DNA of 64,000 nt, from NCBI RefSeq assembly GCF_916619195.1, contig NZ_CAKAKL010000006.1:248001-312000 (forward strand). The letters are read 5' to 3'. The notes below the pieces were generated by a model. It saw only the letters and a program-made list of their open reading frames with translations, had not been told where the DNA came from and made no database searches. Positions 1 to 64,000 of this stretch are shown one piece after another. The stretch comes from Inquilinus sp. Marseille-Q2685. Lineage in GTDB: Bacteria > Pseudomonadota > Alphaproteobacteria > DSM-16000 > Inquilinaceae. Within the stretch, counting starts at the first letter, position 1, and every line of letters begins with the position of its first letter. The position numbers and the translations under genes were made by a program.

Positions 1-78
1 GGCATCGCCCGGGTCCGGCTGCTGGTCGATTTCTTGGCCCGGCGGGTCGCCGACCTGCCGGGGATCGAGGCCGGCTGA
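1..78 (+). CDS. C-terminal tail of a LysR-type regulator (partial)
   Basis: The first 25 codons are open and end in TGA. The peptide runs GIARVRLLVDFLARRV and then a short tail. A V-R-x-L-V-D-F-L segment just before the stop is typical of the last helix of the effector domain of LysR-type regulators. The rest lies left of the window. It converges on the aldo/keto reductase, with 19 bases between the two stops. Too little is visible to name a regulon; the family call rests on the C-terminal helix only. Confidence 0.5.
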   Translation, partial: GIARVRLLVDFLARRVADLPGIEAG

Positions 79-97
79 CAACCCGGCCGCGAGGCCT

Positions 98-1138
98 TTA
101 CGGGCAGGGGTTCGAATAGACGGTGTGGATCGATTCGATGCCGTGGATCACCTCGGGCGACAGCGTGATCTCGGCCGCGGCGATGTTGGTGCGCAGATGG
201 TCCATCGAGGTCGCGCCGATGATCACCGAGGTCATGAACGGCCGCGACAGGGCATAGGCGATCGCCATCTGCGCCGGATCGAGGCCATGCTCGCGCGCCA
301 GGGCGATGTAGCGCCTGGTCGCCGGCTCGGCGTTCGGCGTGTCGTAGCGCGACTTGCGCGCGTCGATGGCGCGGCGCGATCCCGGCGGCACCTGGCCGTC
401 GAGATACTTGCCGGTCAGCGTGCCGGCGGCCAGCGGCGCGTAGCCGAGCAGGCCGACCTGCTCGCGATGGGCGCATTCGGCGAGGCCGACCTCGAAGCTG
501 CGGTTCAGCAGGTTGTAGGGGTTCTGGATCGAGACCGGCCGCGGCAGGCCGAGGCGGTCCGACGCCTCGACGAAGCGCATCAGGCCCCACGGCGTCTCGT
601 TCGACAGGCCGACATGGAGGATGCGGCCGGCCTTCACCTCCTCGGCCAGCGCCGCCAGCGTCTCCTCCGGCGCGACGAAGTCCTCGGCCGCGTCATGGGT
701 GTAGCCGAGCTTGCCGAAGCTGTTCACCGAGCGGTTCGGCCAGTGCAGCTGGTACAGGTCGATCCGGTCGGTGCGCAGCCGCTTCAGGCTGGCCTCGACC
801 GCCGCCCTGACGTTCTTCGCGTCGAGCCGCGGCTTGCCGTCGCGGATGTAGCTCAGATGCGCGCCCGGACCGGCGATCTTGGAGGCCAGGATCACCTGGT
901 TGCGCTTGCCCGTCTTCGCGAACCAGCTGCCGATGATCTCCTCGGTCCGGCCATAGGTCTCGGCGGTCGGCGGCACGGCGTACATCTCGGCCGTGTCCCA
1001 GAAGGTGACGCCGCGGTCGAGCGCGTAGTCCATCTGGGCATGGCCCTCGGCCTCGGTGTTCTGCCGCCCCCAGGTCATGGTGCCGAGGCAGATCGCGGTG
1101 ACGTCGAGGCCGGTGCGGCCGAGCGGACGCTGTTCCAT
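98..1138 (-). CDS. aldo/keto reductase, Tas-like
   Basis: NAD(P)H-dependent oxidoreductase of the aldo/keto reductase superfamily, 346 residues, cytoplasmic. The start MEQRPLGRTGLDV is usual for the family. The catalytic tetrad can be read as D48, Y53 (in DTAEMY), K87 (ASK) and H132 (QLHWP). The inserts NTEAEGHAQMDYA, AEMYAVPPTAETYG and NPYNLLNRSFEVGLAE follow E. coli Tas closely, so it belongs to that subgroup rather than to the YajO or IolS groups. The substrate is unknown; Tas complements a tyrosine-auxotrophy phenotype in E. coli, but its real reaction is unclear. It is transcribed alone, convergent with the partial LysR gene. Confidence 0.88.
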   Translation of the reverse strand: MEQRPLGRTGLDVTAICLGTMTWGRQNTEAEGHAQMDYALDRGVTFWDTAEMYAVPPTAETYGRTEEIIGSWFAKTGKRNQVILASKIAGPGAHLSYIRDGKPRLDAKNVRAAVEASLKRLRTDRIDLYQLHWPNRSVNSFGKLGYTHDAAEDFVAPEETLAALAEEVKAGRILHVGLSNETPWGLMRFVEASDRLGLPRPVSIQNPYNLLNRSFEVGLAECAHREQVGLLGYAPLAAGTLTGKYLDGQVPPGSRRAIDARKSRYDTPNAEPATRRYIALAREHGLDPAQMAIAYALSRPFMTSVIIGATSMDHLRTNIAAAEITLSPEVIHGIESIHTVYSNPCP

Positions 1139-1221
1139 CAGGGGCTCCGGGAGCGGATCGTGATTGGTCGGACGATTTCGCTATAGCCGGAAACGCCGCT
1201 GGACGGAACCGCGATGCGGAC

Positions 1222-1903
1222 TCACCCGGTCCGGGCCAGACCGCTCGACCGGATCAGCTCGACCACCGCGGGGGTGATGCGCTCGACGATCGCCTTCACC
1301 CCGGCCGCGTTGGGGTGCACGCCGTCGGGCTGGTTCAGCGCCGCGACCGTGGCCACCCCGTCGAGGAAGAAGGGGTAGAGCGCCACGCCATGGGCCTTGG
1401 CCAGGTCCGGGAAGATCGGGTCGAAGGCCGCGGCATAGGACGGGCCGAGGTTGCGCGCGGACCGCATGCCGGCCAGCAGGGTCGGGATCTTCTCCTGCCC
1501 CAGCCGGGCCAGGATCTTGTCGAGATTGGCCCGGGTCACGGCCGGGTCGACGCCGCGCAGCATGTCGTTGGCGCCGAGCTCGACGATGGCGAGGTCGGGC
1601 TTGTCGGCCAGGGCCCAGTCCAGCCGGTCCAGCCCGCCGGCGGTGGTGTCGCCCGAGACGCCGCCGTTCAGCACCTTCACGTCATGGCCCTTCGCCCGCA
1701 GCGCCGCCTCGAGCTGCGGCACGAAGCCGTCGGCCTCGTCGAGGCCGAAGCCCGCGGTCAGGCTGTCGCCGAGGGCGAGGATGCGGATCGTTCCCGCCTG
1801 CGCCGGGCTCTGGATCGCGGCAACGGTGCACAGGGCCAGGAGCGCCGCATTGAAAAGGCGCCGCGCGGCGCCATCTGTCCGGAATCGGGCGAAAGGGATG
1901 CGC

Positions 1904-1905
<2 letters not shown>
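1222..1905 (-). CDS. tesA: secreted SGNH-hydrolase: arylesterase / lysophospholipase (TesA-like)
   Basis: Exported esterase of 227 residues. A basic N-terminus and a hydrophobic stretch end at SPAQA near residue 37, a plausible signal-peptidase I site. The mature part opens with block I of the SGNH family, LALGDSLTAGFG (catalytic Ser). Block III GAND and the C-terminal DGVHPNAAG (catalytic Asp and His) are present. The reading frame stays open far upstream, but MRIPFARF is the start that gives a signal peptide. It is divergent from an ABC-ATPase and permease, the same neighbourhood as tesA/ybbA/ybbP in E. coli. The start codons of the two divergent genes share the four bases CATG. Confidence 0.9.
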
Positions 1906-2658
<753 letters not shown>

Positions 2659-2662
<4 letters not shown>

Positions 2663-5208
2663 GCTCCCGCGACGCCGCAGGCGGCGCAACCAGCATGCAT
2701 AACGCCGCCCGCCTGGCCCGGCGCGAGCTGCGCGGCGGCCTGAAGGGCTTCCGCATCTTCCTGGCCTGCCTGGCGCTGGGCGTCGGGGCGATCGCCGCGG
2801 TGCAGTCGGTCGCCGACGGCATCCGCCGCAGCATCGCCGAGGACGGCCAGGCGATCCTGGGCGGCGACATCGAGCTGCACCGCCTGTACCAGCCGGCGAC
2901 GGCGGAGGAGCGGGCGCAGTTCGAAGCCGCCGGCCGGGTGTCGGAGGTGGTCGAGACCCGCGGCATGGCCCGCAATCCGCAGGACGAGGCGACGACGCTG
3001 GTCGAGTTGAAGGCCGTGGACGGCGCCTATCCGCTGTACGGACGGATGGAGCTGGAGGGCGGCGGCGACCTGCAGGCGGCCCTGGCGCAGCGCGACGGCG
3101 CCTGGGGCGCCGTGGCCGACCCGGAGGTGGCGGCGCGGCTGGGCCTGTCGGCCGGCGGCCGGATCGCGGTCGGCGACGCGGTGCTGCAGCTGCGCGGCAC
3201 CATCGCACGGGAGCCGGACAAGGCCGGCAGCGGCCTGGCCATCGGGCCGCGGCTGATGATCGCCCGGGGCGCGCTGGACGCCAGCGGCCTGATCCAGCCC
3301 GGATCGATGCTGACCTGGGACTATCGCCTGGCGCTGCCGGACGGCAGCGACACGCGCGCGGTCGCCGAGGACCTCAAGGCACGCACCGCGGACGCCAACT
3401 GGCGGGTGCGCGACGACCGCGACGCGGCGCCGTCGCTGCGCCGCACCATCGACCAGCTGACCATGTACCTGACCCTGGTCGGGCTGACCGCGCTGCTGGT
3501 CGGCGGCGCCGGGGTGGGCAACGCGGTGCGCGCCTGGCTGGACGCGCGGCTGGCCACCATCGCCACGCTGAAGTGCCTGGGCGCGCCCGGGCGGCTGATC
3601 TTCCAGACCTATCTGCTGCAGGTGCTGGTGCTGTCCGGCCTCGGCATCGCCATCGGCCTCGCGATCGGCGCCGCGGCACCGTCGGCGGTCGCCGCGCTGA
3701 TCCAGGGGCTGCTGCCCGTCGAGGCGCGGATCGGGGTCTATCCCGGCGCGCTGCTGCTGGCCTCGGGATTCGGCCTGCTGACGTCCCTGACCTTCTCGCT
3801 GTGGCCGCTGGCCCGCGCCGCCCGCATTCCGGCCGCGGCGCTGTTCCGCGACCGGGTGGCGCCGCGCCACGCCCGGCCGGCGCCGCGCTTCATCGCCATC
3901 ACCGGCCTGTGCGCCGCCGCCCTGGCCGGCCTGGCCGTCGCCACCGCAGCGGACCCGAAGCTGGCCGCGATCTTCGTCGGCGGCGCCGTCGCCGCCATCC
4001 TGCTGTTCACCGGCACCGCGCTGGGCGTCATGGCGCTGTCGCGCCGCGCCCCGCGGCCGCGCCGGCCGGGGCTGCGGCTGGCGCTGGCCAACCTGCACCG
4101 GCCGGGCGCGCCGACGCCGCAGATCGTGCTGTCGCTCGGGCTCGGCCTGACCGTGCTGGCGGCGATCGCCCTGATCCAGGGCAACATGGACCGGCAGATC
4201 CGCGACACCCTGCCCGACCAGGCGCCGTCCTTCTTCTTCGTCGACGTCCAGAAATCCCAGAAGGACCAGTTCGACGCCCTGATCCACAATACGCCGGGCG
4301 CCGCCGACCTGGCCGAGGTGCCGAGCCTGCGCGGCCGCATCGCGGCGGTGAACGGCGTGCCGGCCGACAAGGCGGTGGTCGACCCCAGCAAATCGAACTG
4401 GCTGCGCGGCGACCGCGGCGTCACCTACGCCGCCGCGATGCCGCCGAAGGACAGGCTGCTGCAGGGCCAGTGGTGGCCGGCCGACTACGACGGGCCGCCG
4501 AAGATCTCGGTCTACAAGGACATCGCCGAGGCTTTCGGGCTGAAGCCGGGCGACCGGATGACGATCAACGTGCTGGGCCGCGACATCGAGGCCGAGGTCG
4601 CCAGCATCCGCGACATCGACTGGAGCACGCTGGGCATCAACTTCACCCTGATCATGTCGCCGAAGCCGCTGTCGGCCGCGCCGCACACCTGGCTGGCCAC
4701 GGTGCGGGTGCCGGCGGCCGGGGAGCTGGCGCTGCAGAAGGCGGTGACCGAGGCCTTCCCCAACGTCACCACGGTGCGCCTGAGGGACGCGCTGGAGACG
4801 GTGAACGCCCTTCTGTCCCAGATCGGCGCGGCGGTGCGGTCGACCGCCGGCGTCACCCTCCTGGCCGGCGCTCTGGTGCTGGCCGGGGCCGTGGTGGCGG
4901 GCCACCGTCGCCGGATCTACGACGCCGTGGTGCTGAAGGTGCTGGGCGCCACCCGCGGCGACGTGCTGCGCGCCTTCCTGATCGAATACGGCCTCCTGGG
5001 CCTGCTGACCGCCGTGATCGCCTGCGCGCTGGGCAGCGTCGCCGCCTGGGCCGTGCTGACCTTCGTGATGGAGATCGACTGGGCCTTCCTGCCCCTCACC
5101 CTCCTGGGCACCGCGGCGCTGTGCGTCGCCATCACCCTGGGCTTCGGCTTCCTCGGCACCTGGGTGGCGCTGGGCCAGAAGGCGGCGCCGCTGCTGCGGA
5201 ACGAATAG
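2659..5208 (+). CDS. ybbP: FtsX-like ABC permease, YbbP family
   Basis: Inner-membrane permease of 849 residues with the type VII (MacB-like) layout duplicated. There is an N-terminal helix (about 20-40), a large periplasmic part, an FtsX core of three helices near residues 270-390, a second helix pair and soluble domain, and a second FtsX core near 720-845. The C-terminus has GHRRRIYDAVVLKVLGATRGDVLRAF in two stretches, the cytosolic coupling segment typical of these permeases. It starts inside the stop of the ATPase gene. An alternative start is ATG 2695 (MHNAARLARRELRGG). It probably acts with the divergent TesA-like enzyme in envelope lipid handling; this is inferred from conserved neighbourhood only. 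Confidence 0.88.
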
Positions 5209-5309
5209 GCAGCAGGAAGCCTTCGACGTGGCGCGCACATATTGTATCCTGGCCCTGCGCTGCCAATATTTCAGCCGCGTGGTTCTTCACCACACTAGAG
5301 GTTTTCAAG

Positions 5310-6062
5310 ATGGCCTTCGATCCACAGGGCCGTTACGCGACACCGGGCGCCGGCGCGCGCACCATCGAGCGTGCGGCGTTCGACGAGGGTCTGCGGCAGT
5401 ACATGCTGCGGATCTACTGGTACATGGCCGGCGGCCTGCTGGTCAGCGGCCTGACCGCTGCGGCGGTGATGTTCACCCCGCTCGGCGGCGTGTTCCTGGC
5501 GGCCAACGCCTTCGGGCAGGTCGGCCTGACCGGGCTGGGCTGGGTGGCGCTGCTGGCGCCGATTGGCCTGATCTTCTGGATGAGCATGGGCATCCGCTCG
5601 ATGAGCGCGTCCACGCTGCAGACCCTGTACTGGGCATTCGTGGCCCTGCAGGGCGTCGGTTTGGCGCCGGTCCTCTTGGCCTATACCGGCGAGAGCGTGG
5701 TCCGGGTGTTCTTCATCACCGCGGCCTCCTTCGCGGGGCTGAGCCTGTACGGCTACACCACCAAGCGCAGCCTGTCGGCCTTCGGCTCGTTCCTGGTGAT
5801 GGGCCTGTTCGGCCTCATCATTGCCGGCCTGGTCAACATCTTCCTGGCCTCGAGCGGCCTGGCCTTCGTCATCAGCGTGATCGGCGTCCTGGTCTTCGCC
5901 GGCCTGATCGCCTACGACACCCAGCGGCTGAAGGAGCAGTATGCCGAGGGTCTGGGCCAGGAGGTCGAGACCAAGACCGCGGTCTGGGGCGCCCTGAGCC
6001 TGTACCTGAACTTCCTGAACCTGTTCCTGTTCCTGCTGCGGTTGCTCGGCAACCGCAACTGA
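5310..6062 (+). CDS. Bax inhibitor-1 / YccA family membrane protein
   Basis: Polytopic inner-membrane protein of 250 residues with seven hydrophobic helices. Family marks include the N-terminal DEGLRQYMLRIYWYMAGGL, the FxGLSLYGYTTKR region and the C-terminal FAGLIAYDTQRLKEQYAEG with the conserved Asp, followed by ALSLYLNFLNLFLFLLRLL. Relatives in bacteria modulate FtsH or leak cations; the role here is not known. The start ATG 5310 has AGAGG 8 bases upstream. It is monocistronic: 101 bases follow ybbP and a strong terminator lies right after the stop. Confidence 0.9.
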   Translation: MAFDPQGRYATPGAGARTIERAAFDEGLRQYMLRIYWYMAGGLLVSGLTAAAVMFTPLGGVFLAANAFGQVGLTGLGWVALLAPIGLIFWMSMGIRSMSASTLQTLYWAFVALQGVGLAPVLLAYTGESVVRVFFITAASFAGLSLYGYTTKRSLSAFGSFLVMGLFGLIIAGLVNIFLASSGLAFVISVIGVLVFAGLIAYDTQRLKEQYAEGLGQEVETKTAVWGALSLYLNFLNLFLFLLRLLGNRN

Positions 6063-6081
6063 CGGACCGGACGTTTCGCGC

Positions 6082-6115
6082 GAAGCCCGGCGGCCAACCG
6101 CCGGGCTTCGTTTTT
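6082..6115 (+). terminator. rho-independent terminator after the Bax-inhibitor-like gene
   Basis: A perfect 12-bp stem, GAAGCCCGGCGG pairing with CCGCCGGGCTTC around a CCAA loop, is followed by GTTTTT. It lies 20 bases after the stop codon and separates this gene from the phosphatase gene that starts at 6134. Confidence 0.93.
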
Positions 6116-6133
6116 CCGGACGCCGCATAGCCC

Positions 6134-6811
6134 ATGGACATGACCGAAGCCGTTCCCGACCAGCCTCGCAAAGGCCGCGGCCGCCTGGCCGACGCGTTCG
6201 ACAGCTGGATCGTCGACCACTGCGTGTTCCGGACCTTCGTCAACACCCGGGTCGAGATCGCGCCGGGCGTCTGGCGCTCGGGCCAGCCGCTGCCGTACCA
6301 GATCCGCGGCATGGCCCGCGACGGCATCCGCACGATCGTCAACCTGCGCGGTCCGCGCGACTGCGGCTCCTACCGCCGCGAGGCCGAGGCCTGCCGCCGC
6401 TACGGCATCACCCTGGTCGACATCACCACCAAGTCGCGCGACGCGCCCAAGCGCGAGGTGCTGCGGCGGATCCGGCAGGTGCTGGAGACGGCGGAACAGC
6501 CGATCCTGTTCCACTGCAAGTCCGGCTCGGATCGCGCCGGGCTGATGGCGGCGCTGTACCTGATCACCCATGGCAATCGCCCGGCGGCCGAAGCGCTGAA
6601 GCAGCTGCACTGGCGCTACCTGCACTTCAAGAAGTCGCCGACCGGCGTGCTGGACCGCTTCATTGAGGCCTACGCCGAGGCCAATGCGCGCGAGCCGATC
6701 GGCTTCTGGGACTGGGTCGAGAGCGGCTACGACCGCAAGGCGGTCAAGGCCTCCTTCACCCCGAGCGGCCTTGCCACCATCATCGTCGATGGGGTGCTGG
6801 GGCGGGAGTGA
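6134..6811 (+). CDS. tyrosine/dual-specificity protein phosphatase family protein
   Basis: 225-residue cytoplasmic enzyme with the cysteine-phosphatase P-loop HCKSGSDRAG (C128, R134; CX5R). An upstream Asp-bearing segment (DITTKSRDAPKRE) may hold the general acid. The region VWRSGQPLPYQIRGMARDGIRTIVNLRG is typical of the small DSP-like phosphatases that act on phosphoproteins or phosphoinositides. The substrate cannot be read from the sequence. It starts at ATG 6134 just behind the terminator of the preceding gene. Confidence 0.82.
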   Translation: MDMTEAVPDQPRKGRGRLADAFDSWIVDHCVFRTFVNTRVEIAPGVWRSGQPLPYQIRGMARDGIRTIVNLRGPRDCGSYRREAEACRRYGITLVDITTKSRDAPKREVLRRIRQVLETAEQPILFHCKSGSDRAGLMAALYLITHGNRPAAEALKQLHWRYLHFKKSPTGVLDRFIEAYAEANAREPIGFWDWVESGYDRKAVKASFTPSGLATIIVDGVLGRE

Positions 6812-6825
6812 GGCGGCTTTCCGCA

Positions 6826-6854
6826 GGTCCGAATTCGGTCTATATTCGGACCGA
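6826..6854 (+). promoter_or_regulatory. palindromic operator candidate of the first toxin-antitoxin operon
   Basis: A perfect inverted repeat GGTCCGAA/TTCGGACC has an 11-base spacer (6826-6833 and 6845-6852). A second perfect palindrome, CCGAATTCGG (6829-6838), overlaps it, and TCGGTC/GACCGA (6835-6840, 6849-6854) is also present. TATATT in the middle could be a -10 element. The site ends 15 bases before the antitoxin start, as expected for autoregulation by a Phd-type antitoxin. That role is inferred. Confidence 0.6.
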
Positions 6855-6869
6855 GGCAAGGAGGCCGCG

Positions 6870-7154
6870 ATGAAGCTGTCCGACCGCATCAAGCCGATCA
6901 GCTACCTGAAGGCCCACGCCCCCGAGGTGATCCAAGGGCTGCGGGAGGGGCAGGAACCGTTCATCATCACCGTCAATGGCGAGGCCAAGGCGGTGCTGCA
7001 GGACATCGACAGCTATGAGCAGACCCAGGAGACTCTGGCGCTGCTGAAGATTCTCGCCTTGGGCGAGCGCGACTATGAAGCGGGCAAGTTCCGGCCAGCC
7101 GAGGATGTGTTCTCCGACCTGAAAGCCCGTCTCGAGGCCCGTCTCAGGGATTGA
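6870..7154 (+). CDS. antitoxin of the Phd/YefM family
   Basis: 94-residue antitoxin. The N-terminal half (ISYLKAHAPEVIQGLREGQEPFIITVNGEAKAVL in shorter pieces) is the DNA-binding Phd/YefM fold. The C-terminal tail (DVFSDLKARLEARLRD) is the flexible toxin-neutralising part. AAGGAGG lies directly upstream. It precedes a RelE/ParE-type toxin, with the two reading frames touching. The operator at 6826-6854 suggests autorepression. Confidence 0.88.
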   Translation: MKLSDRIKPISYLKAHAPEVIQGLREGQEPFIITVNGEAKAVLQDIDSYEQTQETLALLKILALGERDYEAGKFRPAEDVFSDLKARLEARLRD

Positions 7155-7159
7155 GCCTC

Positions 7160-7489
7160 GTGTCCCTGCCGGTCATTGTGCTGCGGGAAGCGGAACGCGA
7201 CCTCGAAAACATCGTCGACTTCATCGCCGATCACGACTCGGCGGAGAATGCCCGCCACATCCTTCAATCGCTCGACGACGTGATCCGGCGGCTGGCAAAC
7301 CTTCCGTCACGCGGCAACATCTCGAAGGAGTTGCGCGCCCTCGGACTGACCCAGTTCCGCGAGGCACACTACAAGCCCTATCGCATCATCTATCGGGTCC
7401 GCGAGGATGCGGTGGTCGTCCACGGCGTTGTCGACGGGCGGCGCGACATGCAGAGCCTGCTGCAGCGCCGGCTGCTGGAATCGCCGTGA
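7160..7489 (+). CDS. toxin of the RelE/ParE superfamily
   Basis: 109-residue basic protein with family marks LREAERDLENIVDFIADHDS near the start, FREAHYKPYRIIYRV and VVVHGVVDGRRDMQSLL in the C-terminal sheet. Members are mRNA endonucleases or gyrase poisons; which kind cannot be decided here. GTG 7160 is chosen because AGGGA lies 9 bases upstream. TTG 7151, overlapping the antitoxin stop, is also in frame but has no spaced ribosome-binding site. A bidirectional terminator follows 10 bases after the stop. Confidence 0.85.
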   Translation: MSLPVIVLREAERDLENIVDFIADHDSAENARHILQSLDDVIRRLANLPSRGNISKELRALGLTQFREAHYKPYRIIYRVREDAVVVHGVVDGRRDMQSLLQRRLLESP

Positions 7490-7498
7490 GCCAAGTGA

Positions 7499-7533
7499 AA
7501 AGGGCGCAGCCTCGGCTGCGCCCTTTCCCGTTT
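7499..7533 (+). terminator. bidirectional terminator between toxin and saccharopine-dehydrogenase-like gene
   Basis: A perfect 12-bp stem AAAGGGCGCAGC/GCTGCGCCCTTT closes around a CTCG loop. T-rich tails follow on both strands (TTTCCCGTTT rightward, TTTTCAC leftward). It serves the convergent genes ending at 7489 and 7553. Confidence 0.9.
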
Positions 7534-7552
7534 CCGTCCCTAAACCCGGTTC

Positions 7553-8620
7553 CTATGCGTAGTGCTGGCCGAAGCGGTTGGCCAGGAAGTCGGACAGGTT
7601 CGCCTGCTCCTGCCGCACGAAGCCCTGCTGCGGCAGCTTGCCGGCGCGGTGCAGGTCGACCATGGCGCAGATGCCGGCCGCGGTCGTCACCTGGATCGCG
7701 CTCCACAGCTGGCCGGCGATCTCCTTGGCGTAGACCTTCTTGGCGTAGGTCTCCTGCATCAGCCGGCCTTCCTTCCTGCCCCAGGCGGTGACGAAGATCA
7801 GGACCACGTCCTGCTTGGTCATCGGGATCGACGCCTCGAGCACGTCCTTCAGGATATCGCGGCGCTGCCCCAGCTGCAGCTCGTTGACCAAGAGCTTGAC
7901 GATGTCGCGATGGCCCGGATAGCGCACGGTCTTGTAGTTCAGGAACTTGACCTTGCCGTCCAGCGTCTCGCACAGGGTGCCGAGCCCGCCCGAGGTGTTG
8001 AACGCCTCATAGTCGATGCCGTCGAGCGAGATGTGCTCCATGCCCTCGAGCGGCAGCACCTCGCGCAACTCGCCCTCGTGGATCGCCTCGCAGGGGTTGC
8101 AGTACTCGTTGATCAGCCCGTCGGTCGACCAGGTCAGGTTGTACTTCAGCGCGTTCGAGGGATAGACCGGCAGGGCGCCGACGCGCATGTGCAGCGTGTG
8201 CAGCTCGTCGAAGCGCTTGGCCAGGTCGTAACCGACGATCGAGATGAAGCCCGGCGCCAGGCCGCATTGCGGGGTGAAGGCCGTCTTTGCGCCTTCGGCC
8301 AGGGCCTTGACCCGGCGGGTGCTCTCGACGTCCTCGGTCAGGTCGAAATAATGGGCGCCGCGGTCCTTCGCCGCCTCGGCGATCAGCGGCGTCAGGTGGA
8401 ACGGCGCGGCCGAGATCACCACGTCGTGGCCCGAGACCGCGTCGCGCAGCGCCTGCGGGTCGTCGAAGCGCAACTGGCGCTTGGCCACGCCGGCCTCAAG
8501 CCGGTCGAGCATGCCCTGGTCCTGGTCGCCGACGGTCAGGTCGTAATCCCCGGTGGCGGTCAGCAGGGCGGTGATGCAGGTGCCGATCTTGCCGCCGCCG
8601 AGCAGCAGAACCTTGGTCAT
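7553..8620 (-). CDS. saccharopine dehydrogenase-like oxidoreductase
   Basis: 355-residue NAD(P)-dependent enzyme. An N-terminal Rossmann fold carries GGGKIG (8-13) and a Gly-Asp-Gln end to the second strand. The middle has PQCGLAPGFISIVGYDLAKRF and the substrate domain has NLTWSTDGLINEYCNPCEAI, both typical of the saccharopine/lysine 6-dehydrogenase family. It may act on lysine or a related amino acid, but no lysine genes are near, so the substrate is open. Monocistronic, reading toward the toxin gene with a shared terminator. Confidence 0.82.
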   Translation of the reverse strand: MTKVLLLGGGKIGTCITALLTATGDYDLTVGDQDQGMLDRLEAGVAKRQLRFDDPQALRDAVSGHDVVISAAPFHLTPLIAEAAKDRGAHYFDLTEDVESTRRVKALAEGAKTAFTPQCGLAPGFISIVGYDLAKRFDELHTLHMRVGALPVYPSNALKYNLTWSTDGLINEYCNPCEAIHEGELREVLPLEGMEHISLDGIDYEAFNTSGGLGTLCETLDGKVKFLNYKTVRYPGHRDIVKLLVNELQLGQRRDILKDVLEASIPMTKQDVVLIFVTAWGRKEGRLMQETYAKKVYAKEIAGQLWSAIQVTTAAGICAMVDLHRAGKLPQQGFVRQEQANLSDFLANRFGQHYA

Positions 8621-8851
8621 GACGCCTCTCCATATAGACGATCGCCCCGCGGCGAGGGCGCCGGGGCGGTGCGGATGGCGCCGTCTCTACACCCGCCGGA
8701 AAGCCGCAGAAAGCCTTGTGTCCCGGCGTTCCGGAAGGTGCGCGGGCAGGCCCGGCGACCTTCGAGTCGCCGGTGGATCGGGAGAGGAGAGAAAGATAAT
8801 TAGCCGCCCAGAATCTGTGGCCGCGAGCCCATTCAACACTGATTCTTTGAT

Positions 8852-8888
8852 GTAGGTTGGGTTCGCAGGGCGAACCCAACGAACCTAC
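8852..8888. repeat. REP-like palindrome
   Basis: A perfect 11-bp stem, GTTGGGTTCGC (8856-8866) pairing with GCGAACCCAAC (8870-8880) around AGG, is flanked by GTAGG and CCTAC. This sequence type is a common dispersed palindrome in proteobacterial genomes. It sits 5 bases from the stop of the epimerase gene and could also end or stabilise that transcript. The rest of the 272-base gap (8621-8892) shows nothing further. Confidence 0.65.
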
Positions 8889-8892
8889 GCGA

Positions 8893-9792
8893 TCACTCCG
8901 CGACCATCTCCGGCCGCAGCCGGACGACGCCGCGCAGCACCTCGCCGGGCTGCAGCACCGCCATGCCGGTGTCGGTGCGGCCGGCTTCGGCGAGGTTGAA
9001 GGCGTCGGTCGCGTTGCTCACCGGCTCGATGCAGACATAGGGGTCGTCGGGCGAGTAGCAGACCAGGAAGTCGAAGGGCGCGTCGGCTTCCATCACCAGC
9101 CGGGCGCGATGCTCCGGCCACTCGATCACCGCGCGCCGGTCCCAGCCGGTGAAGTTGTTGTCCATGCGCACGGCGGCCGGCCGGACGCCGCGCCGGAAAT
9201 CCTTCTCCGGCGGCGGCTCGACCAGCTCCAGCGGCATCACCTCGGCATCGTTCAGCCACATCCGTTCGATCCCGGCGGTCACGACCGTCTCCGGCGTGCG
9301 CGGGAAGTAGAAATGCTGGCCCAGCCCCGCCGGCATCGGCTCGTCGCCGGTGTTCTCGATCGAGAGCACGACATCGAAGCCGGCCGGGCTCAGCTCGAAC
9401 TCCTGCCGCGCCCGGTACGGGAACGGCCAGGAATCGGCGGCATAGTCGTCGACCAGCACGCAGCGCGTCGCCGACCGCTCCAGCACCGTCCAGGGCCGCT
9501 GCCAGCCATGGCCGTGCAGCTGGTGGCGTTCGCGCGTGTTCAGCGGCAGCTGCACCTCCCGCCCCCGGAAGCGGAAGCGGCCCTCGCGGATCCGGTTCGA
9601 GAACGGGGTGAGCGGGAAGTTGGCAAGGCCGAGCGGATCGCCCGCCGCCAGCGCCTCGGGCGTGGCCGGGCGCAGCCAGTCGCGCCGGTCCGGCCCCGAG
9701 CCGCTCCACCAGGCGGCGATGCCGCCGCCGATCGCCGGGACGATGTCGACCCCGCTGTCCCCGGCCCGCAATTGCACCGTCTCGACCGTCAT
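8893..9792 (-). CDS. aldose 1-epimerase family protein (GalM/YeaD-like)
   Basis: 299-residue mutarotase-fold enzyme that would interconvert alpha and beta anomers of a sugar or sugar phosphate. Visible marks are FPLTPFSNRIREGRF (substrate-binding Asn-Arg, 66-67), HQLHGHGWQRPW (active-site His near 93), GLGQHFYFPR and the C-terminal EPVSNATDAFN with the catalytic Glu. It is divergent from the GntR gene of the sugar-acid cluster. That placement suggests it delivers the correct anomer to the sugar 1-dehydrogenase encoded at 12817. Confidence 0.85.
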   Translation of the reverse strand: MTVETVQLRAGDSGVDIVPAIGGGIAAWWSGSGPDRRDWLRPATPEALAAGDPLGLANFPLTPFSNRIREGRFRFRGREVQLPLNTRERHQLHGHGWQRPWTVLERSATRCVLVDDYAADSWPFPYRARQEFELSPAGFDVVLSIENTGDEPMPAGLGQHFYFPRTPETVVTAGIERMWLNDAEVMPLELVEPPPEKDFRRGVRPAAVRMDNNFTGWDRRAVIEWPEHRARLVMEADAPFDFLVCYSPDDPYVCIEPVSNATDAFNLAEAGRTDTGMAVLQPGEVLRGVVRLRPEMVAE

Positions 9793-10129
9793 TCCATCCT
9801 CCCGTTTCGGCTGTGCCTTCCCACAACGTTCGGCAGTGCTTGACGCCGATCCGCCGAGGGCTCAATACTCCATTTGTATGATGAATAGCAAAGAGCGCGG
9901 TCGGCAAGCCAGATCGCGCCGCTGAGGAAAGGCCGTGGTCGAGAAGAGCGGAGAGACTGTCGTTCATGCGGACGGCAAGCGGACAACCCGTGGCATCGTT
10001 GTCTGCGGCCCCGACCTGCGCATCGGCCGGAACAAGAACATCGGACCGACGGAAGACGGCGAAGCCGGGACGCTGCGGCGCCCGAGCGGCTTCGGCAGCG
10101 TCTGACCGGCCGCGGGAAAGGGGGAACAG
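9793..10129. promoter_or_regulatory. divergent control region between epimerase and GntR genes
   Basis: 337 bases with no convincing gene. TTTGTATGATGAA (9873-9885) lies in the most AT-rich stretch, about 80 bases before the epimerase start. Its core TTGTATGA recurs in inverse orientation upstream of chvE (37309-37319). FadR-subfamily GntR regulators often bind sites of this TTGTAT type, so it is a candidate operator. The half toward 10129 shows only a ribosome-binding site (AAAGGGGGA) before the GntR start. Confidence 0.4.
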
Positions 10130-10987
10130 ATGTCCGACCCGGACAACCCAGTCGGGAAAGGATCGGTCGCGATGGCGGCGTCCGCCCATCCGGATGCGGT
10201 GACGGTGGCCTCGCGCCCCGCATCGCGGCGCAAGGAGGACCGGCGACCCGCCGACCAGACGCAGGGCGGCAGCAAGACCTTCTCGCGCCGCTCCCTGCAC
10301 GGCCAGATCGCCTACGACATCGGCACCCGGATCGTGCGCGGCGACATCCCGCCCGGCGCCGTGCTGCCGAACGAATCCGACCTGTCGACCCAGTTCTCGG
10401 TCAGCCGCACCGCTTTGCGCGAGGCGATCAAGGTGCTGGCCGCCAAGGGGCTGGTCGAATCCCGCCCGAAGACCGGCACCCGGGTGCGGCCGCGGGGCGA
10501 ATGGAACATGCTGGACCCGGATCTGCTGGCCTGGCAGTTCGCGACCCAGCCGATGGAGCGCCTGGCCAAGGACCTGTTCGAGATCCGCCAGATCATCGAG
10601 CCGGCGGCGGCGGCCATGGCGGCGGAACGCGCCGATGACGACCAGCGCAAGGCGATCAGCCGCGCCTTCGCCGACATGGAGGCGGCACCGGACGGCGACG
10701 CCTCGGTCGAGCCCGACCTGCGCTTCCACCAGTCGATCCTGGCGGCGTCGAACAACGAGTTCCTGCAGCCGCTGGGCGCCCTGATCGAAACCGCGATGGC
10801 GTCCAGCTTCCGCATCACCAACAACGCGCCCGGGGCGCTGCAGGTGTCGCTGCCCCTGCACTGCGCGGTGCGCGACGCCATCCTGGCGCATGAGCCGGAG
10901 GAGGCGCGCCGGGCGATGCGGATCCTGCTCGAGGACGCGGCGCAGGACATGCGCCGCGCCCTGCCGCACATCAAGCCGAAACCCTAA
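10130..10987 (+). CDS. GntR-family regulator, FadR subfamily
   Basis: 285-residue transcription factor. An unusually long disordered, charged N-terminus (1-50) precedes a winged helix at about 53-120 (LHGQIAYDIGTRIVRGDIPPGAVLPNE in pieces; VSRTALREAIKVLAAKGLVESRPKTGTRV is the recognition part). An all-helical FCD ligand domain spans about 140-265 with conserved Asp and His residues (DLRFHQSIL, HCAVRDAIL) that usually bind a metal and an organic acid. A strong AAAGGGGGA lies before ATG 10130. It heads the sugar-acid operon and most likely represses it until an aldonate or ketodeoxy-acid is present. Confidence 0.88.
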   Translation: MSDPDNPVGKGSVAMAASAHPDAVTVASRPASRRKEDRRPADQTQGGSKTFSRRSLHGQIAYDIGTRIVRGDIPPGAVLPNESDLSTQFSVSRTALREAIKVLAAKGLVESRPKTGTRVRPRGEWNMLDPDLLAWQFATQPMERLAKDLFEIRQIIEPAAAAMAAERADDDQRKAISRAFADMEAAPDGDASVEPDLRFHQSILAASNNEFLQPLGALIETAMASSFRITNNAPGALQVSLPLHCAVRDAILAHEPEEARRAMRILLEDAAQDMRRALPHIKPKP

Positions 10988-11015
10988 ACACAGCCTAGCC
11001 AACAAGGACCTCGCA

Positions 11016-12761
11016 ATGGCTGACGACGCCGCCGGCAACAACAAGAAGCGCTACCGTTCCTCCCACTGGTTCGGCCCGCACGACAAGGATGGCTTCCTGC
11101 ACCGCAGCTGGATGCGCAATCAGGGCCTGCCGGACCATCTGTTCGACGGGCGCCCGGTGATCGGCATCTGCCAGACCTTCTCCGAGCTGACCCCCTGCAA
11201 CGCCCATTTCCGCAAGCTGGCGGAGCATGTGAAGCGTGGCATCTGGGAGATGGGCGGCTTCCCGGTGGAGTTCCCGGTGTTCTCGACCGGCGAGACCAAT
11301 CTGCGGCCGACCGCTATGCTGTACCGCAACCTGGCGGCGATGGATGTCGAGGAGGCGATCCGCGCCAACCCGATCGACGGCGTCGTGCTGCTGACCGGCT
11401 GCGACAAGACCACGCCGTCGCTGCTGATGGGCGCGGCCAGTTGCGACATCCCGGCGATCGTCGTCTCCGGCGGCCCGATGCTGAACGGCCGCTACCAGGA
11501 CCGCACCATCGGGTCGGGCACGGCGGTCTGGCAGTTCGACGCCGACGTCAAGGCCGGGGTGATGAGCCTGCAGCAGTTCATGGAGGCCGAGCAGGCGCAG
11601 TCCCGCTCCGCCGGGCACTGCATGACCATGGGCACGGCCAGCACCATGAACTCGATGGCCGAGGCGCTGGGCACCAGCCTGACCGGCTGCGCCGCGATCC
11701 CGGCGGTGGACGCCCGCCGCTACGTCATCGCCCACATGTCCGGCCGCCGCATCGTCGAGATGGTGCATGAGGACCTGCGCATCTCGAAGATCCTGACCCG
11801 CGAGAACTTCCTGAACGCGGTGCGCGTCAACGGCGCCATCGGCGGGTCGACCAACGCGGTCATCCATCTTTTGGCCCTCGCCGGCCGCACCGGCGTCGAC
11901 TTCACCCTGAAGGACTGGGACGAGTACGGCCGCGACGTGCCGACTCTGGTCGACCTGATGCCGTCCGGCCGCTTCCTGATGGAGGATTTCTACTACGCCG
12001 GCGGCATCCCCGCGGTGACCCGGGCGCTGGGCGAGAACGGCATGCTGTTCAAGGACGCCCCGACCGTCACCGGCAAGTCGATGTGGGAGAACGTCCGGAA
12101 CGCCGCCAACTGGAACCCGGAGGTGATCCGCCCCTGGGACAACGCGCTGGTCAAGCAGGGCGGCATCGTGGTGCTGAAGGGCAACCTGGCGCCGGACGGC
12201 GCGGTGCTGAAGCCCAGCGCCGCCACGCCGGAGCTGATGCAGCACCGCGGCCGCGCCGTGGTGTTCGAGAGCATCGAGCACTACAAGGCCCGCGTCGACG
12301 ACCCGGATCTCGACATCGACGAGACCTGCGTCATGGTGCTGAAGAACTGCGGCCCGAAGGGTTATCCGGGCATGGCCGAGGTCGGCAACATGGCGCTGCC
12401 GCAGAAGGTGCTGAAGAAGGGCGTGCGCGACATGGTCCGCATCTCCGACGCCCGGATGAGCGGCACCGCCTACGGAACGGTGGTGCTGCACACGGCGCCG
12501 GAGGCGGCGGCCGGCGGCCCGCTGGCCCTGGTGCAGGACGGCGACATGATCGAGCTGGACGTCGCCGGCCGGCGGCTGCATCTCGACGTGCCCGAGGCGG
12601 AGCTGGCGGAGCGGCGCAAGCGCTGGTCGCCGCCGGAGCCGACGATGAAGGGCGGGTACCAGGAGCTGTATGTCCGGCACGTGATGCAGGCCGACAAGGG
12701 CGCCGACCTGGACTTCCTGGTCGGCTGCCGCGGTCACGCCGTGCCGCGCGACAGCCATTGA
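11016..12761 (+). CDS. IlvD/Edd family aldonate dehydratase (L-arabinonate dehydratase-like)
   Basis: 581-residue [2Fe-2S] dehydratase that turns a sugar acid into its 2-keto-3-deoxy form. Cluster ligands fit C61, C129 (LLTGCDKTTPS) and C202 (GHCMTMG). This three-cysteine spacing and the length fit the pentonate/hexonate branch (rhizobial L-arabinonate dehydratase) better than IlvD itself. The start ATG 11016 has AAGGA upstream; the longer open frame to 10890 overlaps the GntR gene and is not used. Substrate candidates are L-arabinonate, D-xylonate, L-fuconate or D-galactonate; sequence alone cannot choose. A hairpin with T residues follows before the SDR gene. Confidence 0.88.
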   Translation: MADDAAGNNKKRYRSSHWFGPHDKDGFLHRSWMRNQGLPDHLFDGRPVIGICQTFSELTPCNAHFRKLAEHVKRGIWEMGGFPVEFPVFSTGETNLRPTAMLYRNLAAMDVEEAIRANPIDGVVLLTGCDKTTPSLLMGAASCDIPAIVVSGGPMLNGRYQDRTIGSGTAVWQFDADVKAGVMSLQQFMEAEQAQSRSAGHCMTMGTASTMNSMAEALGTSLTGCAAIPAVDARRYVIAHMSGRRIVEMVHEDLRISKILTRENFLNAVRVNGAIGGSTNAVIHLLALAGRTGVDFTLKDWDEYGRDVPTLVDLMPSGRFLMEDFYYAGGIPAVTRALGENGMLFKDAPTVTGKSMWENVRNAANWNPEVIRPWDNALVKQGGIVVLKGNLAPDGAVLKPSAATPELMQHRGRAVVFESIEHYKARVDDPDLDIDETCVMVLKNCGPKGYPGMAEVGNMALPQKVLKKGVRDMVRISDARMSGTAYGTVVLHTAPEAAAGGPLALVQDGDMIELDVAGRRLHLDVPEAELAERRKRWSPPEPTMKGGYQELYVRHVMQADKGADLDFLVGCRGHAVPRDSH

Positions 12762-12770
12762 GCACGATCC

Positions 12771-12799
12771 GGGCCCGTCCCGGCCGGGGCGGGCCCTTT
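12771..12799 (+). terminator. hairpin between dehydratase and SDR genes (attenuating terminator candidate)
   Basis: GGGCCCGTCCC pairs with GGGGCGGGCCC around GGCC (one G-T pair), followed by TTTCCTC. It lies 18 bases before the next start codon, inside an otherwise tight operon. It may only reduce read-through or protect the upstream mRNA. Confidence 0.55.
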
Positions 12800-12816
12800 C
12801 CTCGCAGACAGGGATC

Positions 12817-13593
12817 ATGACCGAATACGCGATCTATCCGTCGCTGCGCGACAAGCCGGTCTTCGTGACCGGCGGCGGCAGCGGCATCGGCGAAAGCATC
12901 GTCGAGCATCTGTGCCGCCAGAAGGCGCGGGTGTTCTTCGTCGACATCAACGAGGAGGCGTCGACCACCCTGGTCGCCCGGCTGAAGGCCGAGGGGCTGG
13001 CGGCGCCGCTGTTCCGCCGCTGCGACCTGCGCGACATCGCCGACCTGCGCGCCGCGGTGGCCGAGGCTCAAGCGGCGATCGGGCCGATCCGCGTCCTGAT
13101 CAACAACGCGGCGCACGACCAGCGCCACGCGCCGGAGACGGTCGAGCCCGACTACTGGGACGAGCGCATGGCGGTGAACCTGCGCCACCAGTTCTTCGCC
13201 GCCCAGGCGGTGCAGCCGGGGATGCGCGACGCCGGTGGCGGGTCGATCATCAATTTCGGCTCGATCTCCTGGCGGCTGCGCCAGGGCGGCATGCCCGCCT
13301 ACACCGCCGCCAAGGCGGGTGTCGAGGGGCTGACCCGCGGCCTGGCGCGCGACTGGGGCCCGCAGCACATCCGGGTCAACACCGTGATGCCGGGCTGGGT
13401 CATCACCCAGCGCCAGAAGGATCTGTGGCTGACGCCGGAGGCGGACGAGGAGCGCCGGAAGGGGCAGTGCATCCCCGACCAGGTGCTGCCCGTGCATCTG
13501 GCGCAGATGACCCTGTGGCTGGCGGCGGACGACAGCGCCATGTGCACCGGCCAGACTTTCGTTGTGGACGCCGGCTGGGCGTCGGGACTGTGA
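12817..13593 (+). CDS. SDR-family sugar 1-dehydrogenase (xylose dehydrogenase-like)
   Basis: 258-residue short-chain dehydrogenase. The cofactor loop is TGGGSGIG (18-25) and the catalytic triad S149, Y162, K166 is in NFGSISW and AYTAAK. The opening AIYPSLRDKPVFVTGGGSGIG, the CDL after the third strand, the MAVNLRH block and the ending FVVDAGW resemble Caulobacter XylB D-xylose dehydrogenase. It probably oxidises an aldopentose or hexose to the lactone, the first step before the dehydratase. The epimerase upstream fits this. No dedicated lactonase gene is visible in the cluster. Confidence 0.83.
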   Translation: MTEYAIYPSLRDKPVFVTGGGSGIGESIVEHLCRQKARVFFVDINEEASTTLVARLKAEGLAAPLFRRCDLRDIADLRAAVAEAQAAIGPIRVLINNAAHDQRHAPETVEPDYWDERMAVNLRHQFFAAQAVQPGMRDAGGGSIINFGSISWRLRQGGMPAYTAAKAGVEGLTRGLARDWGPQHIRVNTVMPGWVITQRQKDLWLTPEADEERRKGQCIPDQVLPVHLAQMTLWLAADDSAMCTGQTFVVDAGWASGL

Positions 13594-13600
13594 GGCGGAA

Positions 13601-14602
13601 ATGAACCTGATCCAACTGCGCACCAAGGCCGGCGAGCGGCGCGTCGGCATCGTCACCGGGGACGACTCGCTGAAGCTGCTCTCCGCCTTCGACACAACCT
13701 ACGAGCTGGCCCAGGCGGCGATCGGCGCGCGCAAGACCATCGCCGAGCTGGTCGCGGCCGACGAGGGCGCCGGCACCGAATCCTATGACGCGGTGATCGC
13801 CGAGGCGCGGCTGCTGCCGCCGCTGGACCACCCCGATCCGGCGCATTGCTTCGTCACCGGCACCGGCCTGACCCATCTCGGCAGCGCCGATGCCCGCGAC
13901 CAGATGCACAAGACCCTCGGCGAGGCCGAGAAGCTGACCGACAGCATGAAGATGTTCCGGGACGGCATCGCCGGCGGCAAGCCGGAGGGCGGCCGCGACG
14001 GCAGCAGGCCGGGCGTGGCGCCGGAGTGGTTCTACAAGGGCGACGGGTCGATCGTCGTCGCCGGCGAGCAGGCGCTGACCATGCCGTCCTTCGCGCTGGA
14101 CGGCGGCGAGGAGCCGGAGATCACCGGCTGCTACCTGGTCGGGCCGGACGGCACGCCCTGGCGCGTCGGCTTCGCCATCGGCAACGAGTTCTCCGACCAC
14201 ATCCTGGAGCGGCAGAACTACCTGCTGCTGGCGCATTCCAAGCTGCGCCAGTGCTCGGTCGGGCCGGAGCTCCTGGTCGGGCCGCTGCCGGAGGATGTGC
14301 GCGGCACCAGCCGGATCACCCGCGGCGGCCAGACGATCTGGGAGAAGCCGTTCCTGAGCGGCGAGGCCAATATGAGCCACTGGATCGCCAATCTGGAGCA
14401 CCACCACTTCAAATACGGCCTCTTCCGCCGGCCGGGCGACGTGCATCTGCACTTCTTCGGCACCGCGACGCTGAGCGTCACCGACGGTATCAAGCCGGAG
14501 CCCGGCGACCGCTTCGAGATCGAAGCCAAGGCTTTCGGCCGCGCCCTGCGCAACCCCCTCGCGCGCGCCGAGGAGAAGACGGTGACGGTCCGGGCGCTGT
14601 AG
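13601..14602 (+). CDS. AraD1/GguC-type fumarylacetoacetate hydrolase family protein
   Basis: 333-residue protein of the FAH superfamily. The core HCFVTGTGLTHLGSADARDQMH, YFKG-like EWFYKGDGSIV and LHFFGTATLSVTDGI are the GguC/AraD1 pattern. Members sit in arabinose and galactose gene clusters. Related FAH enzymes hydrolyse L-2,4-diketo-3-deoxypentonate to pyruvate and glycolate. GGCGGAAATG gives the start at 13601, 7 bases after the SDR stop, so the two are co-translated. In Agrobacterium gguC follows chvE-gguAB; here those transporter genes lie about 20 kb away. Confidence 0.82.
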   Translation: MNLIQLRTKAGERRVGIVTGDDSLKLLSAFDTTYELAQAAIGARKTIAELVAADEGAGTESYDAVIAEARLLPPLDHPDPAHCFVTGTGLTHLGSADARDQMHKTLGEAEKLTDSMKMFRDGIAGGKPEGGRDGSRPGVAPEWFYKGDGSIVVAGEQALTMPSFALDGGEEPEITGCYLVGPDGTPWRVGFAIGNEFSDHILERQNYLLLAHSKLRQCSVGPELLVGPLPEDVRGTSRITRGGQTIWEKPFLSGEANMSHWIANLEHHHFKYGLFRRPGDVHLHFFGTATLSVTDGIKPEPGDRFEIEAKAFGRALRNPLARAEEKTVTVRAL

Positions 14603-14629
14603 GCTCGGGGCACGGACCACTCTCCCTTA

Positions 14630-14709
14630 CTGTCATTGCCGGGTTTGACCCGGCAATCCAGAGGGTCTCGACAGACTCTGGATGCCCGGGTCAAGCCCGG
14701 GCATGACAG
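14630..14709. repeat. paired inverted copies of a dispersed palindromic repeat
   Basis: Two near-identical 34-36-base palindromic units face each other: 14630-14663 (begins CTGTCATTGCCGGG) and 14674-14709 (ends CCCGGGCATGACAG). Each is itself a hairpin around TTTGACC or GGTCAAG. This is the well-known alphaproteobacterial type found between and within genes. The second copy creates a false N-terminal extension (from 14682) of the next SDR frame. Confidence 0.8.
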
Positions 14710-14738
14710 AAAAAACGACGGAACACGGGGAAACGCGG

Positions 14739-15467
14739 ATGAACAGGATCGATCTCGACGGCAAGCTGGCCGTGGTCACCGGCGGGGCGCAGGGCATCGG
14801 CCGGGCGGTGGCCGAGCGCTTCATCGCCTCGGGCGCCCAGCTGGTGCTGTGGGACCGCGACCAGGCCCTGGTCGAGGAGACGGCGAAGGCGATCGGCGCC
14901 AAGGGCGTCGCCATCGACGTCACCGATGCCACTGCCGTGGCCGCTGCGGTCGAAGCCCAGGGGCGGATCGACATCCTGGTCAACAATGCCGGCATCGCCG
15001 GTCCTTCGGTGAAGACCTGGGACTATCCGATCGACACCTGGCGCCAGGTGATCGAGCTGGACCTGAACGCCGTCTATTACTGCTGCCGGGCGGTGGTGCC
15101 GGGCATGATCGCCCGCAACTACGGCCGGATCGTCAACGTCGCCTCGATCGCCGGCAAGGAGGGCAACCCCAACGCCAGCGCTTATTCCGCCGCCAAGTCG
15201 GGCGTGATCGCCCTGACCAAGTCGCTGGGCAAGGAACTGGCGGGCCACGACATCGCGGTGAACTGCGTCACCCCGGCGACGGCGAAGACCCGGATCCTGG
15301 AGCAGATCAGCCAGGAGCATATCGACTACATGCTGTCGCGCATCCCGCGCGGCCGGTTCCTGAAGGTCGAGGAGGCGGCGGCGATGATCGCGTGGCTGTG
15401 CTCGGCCGAGAACAGCTTCACCACCGGCGCCGTCTTCGACCTGTCGGGCGGCCGCGCGACCTACTGA
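14739..15467 (+). CDS. SDR-family dehydrogenase, likely for a 2-keto-3-deoxy sugar acid
   Basis: 242-residue short-chain dehydrogenase with TGGAQGIG (14-21), NNAG (82-85) and catalytic S136, Y149, K153. Asp39 at the end of strand two (LWDRD) favours NAD. The VNVASIAGKEGNPNASAYSAAKSG segment and length match the group that oxidises C4 of L-2-keto-3-deoxy-pentonate or -rhamnonate. That would supply the substrate of the neighbouring AraD1-type hydrolase. Start ATG 14739 is chosen because upstream codons lie in a repeat. It ends 4 bases before the kinase start. Confidence 0.8.
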   Translation: MNRIDLDGKLAVVTGGAQGIGRAVAERFIASGAQLVLWDRDQALVEETAKAIGAKGVAIDVTDATAVAAAVEAQGRIDILVNNAGIAGPSVKTWDYPIDTWRQVIELDLNAVYYCCRAVVPGMIARNYGRIVNVASIAGKEGNPNASAYSAAKSGVIALTKSLGKELAGHDIAVNCVTPATAKTRILEQISQEHIDYMLSRIPRGRFLKVEEAAAMIAWLCSAENSFTTGAVFDLSGGRATY

Positions 15468-15471
15468 GCCG

Positions 15472-16470
15472 ATGGCCGACGCCGACCTTCTCGCGGCGCT
15501 GCGCCGGATGGGGTTGGCCGGGCCGGGCGAGACGCCGCGCTTCACCGCGCTGACCGGCGGCGTCTCGTCCGACATCTTCCGGGTCGACCTCGCCGCGGGC
15601 CCGATCTGCGTCAAGCGGGCCCTGGCCAAGCTGCGGGTGGCCGCCGACTGGCGGGCGCCGGTGGCCCGCAACCTGTACGAGGCGCGCTGGATGCGGGTCG
15701 CCGCCGGGGTCGTGCCGTCGGCGGTGCCGCGGCTGCTGGGCCAGGACGAGGCGGCCGGGGCGCTGGCCATGGCCTATCTGGCGCCGGAGGACCACCCGGT
15801 GTGGAAGGCCGAGCTGCGGGACGGCCGCGCCGACCCGGCCTTCGCCGCCGAGGTCGGGCGGCGCCTGGCCGCCATCCACGCCGTCACGGCGAGGGACCCG
15901 GCCCTGGCGGCCGACTTCCCGACCGACGCGATCTTCACCGACATCCGCCTCGAGCCCTATCTGGTGGCGACCGCGGCGGCCCATCCGGACTGCGCCCCGG
16001 CGCTATACGCGCTGGTCGAGACCACCCGGACGACGAAGCGGGCGCTGGTGCATGGCGATGTCAGCCCGAAGAACATCCTGGCCGGGCCGCAGGGGCCGGT
16101 GTTCCTGGACGCCGAATGCGCCTGGTGGGGCGATCCGGCCTTCGACCTGGCCTTCTGCCTGAACCACCTGCTGCTGAAGGGGCTGTGGCGGCCGGAGTCG
16201 GCGCCGGACTTCCTGGTCTGCTTCGACACGATGGCAACCGTCTATCTCGCCGGCGTGGACTGGGAACCGGCCGGCGCCTTCGAATCCCGCGCCGCCCGGC
16301 TGCTGCCCGGCCTGTTCCTGGCCCGGGTCGACGGCAAGTCGCCGGTCGAGTACCTGACCGATGGAGCCCAGAAGGACCGCGTGCGCCGCGTGGCCCGGGC
16401 CCTGCTGCTGGACCCGCCGTCGCGCTTGGTGGACATTCGGACCGCCTGGGCAGAGGAGCTGAGCCTGTGA
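15472..16470 (+). CDS. APH-family small-molecule kinase
   Basis: 332-residue kinase of the aminoglycoside/choline phosphotransferase fold. A nucleotide loop lies near residues 27-45 (LTGGVSSDIFRV) with an ATP-binding Lys in ICVKRA. The catalytic loop HGDVSPKN spans 194-201 and the metal motif DAE is at 213-215. It overlaps the enolase-like gene by 4 bases (GTGA), which ties the two functions together. An antibiotic target is unlikely in this sugar operon. I infer that it phosphorylates a sugar, polyol or sugar acid that the enolase-like protein then dehydrates. Confidence 0.8.
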   Translation: MADADLLAALRRMGLAGPGETPRFTALTGGVSSDIFRVDLAAGPICVKRALAKLRVAADWRAPVARNLYEARWMRVAAGVVPSAVPRLLGQDEAAGALAMAYLAPEDHPVWKAELRDGRADPAFAAEVGRRLAAIHAVTARDPALAADFPTDAIFTDIRLEPYLVATAAAHPDCAPALYALVETTRTTKRALVHGDVSPKNILAGPQGPVFLDAECAWWGDPAFDLAFCLNHLLLKGLWRPESAPDFLVCFDTMATVYLAGVDWEPAGAFESRAARLLPGLFLARVDGKSPVEYLTDGAQKDRVRRVARALLLDPPSRLVDIRTAWAEELSL

Positions 16471-17741
16471 CCTCCACCACCATCGCCGGGATCCGCGGCC
16501 GGCGCGTCTGGGACAGCCGAGGGCGGCCGACGGTCGAGGCCGAGATCCGCCTCGAAGGCGGCGCCACGGGCCGCGCCATCGCCCCGGCCGGCGCCTCCAC
16601 CGGCTCCGGCGAGGCGCGGGACAAGCGCGACGGCGGCGCGGCCTTGGGCGGCCATGACGTGCAGGGCGCGGTCGCCGCGGTGAACGGCGAGATCGCCCGC
16701 GCCCTCGCCGGCTTCGACGCCGCCGACCAGGCCGGGCTGGACCGGGTGCTGATCGATCTCGACGGTACGCCGGACAAGTCGCGGCTGGGCGGCAACGCCA
16801 CCATCGCCGTGTCGATGGCAGCCGCCCACGCCGCCGCTTCCGCCGCCGGCCTGCCGCTGTGGCGCCATCTCGGCGGCGGGGACGCCGTCCTGCTGCCCTT
16901 GCCCGAGATCCAGATCTTCGGCGGCGGCGCCCATGCCGGGCGGCGTCTGGACGTGCAGGATTTCCTGGTGGTCTGCCCCGGCGCCGGCAGCTTCGCCGAG
17001 GCGCTGGACTGGACCGCCGAGGTCTACCGCGCCGCCGGATCGCTGATGGCTGACGCCGGCAAGCTGTACGGCGTCGCCGATGAGGGCGGCTTCTGGCCGG
17101 ACTTCGCTGACGCCGCGGAGGCGCTGGACATGCTGGTCCGCGCCATCGAGCGCGCCGGCCGCCGGCCCGGCGAGGAGGTCGCGATCGCGCTGGACGTCGC
17201 CGCCTCGGAGTTCGGCCGCCACGGCCGCTACCGCTTCGAGGGGCGGGATCACGACACCGGCGGGATGGTCGAGCTGGTGGCCGGCTGGACCAAGCGTTGG
17301 CCGATCGTCTCGGTCGAGGATCCGGTGGCCGAGGACGACGCGGCCGGCTTCCGCGCCGTCACCGCCGCGGTCGGCGACCGGGTGCAGGTGGTCGGCGACG
17401 ACTTCCTGGTCACCGATGCCGCGCGGGTGCGCGACGCCGCGACGGCCCGGGCCTGCACCACCGTGCTGATCAAGCCGAACCAGCGCGGCACGCTGACCGA
17501 GACCAGGGCGGCCTGGGAGGCGGCGAAGGCGGCCGGCCTGGGCGGCATCGTCTCCGCCCGCTCGGGCGAGAGCGAGGACACCACCATCGTCGACCTCGCG
17601 GTCGGCTGGGGCGTCGGCCAGCTGAAGGTCGGGTCCTTCGCCCGGTCGGAGCGGATGGCGAAGTGGAATGCGGCGCTGAGGATCGAGGAGGCGCTGGGCC
17701 CCCGCGCCCGCTTCGCCGGCCGAAGCGTCTTGCGCGGGTAA
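16467..17741 (+). CDS. enolase paralogue with altered active site
   Basis: 424 residues, the full length of a phosphopyruvate hydratase. Conserved are the mobile loop AGASTGSGEA (41-50), H156 in GAHAG, E206 (DEGGF), metal ligands D243, E284, D311, general base K336, R365-S366 and K387. Two usually invariant positions differ. The Glu of the QEF motif is Asp165 (QDF), and the active-site His of the SHRSGET motif is Ala364 (SARSGES). Trp210 replaces the small residue after GGF. It therefore seems not to be the glycolytic enolase but a relative acting on another phosphorylated 2-hydroxy acid. Start GTG overlaps the kinase stop. Confidence 0.85.
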   Translation: MTSTTIAGIRGRRVWDSRGRPTVEAEIRLEGGATGRAIAPAGASTGSGEARDKRDGGAALGGHDVQGAVAAVNGEIARALAGFDAADQAGLDRVLIDLDGTPDKSRLGGNATIAVSMAAAHAAASAAGLPLWRHLGGGDAVLLPLPEIQIFGGGAHAGRRLDVQDFLVVCPGAGSFAEALDWTAEVYRAAGSLMADAGKLYGVADEGGFWPDFADAAEALDMLVRAIERAGRRPGEEVAIALDVAASEFGRHGRYRFEGRDHDTGGMVELVAGWTKRWPIVSVEDPVAEDDAAGFRAVTAAVGDRVQVVGDDFLVTDAARVRDAATARACTTVLIKPNQRGTLTETRAAWEAAKAAGLGGIVSARSGESEDTTIVDLAVGWGVGQLKVGSFARSERMAKWNAALRIEEALGPRARFAGRSVLRG

Positions 17742-17784
17742 CCCCTTCCGGGGTGTTCTGCCCGTCCCGCAACCGGATGAGTCC

Positions 17785-19149
17785 ATGAGCTTCGACCTCG
17801 CTTCGATAGATCTGCGCATCCTCGGCCTCGCCATCCTCGGCGTCACCGTCCTGACCCTGCTGGTCGCGCTGTTCCGCCGGCCCAGGCTGGATGTCGCGCC
17901 GCTGACCGGAGCGATCGAGGATCTGCGCCGCGACCTGGCCCGGGTGGAGCAGGAGCTGCAGACGGCGGAGCGGCGCGGCGAGGCCTCGGCCGAGGCGCGG
18001 GACAGCCGGCAGCGGCAGGAGATCGCATCGTCGCTGCGCCACACCGGCGAGACCCTGGTCGGCGCCATGCGGGCGATCGGCGAGACCCAGCAGACCCGGC
18101 TCGACACCGTCGCCGCCCGGCTGCAGGCCTTGTCCGAATCGATGGCGCAGAGCCAGAACCGGCTGCGCGACACCATGGACCTGAACCTGCAGTCGCTGCG
18201 CAAGGAGAACGAGGCGAAGCTGGAGCAGATGCGCGCCACGGTCGACGAGAAGCTGCAGGCGACGCTGGAGGCGCGGCTGCAGACCCAGTTCCAGACCGTC
18301 AGCGAGCGGCTGGAGCGGGTGCATCAGGGCCTGGGCGAGATGCAGGTGCTGGCCGGCGGCGTCGGCGACCTGAAGAAGATGCTGTCCGGCGTGAAGACCC
18401 GCGGCACCTTCGGCGAGGAGCAGTTGGACGCCCTCTTGGAGCAGGTGCTGACCGAGGACCAGCTGGTGCGCAATGCCCGGCCGCGCGCCGACAGCACCGA
18501 GACGGTGGAATTCGCCATCCGCCTGCCCGAGGGCGTGCTGCTGCCGATCGACAGCAAGTTCCCGCAGGAGGATTACGAGCGGCTGATCCTGGCGATCGAG
18601 GCCGGCGACGCCGAGGCCGCGGCCAAGGCGGGCGTGGCGCTGGAGCGGCGGATGCGCGACGAGGCCAAGCGCATCGCCACGAAGTACATCTGCCCGCCGA
18701 CCACGACCGACTTCGCCGTGCTGTTCGTGCCGACCGAGGGGCTGTTCGCCGAGGTGCTGCGCCGCCCCGGCCTGCGCGAATCGATCCGCGAGCAGCACCG
18801 CGTCACCATCCTGGGCCCCACCACGCTGGGCGCCTTCCTGTCCAGCCTGCGCATGGGCTTCCGCACCCTGGCGATCCAGGAGAAATCCGCCGAGATCTGG
18901 CAGGTGCTGGGCGCGGTGAAGACCGAGTTCCGCACCTATGGCGAGCTGATGGGCAAGGTCGAGAAGAAGCTGCAGGAAGGCCAGAACGTGATCCACCAGA
19001 TCGGCGTCCGCAGCCGCGCCATCCACCGCAAGCTGCGCGAGGTGGAGGAGCTGCCGATGGACCGGGCCGCGCCGATCCTGGAGCTGGACGCGCCGGAGGC
19101 CGAGATGCCCACCGCCTCCAACGGCCCGGCGGAAGAAGACACGCCATAG
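17785..19149 (+). CDS. rmuC: DNA recombination protein RmuC
   Basis: 454 residues. One N-terminal membrane helix (about 10-28) is followed by a long coiled coil (about 40-190, rich in E, R, Q and L) and the RmuC domain with GVKTRGTFGEEQLDALLEQVL, LPIDSKFPQEDYERL and TKYICPPTTTDFAVLFVPTEGLFAEVL (in pieces). E. coli RmuC limits inversions at short repeats and has a nuclease-like fold. A weak hairpin (ACCCC/GGGGT, 17741-17754) separates it from the sugar operon, so it is probably expressed on its own. Confidence 0.92.
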   Translation: MSFDLASIDLRILGLAILGVTVLTLLVALFRRPRLDVAPLTGAIEDLRRDLARVEQELQTAERRGEASAEARDSRQRQEIASSLRHTGETLVGAMRAIGETQQTRLDTVAARLQALSESMAQSQNRLRDTMDLNLQSLRKENEAKLEQMRATVDEKLQATLEARLQTQFQTVSERLERVHQGLGEMQVLAGGVGDLKKMLSGVKTRGTFGEEQLDALLEQVLTEDQLVRNARPRADSTETVEFAIRLPEGVLLPIDSKFPQEDYERLILAIEAGDAEAAAKAGVALERRMRDEAKRIATKYICPPTTTDFAVLFVPTEGLFAEVLRRPGLRESIREQHRVTILGPTTLGAFLSSLRMGFRTLAIQEKSAEIWQVLGAVKTEFRTYGELMGKVEKKLQEGQNVIHQIGVRSRAIHRKLREVEELPMDRAAPILELDAPEAEMPTASNGPAEEDTP

Positions 19150-19223
19150 CCCTGTTGCATCGGAAGGCCGCGGGCCCTATCCAGTCATCATTCATCCGAC
19201 AATAGGTCGAGAGAGGAAACCAG

Positions 19224-20663
19224 ATGAGCGTCCACGCCAACTACATCGCCGGGTCCTGGGTCGAAGGCCCGGACGCGTCGAAGAACGTGAACCCGTCGGA
19301 CCTGTCGGACGTGATCGGCGAATACGCCCGCGCCGACCGCGCCCAGGCGGAACAGGCGATCGCCGCGGCCCGCGCCGCCTTCCCGAAATGGTCGATGACG
19401 ACGCTGCAGGAGCGGCACGACCTGCTGGACAAGATCGGCAACACCATCCTGGCGCGGAAGGAGGAGCTGGGCCGGCTGCTGTCGCGCGAGGAGGGCAAGA
19501 CCCTGCCCGAGGGCATCGGCGAGGCCGCCCGCGCCGGCCAGATCTTCAAGTTCTTCGCCGGCGAGGTGCTGCGCATCCAGGGCGAGAAGCTGGCCTCGGT
19601 CCGCCCCGGCATCGATGTCGAGATCACGCGTGAGCCGATCGGCGTCATCGGCCTGATCACGCCGTGGAACTTCCCGATCGCGATCCCGGCCTGGAAGATC
19701 GCCCCGGCGCTGGCCTACGGCAACTGCATCGTGTTCAAGCCGGCCGACCTGGTGCCGGGCAGCGCCTGGGCGCTGTCGCAGATCATCGTCGATTCGGGCG
19801 TCCCGGCCGGCGTGTTCAACCTGGTGATGGGCCGCGGCTCGGTGGTCGGCGAGGCCTTCGTCGCCAGCAAGGATGTCGACGCCATCACCTTCACCGGGTC
19901 GGTCGCCACCGGCCGCGGTATCGCCGTGCGCTGCGCCGAGAGCGGCAAGAAGGTGCAGCTCGAGATGGGCGGCAAGAACCCGATGGTCATCCTCGACGAC
20001 GCGGACCTGAACACCGCCGTCGGGGCCGCCACCAACAGCGCCTTCTTCTCCACCGGCCAGCGCTGCACCGCCTCGTCGCGCCTGATCGTGACCGAGGGCA
20101 TCCATGACCGCTTCGTCGCGGCGATGACCGAGAAGCTGAAGTCGCTGAAGGTCGACAACGCGCTGAAGCAGGGCACCGATATCGGCCCGGTGGTGGACCA
20201 GAGCCAGTTGGACCAGGACCTGTCCTATATCGACATCGGCGTCAAGGAAGGCGCCAAGCTGGCGGTCGGCGGCGAGCGGCTGAACCGCGAGACCGAGGGC
20301 TTCTACCTGTCGCCGGCGCTGTTCACCGAGACCACCAGCGACATGCGGATCAACCGCGAGGAGATCTTCGGGCCGGTCGCCTCGGTGATCCGGGTCAAGG
20401 ACTACGAGCAGGCGCTGGCGACGGCGAACGACACGGAGTTCGGCCTGTCCGCCGGCATCGCCACCACGAGCCTGAAGCACGCCAGCCACTTCAAGCGGGC
20501 CAGCCAGGCCGGCATGGTGATGGTGAACCTGCCGACGGCGGGCGTGGACTATCACGTGCCGTTCGGCGGCCGGAAGGGCTCCAGCTACGGCCCGCGCGAG
20601 CAGGGCCGCTACGCCGCGGAGTTCTACACCGTGGTCAAGACCGCCTACACCTTCCCGGGCTGA
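19224..20663 (+). CDS. NAD(P)-dependent aldehyde dehydrogenase (KGSADH/succinate-semialdehyde type)
   Basis: 479-residue ALDH with general base E247 (QLEMGGKNP) and nucleophile C281 (STGQRCTASS). The motifs ITPWNFPIAIPAWKIAPALAYGN and FGGRKGSSYGPREQG place it near the alpha-ketoglutaric semialdehyde dehydrogenases of pentose and hexarate degradation, which make 2-oxoglutarate. Succinate semialdehyde is the main alternative. GAGAGGAAA lies before ATG 19224. It follows rmuC by 74 bases and ends at a strong terminator. Location near the sugar-acid cluster supports the KGSADH reading. Confidence 0.85.
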   Translation: MSVHANYIAGSWVEGPDASKNVNPSDLSDVIGEYARADRAQAEQAIAAARAAFPKWSMTTLQERHDLLDKIGNTILARKEELGRLLSREEGKTLPEGIGEAARAGQIFKFFAGEVLRIQGEKLASVRPGIDVEITREPIGVIGLITPWNFPIAIPAWKIAPALAYGNCIVFKPADLVPGSAWALSQIIVDSGVPAGVFNLVMGRGSVVGEAFVASKDVDAITFTGSVATGRGIAVRCAESGKKVQLEMGGKNPMVILDDADLNTAVGAATNSAFFSTGQRCTASSRLIVTEGIHDRFVAAMTEKLKSLKVDNALKQGTDIGPVVDQSQLDQDLSYIDIGVKEGAKLAVGGERLNRETEGFYLSPALFTETTSDMRINREEIFGPVASVIRVKDYEQALATANDTEFGLSAGIATTSLKHASHFKRASQAGMVMVNLPTAGVDYHVPFGGRKGSSYGPREQGRYAAEFYTVVKTAYTFPG

Positions 20664-20683
20664 TTCCATCCTGGGCGGAATGC

Positions 20684-20720
20684 GGAAGGGCCCGGCCAGC
20701 GATGGCCGGGCCCTTTCCAT
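20684..20720 (+). terminator. rho-independent terminator after the aldehyde dehydrogenase gene
   Basis: A 13-bp perfect stem AAGGGCCCGGCCA/TGGCCGGGCCCTT closes around GCGA, then TCC and CATTC follow. It lies 20 bases after the stop. Confidence 0.85.
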
Positions 20721-20750
20721 TCGCATCGGCACTTGCGGTTCGGGACGGAA

Positions 20751-20777
20751 TGACCAATATGACCATAATGACCATCA
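20751..20777 (+). promoter_or_regulatory. three tandem 9-base repeats before the Phd/VapC pair
   Basis: TGACCAATA, TGACCATAA and TGACCATCA follow each other without gaps, ending 16 bases before the GTG start of the antitoxin. A direct-repeat site directly upstream of an antitoxin gene is probably its autoregulatory operator. The 9-base period is unusual because it is not a full helical turn. Confidence 0.5.
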
Positions 20778-20793
20778 CATGATGGAGATCACC

Positions 20794-21048
20794 GTGAGTG
20801 CAGGAACCTGGAGTGTCGCCGAAGCCAAGGCGAAGTTCAGCGAAGTCATCGATCGTGCCCGCCGCGAAGGCCCCCAGACTGTCACCCGGAACGGGCAGTC
20901 CGCGGTCGTGGTGGTGTCCGCCGAGGAATGGGAACGGAAAACGAAGCGCGTCGGCACCCTCGCAGACTTCTTTGCCGCTTCTCCTCTCCGTGGCTCAGAA
21001 GTGGACACCGAACGGCTCAAAGACGGCCCCCGCGAGACCGACCTTTGA
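20794..21048 (+). CDS. antitoxin of the Phd/YefM family (VapB-like partner)
   Basis: 84 residues: WSVAEAKAKFSEVIDRARREGPQTVTRNGQ is the Phd DNA-binding domain, followed by SAVVVVSAEEWER and a short toxin-binding tail. GTG 20794 is preferred because GGAG lies 6 bases upstream. ATG 20779 and 20782 are in frame but lie against the repeats without a ribosome-binding site. The stop overlaps the TTG start of the PIN-domain toxin by 4 bases. Confidence 0.85.
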   Translation: MSAGTWSVAEAKAKFSEVIDRARREGPQTVTRNGQSAVVVVSAEEWERKTKRVGTLADFFAASPLRGSEVDTERLKDGPRETDL

Positions 21049-21479
21049 CCTTCCTTCTCGACACCAACGTCGTCTCGGAGTGGAAGAAGCCCGCTCCCGA
21101 CGCCAGCGTCGTCGCTTGGCTGGCCAACATCGATGAAGACCGGACGTTTCTGAGCGTCGTCACTCTGGCGGAGCTGCGCTACGGCATCGACCGCCTGCCC
21201 GATGGAAAGCGGCGCAACCTGCTTGATCATTGGCTGACTCATGACCTCCCGATGCGCTTCGAGTCCCGGATCCTGTCGGTCGATCCGGCCGTGGCGGATG
21301 CTTGGGGCATTATCATTGCACGGCGAGCCGCCATGGGCCGGCCGATCAGCGCCATGGATGCCTTCATGGCGGCCACCGCCCAAGTCCACAACCTCACGCT
21401 GGTGACCCGCAACGTCTCGGATTTCGAGGCCTCGGTCGCATCGATCGTGAATCCGTGGACTCGCCCTCCGTCTGCCTGA
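21045..21479 (+). CDS. vapC: VapC-type PIN-domain toxin
   Basis: 144-residue PIN-domain ribonuclease. The acidic Mg-binding residues are seen in FLLDTNVVSEW (Asp), VVTLAELRYGI (Glu), ISAMDAFMAATA (Asp) and LVTRNVSDFE (Asp). Such toxins cut tRNA or rRNA. It starts at TTG 21045 inside the antitoxin stop. Its neighbour is the RNA-repair locus, which is suggestive because RtcB/RtcA repair such cuts, but adjacency alone proves nothing. Confidence 0.9.
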   Translation: MTFLLDTNVVSEWKKPAPDASVVAWLANIDEDRTFLSVVTLAELRYGIDRLPDGKRRNLLDHWLTHDLPMRFESRILSVDPAVADAWGIIIARRAAMGRPISAMDAFMAATAQVHNLTLVTRNVSDFEASVASIVNPWTRPPSA

Positions 21480-21491
21480 TGACCGTCACCC

Positions 21492-23093
21492 TCAAGCCCC
21501 GCCCGTCACCGCCTGCCAGTCCAGCCCGAAGCGGGCGAGGTATTTGCGCAGGCGGTCGGCGTCGTTCGCGCTGGTCTTCTGCGCCCGTGACGCGGCGAAC
21601 AGCGTCCGCCCCGCGGCGCTGAGCGAGCTGCTGGTCCGGCACACGCCCACCACCGCGGCCAGCTGGGCCCGGTCAAACAGGTCGATCCGCGCCAGCCGCT
21701 CCGGCCCCAAGAGCCCGGCCAGCAGCGCCTCGCCCGCATCCTCGCCGGCGCGCGACCAGATGCGCTTCAGCCGCTCGATCTCCTCTTCCACCACCGCCTC
21801 GTTGATCCGGCCGGAGGGGGCGAAGGTGGCCATCCGGGTGATCGAGGCGCCGAGGTCGCGGAAATTGGCGCTCCACACCGCCTCGGGCGAGGTGGCGAAG
21901 GCCAGATAGCGGTCCCGCGCCTCGCGGTTGAAGGTGATCTGCACCCCTTCCCGCTCGGCATGGCGGCGCAGCTCGAACTCCAGGTTCGGTTCGATGTCCT
22001 CGCGCCGGTCGCGCAGCCCCGGCAGGGTGAAGGTCCACAAGTTCAGCCGCGCCAGCAGGTCCTCGCGGAACCGGCCGCGGGCGACGTCGACCGAGAGGTC
22101 GCGATTGGTGCCGGCGATCAGCTGGAAATCGCTCGCCACCTCCCTGTCCGCGCCGACCGGCGGGAACCGCTTCTCCTCCACCGCGCGCAGGATCATCGCC
22201 TGCTCGTCGGCGCCGAGCTCGCCGATCTCGTCGAGGAACAGGATGCCGCGATCGGCCGAGCGCAGCAGCCCGGCGCGGTCCTGCAGCGCACCGGTGAAAG
22301 CGCCCTTCACATGGCCGAACAGGGCCGACATGGCGCCGTCGCCGCGCAGCGTGGCGCAGTTGACCTCGACGAACGGCCCTTCGACCTGGTGCCGCGCCTT
22401 TTTCAGATCGTAGATCCGCCGCGCCAGCTGCGACTTGCCGGCCCCGGTCGGGCCGATCAGCAGCAAGGGCGCCTTCGACCGGATCGCCACCTGCTCGATC
22501 TGGTCGATCATGCGATTGAAGGCGGCGTTGCGGGTGGCGATGCCGGATTTCAGGAAGGACGCCGCCTCCTCCCGCTCCGCCTCGAAGCGGGTGGCGATGC
22601 GGTCGTAGCGCGACAGGTCCAGGTCGATGACGTCGTAGCCGCCGGGATGGCCCGCCTCCCACCGCTTCGGCGGGGTCAGCTGCAGCAGGCGCGCCGGCAG
22701 GTAGTGCGCCTCGGTCAGCAGGAACCAGCAGATCTGGATCACATGCGTGCCGGTGGTGATGTTGACCAGGTACTCCTCGTCCTCCGTATCGAAGTCGTAG
22801 GCGCGGGCGAAATCCAGCATCGCCGCGAACACCTCCTGGAAGTCCCAGGCGTTGCGCAGGTTCATCAGGTTGAAGCGGACCACCGTGTCCGGCGATACGG
22901 CCTGGATGTCGCCGGCGACGCGCTTGGCCAGCGCGGCGGAATGGGTGTCGTGGATCAGCTCCAGCCGATCCACCAGCATGTCCTCGTGCTGGCACAGCGC
23001 CACGGTGGGCCGCCACCGCTCCCACCGGCTGTCCAGCTTGCCGGCATCCATGGTGGTGCCGATGAAGCCGATGACCACCCGTCGCTTCGGCAT
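21492..23093 (-). CDS. rtcR: sigma-54-dependent activator of RNA repair, RtcR
   Basis: 533 residues in three parts. An N-terminal CARF-like sensor spans about 1-180 (VVIGFIGTTMDAG, EEYLVNITTGTHVIQICWF in pieces). An AAA+ domain carries Walker A GPTGAGKS (214-221), the sigma-54 contact loop GAFTGA (264-269) and Walker B LFLDEIGE. A C-terminal helix-turn-helix lies near 470-520. It is divergent from rsr and activates the operon when it senses an RNA-derived ligand; in Salmonella damaged tRNA pieces have been implicated. Its ribosome-binding site AGGATA overlaps the first putative RtcR site. Confidence 0.93.
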   Translation of the reverse strand: MPKRRVVIGFIGTTMDAGKLDSRWERWRPTVALCQHEDMLVDRLELIHDTHSAALAKRVAGDIQAVSPDTVVRFNLMNLRNAWDFQEVFAAMLDFARAYDFDTEDEEYLVNITTGTHVIQICWFLLTEAHYLPARLLQLTPPKRWEAGHPGGYDVIDLDLSRYDRIATRFEAEREEAASFLKSGIATRNAAFNRMIDQIEQVAIRSKAPLLLIGPTGAGKSQLARRIYDLKKARHQVEGPFVEVNCATLRGDGAMSALFGHVKGAFTGALQDRAGLLRSADRGILFLDEIGELGADEQAMILRAVEEKRFPPVGADREVASDFQLIAGTNRDLSVDVARGRFREDLLARLNLWTFTLPGLRDRREDIEPNLEFELRRHAEREGVQITFNREARDRYLAFATSPEAVWSANFRDLGASITRMATFAPSGRINEAVVEEEIERLKRIWSRAGEDAGEALLAGLLGPERLARIDLFDRAQLAAVVGVCRTSSSLSAAGRTLFAASRAQKTSANDADRLRKYLARFGLDWQAVTGGA

Positions 23094-23098
23094 GGATT

Positions 23099-23132
23099 TA
23101 TCCTATAAGATAAATATCGATCCTATGGGATC
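23099..23132 (+). promoter_or_regulatory. two RtcR upstream activating sites (candidate)
   Basis: Two 14-base imperfect palindromes, TATCCTATAAGATA (23099-23112) and GATCCTATGGGATC (23119-23132), share the core ATCCTATRRGAT. Their centres are 20 bases apart, two helical turns, so dimers would lie on one face. They end 113 bases before the -24 element, a normal enhancer distance. AT-rich DNA between (around 23165-23200) could bend. Confidence 0.55.
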
Positions 23133-23243
23133 GGATTTCAGCATCATCATCGATGATCAGCACACTGTAAATCGCGGCCTTAAAATTTTTTATCCCCTCA
23201 TTATCAGCCCCTTATGCGGAATCGGCGAACCGGCCGTCCGGAG

Positions 23244-23260
23244 TTGGCACGCGCTTCGCT
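23244..23260 (+). promoter_or_regulatory. sigma-54 promoter of the rsr-Y RNA-rtcBA operon
   Basis: TTGGCAC-N5-TCGCT: GG at 23246-23247 and GC at 23258-23259 are separated by exactly 10 bases, as in -24/-12 promoters (TGGCAC-N5-TTGCA). Transcription would begin near 23271, about 23 bases before the rsr start. The divergent rtcR gene encodes the matching activator. Confidence 0.75.
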
Positions 23261-23293
23261 TAAGGGGAGGTCGTACACCGAAGGATGACGATC

Positions 23294-24853
23294 ATGGCAA
23301 ACAAGTCCGTGTTTGCTTCGCTGATGGGAAGGCTGCTTCCGCGCAGCGACGCCGTGAACCACGAGGGGGCCCAGGCCTACGCCCTGACGCCGCGCCACGC
23401 GCTGGCGCAGCTGGCGGCGACCGGGACGCTCCACCGGACGTTCTACGCCGATGCGCGGGAGCAGCTGGACCAGGTGCTCGCCCTCGCCCGCGAGGTCGAG
23501 CCCGGTTTCATCGCCCGCACCGCGGTCCATGCCCGCGAGCGGGGGCACATGAAGGACATGCCGGCTTTGCTGGTCGCCCTTCTGTCCACCCTCGAGACGC
23601 CCGATTTCGCGCCGGCCTTCCGGCGCATGGTCGACAACGGCCGCATGCTGCGCAGCTTCGTGCAGATCATGCGGTCGGGCGCCGTGGGGCGGAAGTCGCT
23701 GGGCACCCGGCCGAAGCGGCTGGTGCAGGCATGGCTGGAGCAGGCCTCGGACATCGAGATCATGCGGGCGGCGGTGGGGCAGGATCCCTCGCTGGCCGAC
23801 GTGGTCAAGATGGTGCACCCGAAGCCGGCGGATCCGTCGCGCCAGGCGCTGTATGGCTGGCTGATCGGCCGGCCGTACGACGCCACGGCGCTGCCGGAGG
23901 TGGTGCGGGCCTTCGAGGCCTTCAAGCGCGACCCGTCGGCGCCCGTGCCGGACGTGCCCTTCCAGATGCTGACGGCGCTGCCGCTGACGCGGGAGCACTG
24001 GGCGGCGATCGGGGAGAAGGCCGGCTGGCACATGCTGCGGATGAACCTGAACACCTTCGCGCGCCACGGCGTGTTCGAGGTGGACGGGTTCGCCGAGCGG
24101 GTGGCGGCCCGGCTGCGCGACCCGGAGGCGATCCGGCGGGCCCGGGTGTTCCCGTACCAGCTGATGGCGGCGTACGCCATGGCGGGGGCGGGGGTGCCGG
24201 CGGTGGTGCGCGAGGCGCTGCAGGACGCGATGGAGGTCGCGGTCGGCAACGTCCCGGCGCTGCCGGGTCGGGTGGTCGTCTGCCCCGACGTGTCGGGGTC
24301 GATGGGCTCCCCGGTCACCGGCCACCGGGCCGGCGGGACGACTTCGGTGCGCTGCATCGACGTCGCCGCGCTGGTGGCGGCGGCGGTGCTGCGGGCCAAC
24401 CGGTCGGCCAGGGTCATCCCGTTCGAGCAGAGGGTGGTCGAGATCGACCTCAATCCGCGCGATTCGGTGATGACCAATGCGCGGAAGCTGGCCGCCATCG
24501 GCGGCGGCGGCACCAACTGCTCGGCCCCGGTCGAGCGGCTGGTGGCGGAGCGCGCCGCGGTCGACCTCGTCGTCTTCGTCTCGGACAACCAGTCCTGGGT
24601 CGATGCGGCGAAGCACCCGCACCAGGGCACCGGGCTGATGCAGGCCTGGGCCCGGCTGAAGGAGCGCAATCCGGAGGCCAGGCTGGTCTGCATCGACATC
24701 CAGCCCTACGCCACGACGCAGGCGCAGGAGCGGGCGGACATCCTCAACGTCGGGGGCTTCTCCGACGCGGTGTTCGACGCGATCGCCGCCTTCGCCGAAG
24801 CCGGGTCGGGCGCGGACCGCTGGGTCGACGAGATCGAGCGGATCGTGCTGTGA
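23294..24853 (+). CDS. rsr: Rsr, bacterial Ro60/TROVE-domain RNA-binding protein
   Basis: 519 residues. An N-terminal TROVE ring of HEAT-like repeats (about 15-310) is followed by a von Willebrand A domain whose metal site DVSGS is at 332-336. Ro rings bind misfolded RNA ends in the central hole and Y RNA on the outer face; with PNPase they form an RNA-degrading machine. ATG 23294 is chosen because AAGGA is 8 bases upstream; ATG 23285 overlaps that site. Eight candidate Y RNAs follow at once, which strongly supports the assignment. Confidence 0.94.
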   Translation: MANKSVFASLMGRLLPRSDAVNHEGAQAYALTPRHALAQLAATGTLHRTFYADAREQLDQVLALAREVEPGFIARTAVHARERGHMKDMPALLVALLSTLETPDFAPAFRRMVDNGRMLRSFVQIMRSGAVGRKSLGTRPKRLVQAWLEQASDIEIMRAAVGQDPSLADVVKMVHPKPADPSRQALYGWLIGRPYDATALPEVVRAFEAFKRDPSAPVPDVPFQMLTALPLTREHWAAIGEKAGWHMLRMNLNTFARHGVFEVDGFAERVAARLRDPEAIRRARVFPYQLMAAYAMAGAGVPAVVREALQDAMEVAVGNVPALPGRVVVCPDVSGSMGSPVTGHRAGGTTSVRCIDVAALVAAAVLRANRSARVIPFEQRVVEIDLNPRDSVMTNARKLAAIGGGGTNCSAPVERLVAERAAVDLVVFVSDNQSWVDAAKHPHQGTGLMQAWARLKERNPEARLVCIDIQPYATTQAQERADILNVGGFSDAVFDAIAAFAEAGSGADRWVDEIERIVL

Positions 24854-24897
24854 CGGATCGGGGCCGGGCGTCCGGGAGACCGGGCGCCCGGTCCCGG

Positions 24898-25008
24898 CCG
24901 GGAGGAATGCAGTCGGGACTCCATCGGACCCCGCAGGCGGGCCGGGCAACCGGCTGCGCACGGGGCGCCGCTTCGGCGGCGGTCGTCCCGGCACCCTCGT
25001 CCTCCCGG
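24898..25008 (+). ncRNA. candidate Y RNA, unit 1
   Basis: The ends form a perfect 9-bp stem (24898-24906 with 25000-25008). The Ro-binding strands read GAGGAATG and CCTCGTCCTC; the usual GNCGAA/GUCGNC pair is kept as a compensated swap. An inner helix GTCGGGAC/GTCCCGGC (24912-24919, 24985-24992) follows. Two capped hairpins fill the body: GCCGG-GCAA-CCGGC (24941-24954) and CGCCGC-TTCG-GCGGCG (24966-24981). No tRNA-like arms are seen. It begins 45 bases after the rsr stop. Confidence 0.6.
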
Positions 25009-25024
25009 TTGGAGATCCGAGAAT

Positions 25025-25134
25025 CATGGCGAATGCCGTGCGGGAGTACATCCACCCCCTGAGCGTGGCGTGCCGGAAACACGCCTCCGACCCCGTGTCG
25101 GAAGCTCGCCTCCTGCACACCACTCGTCGCCATG
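25025..25134 (+). ncRNA. candidate Y RNA, unit 2
   Basis: Terminal stem CATGGCGA/TCGCCATG (25025-25032, 25127-25134) carries GGCGAATG and ACTCGTCGCC. The inner helix GTGCGGGAG/CTCCTGCAC has one G-U (25038-25046, 25110-25118). Two small hairpins are GGCGTG/CACGCC (25067-25085) and TCCGAC/GTCGGA (25086-25102). AGTACAT after the inner helix is shared with unit 4 and nearly with unit 3. No T-arm is visible. Confidence 0.6.
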
Positions 25135-25148
25135 GCCGGAGGATCCCT

Positions 25149-25264
25149 CCGGCCGGCCGCCGGCCCGGCGAATGCCGCGGAGAGTACACTCGCACCGACC
25201 AGCAACGTACCCCGGTGCGGGGCTTCTCTCCCGACCCTTCGTCGCCGGGCCGGCGGCCGGCCGG
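25149..25264 (+). ncRNA. candidate Y RNA, unit 3 (long terminal stem)
   Basis: A perfect 23-bp GC-rich terminal helix joins 25149-25171 to 25242-25264, the longest in the array. Ro-type strands GGCGAATG and CTTCGTCGCC lie at its inner end. The inner helix is GGAGAG/CTCTCC (25179-25184, 25226-25231). A hairpin CGCACCG/CGGTGCG (25191-25219) fills the body. A competing hairpin GGCCGGAGG/CCTCCGGCC (25134-25154) overlaps its 5' edge and the end of unit 2. Confidence 0.6.
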
Positions 25265-25279
25265 TGGGGACGGCCGGAA

Positions 25280-25376
25280 GCCGGGGGGAATGCCGTCGGG
25301 AGTACATTGAAAACCTGCCGTCAAAAGCAGGCGCCGCTTCGGCGGCGGTCGTCCCGACATCCCTCGTTCCCCCGGC
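25280..25376 (+). ncRNA. candidate Y RNA, unit 4
   Basis: Shortest unit, 97 bases. Terminal stem 25280-25289 with 25367-25376 (10 bp, one G-U); strands GGGGAATG and CCTCGTTCCC are a covarying version of the motif. The inner helix GTCGGGA/TCCCGAC (25295-25301, 25352-25358) and a hairpin CCTGC/GCAGG (25314-25331) follow. Positions 25330-25356 are identical to 24964-24990 of unit 1, including the TTCG-capped hairpin. Confidence 0.6.
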
Positions 25377-25386
25377 CGATCGTTTC

Positions 25387-25503
25387 GTGACGAATGCCGG
25401 TGGAACTCCATGTAGGCGGGTTCGACTCCCGCCGGGTCCGGTTTCCATCACCGGCCCCGTCGCTCAGCGGTCGAGCAATGGTTTCGCCACCCCTCGTCGT
25501 CAC
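25387..25503 (+). ncRNA. candidate Y RNA with tRNA-like domain, unit 5
   Basis: Terminal stem GTGACGA/TCGTCAC (25387-25393, 25497-25503) with the full motif GACGAATG and CCTCGTCGTC. Inner helix GGTGG/CCACC. The body is a permuted tRNA: T-arm GCGGG-TTCGACT-CCCGC (25416-25432), acceptor strands CGGGTCC (25433-25439) and GGCCCCG (25453-25459) joined by a loop, then a D-arm GCTC-AGCGGTC-GAGC (25462-25476). One mismatch lies in the acceptor stem. There is no anticodon arm; the Ro stem takes its place, as in YrlA-type Y RNAs. Confidence 0.72.
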
Positions 25504-25512
25504 ACCCCTCGC

Positions 25513-25639
25513 GCGGCGAATGCCCGCGGGAGTCCATTGGTCAGAGCACCTGCCGAAAGGCAGGAGGTGGCAGTTCGAATCCGCCCCGGGCCGCGAGGTC
25601 CGGTAGCTCAGGAAAGCTCTCGCAAACCCTTGTCGCCGC
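25513..25639 (+). ncRNA. candidate Y RNA with tRNA-like domain, unit 6
   Basis: Terminal stem GCGGCGA/TCGCCGC (25513-25519, 25633-25639); strands GGCGAATG and CCTTGTCGCC match the Ro-binding pattern fully. Inner helix GCGGGAG/CTCTCGC (25526-25532, 25617-25623). The body holds a hairpin CCTGCC-GAAA-GGCAGG (25549-25564), T-arm GGCAG-TTCGAAT-CCGCC (25569-25585), a 7-bp acceptor CCGGGCC-GCGA-GGTCCGG (25586-25603) and TA-GCTC of a D-arm, all at tRNA spacing. The hairpin before the T-arm resembles an anticodon arm closed by a tetraloop. Confidence 0.7.
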
Positions 25640-25670
25640 ACCCGCGCAACCTTTGAAAGGACCGTAGACC

Positions 25671-25783
25671 GCAGCGAATGCCGGGCGGGATTACCTGGGA
25701 GCGGCGCAAGCCGTGAGGTTCGAAGCCTCGCCCGCATCGCGGTCCGCCGCGGCGCGGGAGATCCCGCCATCCCTTGTCGCTGC
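25671..25783 (+). ncRNA. candidate Y RNA with reduced tRNA-like domain, unit 7
   Basis: Terminal stem GCAGCGA/TCGCTGC (25671-25677, 25777-25783), with AGCGAATG and CCTTGTCGCT; an A-U pair replaces the usual outer G-C. Inner helix GGCGGGAT/ATCCCGCC (25684-25691, 25761-25768). The T-arm TGAGG-TTCGAAG-CCTCG (25714-25730) is followed by an acceptor-like hairpin, CCCGC (25731-25735) with GCGGG (25754-25758), capped by CGCGG-TCCG-CCGCG. No D-arm can be found, so this is a partial mimic. Confidence 0.65.
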
Positions 25784-25790
25784 ACCCGAA

Positions 25791-25957
25791 CGCATGGCGA
25801 ATGCCGATGGAACTCCATGGATTGTCACTCCCCTGGTCGCGGGTTCGAGTCCCGCCGGATCTGTCTTCGGACGGGTCCGTAGCTCAGCGGTAGAGCAGGA
25901 GCCCGACCGGGCCTCGGCCCGGACAGGCAAGGTTTCATCAACCCTCGTCCCCATGCG
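25791..25957 (+). ncRNA. candidate Y RNA with complete tRNA-like domain, unit 8
   Basis: Longest unit, 167 bases, ending 26 bases before rtcB. Terminal stem 25791-25800 with 25948-25957 (one C-C mismatch); strands GGCGAATG and CCTCGTCCCC. Inner helix GATGGAA/TTTCATC. T-arm GCGGG-TTCGAGT-CCCGC (25839-25855), acceptor stem CGGATCTGTC-TTCG-GACGGGTCCG (25856-25879), TA, then D-arm GCTC-AGCGGTA-GAGC (25882-25896) are at exact tRNA spacing. The acceptor ends are joined by a TTCG loop, so no CCA end could form. A GC hairpin follows the D-arm. Confidence 0.74.
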
Positions 25958-25983
25958 TCCTTCTGGACTCAAGGATCACCATC

Positions 25984-27207
25984 ATGGACCGGACCTACGA
26001 CCTTCTCACCGAAAGCTTCGCCCCGGCGCGCGACACGCGCGCCAGGCCGGTCAAGATGTGGACCCGCGGCGTGCCGGTCGATGACGGCTCGCGCCAGCAG
26101 CTGCTGAACACCGCAACGCTGCCCTTCATCCACAAGCATGTCGCGGCGATGCCGGACGTGCACTACGGCAAGGGCGCGACCATCGGCTCGGTGATCCCGA
26201 CCCGCGGGGCGATCATCCCGGCGGCGGTCGGCGTCGACATCGGCTGCGGCATGTGCGCGGTGCGCACGACGCTGACCAGCCACCAGCTGCCGGACAGCCT
26301 GTCCGGGCTGCGCTCCGCGCTCGAGGCGGCGATCCCGGTCGGGATGGCCGATCACGGGCAGGATGTCCCGCGCGCGGCGGAGAACGCCTGGTACTCGTCG
26401 TTCAAGCAGCGCTACGACGCGCTGCAGCACAAGTACCCGGCGATCTCCACCAAGCACTCGCCGGCGCGGCAGATCGGCACGCTGGGCGGCGGCAACCACT
26501 TCATCGAGGTCTGCCTGGACCAGGACGACCGCGTCTGGGTGATGCTGCATTCCGGGTCGCGCGGGGTGGGCAACCGCATCGGCAGCTTCTTCATCGCCGC
26601 GGCGCGCCGCGAGATGGAGCGGCAGTTCATCCACCTGCCGGACCGGGACCTGGCCTATCTGGCCGAGGGCTCGGACCTGTTCGTCGACTACATGGACGCG
26701 GTCGGCTGGGCGCAGGACTACGCCCGCGCCAACCGGGACGTGATGCTGAAGCAGGCGCTGGCGGCGATGGCCGCCGCCTTCACCGATTTCGGCGTCACCG
26801 ACGAGGCGATCAACTGCCACCACAACTACGTGGAGCGGGAGCATCACTTCGGCGAGAGCGTCTGGGTCACCCGCAAGGGCGCCGTGCGCGCCCGCGAGGG
26901 CGACCTGGGCATCATCCCGGGATCGATGGGGGCGCGGTCCTTCATCGTCCGCGGCAAGGGCAACCCCGACAGCTTCTGCTCCTGCTCCCACGGGGCCGGG
27001 CGGGTGATGTCGCGGACCGAGGCCAAGCGGCGGTTCACAGTCGCCGACCATGCAGCCGCCACCGCGGGGATCGAGTGCCGGAAGGACGAGGGCGTCATCG
27101 ACGAGACACCCAAGGCCTACAAGGACATCGACGCCGTGATGGCCGCCCAGGCGGATCTGGTGGAGGTGGTGCACACGCTGCGCCAGATCGTCTGCGTCAA
27201 GGGATAG
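25984..27207 (+). CDS. rtcB: RNA-splicing ligase RtcB
   Basis: 407-residue GTP- and Mn-dependent ligase that joins a 2',3'-cyclic phosphate or 3'-phosphate RNA end to a 5'-OH. Metal and guanylation residues are visible: D85 and C88 (GVDIGCGMC), H172 (GGGNHF), H189 (MLHSGSRG), His in INCHHNYV and the guanylated H336 (SCSHGAGR). Length matches E. coli RtcB. AAGGA stands 8 bases before the ATG. Substrates are probably tRNA or rRNA cut by ribotoxins. The array of Y RNAs separates it from rsr in one transcription unit. Confidence 0.96.
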   Translation: MDRTYDLLTESFAPARDTRARPVKMWTRGVPVDDGSRQQLLNTATLPFIHKHVAAMPDVHYGKGATIGSVIPTRGAIIPAAVGVDIGCGMCAVRTTLTSHQLPDSLSGLRSALEAAIPVGMADHGQDVPRAAENAWYSSFKQRYDALQHKYPAISTKHSPARQIGTLGGGNHFIEVCLDQDDRVWVMLHSGSRGVGNRIGSFFIAAARREMERQFIHLPDRDLAYLAEGSDLFVDYMDAVGWAQDYARANRDVMLKQALAAMAAAFTDFGVTDEAINCHHNYVEREHHFGESVWVTRKGAVRAREGDLGIIPGSMGARSFIVRGKGNPDSFCSCSHGAGRVMSRTEAKRRFTVADHAAATAGIECRKDEGVIDETPKAYKDIDAVMAAQADLVEVVHTLRQIVCVKG

Positions 27208-27295
27208 AGTGCCACGGGCCGCCGGTCCGGGCGGCCCGGACCGGCCGTCCGCCGTCGTCGTCTCGTGGTCCCAACAAGAAACGAAAGAAACGACC

Positions 27296-28336
27296 ATGAT
27301 CACGATCGACGGATCCCTGGGCGAGGGCGGGGGCCAGATCCTGCGCTCGGCCCTGACCCTGTCCCTGGCGACCGGGACCCCGTTCCGGATCGAGCGGATC
27401 CGGGCGGGCCGCGCCAAGCCGGGCCTGCTGCGCCAGCACCTCACGGCCGTGAGGGCGGCGGCCGCGATCGGCCGGGCCACGGTGACGGGGGCCGAGCTGG
27501 GCTCGACCGCGCTCGGCTTCGCGCCGGGGCCGGTCGTGGCCGGCGACTACGACTTCGCCATCGGCTCGGCCGGGGCGACGCTGCTGGTGCTGCAGACCGT
27601 GCTGCTGCCACTGGCCCTGGCGAGTGCCCCGTCGCGGCTGCGGCTGCAGGGCGGCACCCATGCCATGGGCGCGCCGAGCTTCGACTTCGCCGAGCGGGCC
27701 TTCCTGCCGCTGCTGCACCGCATGGGCTTCCACGCCCGGGCGGCGCTGCGCCGGCACGGCTTCCATCCGGCTGGCGGCGGCGTGATCGAGGTCGAGGTGA
27801 TGCCGCGCGGCAAGCCGGCGCCGCTGGTGCTGGAGCGGCGCGGCGCCCTGCTGTCGCGGCAGGTGGAGGCGGTGGTCACCCACCTGCCGCTGCACATCGC
27901 GGCGCGGGAGACGGCGGCCTTCGCCAAGGCCCTGCGCTGGCGGGACGACACGGTCGTTCCCGGCCGCGCGGTCGCCGCGGACGGGCCGGGCAACTGCCTG
28001 ACCGTGACGGTGGCGCATGAGCACGCGACCGAGGTCTTCACCGGCCATGGCCAGCCCGGCCTGCCGGCGGAGGATATCGCGGCCGCGACGGCCAAGGCGG
28101 TGCGGCTGTTCCTCGCCAGCCGCGCCCCGGTCGGCCCGCATCTGGCGGACCAGCTGCTGCTGCCCATGGCGCTGGGCGCGGGCGGCCGCTTCGTCACGGT
28201 CGCGCCGACGCCGCACACCCTGACCAACATCGCGGTGATCGAGGCCTTCCTCGGTCCCCGGATCGCGGTGACCCGCCACACCGGCCGCAGCGTGCTGGTC
28301 AAGGTGGCGGGACGACAGAGCAAGGAGACGGCATGA
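27296..28336 (+). CDS. rtcA: RNA 3'-terminal phosphate cyclase RtcA
   Basis: 346-residue cyclase that uses ATP to turn a 3'-phosphate (or 2'-phosphate) RNA end into the 2',3'-cyclic form, which RtcB can use. The opening ITIDGSLGEGGGQILRSALTLS, the RAGRAKPGLLRQHLTA block and the adenylated His (H307 in PHTLTN, matching E. coli H309) are present. The start ATG 27296 lies 88 bases after rtcB. It overlaps the following AAA+ gene by 4 bases (ATGA), so the operon continues. Confidence 0.95.
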   Translation: MITIDGSLGEGGGQILRSALTLSLATGTPFRIERIRAGRAKPGLLRQHLTAVRAAAAIGRATVTGAELGSTALGFAPGPVVAGDYDFAIGSAGATLLVLQTVLLPLALASAPSRLRLQGGTHAMGAPSFDFAERAFLPLLHRMGFHARAALRRHGFHPAGGGVIEVEVMPRGKPAPLVLERRGALLSRQVEAVVTHLPLHIAARETAAFAKALRWRDDTVVPGRAVAADGPGNCLTVTVAHEHATEVFTGHGQPGLPAEDIAAATAKAVRLFLASRAPVGPHLADQLLLPMALGAGGRFVTVAPTPHTLTNIAVIEAFLGPRIAVTRHTGRSVLVKVAGRQSKETA

Positions 28337-29394
28337 ACGCCGCGCAGACCTTGACGCCGCGGACGCTGGCCCCGTTCCTGCTGAACGTGGCCGGCGTTCT
28401 GCCGGTCTTCATCTGGGGGCCGCCGGGCATCGGCAAATCGGCGCTGGTCCAGGCCTTCGCCGAGTCCGTCGGCCTGCCCTGCGTGTCGTTGCTCGGCTCG
28501 CAGCTGGCGCCGGAGGACATCATCGGCGTGCCGCAGATCGTCGACGGCAAGTCGCGCTTCTGCCCGCCGACCATCATCGCGCGGGACGAACCCTACTGCC
28601 TGTTCCTGGACGAGCTGAACGCCTGCTCGCAGGAGGTGCAGAAGGCCTTCTACTCGCTGATTCTGGACCGGCGCGTGGGCGAGTACCGCCTGCCCGAGGG
28701 CACGATCGTGATCGGCGCCGGCAACCGGGCGGAGGATGCGGCCATCACCCGGCCGCTGTCCTCCGCCCTGGTCAACCGCCTGGTCCATGTCCAGCTGCGC
28801 GCTTCGGCCCGCGACTGGCTGGACTGGGCCGGCGGCGCCGGGGTGCACGAGCTGGTCGTGTCCTATGTCGAGCAGCGGTCGGACCATCTCTGGTCCAAGC
28901 CGCCGAAGCATGAGGAGCCGTTCTCGACCCCGCGGGCCTGGGACATGCTGTCCCGCGCCCTGCACGCCTATGGTCCGGGCATCACGCTGGAGGAGATCAA
29001 GGTGCTGGCCAGCGGCCTGCTGACCCCGGCGCATGCCCAGCAGTTCACCGCCTTCGCCAAGCTGCGCGAGCGGGCACACGATCTGTCGGCGATCCTGAAG
29101 GGCGACCGCGGCTGGCCGGAGAAGCCGGAGGAGCGGGACATCCTGTACTTCCTGGTGCAGCAGCTGCGCGACCGGCTGATCAAGGAGCTGCCGGAAGACG
29201 AGGCCGCCGCCGGCCGTGAGGCGCGGCAGCTGGCCAACCGCGCGAAGGAGCTGATCGTGACCCTGGCGCGGATCTCGACCGAGCTGGCGCAGCTGGTGGT
29301 GACCGAGACCGAGAGCGGCGCCGCCCTGCCGGCCTGGTACACGATCGAGCTGGCGCGCGCCCTGCCGCGGCTGGCGGCGCAGCGGGCGGGCTGA
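28333..29394 (+). CDS. MoxR-like AAA+ ATPase of the RNA-repair operon
   Basis: 353-residue AAA+ ATPase: Walker A GPPGIGKS (29-36), Walker B CLFLDELN (89-94), sensor 1 GAGN and an arginine-finger region NRLVHVQL. MoxR-type ATPases remodel or insert metals into partners and almost always pair with a VWA protein, here the next gene 4 bases downstream. The start is inside the rtcA stop codon. Its likely job is to remodel a complex in RNA repair or Ro metabolism; this is inferred from operon position, with no direct evidence. Confidence 0.85.
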   Translation: MNAAQTLTPRTLAPFLLNVAGVLPVFIWGPPGIGKSALVQAFAESVGLPCVSLLGSQLAPEDIIGVPQIVDGKSRFCPPTIIARDEPYCLFLDELNACSQEVQKAFYSLILDRRVGEYRLPEGTIVIGAGNRAEDAAITRPLSSALVNRLVHVQLRASARDWLDWAGGAGVHELVVSYVEQRSDHLWSKPPKHEEPFSTPRAWDMLSRALHAYGPGITLEEIKVLASGLLTPAHAQQFTAFAKLRERAHDLSAILKGDRGWPEKPEERDILYFLVQQLRDRLIKELPEDEAAAGREARQLANRAKELIVTLARISTELAQLVVTETESGAALPAWYTIELARALPRLAAQRAG

Positions 29395-29398
29395 CGCC

Positions 29399-31261
29399 AT
29401 GGCCAGGACGCGGGAGCCGCCGAAGGAGAACCTGCGCGCCATCGCCGCCGGCTGCGCCCTGCTGGGCGACCATCCGCTGTTCGCCTGGCTGGTCGACGGG
29501 TCGGAGTGGCGGCCGGCGCGCCCGTCCCGCCCCTTCCCGCCCGACGGCTTCGTCCGGCTGGCCCTGTCGCGCCACCGCCCCAGCGGCAAGCCGCTGCTGA
29601 CGATCGAGGCCAATGTCTGGCGCCGGGCCGATCCGGCCGAATGGGCCCATGTCCTGGCCCAGGCGCTGCTGCACGAGCACCTGAACCATGTCGATCCGGC
29701 CCGCCCGGACGAGGCTTGGCGAACCGCCTGCGGGCTGGTCGCGGCCGAGTTCCTGCGCCCGCTGGGCATCGGCCGCCGCCCCGAGAGCCTGCCCTGGCCG
29801 GCGCAGCCGCCGGGCCGCGACGTGGCGGAGCTGGCGCGCTGGCTGGCCGAGAATCCGGCCGCGCTGGCGGCGCAGCCGCGGCTGGGCATCGCCGGCGCGG
29901 GAGAGCCCGGCTGGATCATCGCCGCCGACGCCCCGCCGCTGACGCCGGCGTTGCGGCGGAACCGGGAGGAGGGGCTGGCCACCGCCATCCGCCGCAGCGT
30001 CGCCGACGCGATCGAGGCGGCCGGCACCGCCGCGCGCGGCCTGGCCGGGCCGAAGCGCAACCCGAATTCGCCGGCCGAGCGCGCCCGCGCCTGGTTCATC
30101 GCCGGCTATCCGCTGCTGGCCGCGCTGGCGGCGACCTTCGAAATCGTCGAGGACGAGGCGCTGTGCCGGCAGCTGGACATCGCCGTCGCCGCCGTCGACA
30201 CCGAGCTGCGGCGGATCTACCTGAACCCGAAGCTGCCCTGGACCTATGAGGGGCTGAAATTCGTCATGGCGCATGAGCTGCTGCATGTCGGGCTGCGGCA
30301 CGAGCCGCGCCGCCAGGGCCGCGATCCTTTCCTGTGGAACGTCGCCTGCGACTACGTGATCAATGGCTGGCTGGTCGAGATGGGCGTCGGCGAGGTGCCT
30401 TTCGACACCCTGCTGCTGGACCCGGAACTGGGCTTCGAACGCGAATCAGCCGAGGCGATCTACGACCGGATCACCCGCGACTTGCGGCTGATCCGGCGGC
30501 TGAACAAGGCCCGCACCCTGCGTGGCAAGGGCAAGGTCGACATGCTGGGGAACCGCCCGCCGGCCTGGTGGACCGGGCCGGGCACCGACCTCGACGCCTT
30601 CTATCGCCGCGCGCTGGCCGAGGGACTGGACCTGCACCTGGCCGGCACCGGACGCGGCGATCTGCCCGGCGAGCTGGTCGAAGAGATCCGCGCGATCCAG
30701 CACCCGCCGATCCCCTGGGACGTCCGGCTGGGCCACTGGCTGGACACCTTCTTCCCGCCGCTGGACAGCCGGCGCAGCTTCGCCCGGGCCAGCCGGCGGC
30801 AGGCGGCCACGCCCGACATCCCGCGGCCGGTCTGGCTGCGCCCGGAGGAACGGCTGGCCGCCCGCACCTTCGGCGCTGTGCTGGACACCTCGGGCTCGAT
30901 GCCGCCGCGGCTGCTGGCCCGGGCGCTGGGGGCCATCGCCAGCTACGCCATCAGCCGCGAGGTGCCGCTGGTGCGCGTCGTGCAATGCGACGCCGGGGTC
31001 CACGACATGGGCTTCCTGCCGCCGGAGACGCTGCTGCAGCGGGTGGAGGTCCGCGGCCGCGGCGGCACGGTGCTGCAGCCGGCCATCGCCCGGCGGGAGG
31101 GCGACGCCGGCTCCCCGCGCGACGCGCCGATCCTGGTCATCACCGACGGCGCCTGCGACGTGCTGTCGATCCGGCGGGAGCACGCCTTCCTGATGCCGGA
31201 GGGCGCCCGCCTGCCCTTCCGCACCGCGGCGCCGCAATTCCACTTCGAGCGGCCGGAGTGA
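29399..31261 (+). CDS. DUF2201-type protein: metallopeptidase-like domain plus VWA-like domain
   Basis: 620 residues. A zinc-peptidase-like segment carries HELLH at 292-296 followed by H301. A C-terminal VWA-like domain starts with the metal site DTSGS (496-500) and includes ITDGACD. The N-terminal 200 residues look like a decayed copy of the peptidase part: VLAQALLHEHLNH (85-97) lines up with VMAHELLHVGLRH (289-301) but lacks the first His and the Glu. It is coupled to the MoxR-like ATPase, the usual partner of VWA proteins. What it cleaves or scaffolds is unknown. Confidence 0.8.
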   Translation: MARTREPPKENLRAIAAGCALLGDHPLFAWLVDGSEWRPARPSRPFPPDGFVRLALSRHRPSGKPLLTIEANVWRRADPAEWAHVLAQALLHEHLNHVDPARPDEAWRTACGLVAAEFLRPLGIGRRPESLPWPAQPPGRDVAELARWLAENPAALAAQPRLGIAGAGEPGWIIAADAPPLTPALRRNREEGLATAIRRSVADAIEAAGTAARGLAGPKRNPNSPAERARAWFIAGYPLLAALAATFEIVEDEALCRQLDIAVAAVDTELRRIYLNPKLPWTYEGLKFVMAHELLHVGLRHEPRRQGRDPFLWNVACDYVINGWLVEMGVGEVPFDTLLLDPELGFERESAEAIYDRITRDLRLIRRLNKARTLRGKGKVDMLGNRPPAWWTGPGTDLDAFYRRALAEGLDLHLAGTGRGDLPGELVEEIRAIQHPPIPWDVRLGHWLDTFFPPLDSRRSFARASRRQAATPDIPRPVWLRPEERLAARTFGAVLDTSGSMPPRLLARALGAIASYAISREVPLVRVVQCDAGVHDMGFLPPETLLQRVEVRGRGGTVLQPAIARREGDAGSPRDAPILVITDGACDVLSIRREHAFLMPEGARLPFRTAAPQFHFERPE

Positions 31262-31319
31262 ACCGCCCGGCCGGTGCGCTTGACACCGGCCGCCCCGGCC
31301 TGCGAGCCTGGGCGCGGAA

Positions 31320-31400
31320 GTGACACGGGGTGCCCGGAAACGGGCTGAGATCATACCCGTCGAACCTGATCTGGGTCATGCCAGCGAAGGGAGCCGTCAC
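31320..31400 (+). promoter_or_regulatory. TPP riboswitch (THI element) upstream of thiE
   Basis: Aptamer core elements read in order: ACACGGGGTGCCC, GGGCTGAGATCATACCCGT, CGAACCTGATCTGGGTCATG and CCAGCGAAGGGA. The closing stem is GTGAC (31320-31324) with GTCAC (31396-31400). It lies 69 bases before the thiE start. No clear terminator follows, so control is probably at translation. A start at ATG 31404 would fall immediately after the aptamer. Confidence 0.95.
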
Positions 31401-31469
31401 GCGATGCCCGCCCGGGCCCCGATCCCTGAGGATCGATCGCCGACCGCCCTTCGCCGGAGGAGGAGCGGA

Positions 31470-32141
31470 ATGGCTGCGGCTGCAGAGGCAACGGAACCGA
31501 GGCGGTGCTTCGACCTGTCGGTCTATCTCGTCACCGACACGCGGCTGAGCGGGCCGCGCGGCGTGGCCGAAGTGGCCGCGGCGGCGGCGCGGGGCGGTGT
31601 CACCATCGTGCAGATGCGCGACCCCGACGCCACCACCCGGGCGCTGATCGCCGCGGCCGGGGCGCTGCAGGCGGTGCTGGCGCCGCATGGCGTGCCCCTG
31701 GTGATCAACGACCGGGTCGACGTGGCCCTGGCGGTGGGCGCGGACGGCGTCCATCTCGGCGACCGCGACATGCCGGCGGCGACGGCGCGGCGCCTCCTAG
31801 GCCCCGGCCGCATCGTCGGCGTCACCGTGCATGACGCGGCCGAGGCGCGGGCGGTGGATCCGGCCGTCGCCGACTACGCCGGCATCGGCCCGGTCTTCGC
31901 GACCACCACCAAGGTGGGCGCGCGGCCGCCGATCGGGGTCGACGGCTTCCGGGCGCTGCGCCGGCTGGTGCCGCTGCCGGCCGTCGGCATCGGCGGCATC
32001 GACGCGGCCCGGACCGCGGACGTGATCGCGGCCGGGGCCGACGGCGTCGCCGTGGTCTCGGCCATCTGCGCCGCGCCCGCCCCCGAGGCGGCGGCCCGGG
32101 CGATCGCCGCGGCGGTGGCCGAAGGGCGGAGGCCGCGATGA
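31470..32141 (+). CDS. thiE: thiamine-phosphate synthase
   Basis: 223-residue TIM-barrel enzyme joining HMP-pyrophosphate and thiazole phosphate to thiamine phosphate. Family marks: YLVTDTRL, IVQMRDPD, LVINDRVDVALAVGADGVHLGDRDM (in pieces), YAGIGPVFATTTK and GIGGIDAARTADVIAAGADGVAVVSAI. The glutamine-Met-Arg motif replaces the usual QLR/QYR. ATG 31470 has GGAGGAGGAG upstream; the open frame continues left into the riboswitch and is not coding there. It overlaps thiD by 4 bases. Confidence 0.93.
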   Translation: MAAAAEATEPRRCFDLSVYLVTDTRLSGPRGVAEVAAAAARGGVTIVQMRDPDATTRALIAAAGALQAVLAPHGVPLVINDRVDVALAVGADGVHLGDRDMPAATARRLLGPGRIVGVTVHDAAEARAVDPAVADYAGIGPVFATTTKVGARPPIGVDGFRALRRLVPLPAVGIGGIDAARTADVIAAGADGVAVVSAICAAPAPEAAARAIAAAVAEGRRPR

Positions 32142-32938
32142 TCCCCAACGTGCTGACCATCGCGGGCACCGATCCCTCGGGCGGCGCCGGCATCCAGGCG
32201 GACCTGAAGGCCTTCTCGGCCCTCGGCGCCTATGGCTGTGCCGTGATCACCGCCCTGGTCGCCCAGAACACCCGCGGGGTGCAGGCGGTGGAGCTGGTGC
32301 CGCCGGCCTTCGTCGCGAAGCAGATCGACTGCCTGCTGGCCGATGTCCGGATCGACGCGGTCAAGATCGGCATGCTGGCGACCGGCGAGATCGTGCGCGC
32401 CGTGGCCGAGGCGCTGCGCCGGCACGGGCTGACCCAGGTGGTGGTCGACCCGGTGATGGTGGCGAAGAGCGGCGACCGGCTGCTGGACACGGATGCCGTG
32501 GCGGCGCTGCGCGAGGAGCTGCTGCCGCTCGCGACCGTCATCACCCCGAACCTGCCGGAGGCCGCCGACCTGCTGGGCCGCGCGCCGGCCGAGAGCCGGG
32601 ACGAGATGCCGGAAATCGCCGCGGCGCTGCTGGCGCTGGGGCCCCGGGCCGTGCTGCTGAAGGGCGGCCATCTGGAGGAGGCGGAGAGCCCGGATCTGCT
32701 GCTGAGTGCAGCCGGGTCGCTGACGCTCGCGGCGCCGCGGATCGCCACCCGCAACACCCACGGCACCGGCTGCACCCTGTCCTCGGCCATCGCGGCCCTG
32801 CTGCCGCAGCGGCCGAACCTGGAGACGGCGGTGCGCGAGGCGAAGGACTACCTGACCGGAGCGCTGGCCGCGGCCGACCGCCTGTCGGTCGGCGGCGGCC
32901 ACGGGCCCCTGCACCATTTCCACCGCTGGTGGGGGTGA
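32138..32938 (+). CDS. thiD: hydroxymethylpyrimidine / phosphomethylpyrimidine kinase
   Basis: 266-residue ribokinase-fold enzyme that phosphorylates HMP twice to give the pyrimidine substrate of ThiE. Seen are TIAGTDPSGGAGIQADLKAF, TALVAQNTRGVQAVE, VDPVMVAKSGDRLL and the C-terminal anion hole/base motif NTHGTGCTLSSAIAA. Translationally coupled to thiE and under the same TPP riboswitch. Confidence 0.95.
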   Translation: MIPNVLTIAGTDPSGGAGIQADLKAFSALGAYGCAVITALVAQNTRGVQAVELVPPAFVAKQIDCLLADVRIDAVKIGMLATGEIVRAVAEALRRHGLTQVVVDPVMVAKSGDRLLDTDAVAALREELLPLATVITPNLPEAADLLGRAPAESRDEMPEIAAALLALGPRAVLLKGGHLEEAESPDLLLSAAGSLTLAAPRIATRNTHGTGCTLSSAIAALLPQRPNLETAVREAKDYLTGALAAADRLSVGGGHGPLHHFHRWWG

Positions 32939-32947
32939 CTGGAACAG

Positions 32948-32985
32948 AAAAGGCGGGCGCCGGACACCGGACGCCCGCCTTCGGA
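32948..32985 (-). terminator. terminator between thiD and gguB (strongest leftward)
   Basis: AAGGCGGGCG (32950-32959) pairs with CGCCCGCCTT (32972-32981); the inner part is CCGG-ACA-CCGG. On the minus strand it is followed by TTTTCTG, so it ends the gguB transcript. Rightward it lacks a long T run but may still stop thiD. Confidence 0.8.
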
Positions 32986-33002
32986 CTGGAGCAGCGTTGT
33001 GC

Positions 33003-34226
33003 TCAGCCGACCTTGTTCTTGTTGTAGACGTCGAAGGCGACGGCGGCGAGCAGAACCAGGCCCTTGATCACCATCTGCAGGTCGATGCCGAGGCCGAGGA
33101 TCGACATGCCGTTGTTCATCACGCCCATGATGAAGGCGCCGATCCCCACGCCGGTAATCTTGCCGACGCCGCCCGAGGCCGAGGCGCCGCCGATGAAGCA
33201 GGCGGCGATGGCGTCGAGCTCGTACTGGTTGCCGGCCTGCGGCGTCGCCGAGGTCAGGCGCGCCGTGGTGATCAGCCCGGCCAGCGCCGCCAGTACCCCC
33301 ATGTTGACGAAGGTCAGGAACACCAGCTTCTCGGTGTTGATGCCGGACAGCTTGGCCGCCTTCTCGTTGCCGCCGACCGCGTAGATGCGGCGGCCGAGCG
33401 TGGTGCGGGTGGTGACGAAGGCGTAGAGCACGACCAGCACGCCCATCAGGATCAGGATGTTGGGCAGGCCGTTATAGGTGGCCAGCAGGTAGCCGAGCCC
33501 GGCCAGCGCCACCAGAGTCGCCACGTTCTTGATCACGAAGAACAGCAGCGGCTCCTGCTCCACCCCGTGCTGGATCTCGTTGCGCCGCTTCTTGACGTTG
33601 AACCAGACCAGGATCAGCGGCACGGCCAGGCTGATCAGCAGCGTCGTGATCCAGACCTTGCCGTTGCCCGAGAACAGCTCCGGCATCGAGCCGAACAGCT
33701 CGGCGATGAAGCCCGAGGACATCTTCTGGAAGTCGGCGGGCACCGGCCCGGCACGCTCGCCGGCCAGCACCATGATGCAGAGGCCGCGGAAGGCCAGCAT
33801 GCCCGCCAGGGTGACGATGAAGGACGGGATCTTGCGATAGGCGATGAAATAGCCCTGGACCGAGCCGATCGCGGCGCCCAGCGCCAGGCAGGCGATGGCC
33901 GAGAGCCAGGGGTCGACGCCCTGCCACACCATCAGCGCGCCGCCGACCGCGCCGACGAAGCCCGCGACCGACCCGACCGACAGATCGATATGGCCGCTGA
34001 CGATCACCAGCAGCATGCCGAAGGCCAGCACGATGACATAGGCGTTCTGCTGGATCAGGTTGCTGAGGTTCAGCGGCGTGAACAGCCGGCCGTCGGTCGC
34101 GACCTGGAAGATGATCATGATCGCGACGAGCGACAGCAGCATCGCGTATTCGCGGATGTTGTGCTTCAGGAACTCGCCGATCCGCTGGTTCGCGCGAGTC
34201 TGCAGGGCGGTCGTTTCGGTGGCCAT
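33003..34226 (-). CDS. gguB: sugar ABC transporter permease GguB/MmsB
   Basis: 407-residue inner-membrane permease of the ribose/galactose type. About ten hydrophobic helices; marks include NLIQQNAYVIVLAFGMLLVIVSGHIDLSVGSVAGF (in pieces), the RKIPSFIVTLAGMLAFRG segment and the C-terminal AACFIGGASASGGVGKITGVGIGAFIMG. It contains the long insert with FNVKKRRNEIQHG typical of GguB/MmsB. It closes the chvE-gguA-gguB operon, 12 bases after gguA. With ChvE it imports aldoses such as glucose, galactose, xylose, arabinose or fucose. Confidence 0.93.
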   Translation of the reverse strand: MATETTALQTRANQRIGEFLKHNIREYAMLLSLVAIMIIFQVATDGRLFTPLNLSNLIQQNAYVIVLAFGMLLVIVSGHIDLSVGSVAGFVGAVGGALMVWQGVDPWLSAIACLALGAAIGSVQGYFIAYRKIPSFIVTLAGMLAFRGLCIMVLAGERAGPVPADFQKMSSGFIAELFGSMPELFSGNGKVWITTLLISLAVPLILVWFNVKKRRNEIQHGVEQEPLLFFVIKNVATLVALAGLGYLLATYNGLPNILILMGVLVVLYAFVTTRTTLGRRIYAVGGNEKAAKLSGINTEKLVFLTFVNMGVLAALAGLITTARLTSATPQAGNQYELDAIAACFIGGASASGGVGKITGVGIGAFIMGVMNNGMSILGLGIDLQMVIKGLVLLAAVAFDVYNKNKVG

Positions 34227-34238
34227 GGCCGTGCTTCC

Positions 34239-35789
34239 TTAGACCCGTTCTCTCGAGCGCATGATCGCCCGCATGATGTTTTCCTGGGAGGCTTCCTGGG
34301 CCGGCATCTCGGCGACGATGCGGCCCTCGTTCATGACGTAGATCCGGTCGGACATGCCCAGCAGCTCGGGCATCTCCGACGAGATCACGATGACGCCCTT
34401 CCCGGACGCCACCAGCTGGTTGATGATCGTGTAGATCTCGTATTTGGCGCCGACGTCGATGCCGCGGGTCGGCTCGTCGAGGATCAGCACCTCAGGCCCC
34501 GCGAACAGCCACTTGCTCAGCACCACCTTCTGCTGGTTGCCGCCCGACAGGTTGACCGTCTGCTGCTGCACGCCGGAGGAGCGGATGTTGAGCTTGCGCC
34601 GGTAGTCGAAGGCGACGCCCAGCTCGCGCATCTCGTCGATGATGCCGCGGCGGGCCACGCCGGGAAGATGGGCCAGCGGGATGTTGTGCTGAATCGAATC
34701 GCCCAGCACCAGCCCCAGCTGCTTGCGGTCCTCTGTGACGTAGGCGAGGCCGGCGGCGATCGCCTTGGGCACGGTGGCGAGGTCGATCGGATTGCCCCGC
34801 ATCGTCGCCGTGCCGGTGATCTTCTGGCCCCAGGACCGGCCGAACACGCTCATCGCGAACTCGGTCCGCCCCGCGCCCATCAGCCCGGCGATGCCCACCA
34901 CCTCGCCGGCGCGGACATGCAGGTCGATGCCCTTGATCACCTGCCGGTCGGAATGCAGCGGATGGTAGACGCTCCAGCCCTTCACCGCGAACAGGACCTC
35001 GCCCAGCTTGGGCTCGCGCTCGGGATAGCGGTCGGTCAGGTCGCGGCCGACCATGCCCTTGATGATCCGGTCCTCGTTGACCTCGCCGCCCCGCGCGTCC
35101 AGCGTCTCGATGGTCGACCCGTCGCGCAGGATGGTGATCGAATCCGCGACCTTGGTGATCTCGTTCAGCTTGTGCGAGATCAGGATCGAGGAGATGCCCT
35201 GGCGCTTGAACTCCAGCAGCAGCTCCAGCAGAGCGTCGCTGTCGCTCTCGTTCAGGCTGGCCGTCGGCTCGTCGAGGATCAGGAGCTTCACCTCCTTCGA
35301 CAGCGCCTTGGCGATCTCGACCAGTTGCTGCTTGCCGACGCCGATATTGGTGACCAGCGTCGCCGGGTTCTCCTTCAGCCCGACCTTGTCGAGCAGCGCC
35401 CGGGCCCGGACCAGCGTCTCGTTCCAGTCGATGATGCCGCGGCTGGCTACCTCGTTGCCGAGGAACAGGTTCTCGGCGATCGACAGGAGCGGCACCAGCG
35501 CCAGCTCCTGATGGATGATGATGATGCCGGCTTCCTCGCTGTCCGAGATCGAGCGGAACTGCCGTTCCTTCCCCTCGAACCGGATCTCGCCCTCGTAGGA
35601 GCCGTGGGGGTAGACGCCGGACAGGACCTTCATCAAGGTCGACTTGCCGGCGCCGTTCTCGCCGACCACGGCGTGGATCTCGCCGCGCCTGACCGCGAGG
35701 TTGACGTTGCTGAGCGCCTTCACGCCCGGGAACGTCTTGGTGATCCCGCGCATCTCCAGGATCGTATCGACAGGGGTAACTGTATCCAC
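34239..35789 (-). CDS. gguA: sugar ABC transporter ATP-binding protein GguA/MmsA (tandem ATPase)
   Basis: 516 residues with two ATPase modules. The first has Walker A GENGAGKS, signature-like [16 protein letters not shown] and Walker [12 protein letters not shown]. The second (from about 260) has a degenerate A loop GLMGAGRTE, signature [15 protein letters not shown] and [15 protein letters not shown]. This asymmetric pair is standard for the RbsA/MglA/XylG family. It lies between chvE and gguB, with a 104-base gap and a hairpin after chvE. Confidence 0.94.
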
Positions 35790-35850
35790 CTCTGGCTCCG
35801 CTCGCCACGGGCGCCGGCCTGCCGCGGAGACCGCGGCAGACGCAACGACA

Positions 35851-35880
35851 AGGCCCCGCGCCCGGAGGCACGGGGCCCTG
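35851..35880 (-). terminator. hairpin between chvE and gguA
   Basis: GGCCCCG (35853-35859) pairs with CGGGGCC (35872-35878) around a GC-rich loop; on the minus strand TTGTCG follows. It lies just after the chvE stop. Such hairpins let the binding protein be made in excess over the membrane subunits by partial termination or 3' protection. Confidence 0.55.
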
Positions 35881-35893
35881 GGGGCACGTCAGA

Positions 35894-36955
35894 TTACTTC
35901 AGTTGGTCGGCGGTGTAGTAGCCGCTGTCGACCAGCACCTTCTGGACGTTGTCCTTGGTCACCGGCACCGGCGTCAGCAGGTAGGACGGCACCACCTTGA
36001 CCCCGTTGTTGTAGGTCTTGGTGTCGTTGACCTGGGGCTCCTTGCCGCCCATCACGGCGTCGATCATGTCGACGGTGACCTTGGCGAGGTCGCGGGTGTC
36101 CTTGAACACGGTCGAGTACTGGTCGCCGGCGAGGATCGACTTGACCGACGGCACCTCGGCGTCCTGGCCGGAGACATAGGGCAGCGGCCGGTCGCCCGAG
36201 CCGTAGCCGACCGCCTTCAGCGAGGCGATGATGCCCATCGACAGGCCGTCATAGGGCGACAGCACGGCGTCGACCTTCTTGTCGCCGTAATAGGCCGACA
36301 GCAGGTTGTCCATGCGGGCCTGGGCGGTGGCGGCGTCCCAGCGCAGGATGCCGACCTTGTCCATGCCCATCTGGCCGCTCGGCACCTTCAGCTTGCCGCT
36401 GTCGATGTAGGGCTGCAGCACCGACATCGCGCCGTTGTAGAAGAAGAAGGCGTTGTTGTCGTCCGGCGAGCCGCCGAACAGCTCGATGTTGAACGGGCCC
36501 TTGCCGTCCTTGAGGCCGAGGGCGTCGACCAGCGAGCCCGCCTGCAGGACGCCGACCTGGAAGTTGTCGAAGGTGGTGTAGTAGTCGACATTCGGCGTGT
36601 CGCGGATCAGGCGGTCATAGGCGATGACCTTGATCCCGGCGTCATGCGCCTGCTGCAGCACCGAGGACAGGGTGGTGCCGTCGATCGAGGCGATCACCAG
36701 CACCTTGGCGCCCTTGGTGACCATGTTCTCGATCTGCGACAGCTGGGTCGGGATGTCGTCGCCGGCATATTGCAGGTCGGCCTCGTAGCCCTTGGCCTGC
36801 AGCGACTTGACCATGTTGTCGCCGTCGGCGATCCAGCGCGCCGAGGTCTTGGTCGGCATCGAGACGCCGACGAGGCCCTTCTCGGCGGCCTGCGCGGACA
36901 GCGCGAAGGCGGACAGCCCCAGCGCCAGCGCGGTGATGGATGTGATCAGCTTCAC
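35894..36955 (-). CDS. chvE: ChvE-type periplasmic sugar-binding protein
   Basis: 353 residues with a signal peptide (cleavage after AQA near residue 23). The mature part opens [23 protein letters not shown] and has [41 protein letters not shown] and [27 protein letters not shown] (in pieces), the ChvE pattern. Agrobacterium and Azospirillum ChvE/SbpA bind aldoses and also serve chemotaxis. It starts at GTG 36955 with GGGAG 7 bases upstream. First gene of the transporter operon. Confidence 0.94.
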
Positions 36956-37575
36956 CGTTTTCTCCCTCTGCTACTCTCTTCTGCGCCCGGGCTTGCCGTT
37001 CCGGCATGATCCCGGCGCGCTGTTGCCGCATGACGGCCGATGATGCCGCGCCACCCCCGGCCGTTCCGGCCGGGCCGCCCGTGGCTGCGGCATCGATGGA
37101 ACCCTGCCGCCGGCCCTGCCGGCGCACGCCGATCGGCGGTCGAGCCTTCGCGCGCGCTCTTCGCGGAGCGCCGCACGGCCTGCCGCCGGACGATCAAGCC
37201 CGCCGCCTCGTCGATGTGGTGAGATCCATATGCTCCTCCCTGTGAAAGCGGCTGCGCCGCCTTGCGGTTTGTCTTGTGGTTACGGGTTCGGCGCCGCCGA
37301 TCCAATCCTCATACAATTTGACCGTAATCTCTCGCCACGTCGCCGCGCTGTCAAGCGCCGCCGCCAGGACATGGTAATCGATTGAATTGGCAGAGGCAGC
37401 GGCTTGTTCTAGGTCCCCTCTACAGACGCCTCCGATATGGACGCGTCCTCCTCCTTGCAGAATCCCAGCACCGGCCCTGGATCGCTTCGTCGGTTTCGCC
37501 TCCTCGCAATGACGGCAGGGGACGGACAGGGAGCCGTCTTCCCGCCGCCGCAAAACCCGGCTAAAGCTCCGGCCC
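36956..37575. promoter_or_regulatory. control region between chvE and murJ
   Basis: 620 bases without a convincing gene on either strand. TCATACAATTT (37309-37319), the inverse of the TTGTATGA core near the GntR gene, lies about 350 bases before the chvE start. A half-copy of a dispersed repeat lies at 37471-37513. The sequence near 37360-37420 is less GC-rich and may hold promoters. Short open frames here have no ribosome-binding sites and odd composition. Confidence 0.4.
37471..37513. repeat. half-copy of a dispersed palindromic repeat
   Basis: The stretch ending TTTCGCCTCCTCGCAATGAC is nearly the same as the right arm (61851-61894) of the palindrome near clpA. The matching left arm is missing here. 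Confidence 0.65.
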
Positions 37576-39111
37576 ATGTCCCTGCTGCGCGGCATGGCGA
37601 CGGTCGGGGGGCTGACGGCCGTCAGCCGGATCGCCGGATTCGCCCGCGATATCCTGACCGCCTCGCTGCTGGGCGCGGGGCCGATGGCCGACGCCTTCGT
37701 GATCGCGGTCAAGCTGCCCAACCTGGCCCGGCGCCTGTTCGCCGACGGCGCCTTCATGGTCACCTTCGTGCCGCAATACGCGGCCGAGCGCGGCGAGAAC
37801 GGCCGGGCCGCCGCGCTGGCCTTCGCCGGCGAGGTGCTGGCCGCCCTGCTGGCGGTGCTGATCCCGCTGACCCTGCTGGCGCTGCTGGCCATGCCGGCGA
37901 TCCTGGCGGGGATCGCCCCCGGCTTCGTTGACGACCCGGTGCGCGAAGCCCTGGCGCTGGACTATGCGCGCTTGGCCTTCCCCTATCTGCTGCTGATGTC
38001 GGTCTCGGCCCTCTTGGGCGGGGTGCTGAACGCGCAGGAGAGGCTGGCCCCCTTCGCGGCGGCGCCGATCCTGTTCAACCTGGTGCTGATCGCGGCTCTC
38101 CTGTTCGGCACGCATCTCGCCGGGTCGCCCGGCCGGGCGCTGGCGGTCGGCGTCACCCTGTCCGGCATCGTCCAGCTGGCTTGGCTGGCGCTGGCCTGCC
38201 GCCGCCACGGCGTGCCGGTGCGGCTGATGCCGCCGCGGATCGGGCCACGGCTGCGCCGGCTGGTGGTGCTGATGGGGCCGGGCGCCATCGGCACCGGCAT
38301 CACCCAGATCCAGATGGTGCTGAACACGCTGATCGCCAGCTTCCTGCCGGCCGGCGCGGTCAGCGCCCTCTATTACGCCGACCGGCTGACCCAGCTGCCG
38401 CTCGGCATCGTCGGCATCGCGCTGGGCACCGCGCTCCTGCCCACCCTGACCCGCCTCCTGGTCGAGGATCGGGCGGCGGATGTCGCGGCGATCCAGAGCC
38501 GGGCAATCGAGGTCGGGCTGCTGCTAGGCCTGCCCGCCGCCGCCGGGCTGGTCCTGCTGGCCGGGCCGATCGTCCATAGGCTGTTCGAGCGCGGCGCCTT
38601 CGGGCCGGAGCAGACGGTGGCCGTCGCCGGGGCGCTGGCCGCCTACGCCGCCGGCATCCCGGCCTATATCCTGATCCGGGTGTTCTCGACCCTGTGCTTC
38701 GCCCGGCAGGACACGGCGACGCCGATGCGCACCGCGCTGGCCGCCACGGTCCTGGCCGTGGCCGGCGCCGTGCTGCTGATGCGCCCTCTGGGCCATGTCG
38801 GCATCGCGCTGGCGACCGCCGCCTCCGCCTGGGCCAATGCCGGGCTGCTGGCCTGGTCGCTGCGCCGCCGCGGCGCCCTGCCGGTCGATGCCGGGCTGCG
38901 CCGGCGCGGCGGCCGGATCGTGCTGGCGGCGCTGGGCATGGTCGCCGGGCTGCTGCTGGCCCGGCAGGGCATGGCCGCGACCGGCACTGCGGCCCTGGCC
39001 GCGCTGATCGCCGGCGGCGCCGCGCTCTACGCCGCGCTGTGCCTGGCCCTGGGCGCGGTCGACCGCGGCGCGCTGGCGCGCTTCCGGCGGCGCAGGCATC
39101 TGGCGGGTTGA
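37576..39111 (+). CDS. murJ: lipid II flippase MurJ
   Basis: 511-residue MOP-superfamily membrane protein with about 14 helices that moves the peptidoglycan precursor lipid II across the inner membrane. The opening SLLRGMATVGGLTAVSRIAGFARDILTASLLGAG (in pieces) contains the conserved SRxxGFxRD motif; KLPNLARRLFADGAFMVTFVPQY and YYADRLTQLPLGIVGIALGTALLP are family blocks. It is followed 61 bases later by trpS, an order seen in other alphaproteobacteria. Confidence 0.94.
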   Translation: MSLLRGMATVGGLTAVSRIAGFARDILTASLLGAGPMADAFVIAVKLPNLARRLFADGAFMVTFVPQYAAERGENGRAAALAFAGEVLAALLAVLIPLTLLALLAMPAILAGIAPGFVDDPVREALALDYARLAFPYLLLMSVSALLGGVLNAQERLAPFAAAPILFNLVLIAALLFGTHLAGSPGRALAVGVTLSGIVQLAWLALACRRHGVPVRLMPPRIGPRLRRLVVLMGPGAIGTGITQIQMVLNTLIASFLPAGAVSALYYADRLTQLPLGIVGIALGTALLPTLTRLLVEDRAADVAAIQSRAIEVGLLLGLPAAAGLVLLAGPIVHRLFERGAFGPEQTVAVAGALAAYAAGIPAYILIRVFSTLCFARQDTATPMRTALAATVLAVAGAVLLMRPLGHVGIALATAASAWANAGLLAWSLRRRGALPVDAGLRRRGGRIVLAALGMVAGLLLARQGMAATGTAALAALIAGGAALYAALCLALGAVDRGALARFRRRRHLAG

Positions 39112-39172
39112 CCCGGCGACACCGGCCCGGCCATAAACCGTGCCTCCCCACCCCTCTGCGGCACCGGCGGAT

Positions 39173-40177
39173 ATGAAGCGCATCTTCTCGGGCATCCAGC
39201 CCACCCACAACATGCATCTCGGCAACTATCTCGGCGCGGTGCGGAACTGGGTGGCGCTGCAGGACGGGGCGGAGTTCGAGACCATCTACTGCGTCGTCGA
39301 CCTGCACGCGCTGACCGTGCCGCAGGTGCCGAGCGAGCTGCGCGCCCATATCCGCGAGCTGACCGCGACCCTGCTCGCCGTCGGCATCGACCCGGAGCGC
39401 AGCATCCTGTTCGCGCAGAGCCAGGTGCCCGGCCACAGCGAGCTGGCCTGGCTGTTCTCCTGCGTCACCCCGCTGGGCTGGCTGCGGCGCATGACCCAGT
39501 TCAAGGACAAGGCCGGCAAGCAGCAGGACACGGCGATGCACGGCCTCCTGGCCTATCCCGTGCTGATGGCGGCGGACATCCTGCTGTACAAGGGCACGCA
39601 TGTGCCGGTCGGCGAGGACCAGAAGCAGCATCTGGAGCTGACTCGCGACATCGCCCAGTCCTTCAACCAGCGCTACGGCGTCGAGTTCTTCCCGCTGCCG
39701 GAGCCGCAGATCCTGGGGTCGGCGACGCGGGTGATGAGCCTGCGCGACGGGTCGAAGAAGATGAGCAAGTCGGACGAGTCCGACTACAGCCGCATCAACA
39801 TGACCGACGACGCCGACACCATCGCGCTGAAGTTCCGCCGCGCCAAGACCGACCCCGAGCCGCTGCCCACCGAGGCGGCGGGCCTGGCCGGCCGGCCGGA
39901 GGCCGAGAACCTGGTCAACATCTACGGCGCCCTGGCCGGCAAGGATGTCGACGCGGTGCTCGCCGAGTTCGGCGGCGCGCCGTTCTCGACCTTCAAGGGC
40001 GCCCTGACCGACGTGGCGGTGGCGGTGCTGGCGCCGATCGGCGGCGAGATGCGCCGGCTGATGGCCGATCCCGGCCATGTCGACGCGGTGCTGCGCCGGG
40101 GCGGCGAGAAGGCCGCGGCCATCGCGGCGCCGGTGCTGGCCGAGACCCAGGAGATCATGGGGCTGCTGCGGCCGTGA
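39173..40177 (+). CDS. trpS: tryptophanyl-tRNA synthetase
   Basis: 334-residue class I synthetase charging tRNA-Trp. HIGH-like motif [18 protein letters not shown] exact in [12 protein letters not shown], and [15 protein letters not shown]. The start ATG 39173 ([11 protein letters not shown]) is standard for the family; an upstream in-frame start adds 11 unlike residues. It overlaps the next small gene (GTGA). Confidence 0.96.
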
Positions 40178-40434
40178 GGGAGCGCCCGATCTCGTCCCTG
40201 CCCAATCTCGGGCCCAAGACCGCGGAGTGGCTGGCCGCCGTCGGCATCACCACCGAGGCGGAGCTGCGCGCCATCGGCCCGGTCGAGGCCTGGCAGCGCC
40301 TGAAGGCGGCGCAGCCGGAGCTGATCACGGTCAACGCGCTCTACGCCCTGCACGGCGCCCTGACCAACCAGCACTGGGCCGCCCTGCCCCAGGAGCTGCG
40401 CGCCTTGCTGCGCAAGGACGCCGGGGTGGAGTAG
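40174..40434 (+). CDS. TfoX C-terminal domain-containing protein
   Basis: 86 residues: [35 protein letters not shown] then [17 protein letters not shown] (in pieces) is the helical TfoX/Sxy C-terminal domain, which contains a helix-hairpin-helix-like turn. Stand-alone versions are common and of unknown function. It starts at GTG 40174 inside the trpS stop, so it is co-translated. Confidence 0.85.
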
Positions 40435-40472
40435 GCGGGCGGCCGTTTCAGATCGACTCTCCGGCCCCTTTT

Positions 40473-40560
40473 GTCATGGAGAGGCGCGGAGCGCCGTGGC
40501 CATCCAGAGGCCGGTGCGAGCGGCCCTGGATGGCCACGCCCCTTCGGGGCTCGCCATGAC
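40473..40560. repeat. imperfect palindromic dispersed repeat
   Basis: GTCATGG at 40473 pairs with CCATGAC ending at 40560. GTGGCCATCCAG (left) pairs with CTGGATGGCCAC (right). It resembles the repeats at 14630 and 61810 in build. It lies between the TfoX_C gene and the end of cysNC and could stop transcription from both sides. TCAGATCGAC occurs on both sides (40448 and 40587). Confidence 0.65.
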
Positions 40561-40586
40561 GGGTCGATATTTCGGGCCGAGGGCTA

Positions 40587-42482
40587 TCAGATCGACGGAT
40601 CCGCGTCCTCCCCGGCCCGCTTGGCGGAGCCGGCGAAGCTGGTGATGGCGAAGGACTCCAGCAGGTCGATCGCGGCATCCACCGGCATCGCGCCGGTGTC
40701 GATCGTCAGGTCGGGCGTCTCCGGCGCCTCATAGGGGGCGGAGACGCCGGTGAAGCCCTGGATCTCGCCGCGCCGCGCCTTGGCGTAGAGCCCCTTGGGG
40801 TCGCGCTGCTCGCAGATCGCGAGATCCGCCTTCACGAACACCTCGCGGAAGCCGTCGCCAATGACGTCGCCGGCCAGGGCGCGGTGCCAGCGCTCCGGCG
40901 AGATCAGCGCCACGATCGCGATCAGCCCGGCCTCGGCGAACAGGCGCGCCACCTCGGCCGCGCGGCGGACGTTCTCGGCCCGGTCCTCGGTCGAGAAGCC
41001 GAGGTCGCGGCCGAGGCCGGTGCGCAGCGAATCGCCGTCCAGCACCGTCGCCTGCCAGCCGCGGGCGAACAGGCGGGATTCCAGCGCCGTCGCCAGGGTC
41101 GACTTGCCGGAGCCGGACAGGCCGGTCAGCCAGACCACGCCGCCGGCATGGCCGTTGGCCAGGCGCCGGGCCGCGGCGTCGACCCGGCGCTCGGTCGGGA
41201 ACAGGAGCCGGCTGTCGGCGGTGGCGTCGAGGATGGTGACGCCCCCCACGATGTCGTAGCCGTCGACCAGCACGCCGCGGCCGGTGCCCGGCAGCTCGGC
41301 ATGGCGGTCGAAGGCGATGGCGGTGCGGCCGACGACCTCGATCTCCGCCGTCTCGTTGCGCCGCACCAGCTCCGCCGTCCGGGTCTCCAGCGTGTGCACC
41401 TCGACCACATGGGCGATGCGCTCCACCGTCACCGTGTGCTCGGCGGTGGCCAGGCGCAGGGTCAGCCGGGCGCCGGGGCGCAGCGGCTCGCGCGCCAGCC
41501 AGAACAGACGCAGCTTCAGCCGGGTCGCGGTCTCGGGCGCCTGCTCGACCAGGGTCGCGACCTGGCCGCGCTCGACGAAGACCGGCGGGTCGAGCGTCAG
41601 CCCGACCGCCTGGCCGGCCCGGGCGCTGGTGATCTCCGCCGCCGGCCAGCTCTCGATCGTGGCGATGCGCGCCACCTTGCCCGAGGGCGCGAAGCGCAGG
41701 GTCTGGCCGACCGCCAGCGCGCCGCTCTCGATCCGGCCGGCGACGATGCGTCGCTCGTCGAACTTGTAGACGTCCTGCACCGGCAGGCGCAGCGGTTGCT
41801 CCGTCGGCGCCGGCGCCGCTTCCAGCCCGTCCAGCGCCTCGACCAGCGACGGCCCGTCATGCCAGGGCATCAAGGTCGATCGGGCGGCGATGTTCTCGCC
41901 GTGCCGGGCGGCCAGCGGCACCACCGCCGCGGGCGTGATGCCGACGCTGCCGAGATAGGCCGAGATCTCGTCGACCACGGCCTGGAACCGGGCCTGGTCG
42001 TATTCGACCAGGTCCATCTTGTTGATCGCCACCACCACCTGGGTGATGCCGAGCAGGCCGAGGATCAGGGCGTGGCGGCGCGACTGCTCCAGCGTGCCCT
42101 CGCGGGCATCGACCAGCAGCAGCGCCGCATCGGCCCCGGCGGCGCCGGAGACCATGTTCTTCAGGAACTCGGCATGGCCCGGCGCGTCGATCAGCACGTA
42201 GCGCCGGCGCGGGGTGCGGAACTGCACCTCGGCGGTGTCGATGGTGATGCCCTGGTCGCGCTCGGACTGCAGCGCGTCGATCAGGAACGACCATTCGAAC
42301 GGCATGCCGCGCTTCCTGCTCATCGCCTCGACCGCCGTGACGCGCTCGGGGCCGAGCGTGCCGGTGTCGTGCAGCAGACGGCCGATCAGGGTCGACTTGC
42401 CGTGGTCGACATGGCCGGCGATGACGACGCGCAGGGTGCGGGCGGCGGCCAGCGCCGGGTGCAGGGCGACGATCCCGTCCAT
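40587..42482 (-). CDS. cysNC: bifunctional sulfate adenylyltransferase subunit 1 / APS kinase
   Basis: 631 residues. The N-terminal GTPase part (CysN) has GHVDHGKS (23-30), DAPGHAEF and NKMDLV, which drives ATP sulfurylase. Beta-barrel domains follow. The C-terminal APS kinase (CysC) begins near 445 with [17 protein letters not shown] and the [24 protein letters not shown] segment. It would make APS with CysD and then PAPS. The stop of cysD and its start are 2 bases apart. Confidence 0.95.
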
Positions 42483-42483
42483 C

Positions 42484-43278
42484 TCACATGTATCCCGCGC
42501 TGCGGAGGCGTTCGAAGCCGTCCTCGGTCTCGTTGTCGATGATGCGGCCGGACCGTTCGGAGACCTTGGTGGTCTCGAGCTCGGCGATGATCGCCTCGAT
42601 CGAATCGGCGTCGCTGGCCACCGGCAGGGTGATGTTCTTCTCGCCCAGCGAGCGGTAGCGCAGCCCGTCCTTGGCCAGGTACAGCGGCACGATCGGAATG
42701 CCCTCGCGCTGGGTGTAGCGCCAGACGTCGATCTCGGTCCATTTCAGGATCGGGTGGATCCGGACATGGGTGCCGGGCTCGAACCGGGTCTTGTACTGGC
42801 CCCAGAACTCGGCCGGCTGGTCGGCCACGTCCCAGGCGCCCTCGAAGCTGCGCGGGCTGAACACCCGCTCCTTCGCCCGCGTGCCCTGCTCGTCGCGGCG
42901 GATGCCGACGATGATGCCCTCGAAGCCCTCGCGCTGGATCACCGCCTTCAGCCCTTCGGTCTTGCGCGCCGCCGCCCGGCCGCCGGGCGCCAGGGTCTGG
43001 TCCATCAGCTCCTCCGGCGGGCAATCCTCGACGATCAGCGGCAGGTTCCACTCGCGCACCAGCCGATCGCGGAACTCATAGACCTCGGGCAGCTCCATAT
43101 GGGTCTCGAGCTGGACCAGCGGGAACGGCACATGGCCGAAGAACGCCTTGCGCAGCAGCCACAGGATCAGGGTCGAGTCCTTGCCGATGGACCAGAGCAT
43201 CGCCAGCCGATCGATACGGGCGAAGGCTTCGCGGAGAATCGTGATGCTCTCCGCTTCGAGTTCGTCGAGATGATTCAT
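42484..43278 (-). CDS. cysD: sulfate adenylyltransferase subunit 2
   Basis: 264-residue PP-loop ATPase: SIGKDST (pyrophosphate loop), [18 protein letters not shown], the [11 protein letters not shown] segment and the C-terminal [17 protein letters not shown]. It forms APS from ATP and sulfate with the CysN part. It lies between cysH and cysNC in one leftward operon. Confidence 0.96.
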
Positions 43279-43281
43279 GAC

Positions 43282-44025
43282 CTAGAGGGGCGTGACCTGG
43301 GAGGGGACGGGATCGGCGGAGCGGTGGATACCGCATTCGGTCTTGGCCTGGCCAGACCAGCGGCCGGAGCGCGGGTCGGCGCCTTGCGCGACCCGCTCGG
43401 TACAGGGCATGCAGCCGATCGACAGGAAGCCGTCGGCCTCCAGCGGATGATGCGGCAGGCCCCGGGCCTCGAACTCCGCGGCGACCCGGTCGGGCGACCA
43501 GCCGGCCAGCGGGTTGATCTTGAAGCGGCGCTCGTCGGCCGCCCATTCGACCGCCGGCAGCGCGGCGCGGGTGAGCGCCTGGAAGCGCTTGCGGCCGGTG
43601 ATCCAGCCGCCGAAGCCGGACAGCGCCCGCTCCAGCGGCTCGACCTTGCGCAGGGCACAGCAGGCGTCCGGATCGCGCTGGAACAGCAGCAGGTCGGGGT
43701 CTCGTCGGGCGATTTCGGCGGGGTCGGGCCTGACCGAGCGTACATCCACAAGTCCGAGCTGCGCGACCAGCCGGTCGCGGTAGCGCAGAGTCTCGCCGAA
43801 ATGCCGCAGCGTGTCGAGGAAGATGACCGGCGTGGCCGGCGCGCCCTCGGCCACCAGGGCCAGCAGCACCGCCGATTCGGTGCCGAAGGACGACACCAGC
43901 GCGACCGGCCCGAGCCGCGGATCCGCCAGCGCCCCTTCGATCAGCGCACGCCCCTCCAGCCCGTCGAATTCGGCGGCGATCAGCTCCTGATCGAGCTGCG
44001 GATGTGCAGCGGCAGAGACGGACAT
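43282..44025 (-). CDS. cysH: phosphosulfate reductase, APS-reductase type (4Fe-4S)
   Basis: 247-residue thioredoxin-dependent reductase making sulfite. It carries the CC...CxxC set, ACCALRKVEP and GCMPC, that binds a 4Fe-4S cluster in APS reductases, and the catalytic ECGIH near the end. These cysteines favour adenylyl sulfate over PAPS as substrate. Start ATG 44025 gives MSVSAAAHPQLD; the open frame extends 31 codons further into the promoter and is not used. First gene of the leftward cys operon. Confidence 0.92.
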   Translation of the reverse strand: MSVSAAAHPQLDQELIAAEFDGLEGRALIEGALADPRLGPVALVSSFGTESAVLLALVAEGAPATPVIFLDTLRHFGETLRYRDRLVAQLGLVDVRSVRPDPAEIARRDPDLLLFQRDPDACCALRKVEPLERALSGFGGWITGRKRFQALTRAALPAVEWAADERRFKINPLAGWSPDRVAAEFEARGLPHHPLEADGFLSIGCMPCTERVAQGADPRSGRWSGQAKTECGIHRSADPVPSQVTPL

Positions 44026-44054
44026 CGGGCGCTCATGGTCGGCAAATTTCTCCA

Positions 44055-44069
44055 ATTTTACTGTAAAAT
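44055..44069. promoter_or_regulatory. perfect palindrome in the divergent cys control region
   Basis: ATTTTAC-T-GTAAAAT, 15 bases, flanked by TCC and GGA. It is the most AT-rich point of the cysH-cysI gap and lies 30 bases before cysH and 80 before cysI. It is a good candidate operator for a regulator that controls both operons. Which family binds it is not known from the sequence. Confidence 0.6.
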
Positions 44070-44148
44070 GGAGCGCATTTGCTGATTGACTGTGTGTGAA
44101 TCTCGGGACTAATGTCAACCATCAATTGTGGATAGAACGCCGCCGCCG

Positions 44149-45870
44149 ATGTCCGCCGATCCGACCGCCGCGCCCGCGGCCCCGCCGAAGCTTTCCGCCG
44201 TCGAAGGCGTGAAGGAACAGAGCCGATTCCTGCGCGGCGGCATCGCCGCCGACCTCGCCACGCCCGGCATCTCGGTCACCGAGGAAAGCTATAACCTGTT
44301 GAAATTCCACGGCAGTTACGAGCAGTACGACCGTGACACCGCGACCGCGCGGAAGAAGCAGGGGCTGGAGAAGGAATACCAGTTCATGGTCCGCGCCCGC
44401 ATCCCGGGCGGACGGATCACGGCCGAGCAGTACCTCGCCCTCGACGCCATCGCCGACAAATATGCCAACGGATCGGTGCGGATTACCACGCGCCAGGGGA
44501 TCCAATTCCACGGTGTCCTGAAGGGGAACCTGAAGGCGACGATCGCCGACATCAACCATTCGATGCTGACCACCATGTCCGCCTGCGGCGACGTGGTGCG
44601 CAACGTCATGACCACCCCGGCGCCGATCCGCGACGCGGTGCACGCGCGCCTCGAGGCCGATGCCCGCTTCCTGTCGACGCGCCTCTTGCCGAAGAGCCGG
44701 GCCTATTACGAGATCTTCCTCGACGAGGAGAGCCAGGCCCCGGCCGAATCGGTCGACGAGCCGCTGTACGGCGCGACCTACCTGCCGCGGAAGTTCAAGA
44801 TCGGCCTGGCGGCACCCGAGGACAACACGGTCGACATCCTGACCCACGACCTCGGCATCCTCGCGGTGTTCGAGGGCGACCACTTGGTCGGCTACAACCT
44901 CAATCTCGGCGGCGGCCACGGCCTGACCCACACCAAGCCCGGCACCTATGCCCGCATGGGCTCGCCGATCGCCTCGGTGGGCCCGGGCGAGCTGCTGCAG
45001 GGCGCCGAGGCGGTGATCCGCCTGTATCGCGACCACGGCAACCGCGCCGACCGCAAGCGCGCCCGGCTGAAATACGTGCTGGACGACATGGGGCTGGACT
45101 GGACCCGGACGGAGCTGGAGCGCCAGTTCGGCCGGGTGCTGGCCGACCCGCTGCCGCATGCGCCGTTCCAGATGCCCGACCATCTCGGCTGGCACGAGCA
45201 GGGCGACGGCCGCTTCTGGCTGGGCCTGCCGGTCGCCAGCGGCCGGATCCAGGATGGCCCGGCCGTGCGGCTGCGCACCGCGCTGCGCACCCTGTTCGAG
45301 AACTGGGCCAAGCCGGCGGTGCTGACGCCGCAGCAGGACATCCTGATCGCCGACATCGCGCCTGGCGAGCGCGACGAGATCACGGCGCATCTGCGCAGCC
45401 ATGGCGTGGTCTTCGCCGAAGACCTGACCCAGGTGCGGCGCTGGGCGCTGGCCTGCCCGGCCCTGCCGACCTGCGGCCTGGCGCTGTCGGAGGCCGAACG
45501 GATCCGCGAGCCTGTCGTCGATGCCTTCGAGGCGGTGCTGCGCCGGCACGGGCTGATCGACGAGCGCCTCAGCATCCGCATGACCGGCTGCCCGAACGGC
45601 TGCGCCCGCCCCTATGCCGGCGACATCGGCATCGTCGGCCGCACCCCGGGCACCTTCGCCCTGTTCGTCGGCGGCGACTTCGAGGGCACGCGGCTGAACG
45701 CCAAGCTGGCGGAGAAGGTGCCGGAGGCGGCGATCGCCACGACGCTGGAGCCGATCTTCGCCGCCTTCGCGCAGGAGCGGCTGCCGGGCGAGGGCTTCGG
45801 CGACTACTGCCACCGCCAGGGGCTGGAACGGCTGACCGCGCTGATCGGCCGCGAGGCCGAGGCCGCCTGA
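44149..45870 (+). CDS. cysI: assimilatory sulfite reductase hemoprotein (siroheme/4Fe-4S)
   Basis: 573 residues. Cluster/siroheme cysteines lie in CPALPTCGLALSEAER and TGCPNGCARPY. Two ferredoxin-like/NiR halves are recognisable, with ITTRQGIQFHGV and DNTVDILTHDLG. It reduces sulfite to sulfide with six electrons. Nitrite reductase is less likely given the cys neighbours. ATG 44149 is used; GTG 44128 would add seven residues. The stop overlaps the siroheme-synthesis gene by 1 base, so cofactor and enzyme are made together. Confidence 0.9.
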   Translation: MSADPTAAPAAPPKLSAVEGVKEQSRFLRGGIAADLATPGISVTEESYNLLKFHGSYEQYDRDTATARKKQGLEKEYQFMVRARIPGGRITAEQYLALDAIADKYANGSVRITTRQGIQFHGVLKGNLKATIADINHSMLTTMSACGDVVRNVMTTPAPIRDAVHARLEADARFLSTRLLPKSRAYYEIFLDEESQAPAESVDEPLYGATYLPRKFKIGLAAPEDNTVDILTHDLGILAVFEGDHLVGYNLNLGGGHGLTHTKPGTYARMGSPIASVGPGELLQGAEAVIRLYRDHGNRADRKRARLKYVLDDMGLDWTRTELERQFGRVLADPLPHAPFQMPDHLGWHEQGDGRFWLGLPVASGRIQDGPAVRLRTALRTLFENWAKPAVLTPQQDILIADIAPGERDEITAHLRSHGVVFAEDLTQVRRWALACPALPTCGLALSEAERIREPVVDAFEAVLRRHGLIDERLSIRMTGCPNGCARPYAGDIGIVGRTPGTFALFVGGDFEGTRLNAKLAEKVPEAAIATTLEPIFAAFAQERLPGEGFGDYCHRQGLERLTALIGREAEAA

Positions 45871-46439
45871 TGCTGCCGATCTCCCTGTGCCCCGAGGCGG
45901 TTCCGGTCGCCCTGGTCGGCGCCGGCGACAAGGCGATGCGCCGCTTGGCCCAGCTGGACGAGGGCGGCTTCACCGTCACGGTCTTCGCCGACGCCCCCTC
46001 GCCCGACCTGGCGCTCGCCGCCGGCGACAGGCTGCGGCGCCGGCTGCCGGGCGCGGCCGATCTCGCCGCCCATCGCCTGCTGCTGGTGGCCGACCTGGAC
46101 GAGGGCCGGGCCGCCGACCTCGCCCTGCTCGCCCGCCGCCTCGGCCTGCTGGTCAATGTCGAGGACCGGACGGCGCTGTGCGACTTCCACCTGCCGGCGA
46201 TCGTCCGTCGCGGCGACCTGGTGGTGGCGATCTCGACCGGCGGCCAGAGCCCGCGCCTGGCCGCCCGGCTGCGCCTTGCGGCCGAGCGGCTGATCCACCG
46301 CGACTGGGGCGCCCGCCTGGCCCGGCTGGGCCTGCTGCGCTCCGAGTTGCGGGCCCAGGGCAAGGGCCCGGCGGAGATCTCCCGCGCGGTCGATTCGGTG
46401 ATCGACGGCGAAGGCTGGCTGGGCCGGCCGGGGGCCTGA
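45870..46439 (+). CDS. precorrin-2 dehydrogenase / sirohydrochlorin ferrochelatase (Met8/CysG N-domain)
   Basis: 189 residues: NAD-binding core VALVGAGDKAMRRLAQL, VNVEDRTALCDFHLPAIVRRGDLVVAISTGGQSPRLAARLR (in pieces). This is the stand-alone form of the N-terminal half of CysG; the methyltransferase half is absent. It makes siroheme for the preceding sulfite reductase, with TGATG overlap between the genes. Confidence 0.9.
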   Translation: MLPISLCPEAVPVALVGAGDKAMRRLAQLDEGGFTVTVFADAPSPDLALAAGDRLRRRLPGAADLAAHRLLLVADLDEGRAADLALLARRLGLLVNVEDRTALCDFHLPAIVRRGDLVVAISTGGQSPRLAARLRLAAERLIHRDWGARLARLGLLRSELRAQGKGPAEISRAVDSVIDGEGWLGRPGA

Positions 46440-46534
46440 GCTCTCAGACGCCTCTCCGGGGATCAGGAAGGCCCCCGCGACCAGCAGGATCGCGCCGCTC
46501 TATGCCGTCGTGGTGCTGCGCCAGCCCTGAGGCC

Positions 46535-46999
46535 TTACGCCTTGTCGAGCGGGAAACCCCTGAACGGCTTGATCTCCTTCAGCACGAACATGGTCTGCAT
46601 CTCCTTGATCCCGGGCAGGCGGCGCACCACCGCCATGGCGAAATCGGCATAGCTGTCCAGGTCCGGGGCGACGACCTGCAGCAGGAAGTCCGAATCGCCG
46701 GCGATGCTGTAGCAGGCGACCACCTCCGGCAGCTGCCGGACGCTCTCCGAGAACTCCTCCGCCTCCGCCTCGCTGTGGCTGTCGATCCTGACCCGGATGA
46801 AGGCGAGCACGCCGAGGCCGATCCGCCGCCGGTCCAGGAGCGCCGCGTAGCCCTGGATGACTCCGTCTTCCTCCAGCTGGCGGACCCGCCGCCAGCAGGG
46901 CGAGGTCGACAGCCCGACCTCGGCCGACAGCGCCTGGTTGGTCAGGCGGCCGTCCTGCTGCAGGGCGGTGAGGATGCGAAGATCGACCGGCTCGAGCAT
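46535..46999 (-). CDS. Lrp/AsnC-family transcription regulator
   Basis: 154 residues: N-terminal helix-turn-helix (LTNQALSAEVGLSTSPCWRRVRQLEEDGVIQGY, in pieces) and a C-terminal RAM/ACT-like ligand domain with VVACYSIAGDSDFLLQV. Such proteins sense amino acids. It is divergent from the DUF2000 gene 104 bases away, a pairing often seen, so it may control that gene. Confidence 0.92.
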   Translation of the reverse strand: MLEPVDLRILTALQQDGRLTNQALSAEVGLSTSPCWRRVRQLEEDGVIQGYAALLDRRRIGLGVLAFIRVRIDSHSEAEAEEFSESVRQLPEVVACYSIAGDSDFLLQVVAPDLDSYADFAMAVVRRLPGIKEMQTMFVLKEIKPFRGFPLDKA

Positions 47000-47103
47000 G
47001 TTCTGCCTTGAGGAAGGTTCTTACCGGCAGATCCTACCAGAACCACGGCCATTCGACGCAAGGATAGGCAGGATCGACCAGCCGGACCGGGCTATCCTGC
47101 CAC

Positions 47104-47562
47104 ATGGACCGCACCATCGCGAAAGCCGCCATGACCCAGGACCTCCGCCTCGCCATCGTCGTGAACCCCGGCCTGCCGCTGGGGCTGATCGCCAACACCG
47201 CCGGCGCCATCGCCATCGGCCTGGGCGCCCGGCTGCCGGCCCTGGCGGCGCGCCGGCTGACCGACCGTCACGACCGCACCATCGACATCAGCTCGAACCA
47301 GCCGGTGCCGGTGCTGCAGGCGGATGCGGAGGCGATCCGGGCGCTGCTGCTGAAGGCGCTGGCCCGACCGCCGGTCGAGGGGATCGGCGAGCGGGCGGTG
47401 GTGCCCTTCCCGGCTTTCGCCCGGTCGCTGCACGCCTATGCCGAATACGAGGCGGCCTTCCCCGCCCGCGACCTGGGCGAAGAGGAGATCGACGGGCTGG
47501 GGCTCGCCGGCCCGGCGCAATGGGTCAGGTCGCTGACCGGCTCGCTCAAGCTGCTGCGCTGA
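47104..47562 (+). CDS. DUF2000 family protein
   Basis: 152 residues with the family pattern LAIVVNPGLPLGLIANTAGAIAIGLGA and the middle LQADAEAIRALLLKAL; the fold resembles peptidyl-tRNA hydrolase 2. Function is unknown. ATG 47104 is used; ATG 47131 (MTQDLRLAIV) also fits and has a slightly better upstream site. Its stop touches that of the next gene on the other strand through TGATCA. Confidence 0.8.
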   Translation: MDRTIAKAAMTQDLRLAIVVNPGLPLGLIANTAGAIAIGLGARLPALAARRLTDRHDRTIDISSNQPVPVLQADAEAIRALLLKALARPPVEGIGERAVVPFPAFARSLHAYAEYEAAFPARDLGEEEIDGLGLAGPAQWVRSLTGSLKLLR

Positions 47563-47982
47563 TCAGTTGGCCGCCGGAACCGGGCAGCTCAGATCGCCTT
47601 CCTCGCAGCTGAGATAGGTCTTGAAATCCTCGATCCGGGCCCTGGTCCGGCCGTCCAGGCACATCGAACGGATCATCGGGGCGGCGCTACCGCCCGAGAC
47701 GGCGGATGTCTGGAAGTTGCATTCCGCGTCGCGGAAAGCGACCCAGGCCCGCTGCGCCGTCACCAGCAGCTTCGTCGAGTCCGGATTGTCCTTCAGCCGG
47801 GCCTCGATCTCCTTGTAGAGCTTGTTCAGCTCGGCATCCGACGCCTTGAACGCCTTGCCGTAGCACTCGTTCAGCCCGGCCTGCCCGCCCGGGGCATTGT
47901 CGCAGTCGTCGGCCCTGGCGGATGTCGGAATGGCGGCGGCGACCGCCAGCAGGGCAACCAGGCCGGCGAATGAAGCGCGCAT
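47563..47982 (-). CDS. secreted LprI-type (lysozyme-inhibitor-like) protein
   Basis: 139 residues with a signal peptide (cleavage after SARA near 24). The mature part is DDCDNAPGGQAGLNECYGKAF then DAELNKLYKEIEARL and LVTAQRAWVAFRDAECNF, the LprI/DUF1311 pattern, with cysteines that can pair. Family members sit in the periplasm; some inhibit lysozyme. AGGAGG before ATG 47982 fixes the start; upstream codons are not used. Confidence 0.85.
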   Translation of the reverse strand: MRASFAGLVALLAVAAAIPTSARADDCDNAPGGQAGLNECYGKAFKASDAELNKLYKEIEARLKDNPDSTKLLVTAQRAWVAFRDAECNFQTSAVSGGSAAPMIRSMCLDGRTRARIEDFKTYLSCEEGDLSCPVPAAN

Positions 47983-48066
47983 GGACGATCCTCCTATTTT
48001 CAGCAGAAATTCCGCTGCCGTATCGGACTCGGTACCGCGTCCTGCGCGACCTGCCAAGGGAGCGGC

Positions 48067-48864
48067 TCAGCCGCCTTCCGCGAAATACCGTCCGGGGGTG
48101 ACCCCGAAGGCCTTGCGGAAGCCGGCGACGAAGGCGCTCGGCCCTTCATAGCCGAGCCGGTCGGACACCTCGCCGACCGGGACGCCGAGCGACAGCCACT
48201 CCACCGCCTTCAGGAGCCTGGCCTGGCGCCGCCAGGCGCGGAAGCTCAGGCCGGTCTCGGCCCGGAAGTGCCGCTCGAACGACCGTTCCGACAGCGCCGC
48301 CCGTCGCGCCACCTCGGCCAGGCCGTCGGTCCGCGCCGGGTCGGTCGTCAGTTCGGCCACAGCCCGCCGCAGCCGGGCGGATTGCGGCATCGGCAGATGC
48401 AGCGGAGCGATCGGCTCGGTCACCAGCTGGTCGAGGATCACGCCGACGATCCGCCCCGCCGGGCCGCCGGTCGCGGCGTCGCGCGGATAGCCCAGAAGCG
48501 CCAGCACCAGCTCGCGCAGCAGCGGCGACAGCCGGATCACCGACGGGTCACGCGGCAGGTGGCGCACCGCCTCGGGCCGCAGGAACAGGTAGCGCAGCGC
48601 CGACCGCTGCAGATAGGTGACGGCATGCGGCACGCCCGGCGGGATCCACAGCGCCCGTTCCGGCGGCACCACGAAGCTGCCGCGGCCGGTCTCCACCGTC
48701 ACCGAACCGGAGACGATGTGGAACAGCTGGGCCCAGCGATGGCTGTGCGACCGGAAGTGCAGCCCGGCCTCGACCTCGCCGGCGAAGGTGAGGGCGGGGG
48801 CCGGATAGTCGTCCGCCTGCGGCCGGTCGAGATCGGGATGGACCCGATTGTCCGGATGGATCAT
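48067..48864 (-). CDS. AraC-family regulator with N-terminal cupin
   Basis: 265 residues. A cupin-like sensor spans about 20-110 (HSHRWAQLFHIVSGSVTVETGRGSFVVPPERALWIPPG, in pieces), then a double helix-turn-helix (DGLAEVARRAALSERSFERHFRAETGLSF and VSDRLGYEGPSAFVAGFRKAFGVTPGRYF). The histidines in the cupin could bind a metal or small ligand. Regulated genes are not evident. It is divergent from the DUF1127 gene. Confidence 0.9.
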   Translation of the reverse strand: MIHPDNRVHPDLDRPQADDYPAPALTFAGEVEAGLHFRSHSHRWAQLFHIVSGSVTVETGRGSFVVPPERALWIPPGVPHAVTYLQRSALRYLFLRPEAVRHLPRDPSVIRLSPLLRELVLALLGYPRDAATGGPAGRIVGVILDQLVTEPIAPLHLPMPQSARLRRAVAELTTDPARTDGLAEVARRAALSERSFERHFRAETGLSFRAWRRQARLLKAVEWLSLGVPVGEVSDRLGYEGPSAFVAGFRKAFGVTPGRYFAEGG

Positions 48865-48998
48865 GGCGACTCACATACATAAATCGGCGGAGTGGCGCTA
48901 ACACGAAAAGCCTCGATCGCCCTAGGGTGACTCAGGTGACATCGATCCCGCCCCCGACCGGGCCAGCATCGGGGATCGACAGCCGAGGAGACCCGACA

Positions 48999-49238
48999 AT
49001 GACGACGGTCGTTTCATTCCGCGACTCGCGGGCAGCCGCTGCCACGGCCCGGCCGGCGACCGCCGCCGCCCGCGGCCTGGCCTGGATCCGGCATCAGCTG
49101 CGGATCCGGCGGGACACGGCGATGCTGCTGGCGCTCAGCGACCACCTGCTCGCCGACATGGGAGTCCGCCGCGACCAGGTCCGGCACGCCGTGCGCGACG
49201 GCCACCGCCAGCCCGGCGCGGAACGGCGAGGCCCGTGA
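48999..49238 (+). CDS. DUF1127 (YjiS-like) small protein
   Basis: 79 residues; the C-terminal RIRRDTAMLLALSDHLLADMGVRRDQVRHAV is the DUF1127 motif, a small arginine-rich domain. Some relatives bind RNA and influence phosphate or carbon metabolism. GAGGAG 9 bases before ATG 48999 fixes the start. Confidence 0.85.
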   Translation: MTTVVSFRDSRAAAATARPATAAARGLAWIRHQLRIRRDTAMLLALSDHLLADMGVRRDQVRHAVRDGHRQPGAERRGP

Positions 49239-49376
49239 GACATGGCAGGACGAATCGGCCTGACGGGCCTCACGCCGGATCGGCGCCCCGCCACGGCACG
49301 GGCCGCAACGTCTCCCCGCGGCCGCTGACATCGGAAGGCGTTGCCGCGGCGCCGCCGGCGCTGGTACTGCGTCCGG

Positions 49377-49826
49377 ATGACGATCCGCATTCGCCCCGCG
49401 CGGCCGCAGGACCGGGACGCGCTGGGAGCCCTCAAGCTGCGCGCTTCCCTGGCCTGGGGCGACCATGTCGAGGCGCTGCGGGCCCTGCCCGAGGCCCGGC
49501 AGGTCCCGGCGGAGCACCTGCCCGCGGCCGTCGTCGCGGAGCGGGACGGTGCGATCGCCGGCTTCGCCACGGTTCTCCCGTGCGGCGACGGCGAGGCCGA
49601 GCTGGAGGACCTGTTCGTCGATCCCGCCGCCTGGGGCCGGGGCATCGGCAGGCGGCTGCTGGCCGAGGCCGAGACGCGCGCCATCGCCCTCGGCGCCCGC
49701 TCGCTGCATGTCGTCGCCGGCGGGCGCGCCCGAGCCTTCTACGAGCGCTACGGCTTCCGTGTCACCGGCCCGGTGATGACCGATCTCGAGCCTGCCTTCG
49801 CAATGCAGAAGGACCTGACGCGCTGA
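49377..49826 (+). CDS. GNAT-family N-acetyltransferase
   Basis: 149 residues with the GNAT order: IRIRPARPQDRDAL, ELEDLFVDPAAWGRGIGRRLLAEAE (acetyl-CoA loop GRGIGR) and LHVVAGGRARAFYERYGFRVTGPVM. Substrate unknown. ATG 49377 is chosen as the start of the domain; there is little room for a ribosome-binding site. Confidence 0.88.
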   Translation: MTIRIRPARPQDRDALGALKLRASLAWGDHVEALRALPEARQVPAEHLPAAVVAERDGAIAGFATVLPCGDGEAELEDLFVDPAAWGRGIGRRLLAEAETRAIALGARSLHVVAGGRARAFYERYGFRVTGPVMTDLEPAFAMQKDLTR

Positions 49827-49860
49827 GGGCCGGCCGCGAAGCCGGCCCTCCGGTGGAAGG

Positions 49861-50115
49861 CTAGACCTGCGTTGCCAGATGAGCGGAGAGGTCCGCGATC
49901 GTATCGAATCGTGCCGCGGACTCGACATTGACCGCGATCCCCAGGTCATTCTCCAGCCGGCTCATCATCTGCATGAACAAGATCGAATTGCCGCCCGAGA
50001 CCAGGAACCGCGCGGAAGGATCGATACTTGCAGCGGGCACCCCCAGACCCTGAGCCATATAGGTCGTCAGCTTGTTCTGGATATCCTGTTTCGTCGGTTT
50101 GGCGGCTGTCGACAT
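49861..50115 (-). CDS. orphan acyl/peptidyl carrier protein
   Basis: 84 residues. The phosphopantetheine attachment Ser is S44 in SGGNSILFMQMMSRLEND. The GGNS form (rather than the DSL of fatty-acid ACP) is the secondary-metabolism type seen in NRPS or amino-acyl carrier proteins. AAGGGA lies 8 bases before ATG 50115. No synthetase, ligase or transferase is nearby, so its partner must be elsewhere. The upstream DNA (50116-50310) is strikingly AT-rich for this genome, which hints at acquisition by transfer. Confidence 0.82.
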   Translation of the reverse strand: MSTAAKPTKQDIQNKLTTYMAQGLGVPAASIDPSARFLVSGGNSILFMQMMSRLENDLGIAVNVESAARFDTIADLSAHLATQV

Positions 50116-50351
50116 GGCTCTATCCCTTTCATTCCAAATGCGTGAGATCCAATTCGAACCATCATGATCGATAGATTCATGACTATATCGCTCATTCCGC
50201 AAAGAAAGGGGAAATAAATCCTGCGATATTGCACCCCCAGATATACTTGAAAATAATCTTCATTTTCCAATAATGGTTCACAAAATCTATTTACATTTGA
50301 ACGATGCGCATCGACCGGGCTCGCCCTCTGGCGAACCCGATCGGTCCTGCC

Positions 50352-53300
50352 CTACTCCGCCGGCGTCGGATGGGCCGGCGGCTCGTCTTCCTCCACCACC
50401 CGGTGATGGTCGCGGGCGAGGTAGGTGTAGACCATCGGCACCACGAACAGGGTGAACAGCGTGCCGATCGACATGCCGGACGCGATCACCAGGCCGATCG
50501 AGAACCGCGCCGCGGCGCCGGCGCCGCTGGCATAGAGCAGCGGCACCACGCCCAGCACCATCGCCGCCGTGGTCATCAGGATCGGCCGCAGGCGGATCGC
50601 CGCCGCCTGCTCGATCGCGTCGCGCCGCGACAGCCCCTGCTGCTCCTGCAGCGTGTTGGCGAACTCCACCATCAGGATGCCGTGCTTGGTGATCAGCCCG
50701 ACCAGGGTGATCAGCCCGATCTGGGTGTAGATGTTGATGCTGGCGCCGGTGAGCTGGAGGATCGAGCCGAGATTCAGCGCCGCCAGCGCGCCGAAGATCG
50801 ACAGCGGCACCGACATCATGATGATCAGCGGGTCGCGGAAGCTTTCGAACTGCGCCGCCAGCACCAGGAAGATCACGATCACCGCGAAGGCGAAGGCGAT
50901 CATCACCGTGTTGCCTTCGGTGATGTACTGCCGCGAATCGCCCTCGTAGTCGTAGGTCACGCCGCGCGGCAGGATCCGGTCGGCCGTCTGCTGCAGGAAG
51001 GTCAGCGCCTGGCCGAGGGTGACGATCACCGGCGTCGGCACCCCCTGGATGGTCGAGCTGTTCAGCTGGTTGAACTGGGTATAGGAGTTCGCCGTCGCCT
51101 GGGTCTTCAGCGTCACCACCGAGGACAGCGGGATCAGGTCGCCGCCGGCGGTGCGGACGAAGTACTTGTTCAGCTCCTCCGGGTTCAGCCGGCTCTCCTG
51201 CGCCACCTGCGGGATCACCTTGTAGCTGCGGTTGTCGCGGTCGAAGCGGCCGATGTCGTTGCCGCCCAGCATGACGTTCAACGTGACGCCGATGTCGTCC
51301 ATGTTGATGCCCAGCGCCGCCGCCTTGTTGCGGTCGATCTCGACCGACAGCTCCGGCCGGTCGAAGGAGAGGGTGGCGTTGGCGAACAGGAACAGGCCGC
51401 TCTTGCGCGCCTCGTTGGCGATCTGCTGCGCCATCTCGTAGACCAGCTGCGGCGAGCCGGGGGCCTTGATCACGAACTGCACCGGCGGTCCGCCGGAGGA
51501 ACCTGGCAGGGCCGGCGGCGTGATGGCGAAGCCCTCGACCCCGGCGATGCCGCCCACGACCTGCTGGACCTGGGCCTGGATCTCGGCGCCGCTGCGGGTG
51601 CGCTCGCCCCAGGGCTTGAAGGTCATGCCGCCGAAGCCGGAGGCCAGCGAGCCGGCGCCGTTGACCGAGAAGATCGCGTCATGCTCCGGGATCGCCTGCA
51701 GGTCCTTGATCAGCTTGTCGCTGAACCGGTTCATGTATTCCAGGTTGGCGTAGCGCGGGCCTTCGAGGATCATGAACACGAAGCCCTGGTCCTCCTCCGG
51801 CGCCAGCTCGGGCGGCGTGTTCACGAACAGGAAGGCCGAGGCGGCCAGCAGCACGACCGCCAGGAACACCGTCACCGGCCGGTAGTTCAGAGAGCTGTGC
51901 AGCCGCCGGTGGTACCAGCCCTGCAGCCCGGTGAAGAAGCGGTCGACCGTCCGCTGGAACCGGCCGGCGCCCGCGCCGTGCGGCTTCAGGAGCTTGCTGG
52001 TCATCATCGGCGACAGGGTCAGCGCGACGATGCCGGAGATGATCACGGCGCCGGCCAGGGTGAAGGCGAATTCGCGGAACAGCGCCCCGGTCAGGCCGGT
52101 GGCGAAGCCGATCGGGGCGTAGACGGCGGCGAGCGTGATGGTCATCGACACCACCGGCCCGGCGATCTCCGCCGCCCCCTTCAGCGCCGCCTGCCGCGGC
52201 GTCAGCCCCTCCTCGATGTGGCGGTGGATGTTCTCGACCACCACGATGGCGTCGTCGACCACCAGGCCGATGGCCAGCACCATGGCCAGCAGCGTCAGCG
52301 TGTTGATCGAGTAGCCGAGCGCGTAGAGGCAGAACAGCACGCCGATCAGCGACAGCGGGATGGTCACGACCGGGATGACCACGGCGCGGAACGAGCCGAG
52401 GAACAGCAGGATCACGACCACGACGATCGCCACCGCCTCGGGGATGGTCTTGCCGACCTCCCAGATCGAGGCCTCGATGAACTCGGTGGCGTCGTAGACG
52501 ATCTCGCCGCGCATGCCTTCCGGCATCTGGCGCACGATGTCCTGCATCGCCGCGCGGACATTGGCCGCCGTGGTCAGCGGGTTGGCCGCGGGGGTCGGGT
52601 TGATGGCGACGAAGATCGCCTCGCGCCCGTTGAAGGTGACCCGCGAATCATAGCTTTCGCTGCCCAGCTCGACCCGGGCCACGTCCTTCAGCCGGACGAT
52701 GTTGGACCCGTCGGACCGCACCACCAGGTCGCCGAAGGCTTCGGCCGTGCGCAGCGTGGTGTCGGTGCGGATGGCGAAGGTGACCAGCTCGCCCTCGGTG
52801 CGGCCCGGCGCCGACTGGAAGTTGTTGGCCCGGATCGCCGCCACCACGTCGGCCGCCGTGACCTGGCGCGCGGCCAGCCGCATGGGGTCGACCCAGACCC
52901 GCATGGCGAAGCTCTTGGCGCCCAGGATCTCGGCTTCGGCGACACCTTCGGTGGTCGACAGCTGCGGCTGCACCACCCGGGTGATGTATTCGGTCACCTC
53001 CTCCGGCGACATCCGGTCGCTGTCCAGCGCGATGTACTGGATGGCGATGTCCTGGCCGGTGCCCTTCACCACCACCGGGTCCTTCGATTCGTCCGGCAGG
53101 TCGTTGCGGACCTGCTGCACCTTGGTCAGCACCTCGGTCAGCGCCGCATCCGGATTGGCGTTCAGCTTCATGTGCACCGACACGGTGCTGACGCCCTGGA
53201 CCGAGGAGGAGGTGACGTAGTCCAGCCCCTCCGTGCTCGCCACCGCCTGGGCGATCGGGGTGGTGATGAACCCCTGCATCAGGTCGGCGCTGGCGCCCGG

Positions 53301-53453
53301 ATAGGCGGTGGTGATGGTGATCACCGTCTCCTCGGTCTTCGGGAACTGGCGCACCGGCAAGGTCGCCAGCCCCTGGATGCCGAGCAGCAGGATCAGGAGG
53401 CTGATCACCGAGGCCAGCACCGGCCGGCGGATGAAGATCGACGTGAAGTTCAT
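50352..53453 (-). CDS. RND efflux pump inner-membrane transporter (AcrB/MexB-MexF-like)
   Basis: 1033 residues, full length for HAE1-type pumps. The opening IFIRRPVLASVISLLILLLG, the proton-relay motif GLVVDDAIVVVENI in helix 4 and the mirrored C-half TLVGLITKHGILMVEFAN are present. Twelve helices and two large periplasmic loops are recognisable. It lies 24 bases after the adaptor gene in a leftward operon. No outer-membrane factor is encoded nearby, so a shared TolC-like channel is likely. Confidence 0.94.
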   Translation of the reverse strand: MNFTSIFIRRPVLASVISLLILLLGIQGLATLPVRQFPKTEETVITITTAYPGASADLMQGFITTPIAQAVASTEGLDYVTSSSVQGVSTVSVHMKLNANPDAALTEVLTKVQQVRNDLPDESKDPVVVKGTGQDIAIQYIALDSDRMSPEEVTEYITRVVQPQLSTTEGVAEAEILGAKSFAMRVWVDPMRLAARQVTAADVVAAIRANNFQSAPGRTEGELVTFAIRTDTTLRTAEAFGDLVVRSDGSNIVRLKDVARVELGSESYDSRVTFNGREAIFVAINPTPAANPLTTAANVRAAMQDIVRQMPEGMRGEIVYDATEFIEASIWEVGKTIPEAVAIVVVVILLFLGSFRAVVIPVVTIPLSLIGVLFCLYALGYSINTLTLLAMVLAIGLVVDDAIVVVENIHRHIEEGLTPRQAALKGAAEIAGPVVSMTITLAAVYAPIGFATGLTGALFREFAFTLAGAVIISGIVALTLSPMMTSKLLKPHGAGAGRFQRTVDRFFTGLQGWYHRRLHSSLNYRPVTVFLAVVLLAASAFLFVNTPPELAPEEDQGFVFMILEGPRYANLEYMNRFSDKLIKDLQAIPEHDAIFSVNGAGSLASGFGGMTFKPWGERTRSGAEIQAQVQQVVGGIAGVEGFAITPPALPGSSGGPPVQFVIKAPGSPQLVYEMAQQIANEARKSGLFLFANATLSFDRPELSVEIDRNKAAALGINMDDIGVTLNVMLGGNDIGRFDRDNRSYKVIPQVAQESRLNPEELNKYFVRTAGGDLIPLSSVVTLKTQATANSYTQFNQLNSSTIQGVPTPVIVTLGQALTFLQQTADRILPRGVTYDYEGDSRQYITEGNTVMIAFAFAVIVIFLVLAAQFESFRDPLIIMMSVPLSIFGALAALNLGSILQLTGASINIYTQIGLITLVGLITKHGILMVEFANTLQEQQGLSRRDAIEQAAAIRLRPILMTTAAMVLGVVPLLYASGAGAAARFSIGLVIASGMSIGTLFTLFVVPMVYTYLARDHHRVVEEDEPPAHPTPAE

Positions 53454-53477
53454 GGCGCTCCCCCTTCCCGGCCGGGC

Positions 53478-54638
53478 CTATGACCCGGCCTGCGGAGGAC
53501 GGCTGGGATCGACCGAGTTGTCGATCACCACCGGGAAGCCGTTCTGCAGCTTGAGCTGGCCGGAGGTGACGACCTGGTCGCCCGCCTTCACCCCCTCGAC
53601 GATCTCGGCCACGGCGCCCTGGCGCTGGCCGACGCGGACGAAGACCTGCTCCACCACCAGCTGCGGCCCGGCCGGCGCCTGGCCCGCGCCCGGGCCGGCG
53701 GGCTGCTGCTGCCCGGCCTCCGCCTGCTTCTCGCGGATCACGAAGACGGTGTCGCCGTAGAGGCTGAAGGTGATCGCGGTCTGCGGCACGGTCACGACGT
53801 TCGGCCGCTCCGGCAGGATCAGCCGGACATTGGCGAAGAAGCCGGGGCGCAGCTTGAGGTCCGGGTTGTCGATGGTGGCCCGCACCCTGACCATGCGGCT
53901 GGCGGTGTCGACCACCGGCTCGATGCCGGTGACCTGGCCGCGGAACACCTGGTCCGGGAAGGCGTCGGCCCGGACCTCCACCTTCTGGCCTTGGCTGATG
54001 CGGCTGAACGCCTGCTCCGGCAGGGTGAAGTCGGCATAGACCTGGTCCAGGCGCTGCAGCGTCACCAGCGCATCGCCGGCGGCGACGTAGCGGCCGATAT
54101 CGACCTTGCGGATGCCGACGATGCCGGCGAAGGGCGCCGCCACCGCCTTCTTCTCGATCACCGCCTCGGCGCGGGCGAGCTGGGCCTGGGCCTTCAGCAG
54201 CTCGGCATTCGCCGTGTCCAGATCGGCCTGCGGCGCGTTGCCGCGCGCCCGCAGCGACGACACCCGATCCAGGGTCCGCTGCGCCAGGTCGATCGCCGCC
54301 TGGTACAGCCGCGCATCCGTCTGGTCGATCGAATCGTCCAGCTGCACCAGCCGCTGCCCGGCCTGGACCGTGTCGTTGGCCTTGAAGTCGATCGACTTGA
54401 CGGTGCCCGCGACCTCGGAGGCGACCTGGATGCCCTCGACCGCCGAGACGGTGCCGATGCCCTCGAGATAGTCGGCCCAGGTCTTCGCCTCGGCCTTGGC
54501 GGCGGAGACGGCGACCGGCGGGATCTGCGGGTTGGCGAACATGTCCGCCACCACCTTGTCGCGCATGACGTTCATGCCGACCAGCCCGCCGACGATGACG
54601 ATCAGGGCGATGCCGACCAGGAAGAAACGGAGGATCAT
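53478..54638 (-). CDS. RND efflux periplasmic adaptor subunit
   Basis: 386-residue membrane-fusion protein with one N-terminal anchor helix (about 5-25), a lipoyl half-motif VEGIQVASEVAGTVKSIDFKAND (in pieces), a coiled coil near 105-175, the second lipoyl half VAAPFAGIVGIRKVDIGRYV and beta-barrel domains. The C-terminal tail has a Q/P/G-rich insert (AGQQQPAGPGAGQAPAG). First gene of the pump operon. Confidence 0.93.
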   Translation of the reverse strand: MILRFFLVGIALIVIVGGLVGMNVMRDKVVADMFANPQIPPVAVSAAKAEAKTWADYLEGIGTVSAVEGIQVASEVAGTVKSIDFKANDTVQAGQRLVQLDDSIDQTDARLYQAAIDLAQRTLDRVSSLRARGNAPQADLDTANAELLKAQAQLARAEAVIEKKAVAAPFAGIVGIRKVDIGRYVAAGDALVTLQRLDQVYADFTLPEQAFSRISQGQKVEVRADAFPDQVFRGQVTGIEPVVDTASRMVRVRATIDNPDLKLRPGFFANVRLILPERPNVVTVPQTAITFSLYGDTVFVIREKQAEAGQQQPAGPGAGQAPAGPQLVVEQVFVRVGQRQGAVAEIVEGVKAGDQVVTSGQLKLQNGFPVVIDNSVDPSRPPQAGS

Positions 54639-54747
54639 GCGCGAGTCCGCCCCTCAAGGCCCGCGTTTGATCATACGGGCTCATGTTGTGAATCCAAAAA
54701 GCGCAGCACCATACACTAGACGGCGGCGCGCGAGCTAACCGGAAACA

Positions 54748-54759
54748 TACATGCATGTA
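54748..54759. promoter_or_regulatory. palindrome upstream of the RND pump operon
   Basis: TACATGCATGTA is a perfect 12-base palindrome 109 bases before the adaptor start and 121 before the TauE gene. It resembles the short AT-rich sites bound by TetR-type pump repressors, but no tetR gene is in the window. Confidence 0.35.
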
Positions 54760-54880
54760 CGGCATAGGTAACCGGGGCGCCCATGCCGCCGCAGCATCGC
54801 TCCGCCGCCGCTGCCAACGGCCTTCGCATATGCCCTCTCACCGACTAAGGTGCGGCTGGGACTGGACGGGACCCCGCGCC

Positions 54881-55801
54881 ATGCAAGTCTATCTGCCGAT
54901 CGCCGAGGTCTCGGTGAACGCCCTGCTGATTCTCGGCATGGGCGGGCTGGTCGGGTTCCTGTCCGGCCTGTTCGGCGTCGGCGGCGGCTTCCTGATGACG
55001 CCGCTGCTGATCTTCATCGGCATCCCGCCGGCGGTCGCGGTCGGCACCCAGGCCAACCAGCTGGTCGCGGCCAGCGTGTCCGGCATGCTGGCGCATTGGC
55101 GGCGCGGCAATGTCGATCTGAAGATGGGGCTGGTGCTGCTGGCCGGCAGCGCCGTCGGCAGCGTGCTGGGGGTGCGGCTGTTCAGCCTGCTGCAGCTGCT
55201 GGGCCAGATCGACCTCGCCATCAACCTGTTCTACCTGCTGTTCCTGGGCACGGTCGGCGGGCTGATGCTGGTCGAGAGCCTGCGGTCGATGCTGCGCCAG
55301 CGCCGCTCCCCCGGGCAGCGGCGCAAGCTGCACAAGCACGGCTGGTTCCACGGCCTGCCGTTCAAGACCCGGTTCCCGAAGTCGCGGCTGTACATCAGCG
55401 CCCTGGCGCCGATCGCGATCGGCGCGCTGGGCGGCTTCCTGACCGCGATCATGGGCATCGGCGGCGGCTTCATCCTGGTGCCGGCGATGATCTACCTGCT
55501 GGGCATGCCGGCGTCGCTGGTGGCCGGCACCTCGCTGTTCCAGATCATCTTCACCACCGCCCTGGTCTGCTTCCTGCAGGCCTTCCAGAACCAGACGGTC
55601 GACGTGCTGCTGGCCCTGCTGCTGCTGGCCGGCGGCGTGATCGGCGCCCAGTTCGGCACCCATGCCAGCGGCCGGCTGCGCGGCGACCAGGCCCGCGCCC
55701 TCCTGGCCACGCTGGTGCTGATCATCTGCATCAAGGTCGGCTTCGACCTGATCGGCACGCCGGCCGACCTGTTCTCCGTCGCCATGCGCCGGGGGGGCTG
55801 A
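54881..55801 (+). CDS. TauE/SafE family sulfite/organosulfur exporter
   Basis: 306-residue membrane protein with two similar halves. GGLVGFLSGLFGVGGGFLMTPLL and GGFLTAIMGIGGGFILVPAMIYL carry the family G-x-G-G-G motif, with about eight helices. It may export sulfite, sulfoacetate or taurine-derived anions. ATG 54881 (MQVYLPIAEVSVNALLILG) is taken as the start; a longer frame upstream is improbable. It is followed 3 bases later by the TIGR02186 gene. Confidence 0.9.
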   Translation: MQVYLPIAEVSVNALLILGMGGLVGFLSGLFGVGGGFLMTPLLIFIGIPPAVAVGTQANQLVAASVSGMLAHWRRGNVDLKMGLVLLAGSAVGSVLGVRLFSLLQLLGQIDLAINLFYLLFLGTVGGLMLVESLRSMLRQRRSPGQRRKLHKHGWFHGLPFKTRFPKSRLYISALAPIAIGALGGFLTAIMGIGGGFILVPAMIYLLGMPASLVAGTSLFQIIFTTALVCFLQAFQNQTVDVLLALLLLAGGVIGAQFGTHASGRLRGDQARALLATLVLIICIKVGFDLIGTPADLFSVAMRRGG

Positions 55802-55804
55802 GCC

Positions 55805-56557
55805 GTGCTGCGCTTCGCCCTCGCCGTCGCCGTCTGGGCCGCGGCGCTGACCGTCTGCCGGCCCGGCGCCGCCCAGGACCTGGTCGCCGACCTGTCCGAC
55901 CACGTCATCGCCATCAACACCGGCTTCACCGGCACGCGCGTGCTGCTGTTCGGCGCCACCGAGGGCGAGGGCGACGTGGCGGTGGTGGTGCGCGGCCCGT
56001 CCGACCGGGCCACGGTGCGCGAGAAGGACCGCGTCGCCGGCATCTGGCTGAACCACGCCAGCATGAAGTTCAGCGGGGTGCCCGGCTTCTACGCCGTCGC
56101 CTCGAGCAAGCCGCTGGAGCAGCTGGCGCCGCCGCCGGTGCTGGAGCGCGCCGGCATCGGGCTGAAATACCTGCAGCTGGCCGTGAGCGAGGACGACCGC
56201 GAGGCCGGGCCCGAGGCCATCGCCGCCTATCGCGATGCGCTGATCCGCGGCCTGCAGCGCGCCGGCCTCTATGTCACCGACACCGGCCAGGTCAGCTTCC
56301 TCAGCGGCCGCCTGTTCCGGACCCGGATCGAGTTCCCGGCCAACGTCCCGACCGGCCAGTACCAGGTCGAGGCCTATCTGTTCCGCGGCGGCCAGGTGGT
56401 CGACGCCCAGACCACGCCGCTGATCGTCGGCAAGGTCGGGATGGGCGCCGAGATCTACGAGTTCGCGCAGAGCGAGCCGGCGCTGTACGGGCTGGCCGCC
56501 ATCATCATCGCCGTCGCCTCCGGCTGGCTGGCGAGCGTCGTCTTCCGCCGCGCCTGA
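55805..56557 (+). CDS. TIGR02186 family membrane-anchored protein
   Basis: 250 residues. A signal peptide (cleavage after GAAA/AQ near 23), a large periplasmic beta-rich domain beginning DLVADLSDHVIAINTGFTGTRVLLFGA and a C-terminal anchor helix (LYGLAAIIIAVASGWLASVVF). It is regularly found next to TauE-type exporters and may assist them; its function is unknown. GTG start 3 bases after the exporter stop. Confidence 0.85.
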   Translation: MLRFALAVAVWAAALTVCRPGAAQDLVADLSDHVIAINTGFTGTRVLLFGATEGEGDVAVVVRGPSDRATVREKDRVAGIWLNHASMKFSGVPGFYAVASSKPLEQLAPPPVLERAGIGLKYLQLAVSEDDREAGPEAIAAYRDALIRGLQRAGLYVTDTGQVSFLSGRLFRTRIEFPANVPTGQYQVEAYLFRGGQVVDAQTTPLIVGKVGMGAEIYEFAQSEPALYGLAAIIIAVASGWLASVVFRRA

Positions 56558-56581
56558 CCCCTTCCCATGTTTGAGGGTGCC

Positions 56582-57085
56582 ATGACCGACAACGCCCCAG
56601 AAACCCCGAAGCAGGAGCTGCCGCGCATCTTCCTCGTTGTCGTCGACGACACCGAGGAATGGCGGGCGGCGCTGCGCTACGCCTGCCGGCGGGCCCAGCA
56701 CACCGGCGGCCGCGGCGCCCTGCTGCACGTCATCAGCCCGAGCGAGATCCAGCATTGGGGCGCGATCGAGGACGTGCTGCGCGAGGAGGCGAGGCACGAG
56801 GCCGAGCAGCGGCTGCAGCGGGTAGCGCGCGAGGTCAACCAGCTGACCGGCACCATCCCGATCCTGCACATCCGCGAGGGCGCCGCCCGCGACGAGCTCC
56901 TGGCCCTGATCGCCGAGGAGCCGTCGATCTCGGTGCTAGTGCTGGGCGCCGACACCGTCTCCTCCGCCGGCCCCGGCCCGCTGATCCAGTACCTGACCAG
57001 CAGCCGGGCCATCGCCAGGCTGCGGATCCCGCTGACCATCGTGCCGGGCAACCTGACGACCGAGGCGATCGACGCCCTGACCTGA
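56582..57085 (+). CDS. universal stress protein (UspA) family
   Basis: 167 residues: FLVVVDDTEEWRAALRYACRRAQ, ALLHVISPSE, a helical middle and VLVLGADTVSSAGPGPLIQYLTSS with LTIVPGN at the end. The G-x-x-x-x-G-S loop for ATP is not clean, so nucleotide binding is doubtful. ATG 56582 has GAGGG 6 bases upstream. It completes a three-gene unit with the exporter. The 271 bases before corA show nothing notable. Confidence 0.85.
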   Translation: MTDNAPETPKQELPRIFLVVVDDTEEWRAALRYACRRAQHTGGRGALLHVISPSEIQHWGAIEDVLREEARHEAEQRLQRVAREVNQLTGTIPILHIREGAARDELLALIAEEPSISVLVLGADTVSSAGPGPLIQYLTSSRAIARLRIPLTIVPGNLTTEAIDALT

Positions 57086-57356
57086 CGCCCGGATCCGCAT
57101 GGCGGCCGGCTTGACGGCGCCATCCTGCGGTGGCATCCGAGCGTGACGGGCGCCGGCAGACCCGGCCTTCGATGAATCGAGACATGGACGAGCCAGACAG
57201 TCGTCCCGGCCGGGACGAGACAGACCACCAGAGGCGACCCGACCGGATCGCCCCGAAAGGGAACGGACGGCCCGGCGCCGCGCCGGCTGGAAGGCCCCGC
57301 TAGACACCGCGGCGCCCCGGCCCGGCGATGCGCCGGCCCGCAGGGGACAGACCGCG

Positions 57357-58334
57357 ATGCTGCGCATCTACACGCTATCGAACGCCCGTTTCGCCTCGGT
57401 CGAGCCGGCCGAGGGCGCCGGCTTCCCGCCGGACACGGTCTGGATCGACCTGTTCAACCCGACCGCCGAGGAGGAGCGGCTGGCCGAGCAGCAGCTCGGC
57501 CTGCTGCTGCCGACCCGCGAGGAGATGCAGGAGATCGAGGCGTCGAGCCGGCTGTACCAGGAAGACGGCGGCATGTTCATGACCGCCAGCGTGCTCTACG
57601 CCACCGAGACCGACGCGCCGGGCACCGCCCCGATCACCTTCGTGCTGAAGGGCCAGACCCTCGTCACCATCCGCTACGCCGAGCCGAAGTCGCTGACCGG
57701 CTTCATCGCCCATGCCGAGCGCCAGCCGATGCTGTGCCCGTCGGGCTCGGCCACGCTGATCGGGCTCCTGGAGGCCATCGTCGACCGCACCGCCGACATC
57801 CTGGAGCGGGTGGCGGGCGAGGTCGACGTGCTGTCGCAGCGCATCTTCAAGGTCCACGAGGCGGTGCACAAGCGCACCACCAACGAGGAGCTGGAGGCCA
57901 ACCTCAAGCAGATCGGCCGCAGCCAGAACCTGGTGTCGAAGGCGCGCGAGAGCCTGGTCAGCCTGGCCCGGCTGCTGAGCTTCCTGGCCGTCGGCGACGC
58001 CACCAAGGACAAGGTGTTCCGCACCCATCTGAAGAGCCTGAGCCGGGACGTCGCGTCGCTGACCGACCACGCCACCTTCATCGGCAACAACATCACCTTC
58101 CTGCTCGACGCCTCGATGGGGATGATCAACATCGAGCAGAACGCGATCATCAAGATCTTCTCGGTCGCCGCCGTGGTGTTCCTGCCGCCGACCCTGGTGG
58201 CCAGCATCTACGGCATGAACTTCGAGGTGATGCCCGAGCTGAAATGGGCGGTCGGCTATCCCTGGGCGCTCGGGCTGATGGTCCTGTCCGCGGTGCTGCC
58301 GTATCTCTGGTTCAAGCGGAAGGGGTGGCTGTAA
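57357..58334 (+). CDS. corA: CorA-family magnesium/divalent-cation transporter
   Basis: 325 residues: a long cytoplasmic N-terminal domain, the stalk helix and two C-terminal membrane helices with the signature YGMNFE between them, and a basic tail FKRKGWL. It forms a pentameric Mg2+ (or Co2+/Ni2+) channel. Single gene. Confidence 0.92.
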   Translation: MLRIYTLSNARFASVEPAEGAGFPPDTVWIDLFNPTAEEERLAEQQLGLLLPTREEMQEIEASSRLYQEDGGMFMTASVLYATETDAPGTAPITFVLKGQTLVTIRYAEPKSLTGFIAHAERQPMLCPSGSATLIGLLEAIVDRTADILERVAGEVDVLSQRIFKVHEAVHKRTTNEELEANLKQIGRSQNLVSKARESLVSLARLLSFLAVGDATKDKVFRTHLKSLSRDVASLTDHATFIGNNITFLLDASMGMINIEQNAIIKIFSVAAVVFLPPTLVASIYGMNFEVMPELKWAVGYPWALGLMVLSAVLPYLWFKRKGWL

Positions 58335-58446
58335 GGAGACGCTTCCCTCAGGCGCACCGCTCCTCGCCATGACGGCTTTAACCCGGCCGCCCTCGGCACA
58401 ATCATCGTCCAATGGCATCATGGCGTTCCATACTTCCCGGATGCCG

Positions 58447-59340
58447 ATGATCGAGCTGCGCCATCTCCGCTACTTCGTCGCCGTGGCCGAGGAGGGGCAT
58501 GTCACCCGGGCGGCCGAGCGGCTGGGCATGCAGCAGCCGCCGCTGAGCCAGCAGATCAAGGCGCTGGAGCAGGCGCTGGGCGTCCCCCTCCTCCACCGAT
58601 TGCCGCGCGGCGTGCAGCCGACCGAGAGCGGCCTGGTCCTCCTGGCCGAGGCCCGCGCGATCCTGGCCCAGCTCGACCGCGCGCTGGAGACGGTGCGGCG
58701 CACCGGGCGCGGCGAGCTGGGGCGCGTCGCCGTCGGCTTCACCAGCTCCGCCGCCTTCCACCCCTTCGTTTCCGCCGCCATCCGCGGCTTCCGCGAGGCC
58801 GCGCCGCAGGTCGAACTGGCGATGGAGGAGGCCAGCACCGGCGAACTGGTCGAGGCGCTGCGGCTGGGCCGGCTGGACGCGGCCTTCATCCGCTCGCCGG
58901 TCGGCGACGCGGCCGGCCTCGTGGTCGAGCCGCTGCTGGACGAACCGATGGTCGCGGTCGTGCCGGCCGGCCATCCGCTGGCTGCCCGGACAGGCCCGAT
59001 CCCGCTGCCGGCCTTGGCCGAAGAGCCCTTCGTGCTGTACCGCCGCCCGAGCGGGCCGGGCCTCTATGATTCGATCATCGCCGCCTGCCGCGCCGCCGGT
59101 TTCAGCCCGCGCATCGCGCAGGAGGCGCCGCGCCTGGTGTCGACGCTGAGCCTGGTCGAGGCCGGTCTCGGCGTGTCGATCGTCCCGGCCTCGATGGCCC
59201 GGCTGGACACCGGCGGCGTCGCCACGCTGCGCCTGGCCGCGCCGCTCGTGGCGCCGCTGCACCTGGCCCGCCGCGACGCCGAGCCGCTGGGTGCGGCCCG
59301 GCGCTTCGTCGAGCATGTCCGGCGGATGGATCGGGCCTAA
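58447..59340 (+). CDS. LysR-family transcriptional regulator
   Basis: 297 residues. The N-terminal winged helix (MIELRHLRYFVAVAEEGHVTRAAERLGMQQPPLSQQIKALEQALG, in pieces) is of the BenM/CatM-like type, with an effector domain to the C-terminus. ATG 58447 is the natural start; ATG 58441 or 58420 would add a few residues. It is convergent with the EamA gene, whose stop overlaps by 4 bases. Target genes are not evident. Confidence 0.9.
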   Translation: MIELRHLRYFVAVAEEGHVTRAAERLGMQQPPLSQQIKALEQALGVPLLHRLPRGVQPTESGLVLLAEARAILAQLDRALETVRRTGRGELGRVAVGFTSSAAFHPFVSAAIRGFREAAPQVELAMEEASTGELVEALRLGRLDAAFIRSPVGDAAGLVVEPLLDEPMVAVVPAGHPLAARTGPIPLPALAEEPFVLYRRPSGPGLYDSIIAACRAAGFSPRIAQEAPRLVSTLSLVEAGLGVSIVPASMARLDTGGVATLRLAAPLVAPLHLARRDAEPLGAARRFVEHVRRMDRA

Positions 59341-60233
59341 CGGGCGAACCGTTTCGCCCCGGCGACGCACAGCACGACGGCGGCGGCGCAGCCGACCAGG
59401 CCCCAGCCGACCGGCTCGTGCAGCAGCGTCGCGGCCAGGGCCAGGCCGAAGAAGGGCTGCAGCAGCTGGATCTGCCCGACCGCGGCGATGCCGCCCAGCG
59501 CCAGGCCGCGATACCAGAAGATGAAGCCGATCAGCATCGAGAACAGCGAGACATAGGCGAGCGCGGCCAGCGCCGGCCAGCCGACCCCGGCCCAGGAGGA
59601 GGGCCAGGTCAGCAGCGTCGCCGGCAGCGCCAGCGGCAGCGACAGCAGCAGCGCCCAGGAGATCACCTGCCAGCCGCCGAGCCGGCGGGACAGCCGGGCG
59701 CCTTCGGCATAGCCCAGGCCGCAGGCCAGGATGGCGGCGAGCATCAGCCCGTCGCCGAGCAGCGAGGCCTCGGCCCCCTGGCGCAGCGCATAGCCGCCGA
59801 CGATCGCGGCGCCGGCCACGGAGAAGGCCCAGAAGGCCGGCCGCGGCCGCTCGCCGCCGCGCAGCACGCCGAACACGGCGGTGGCGATCGGCAGCAGCCC
59901 GACGAAGACGATGGCATGGGCCGAGGTGACATAGCGCAGCGCCAAGGCCGTCAGCAGCGGGAAGCCGACCACGACGCCGAGCGCCACCACCACGAGCGGC
60001 CCGAGATCCGACCGTTCCGGCCGCTGCGGCCGCAGCGCCAGCAGCATCGTACCGCCGAGCAGCCCGGCGATCGCCGCCCGGGCCAGGGTCAGGAACAGCG
60101 GGTCGAGGTCGAGCACCGCCACGCGTGTGGCCGGCAGCGAACCGCTGAAGATGAGCACGCCGAGCAGGCCGTTGATCCAGCCCGCCGCCGCCTCGTTCGA
60201 GGATCCGCTCATGGTCGTTCGAAGTGTCTGCAT
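59337..60233 (-). CDS. EamA/DMT-family permease
   Basis: 298 residues, ten hydrophobic helices in two EamA repeats (GLLGVLIFSGSLPATRVAV; GYAEGARLSRRLGGWQVISWALLLSLPLAL in pieces; EPVGWGLVGCAAAVVLCVAG). It probably exports an amino acid or metabolite. Starts at 60233 or 60212 are both possible; neither has a strong ribosome-binding site. It is divergent from a MocR regulator, a frequent pairing in which the regulator controls the permease. Confidence 0.87.
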   Translation of the reverse strand: MQTLRTTMSGSSNEAAAGWINGLLGVLIFSGSLPATRVAVLDLDPLFLTLARAAIAGLLGGTMLLALRPQRPERSDLGPLVVVALGVVVGFPLLTALALRYVTSAHAIVFVGLLPIATAVFGVLRGGERPRPAFWAFSVAGAAIVGGYALRQGAEASLLGDGLMLAAILACGLGYAEGARLSRRLGGWQVISWALLLSLPLALPATLLTWPSSWAGVGWPALAALAYVSLFSMLIGFIFWYRGLALGGIAAVGQIQLLQPFFGLALAATLLHEPVGWGLVGCAAAVVLCVAGAKRFAR

Positions 60234-60282
60234 GATGTCCAGCATCGCGCCCGGCGACGGCGCCGGCCAGAGATGGTAGAGT

Positions 60283-60300
60283 ACAGTTTCGCCAAACTGT
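60283..60300. promoter_or_regulatory. palindromic operator candidate between EamA and MocR genes
   Basis: ACAGTTT-CGCC-AAACTGT, a perfect 7-bp inverted repeat, 22 bases before the MocR start and 49 before the EamA start. Its position suits a site bound by the MocR protein itself. Confidence 0.55.
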
Positions 60301-60322
60301 CCTGGTCCGGAGCCCGGTACGG

Positions 60323-61738
60323 ATGCTCGATCTGGTCCCTGCGCCGCGAGACGGCGCCACCCTTGTATCCACCGTGATGGACGGCATCCGGCAGCGGATC
60401 GAGAGCCGTGCCCTGGCACCGGGCGCCAAGGTGCCGTCGATCCGCCGCCTGGCCGAGGCGCTGGGCGTCTCGAAATCGACCGTGGTCGAGGCCTATGACC
60501 GGCTGGCGGCGGAAGGCGCGATCGCCGCCCGCCCCGGATCCGGCTTCTACGTCGCCCGGCGCGCGCAGCCTTTGACCCTGGCCGAGCCCGGCCGGCGGCT
60601 GGACCGGACGATCGACCCGCTGTGGATCGCCCGCCAGTCGCTGGAGACGCCGGAGCCCGGCGCCGGCCCGGCGCTGAAGCCCGGCTGCGGCTGGCTGCCG
60701 GCCGACTGGATGCCCGACCCGGCGATCCGCCGGGCCCTGCGCGGCCTGGCCCGGTCGGAGGGCGAAGGGCTGGTCGAGTACGACTCGCCGCTGGGCTTCG
60801 CCCCGCTGCGCCGGCACCTGGCAGGGCGGCTGGCGGAGCGCGGCATCGCCGCCGAGGCCGGGCAGATCCTGCTGGCCGACGGCGGCACCCAGGCGATCGA
60901 CCTGATCGGCCGATTCCTGCTGGAGCCCGGCGATTCCGTGCTGGTCGACGACCCCTGCTACTTCAATTTCCTGGGCGTGCTGCGTGCCCACCGGGCCCGG
61001 GTGATCGGCGTGCCGCGCACCCCGGCCGGCCCCGACCTCGACGCCTTCGCCCGCGCTGCGGCGGAGCACCGGCCGAAGCTCTACGTCACCAACGCCGCCC
61101 TGCACAACCCGACCGGCGCCAGCCTGGCGCCGCAGGCCGCGCACCGGCTGCTGACACTGGCCGAGGCGCACGACCTGGTGGTGGTCGAGGACGACATCTT
61201 CGCCGATTTCGAGACTGAGCCGTCGCCGCGCCTGGCCGCGCTGGACGGGCTGCAGCGGGTGATCCATATCGGCAGCTTCTCCAAGACCCTGTCCGCCGCG
61301 GTGCGCTGCGGCTTCATCGCCGCCCGGCCGGACTGGGTCGAGGGGCTGACCGACCTGAAACTGGCCACCAGCTTCTCCAACGGCGCCCTGGCGGCACGGC
61401 TGGTGCACCGGCTGCTGACCGACGGCAGCTATCGCCGCCACGTCGAAGGGCTGCGCGGCCGGCTGGCGCGGGCGATGGGCGAGACGGCGCGGCGGCTCGG
61501 CGCCCTCGGCCTGGCGCCCTGGGTCGAGCCGCGCGGCGGCATGTTCCTGTGGGCGGCCCTGCCCGACGGCCTCGATTCGGCCGAGGTGGCGCGCCGCGCC
61601 TTGGCCCGCGACGTGGTGCTGGCGCCCGGCGACGTGTTCAGCCCGTCCCGCAGCGCCAGCCGGTACCTGCGCTTCAACGTCGCCCAGTCGGCCAGCCCTC
61701 GGGTCTTCACGGTTCTGGAGGAGGCGATGCGTGGGTGA
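60323..61738 (+). CDS. MocR/PdxR-family regulator with aminotransferase domain
   Basis: 471 residues: GntR-type winged helix at the N-terminus (VMDGIRQRIESRALAPGAKVPSIRRLAEALGVSKSTVVEAYDRL, in pieces) joined to a fold-type I aminotransferase domain with NPTGASL, the PLP Lys in GSFSKTL and an Arg near the C-terminus. These regulators sense PLP or an amino-acid adduct. Divergent from the EamA permease. Confidence 0.93.
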   Translation: MLDLVPAPRDGATLVSTVMDGIRQRIESRALAPGAKVPSIRRLAEALGVSKSTVVEAYDRLAAEGAIAARPGSGFYVARRAQPLTLAEPGRRLDRTIDPLWIARQSLETPEPGAGPALKPGCGWLPADWMPDPAIRRALRGLARSEGEGLVEYDSPLGFAPLRRHLAGRLAERGIAAEAGQILLADGGTQAIDLIGRFLLEPGDSVLVDDPCYFNFLGVLRAHRARVIGVPRTPAGPDLDAFARAAAEHRPKLYVTNAALHNPTGASLAPQAAHRLLTLAEAHDLVVVEDDIFADFETEPSPRLAALDGLQRVIHIGSFSKTLSAAVRCGFIAARPDWVEGLTDLKLATSFSNGALAARLVHRLLTDGSYRRHVEGLRGRLARAMGETARRLGALGLAPWVEPRGGMFLWAALPDGLDSAEVARRALARDVVLAPGDVFSPSRSASRYLRFNVAQSASPRVFTVLEEAMRG

Positions 61739-61766
61739 GGGTGCTTCCGTCGGACGTCAGAGCAGA

Positions 61767-61942
61767 TTGCCTCTCCCGCTTGCGCGACCTTTTCAGAATT
61801 CCAAACACCGTCATTGCGAGCGCAGCGAAGCAATCCAGGGGCCATGCGCACCGGCCCCTGGATTGCTTCGTCGGCTTCGCCTCCTCGCAATGACAGTGAG
61901 GGATGGGGCATTGTGAAAAGGTCGAGCAAGCGGGAGAGGCAA
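61767..61942. repeat. composite palindromic element (MITE-like)
   Basis: Outer arms 61767-61795 and 61914-61942 are inverted copies with 28 of 29 bases identical. Inside lies a second palindrome (61810-61894) of the widespread type that starts GTCATTGCGAG, with arms AATCCAGGGGCC and GGCCCCTGGATT around a short loop. The whole 176 bases could fold into one long hairpin. It fills the gap between the MocR and clpA genes. No transposase is present. Confidence 0.7.
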
Positions 61943-61964
61943 CGCAAAGCGCCGATCCGACCCC

Positions 61965-61994
61965 AAACAGAAAGGGCGCCCCGCAGGACGCCCT
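61965..61994 (-). terminator. rho-independent terminator of clpA
   Basis: On the minus strand AGGGCGTCC pairs with GGGCGCCCT (one G-U) around TGCG, followed by TTTCTGTTT. It lies 26 bases after the clpA stop. Confidence 0.8.
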
Positions 61995-62019
61995 CTCTTG
62001 TCTTCCGCCCAGCCGCCGC

Positions 62020-64000
62020 TCAGGCCAGCTCGGTCTCCTTGGTCGCGTCGTCGGAGGCCGGGGCCGAGGGGTTCTCGACATAGTCGAAGGTCAGGCTCTC
62101 GCCGTCTTCCGCCACGTCGACCCGGACCTGGCCGCCCTTGACCAGCTTGCCGAACAGCAGCTCGTTGGCCAGCGGCTTCTTGATGTGCTCCTGGATCACC
62201 CGGGCCATCGGCCGGGCGCCGTAGAGCTCGTCATAGCCGCGCTTGACCAGCCACTGCCGCGCCGCCGAGGACAACTCGACGGTGACGTGCCGGTCGGCCA
62301 GCTGGGTCTCGAGCTGGATCACGAACTTGTCGACCACCTGCGACACGATCTCCGGCGTCAGATGGCCGAAGGGGATGATCGCGTCGAGCCGGTTGCGGAA
62401 CTCCGGCGTGAACATCCGGTTGATCGCCTCCTTGTCCGCATCCTCCTTGCGCGTCGCGCCGAAGCCGATCGACTGCTTGGTCAGCTCGGTCGCGCCGGCA
62501 TTCGTGGTCATGATCAGGATGACGTTGCGGAAATCGACCGACTTGCCGTTGTGATCGGTCAGCTTCCCGTGATCCATGATCTGCAGCAGGATGTTGAAGA
62601 CGTCCGGATGCGCCTTCTCGATCTCGTCCAGCAGCAGCACGCAGTGCGGGTGCTGGTCGACCGAATCGGTCATCAGCCCGCCCTGGTCGAAGCCGACATA
62701 GCCCGGGGGCGCGCCGATCAGCCGGCTGACCGAATGCCGCTCCATGTATTCCGACATGTCGAAGCGCACCAGCTCGATGCCCAGCAGCCGGGACAGCTGC
62801 CGCGCCACCTCGGTCTTGCCGACGCCGGTCGGGCCGGAGAACAGGTAGTTGCCGATCGGCTTCTCCGGCTCCCTCAAGCCCGCGCGGGCCAGCTTGATCG
62901 CGGCCGACAGGGCGTCGATCGCCTGGTCCTGGCCGAACACCAGCGTCTTCAGGTCGCGGTCGAGCGTCTGCAGCAGCGCCTTGTCGTCGCGGCTGACGCT
63001 CTTCGGCGGGATCCGGGCGATCTTCGCCACCACCGCCTCGACGTCGCGCATGCCGATGGTCTTCTTCCGGCGCGACGGCGGCAGCAGCATCTGGGCGGCG
63101 CCGGCCTCGTCGATCACGTCGATCGCCTTGTCCGGCAGCTTGCGGTCGCCGATGTAGCGGGCCGACAGCTCCACCGCGGTGCGGATCGCGTCCGCGGTGT
63201 AGCGCACCTGGTGGTGCTTCTCGTAATAGCTCTTCAGCCCCTGCAGGATCTTGACCGTGTCGTCGACCGACGGCTCGTTGACGTCGATCTTCTGGAACCG
63301 GCGCACCAGGGCGCGGTCCTTCTCGAAATAGTTCCGGTATTCCTTGTAGGTGGTCGAGCCGATGCATTTCAGCGCGCCCGAGGCCAGGGCCGGCTTCAGC
63401 AGGTTGGAGGCGTCCATCGCCCCGCCCGAGGTGGCTCCGGCGCCGATCACGGTGTGGATCTCGTCGATGAACAGCACCGCGCCAGGCAGATTCTCCAGCT
63501 CGGTCATCACCGCCTTCAGCCGCTCCTCGAAATCGCCGCGGTAGCGGGTGCCGGCCAGGAGCGCGCCCATGTCGAGGGCGAAGATGGTGGCGTCGGCCAG
63601 CACCGGCGGCACCTCGCCGTCGACGATGCGGCGGGCCAGCCCCTCGGCGATCGCGGTCTTGCCGACCCCGGGGTCGCCGACATAGAGCGGGTTGTTCTTC
63701 GAGCGGCGGCAGAGGATCTGGATCGTCCGCTCGATCTCGGCCTCGCGGCCGATCAGCGGGTCGATCTTGCCCTTCGAGGCCTTCTCGTTGAGGTTGACGC
63801 AATAGGTCCTGAGCGCCTCCGAGCCCTTCTTCACGACCTTCTCCGCCTGCGCATCCTCGTCGGCGCCCGAGACCGGGCGCGATTCACCGGCCCCGCTGCC
63901 GCCCGACCGCGCCCCGCCCGAGGCGCCGGCCTTGGCGATGCCGTGGCTGATGTAGTTGACGGCGTCGAAGCGGGACATGTCCTGCTCCTGCAGGAAGTAC
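62020..64000 (-). CDS. clpA: ATP-dependent Clp protease ATP-binding subunit ClpA (5' end outside window)
   Basis: At least 660 residues of the Hsp100 unfoldase are visible; the frame stays open to the window edge (codons reading YFLQEQD before [13 protein letters not shown]), so the N-domain lies beyond. AAA-1 has GDPGVGKT and [12 protein letters not shown]-2 has GPTGVGKT and [11 protein letters not shown]. The loop SIGFG carries the IGF tripeptide that docks onto ClpP. The absence of the ClpB middle domain also supports ClpA. The tail is acidic. Confidence 0.95.

Follow-up and report, generated by a model that had tools for sequence, protein, structure and literature searches.

What do the 1,130 bases between the gene for a Ro60-like protein (rsr, stop at position 24853) and the gene for an RNA ligase (rtcB, start at 25984) encode in Inquilinus sp. 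Marseille-Q2685, and what could such a stretch do within an operon devoted to RNA repair? The initial annotation of this DNA had resolved the gap into eight tandem Y RNA-like units, and had put forward the eight-member array as possibly new. We examined these claims within the window (i.e., the whole 64-kb stretch of DNA that was analysed, from whose first letter all positions are counted), and compared the locus with those of sister genomes, with other rsr loci and with an even sample of genomes.

Genes and signals around the gap

The features of the locus are collected in Table 1. A profile built from nine relatives of the Rsr protein matched D. radiodurans Rsr (2nvo) at E 3.6e-34, together with 60-kDa Ro entries, and downstream of rtcA we found an AAA ATPase followed by a DUF2201/VWA protein (both by Pfam). 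A sigma-54-like site lies 24 bases 5′ of the start of rsr and is the single match in the window to what we take to be the sigma-54 consensus; given that 0.86 matches were expected by chance, it is the position alone that supports it as a candidate promoter. Within positions 24700–26100 we detected no sigma-70 promoter pattern and no plus-strand terminator pattern, and the idea that each unit has a separate promoter or terminator was rejected on these grounds. At gathering score, the only Rfam match in the window was a TPP riboswitch (31316–31410), which lies upstream of a frame that, from the look of its translation, is presumably thiamine phosphate synthase-like.

Table 1 Features of the rsr–rtcB locus, with positions in the window.
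Feature	Position	Strand	Evidence and remarks
rtcR, sigma-54 activator of RNA-repair operons	21492..23093	-	PF06956 E 9.9e-81, and Sigma54_activat
Candidate sigma-54 promoter TGGCACGCGCTTCGCT	23245..23260	+	Upstream of rsr; 1 mismatch to the assumed consensus
rsr, Ro60-like protein, 522 aa	23285..24853	+	vWA_Ro60 E 1.6e-17; TROVE E 2.6e-5 over a short stretch
U1, putative Y RNA gene, hairpin-type effector	24899..25007	+	R1 33.0 bits, E 2.6e-8; fold; outer stem runs past these ends
U2, putative Y RNA gene, two internal hairpins	25025..25134	+	R1 41.9 bits, E 4e-11; fold
U3, putative Y RNA gene, one-hairpin effector	25164..25249	+	R1 36.6 bits, E 1.9e-9; missing in two sister genomes
U4, putative Y RNA gene	25282..25374	+	R1 47.8 bits, E 5.2e-13; missing in two sister genomes
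U5, putative YrlA-like Y RNA gene: T arm, acceptor, D arm, opened at anticodon stem	25386..25504	+	R1 80.1 bits, E 2.5e-23; RF02553 64.2 bits
U6, putative Y RNA gene, D-loop-opened tRNA class	25512..25640	+	R1 62.7 bits, E 9.1e-18; class covariation; own fold
U7, putative Y RNA gene: hairpin, T-arm-like hairpin, long acceptor-like hairpin	25670..25784	+	R1 48.9 bits, E 2.3e-13; RF02553 32.2 bits; fold
U8, putative YrlA-like Y RNA gene with extra hairpin	25793..25955	+	R1 90.3 bits, E 1.4e-26; RF02553 45.7 bits; 1 outer-stem mismatch
rtcB, RNA ligase	25984..27207	+	PF01139 E 7.1e-133
rtcA, RNA 3′-phosphate cyclase	27209..28336, start approximate	+	PF01137 E 2.4e-72

Eight units with a Ro-type architecture

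The array (24899–25955) adjoins rsr and so lies beside a Ro60/Rsr gene, a criterion of Y RNAs. All eight units are on the strand of rsr and rtcB and are separated by spacers of 7–32 nt, with 28 nt between the end of U8 and the start of rtcB; their coordinates refer to 8-nt outer arms, and several of the stems are longer than that. The Ro-binding part (i.e., an outer stem, an asymmetric bulge and a second stem) was found in all eight: the outer stem forms 7 or 8 of its 8 pairs, and the second helix, which the initial annotation had likewise placed in every unit, has at least 6 contiguous pairs. Two units deserve comment. The outer stem of U8 has one mismatch, a C-C opposition that is paired in both sister genomes, and U4 adopts the architecture only with a longer stem: as a lone 93-mer it is predicted to take another fold (outer-stem pair probabilities below 0.1), whereas with the longer flanking stem its predicted fold is of the Ro type, as in the other units.

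At the level of letters the picture was more varied. The compensated stems described earlier (GAGGA/TCCTC in U1, AGCGA/TCGCT in U7 and GACGA/TCGTC in U5) are as stated. Both strands had also been said to fit GNCGAAN(0-1)G and CNUNGUCGNC, which we take to be the Ro-binding consensus of bacterial Y RNAs. This held for U3, U5 and U6 only; U2 and U8 have the 5′ letters and miss CNUNGUCGNC, and neither element is exact in U1, U4 and U7, the departures being mostly pairing-preserving. Similarly, AGTNCAT or ACTCCAT is present in six of the eight units and lacking in U3 and U7. The units are 66–86% identical over aligned columns, which suggests that most of them are no recent copies.

We assessed how unusual this arrangement is with a structural scanner, which requires an 8-position outer stem with 7 or more positions paired, terminated by GA and followed by A-N-G, together with a 3′ element and a second stem in which 5 or more pairs are contiguous. 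Under the strict rule we found 7 units in the gap vs. 3 in the remaining 62.9 kb of the plus strand and 8 on the whole minus strand, and under the relaxed rule 8 in the gap vs. 30 in the rest of the plus strand and 30 on the minus strand. Among 500 dinucleotide shuffles of the gap, the maximum was 1 under the strict rule (7 observed) and 2 under the relaxed rule (8 observed). Independently of the scanner's counts, a covariance model (R1) was built from 37 units of other organisms only (i.e., no Inquilinus), with pairs confined to the two Ro-proximal stems and training units picked by motif and position, not by experiment. In the 64-kb window the eight best R1 matches are the units themselves, with scores from 90.3 down to 33.0 bits and E between 1.4e-26 and 2.6e-8; the ninth match had an E of 0.94. 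Because the training units were chosen for stem pairing, a covariation count on the R1 training alignment is circular.

A covariance search with a published Y RNA family, proposed earlier as a check, gave matches in half of the array: at a relaxed threshold the Rfam YrlA model (RF02553) matched U5, U8, U7 (scores in Table 1) and U6 (28.4 bits) end to end, with E from 4.3e-14 to 9.6e-4. All four scores differ from those of accepted family members in lying below the gathering score of 69, and U1–U4 gave no YrlA match at E ≤ 5. Other origins of the gap were considered and rejected, namely dispersed repeats (apart from an orphan unit described below, only the eight units match R1 at E < 0.01 among the best 150 candidates in the genome), normal-order tRNA genes or pseudogenes (ARAGORN finds none in the gap, and RF00005 gives 22 bits on U6 against a cut-off of 29) and coding sequence (open frames cross the gap, yet there are many single-base indels between sister genomes).

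Taken together, the structural scan, the shuffles and the covariance model confirmed that the 1.13-kb gap comprises eight tandem units with the predicted, Ro-binding architecture of bacterial Y RNAs. Their identity as Y RNAs, read here from sequence, is supported by the position between rsr and rtcB, the Ro-type stem in 8 of 8 units, the independent covariance model, covariation in relatives and the six-unit arrays of sister genomes.

Unit content of sister genomes

Closest to this genome are that of Inquilinus limosus DSM 16000, with an Rsr at 98%, and one that carries the label Mycobacterium sp. KBS0706 (Rsr 94%). The latter is placed in the same genus as Inquilinus sp. Marseille-Q2685, and its Mycobacterium label is probably wrong. 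Comparison of the syntenic gap, which had been suggested with the first reading, revealed matching arrays of six units in both, these being orthologues of U1, U2, U5, U6, U7 and U8; U3 and U4 are lacking from both as one block. U4 and U1 have a 33-nt stretch in common, at 94%. In two genomes of the same family (G008 and G009; loci L018 and L019) we observed divergent Ro-like proteins of about 30% identity with no R1 match adjoining. Each of these genomes has one weak R1 match on another contig, meaning that R1 may miss the Y RNAs of divergent Ro proteins.

Tandem arrays in other genomes

To place the array size in context, we counted full-length R1 matches (E ≤ 1e-3) at the 80 named rsr loci nearest to this Rsr, which are not a random sample and whose 340 matches include all 37 R1 training units. 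The median was 4 units per locus: 4 units occurred at 30 loci, 5 at 20, 6 at 9, 2 at 7, 3 at 6, and 0, 1, 7 and 9 units at 2 loci each. Partial-model matches, which are probably tRNA genes, were dropped from this count. A full-length match 1.8 kb upstream of rsr (L090:4117-4186) was also left out, and the upstream matches of L078 and L099 were kept; including the former gives a total of 341 and 3 units for L090. At least three contigs (L042, L059 and L060) end before rtcB, and one of the two zero-unit loci, L042, stops 228 bases after rsr. The nine-unit arrays belong to a Burkholderiales MAG (L056:7632-9141) and to Undibacterium sp. TS12 (L065:7632-9136), with five units in each of just 57–68 nt and weakest matches at E 4e-4 to 5e-4.

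An even sample of 398 Pseudomonadota genomes (the one studied here included) contained 10 with Rsr at E ≤ 1e-50, and all 10 have at least three full-length R1 matches beside rsr (three or four each, with the best 8 candidates per genome scored). At least three of these genomes (G203, G057 and G265) are also in the locus set, and the G203 record supplied one R1 training unit. Among the matches listed for the other 388 genomes, a full-length R1 match at E ≤ 1e-4 was found in five (G296, G691, G481, G553 and G537), and the remaining matches listed for the 388 cover inner, tRNA-like model positions only. In both samples, then, tandem Y RNAs are the norm, with eight units in the upper tail. The suggestion that the number eight is itself new is thus unsupported: relatives commonly have 4–6 units, and nine occur at two loci. 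We also found that Rfam at gathering score detects 6 of the 63 model-supported units in ten loci, meaning that much of this RNA repertoire is unannotated. As a separate observation, four viral-classed contigs (L107, L108, L111 and L122) carry at least 6 full-length Y RNA matches each, up- or downstream of an Rsr gene.

Effector modules of several kinds

The effector modules of the array are of several kinds, one of which is a tRNA opened in its D-loop, a point that the initial annotation had missed. U1–U4 carry hairpin modules without clear tRNA features. U5 and U8 follow the order of YrlA, with a T arm first, then acceptor strands that a loop connects, and then a D arm (i.e., as in a tRNA opened at the anticodon stem). 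This order was found in these two units only, U6 being opened elsewhere and U7 being without a D arm, and because even the best RF02553 score of 64.2 is below the gathering score, we call U5 and U8 YrlA-like only. The motif rule that we used for effector classes is crude: single-letter departures led it to label U5 ‘T only’ and U6 ‘D only’, and both were reassigned by model alignment and fold.

In the module of U6, GGTCAGAGC, which resembles a D arm in its 3′ half, comes first. A GAAA-looped hairpin then occupies the anticodon position, and AGGT precedes a T arm and an acceptor-like hairpin; last comes GTAGCTCAG, which resembles the 5′ half of the D arm. All four tRNA arms are represented, with the tRNA opened in the D-loop, the anticodon loop shortened and the acceptor strands joined. 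The D-stem strands GAGC and GCTC are at opposite ends of the module and pair in the minimum-energy fold, and the Ro stem would therefore enter in the D-loop. The T stem has an A-C mismatch which is paired in both sister genomes, and it is because of this mismatch that the minimum-energy fold of U6 puts the T arm in another register.

We then asked how widespread this class is, using a covariance model (R2) of U6 and 10 relatives in which the acceptor hairpin is outside the counted structure. Over 89 sources, 20 units scored above 70 bits, 9 of them outside the training set. The 70-bit line is our own choice: D-loop-type units also occur below it (L047 at 66.0, L036 at 66.5 and 61.0, and L058 at 56.7 bits), and R2 scores other Y RNAs as well (U5 at 52.6 and U7 at 49.3 bits). 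In the 20-row alignment, which was fitted to the model structure and contains 11 R2 training rows, 96.4% of cells pair, 24 of the 29 pairs vary on both strands, and the covariation score reaches 0.534 vs. 0.179 when shuffled and at most 0.100 when slid. An 11-row alignment made without the model gave 92.7% pairing, 17 of 29 double changes and a score of 0.431 vs. 0.183. The D-stems of the class include GAGC/GCTC, GCGC/GCGC, GAAC/GTTC and GAGT/GCTC, as well as GAGC/GCCC with one mismatch in I. limosus. Landmarks of tRNA, numbered in what we take to be the standard way, recur throughout: positions U8, A9, A14 and R15 and the GG before the 3′ D strand are each kept in 19 of the 20 rows, T55, C56, R57 and C61 of the T arm in all 20, and T54 and A58 in 18. 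The model anticodon loop measures 2–8 nt (4 nt in 14 of 20). The whole D-stem forms in 14 of the 20 single-sequence minimum-energy folds; it is therefore covariation and letters, as opposed to folds of individual sequences, that support the class.

Most of the 20 members are proteobacterial: rows with a named source trace to alpha- and betaproteobacteria, and also to one MAG each of Verrucomicrobia and Acidobacteria and to one Phycisphaerales assembly. Half of the 10 Rsr genomes in the 398-genome sample have a unit with R2 above 80 bits. In four units of three of these genomes (two in G566, one each in G429 and G644), none knowingly used before, visual inspection revealed the strand order of the class, and for one of them the minimum-energy fold is a full cloverleaf. 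Versions with a long variable arm, a signature that we assume to be leucine-like, were found in L073, L084, L098, L094 and G579; the predicted minimum-energy folds give a cloverleaf with a variable arm in the first four and a partial one in G579.

We regard as evenly poised the broader proposal that Rsr loci are modular arrays in which YrlA is accompanied by undescribed whole-tRNA mimics; these would be tethered to Ro via the D-loop, retain an anticodon arm with a trimmed loop and have joined acceptor strands (leucine-like versions with long variable arms included), such that a single Ro protein would present several faces of tRNA, each to another partner, when tRNA is damaged. Within the titles, abstract openings and passages covered by our literature search, none deals with Y RNA arrays of this size or with a D-loop-opened class; key papers of 2014 and 2018 lie outside that coverage. 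If true, full tRNA mimics tethered at the D-loop would give Ro RNAs a second mode of tRNA imitation.

Relation to known systems and proposed role

The locus resembles rsr-yrlBA-rtcBA of Salmonella, which, in the excerpted accounts, also combines Rsr, Y RNAs between rsr and rtcB, RtcB, RtcA and a divergent RtcR; the Salmonella operon differs in having 2 Y RNAs (YrlA and YrlB) compared with 8 here. Excerpts of PMC8394870 describe a module of Salmonella YrlA that resembles the D, T and acceptor arms, the anticodon arm not being among the arms named there, whereas U6 keeps one and is tethered via the D-loop. According to a passage of PMC11472068, YrlA superposes on tRNA with a circular permutation. 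U6 has in common with this mimicry (PDB 6CU1; parts of PMC11472068 and PMC8394870) the tRNA fold and the permuted strand order; by contrast with 6CU1, the fold of U6 is predicted from sequence and the permutation point of U6 and its relatives lies in the D-loop, which is why the anticodon arm is kept. In D. radiodurans, the Y RNA tethers Rsr to PNPase, as an excerpt of PMC7790460 has it. Here, as in that complex (RYPER), a Ro-bound RNA would be expected to tether its partner through the effector module; unlike RYPER, the array offers a set of differing modules.

We lean towards the reading that the gap holds eight Y RNA genes working with the Rsr encoded upstream, and that the array supplies a single Ro protein with interchangeable handles when tRNA is damaged. 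The idea of one Ro protein with a set of different handles is drawn from the cited papers together with the anatomy of the units. As described in part of PMC7790460, tRNA fragments that carry a terminal 2′,3′-cyclic phosphate activate RtcR; in our proposal RtcR would sense broken tRNA and act at the sigma-54 promoter, the array would be co-transcribed with rsr and rtcBA, the array transcript would be cut into single RNAs, and Rsr would grip each of them by the common stem. The differing effector modules may then recruit or occupy differing tRNA-recognising partners, e.g., PNPase or other nucleases, or tRNA-modifying or repair enzymes (a passage of PMC8394870 reports modification of YrlA RNA by DusA and TruB). 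U5 and U8 would be tethered via the anticodon stem and U6 via the D-loop, U7 being partly tRNA-shaped. With joined acceptor strands and no normal anticodon loop, the tRNA-shaped modules should bind as tRNA without being charged or anticodon-cut.

Alternatively, the tRNA-shaped Y RNAs could be decoys which soak up anticodon nucleases or other tRNA-cutting enzymes, uncut, while RtcBA repairs the real tRNAs. This would agree with the strand order of U5, U6 and U8 (acceptor strands joined, normal anticodon loop missing), with the mostly short anticodon loop in the 20 rows of the D-loop class, and with a discussion passage of PMC7790460 in which the YrlA module is proposed as a competitive inhibitor of a tRNA nuclease. 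We nevertheless consider it unlikely, given that an enzyme reading the anticodon loop would have little to bind and that U1–U4 are not tRNA-like. It is more improbable still that the units are cis-acting structures of the rsr-rtcBA message, setting its stability or the Rsr:RtcB ratio, and not free RNAs: tight packing up to 28 nt before rtcB and the lack of a promoter pattern inside the gap fit such a role, but it would require neither the conservation of Ro-binding letters nor tRNA core letters, nor modules of several types. Moreover, an orphan unit exists elsewhere in the genome, and the Salmonella Y RNAs of this operon layout are named noncoding RNAs in the excerpted sources (PMC7790460 among them).

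The chances are similarly slight that the extra copies are mostly neutral tandem duplicates, with one or two functional Y RNAs. The presence or absence of U3 and U4 as a block among close relatives, the stretch common to U4 and U1, and the range from 0 to 9 units per locus (one of the two zeros being the truncated contig of L042) speak for this reading, whereas stem covariation, the distinct modules and a level of identity at which most units are not recent speak against it. Under the favoured reading of interchangeable handles, a common Ro stem with varied modules amounts to a natural domain-swap series for asking what Y RNAs recruit, situated in an operon for the sensing and repair of broken tRNA. 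In the portion of the literature covered, bacterial Y RNAs have been studied experimentally in a small number of species, each with one or two such RNAs.

An orphan unit beside a tRNA gene

Elsewhere in the genome we observed an orphan Y-RNA-like hairpin of 61 nt (G000:C1:1324195-1324255, i.e., L141:4196-4256; R1 35.7 bits, E 4.2e-7), which sits 41 nt 3′ of a tRNA-Tyr gene and is kept in three relatives. In one of these orphan-bearing relatives (G003, 93% complete) no rsr was detected. The stretch directly after the orphan, from GGCGGTGCAGGCAGG to CTGCACCGC (L141 ~4257-4340), gave no convincing Rfam match; it is near-invariant in four genomes and looks like another structured RNA.
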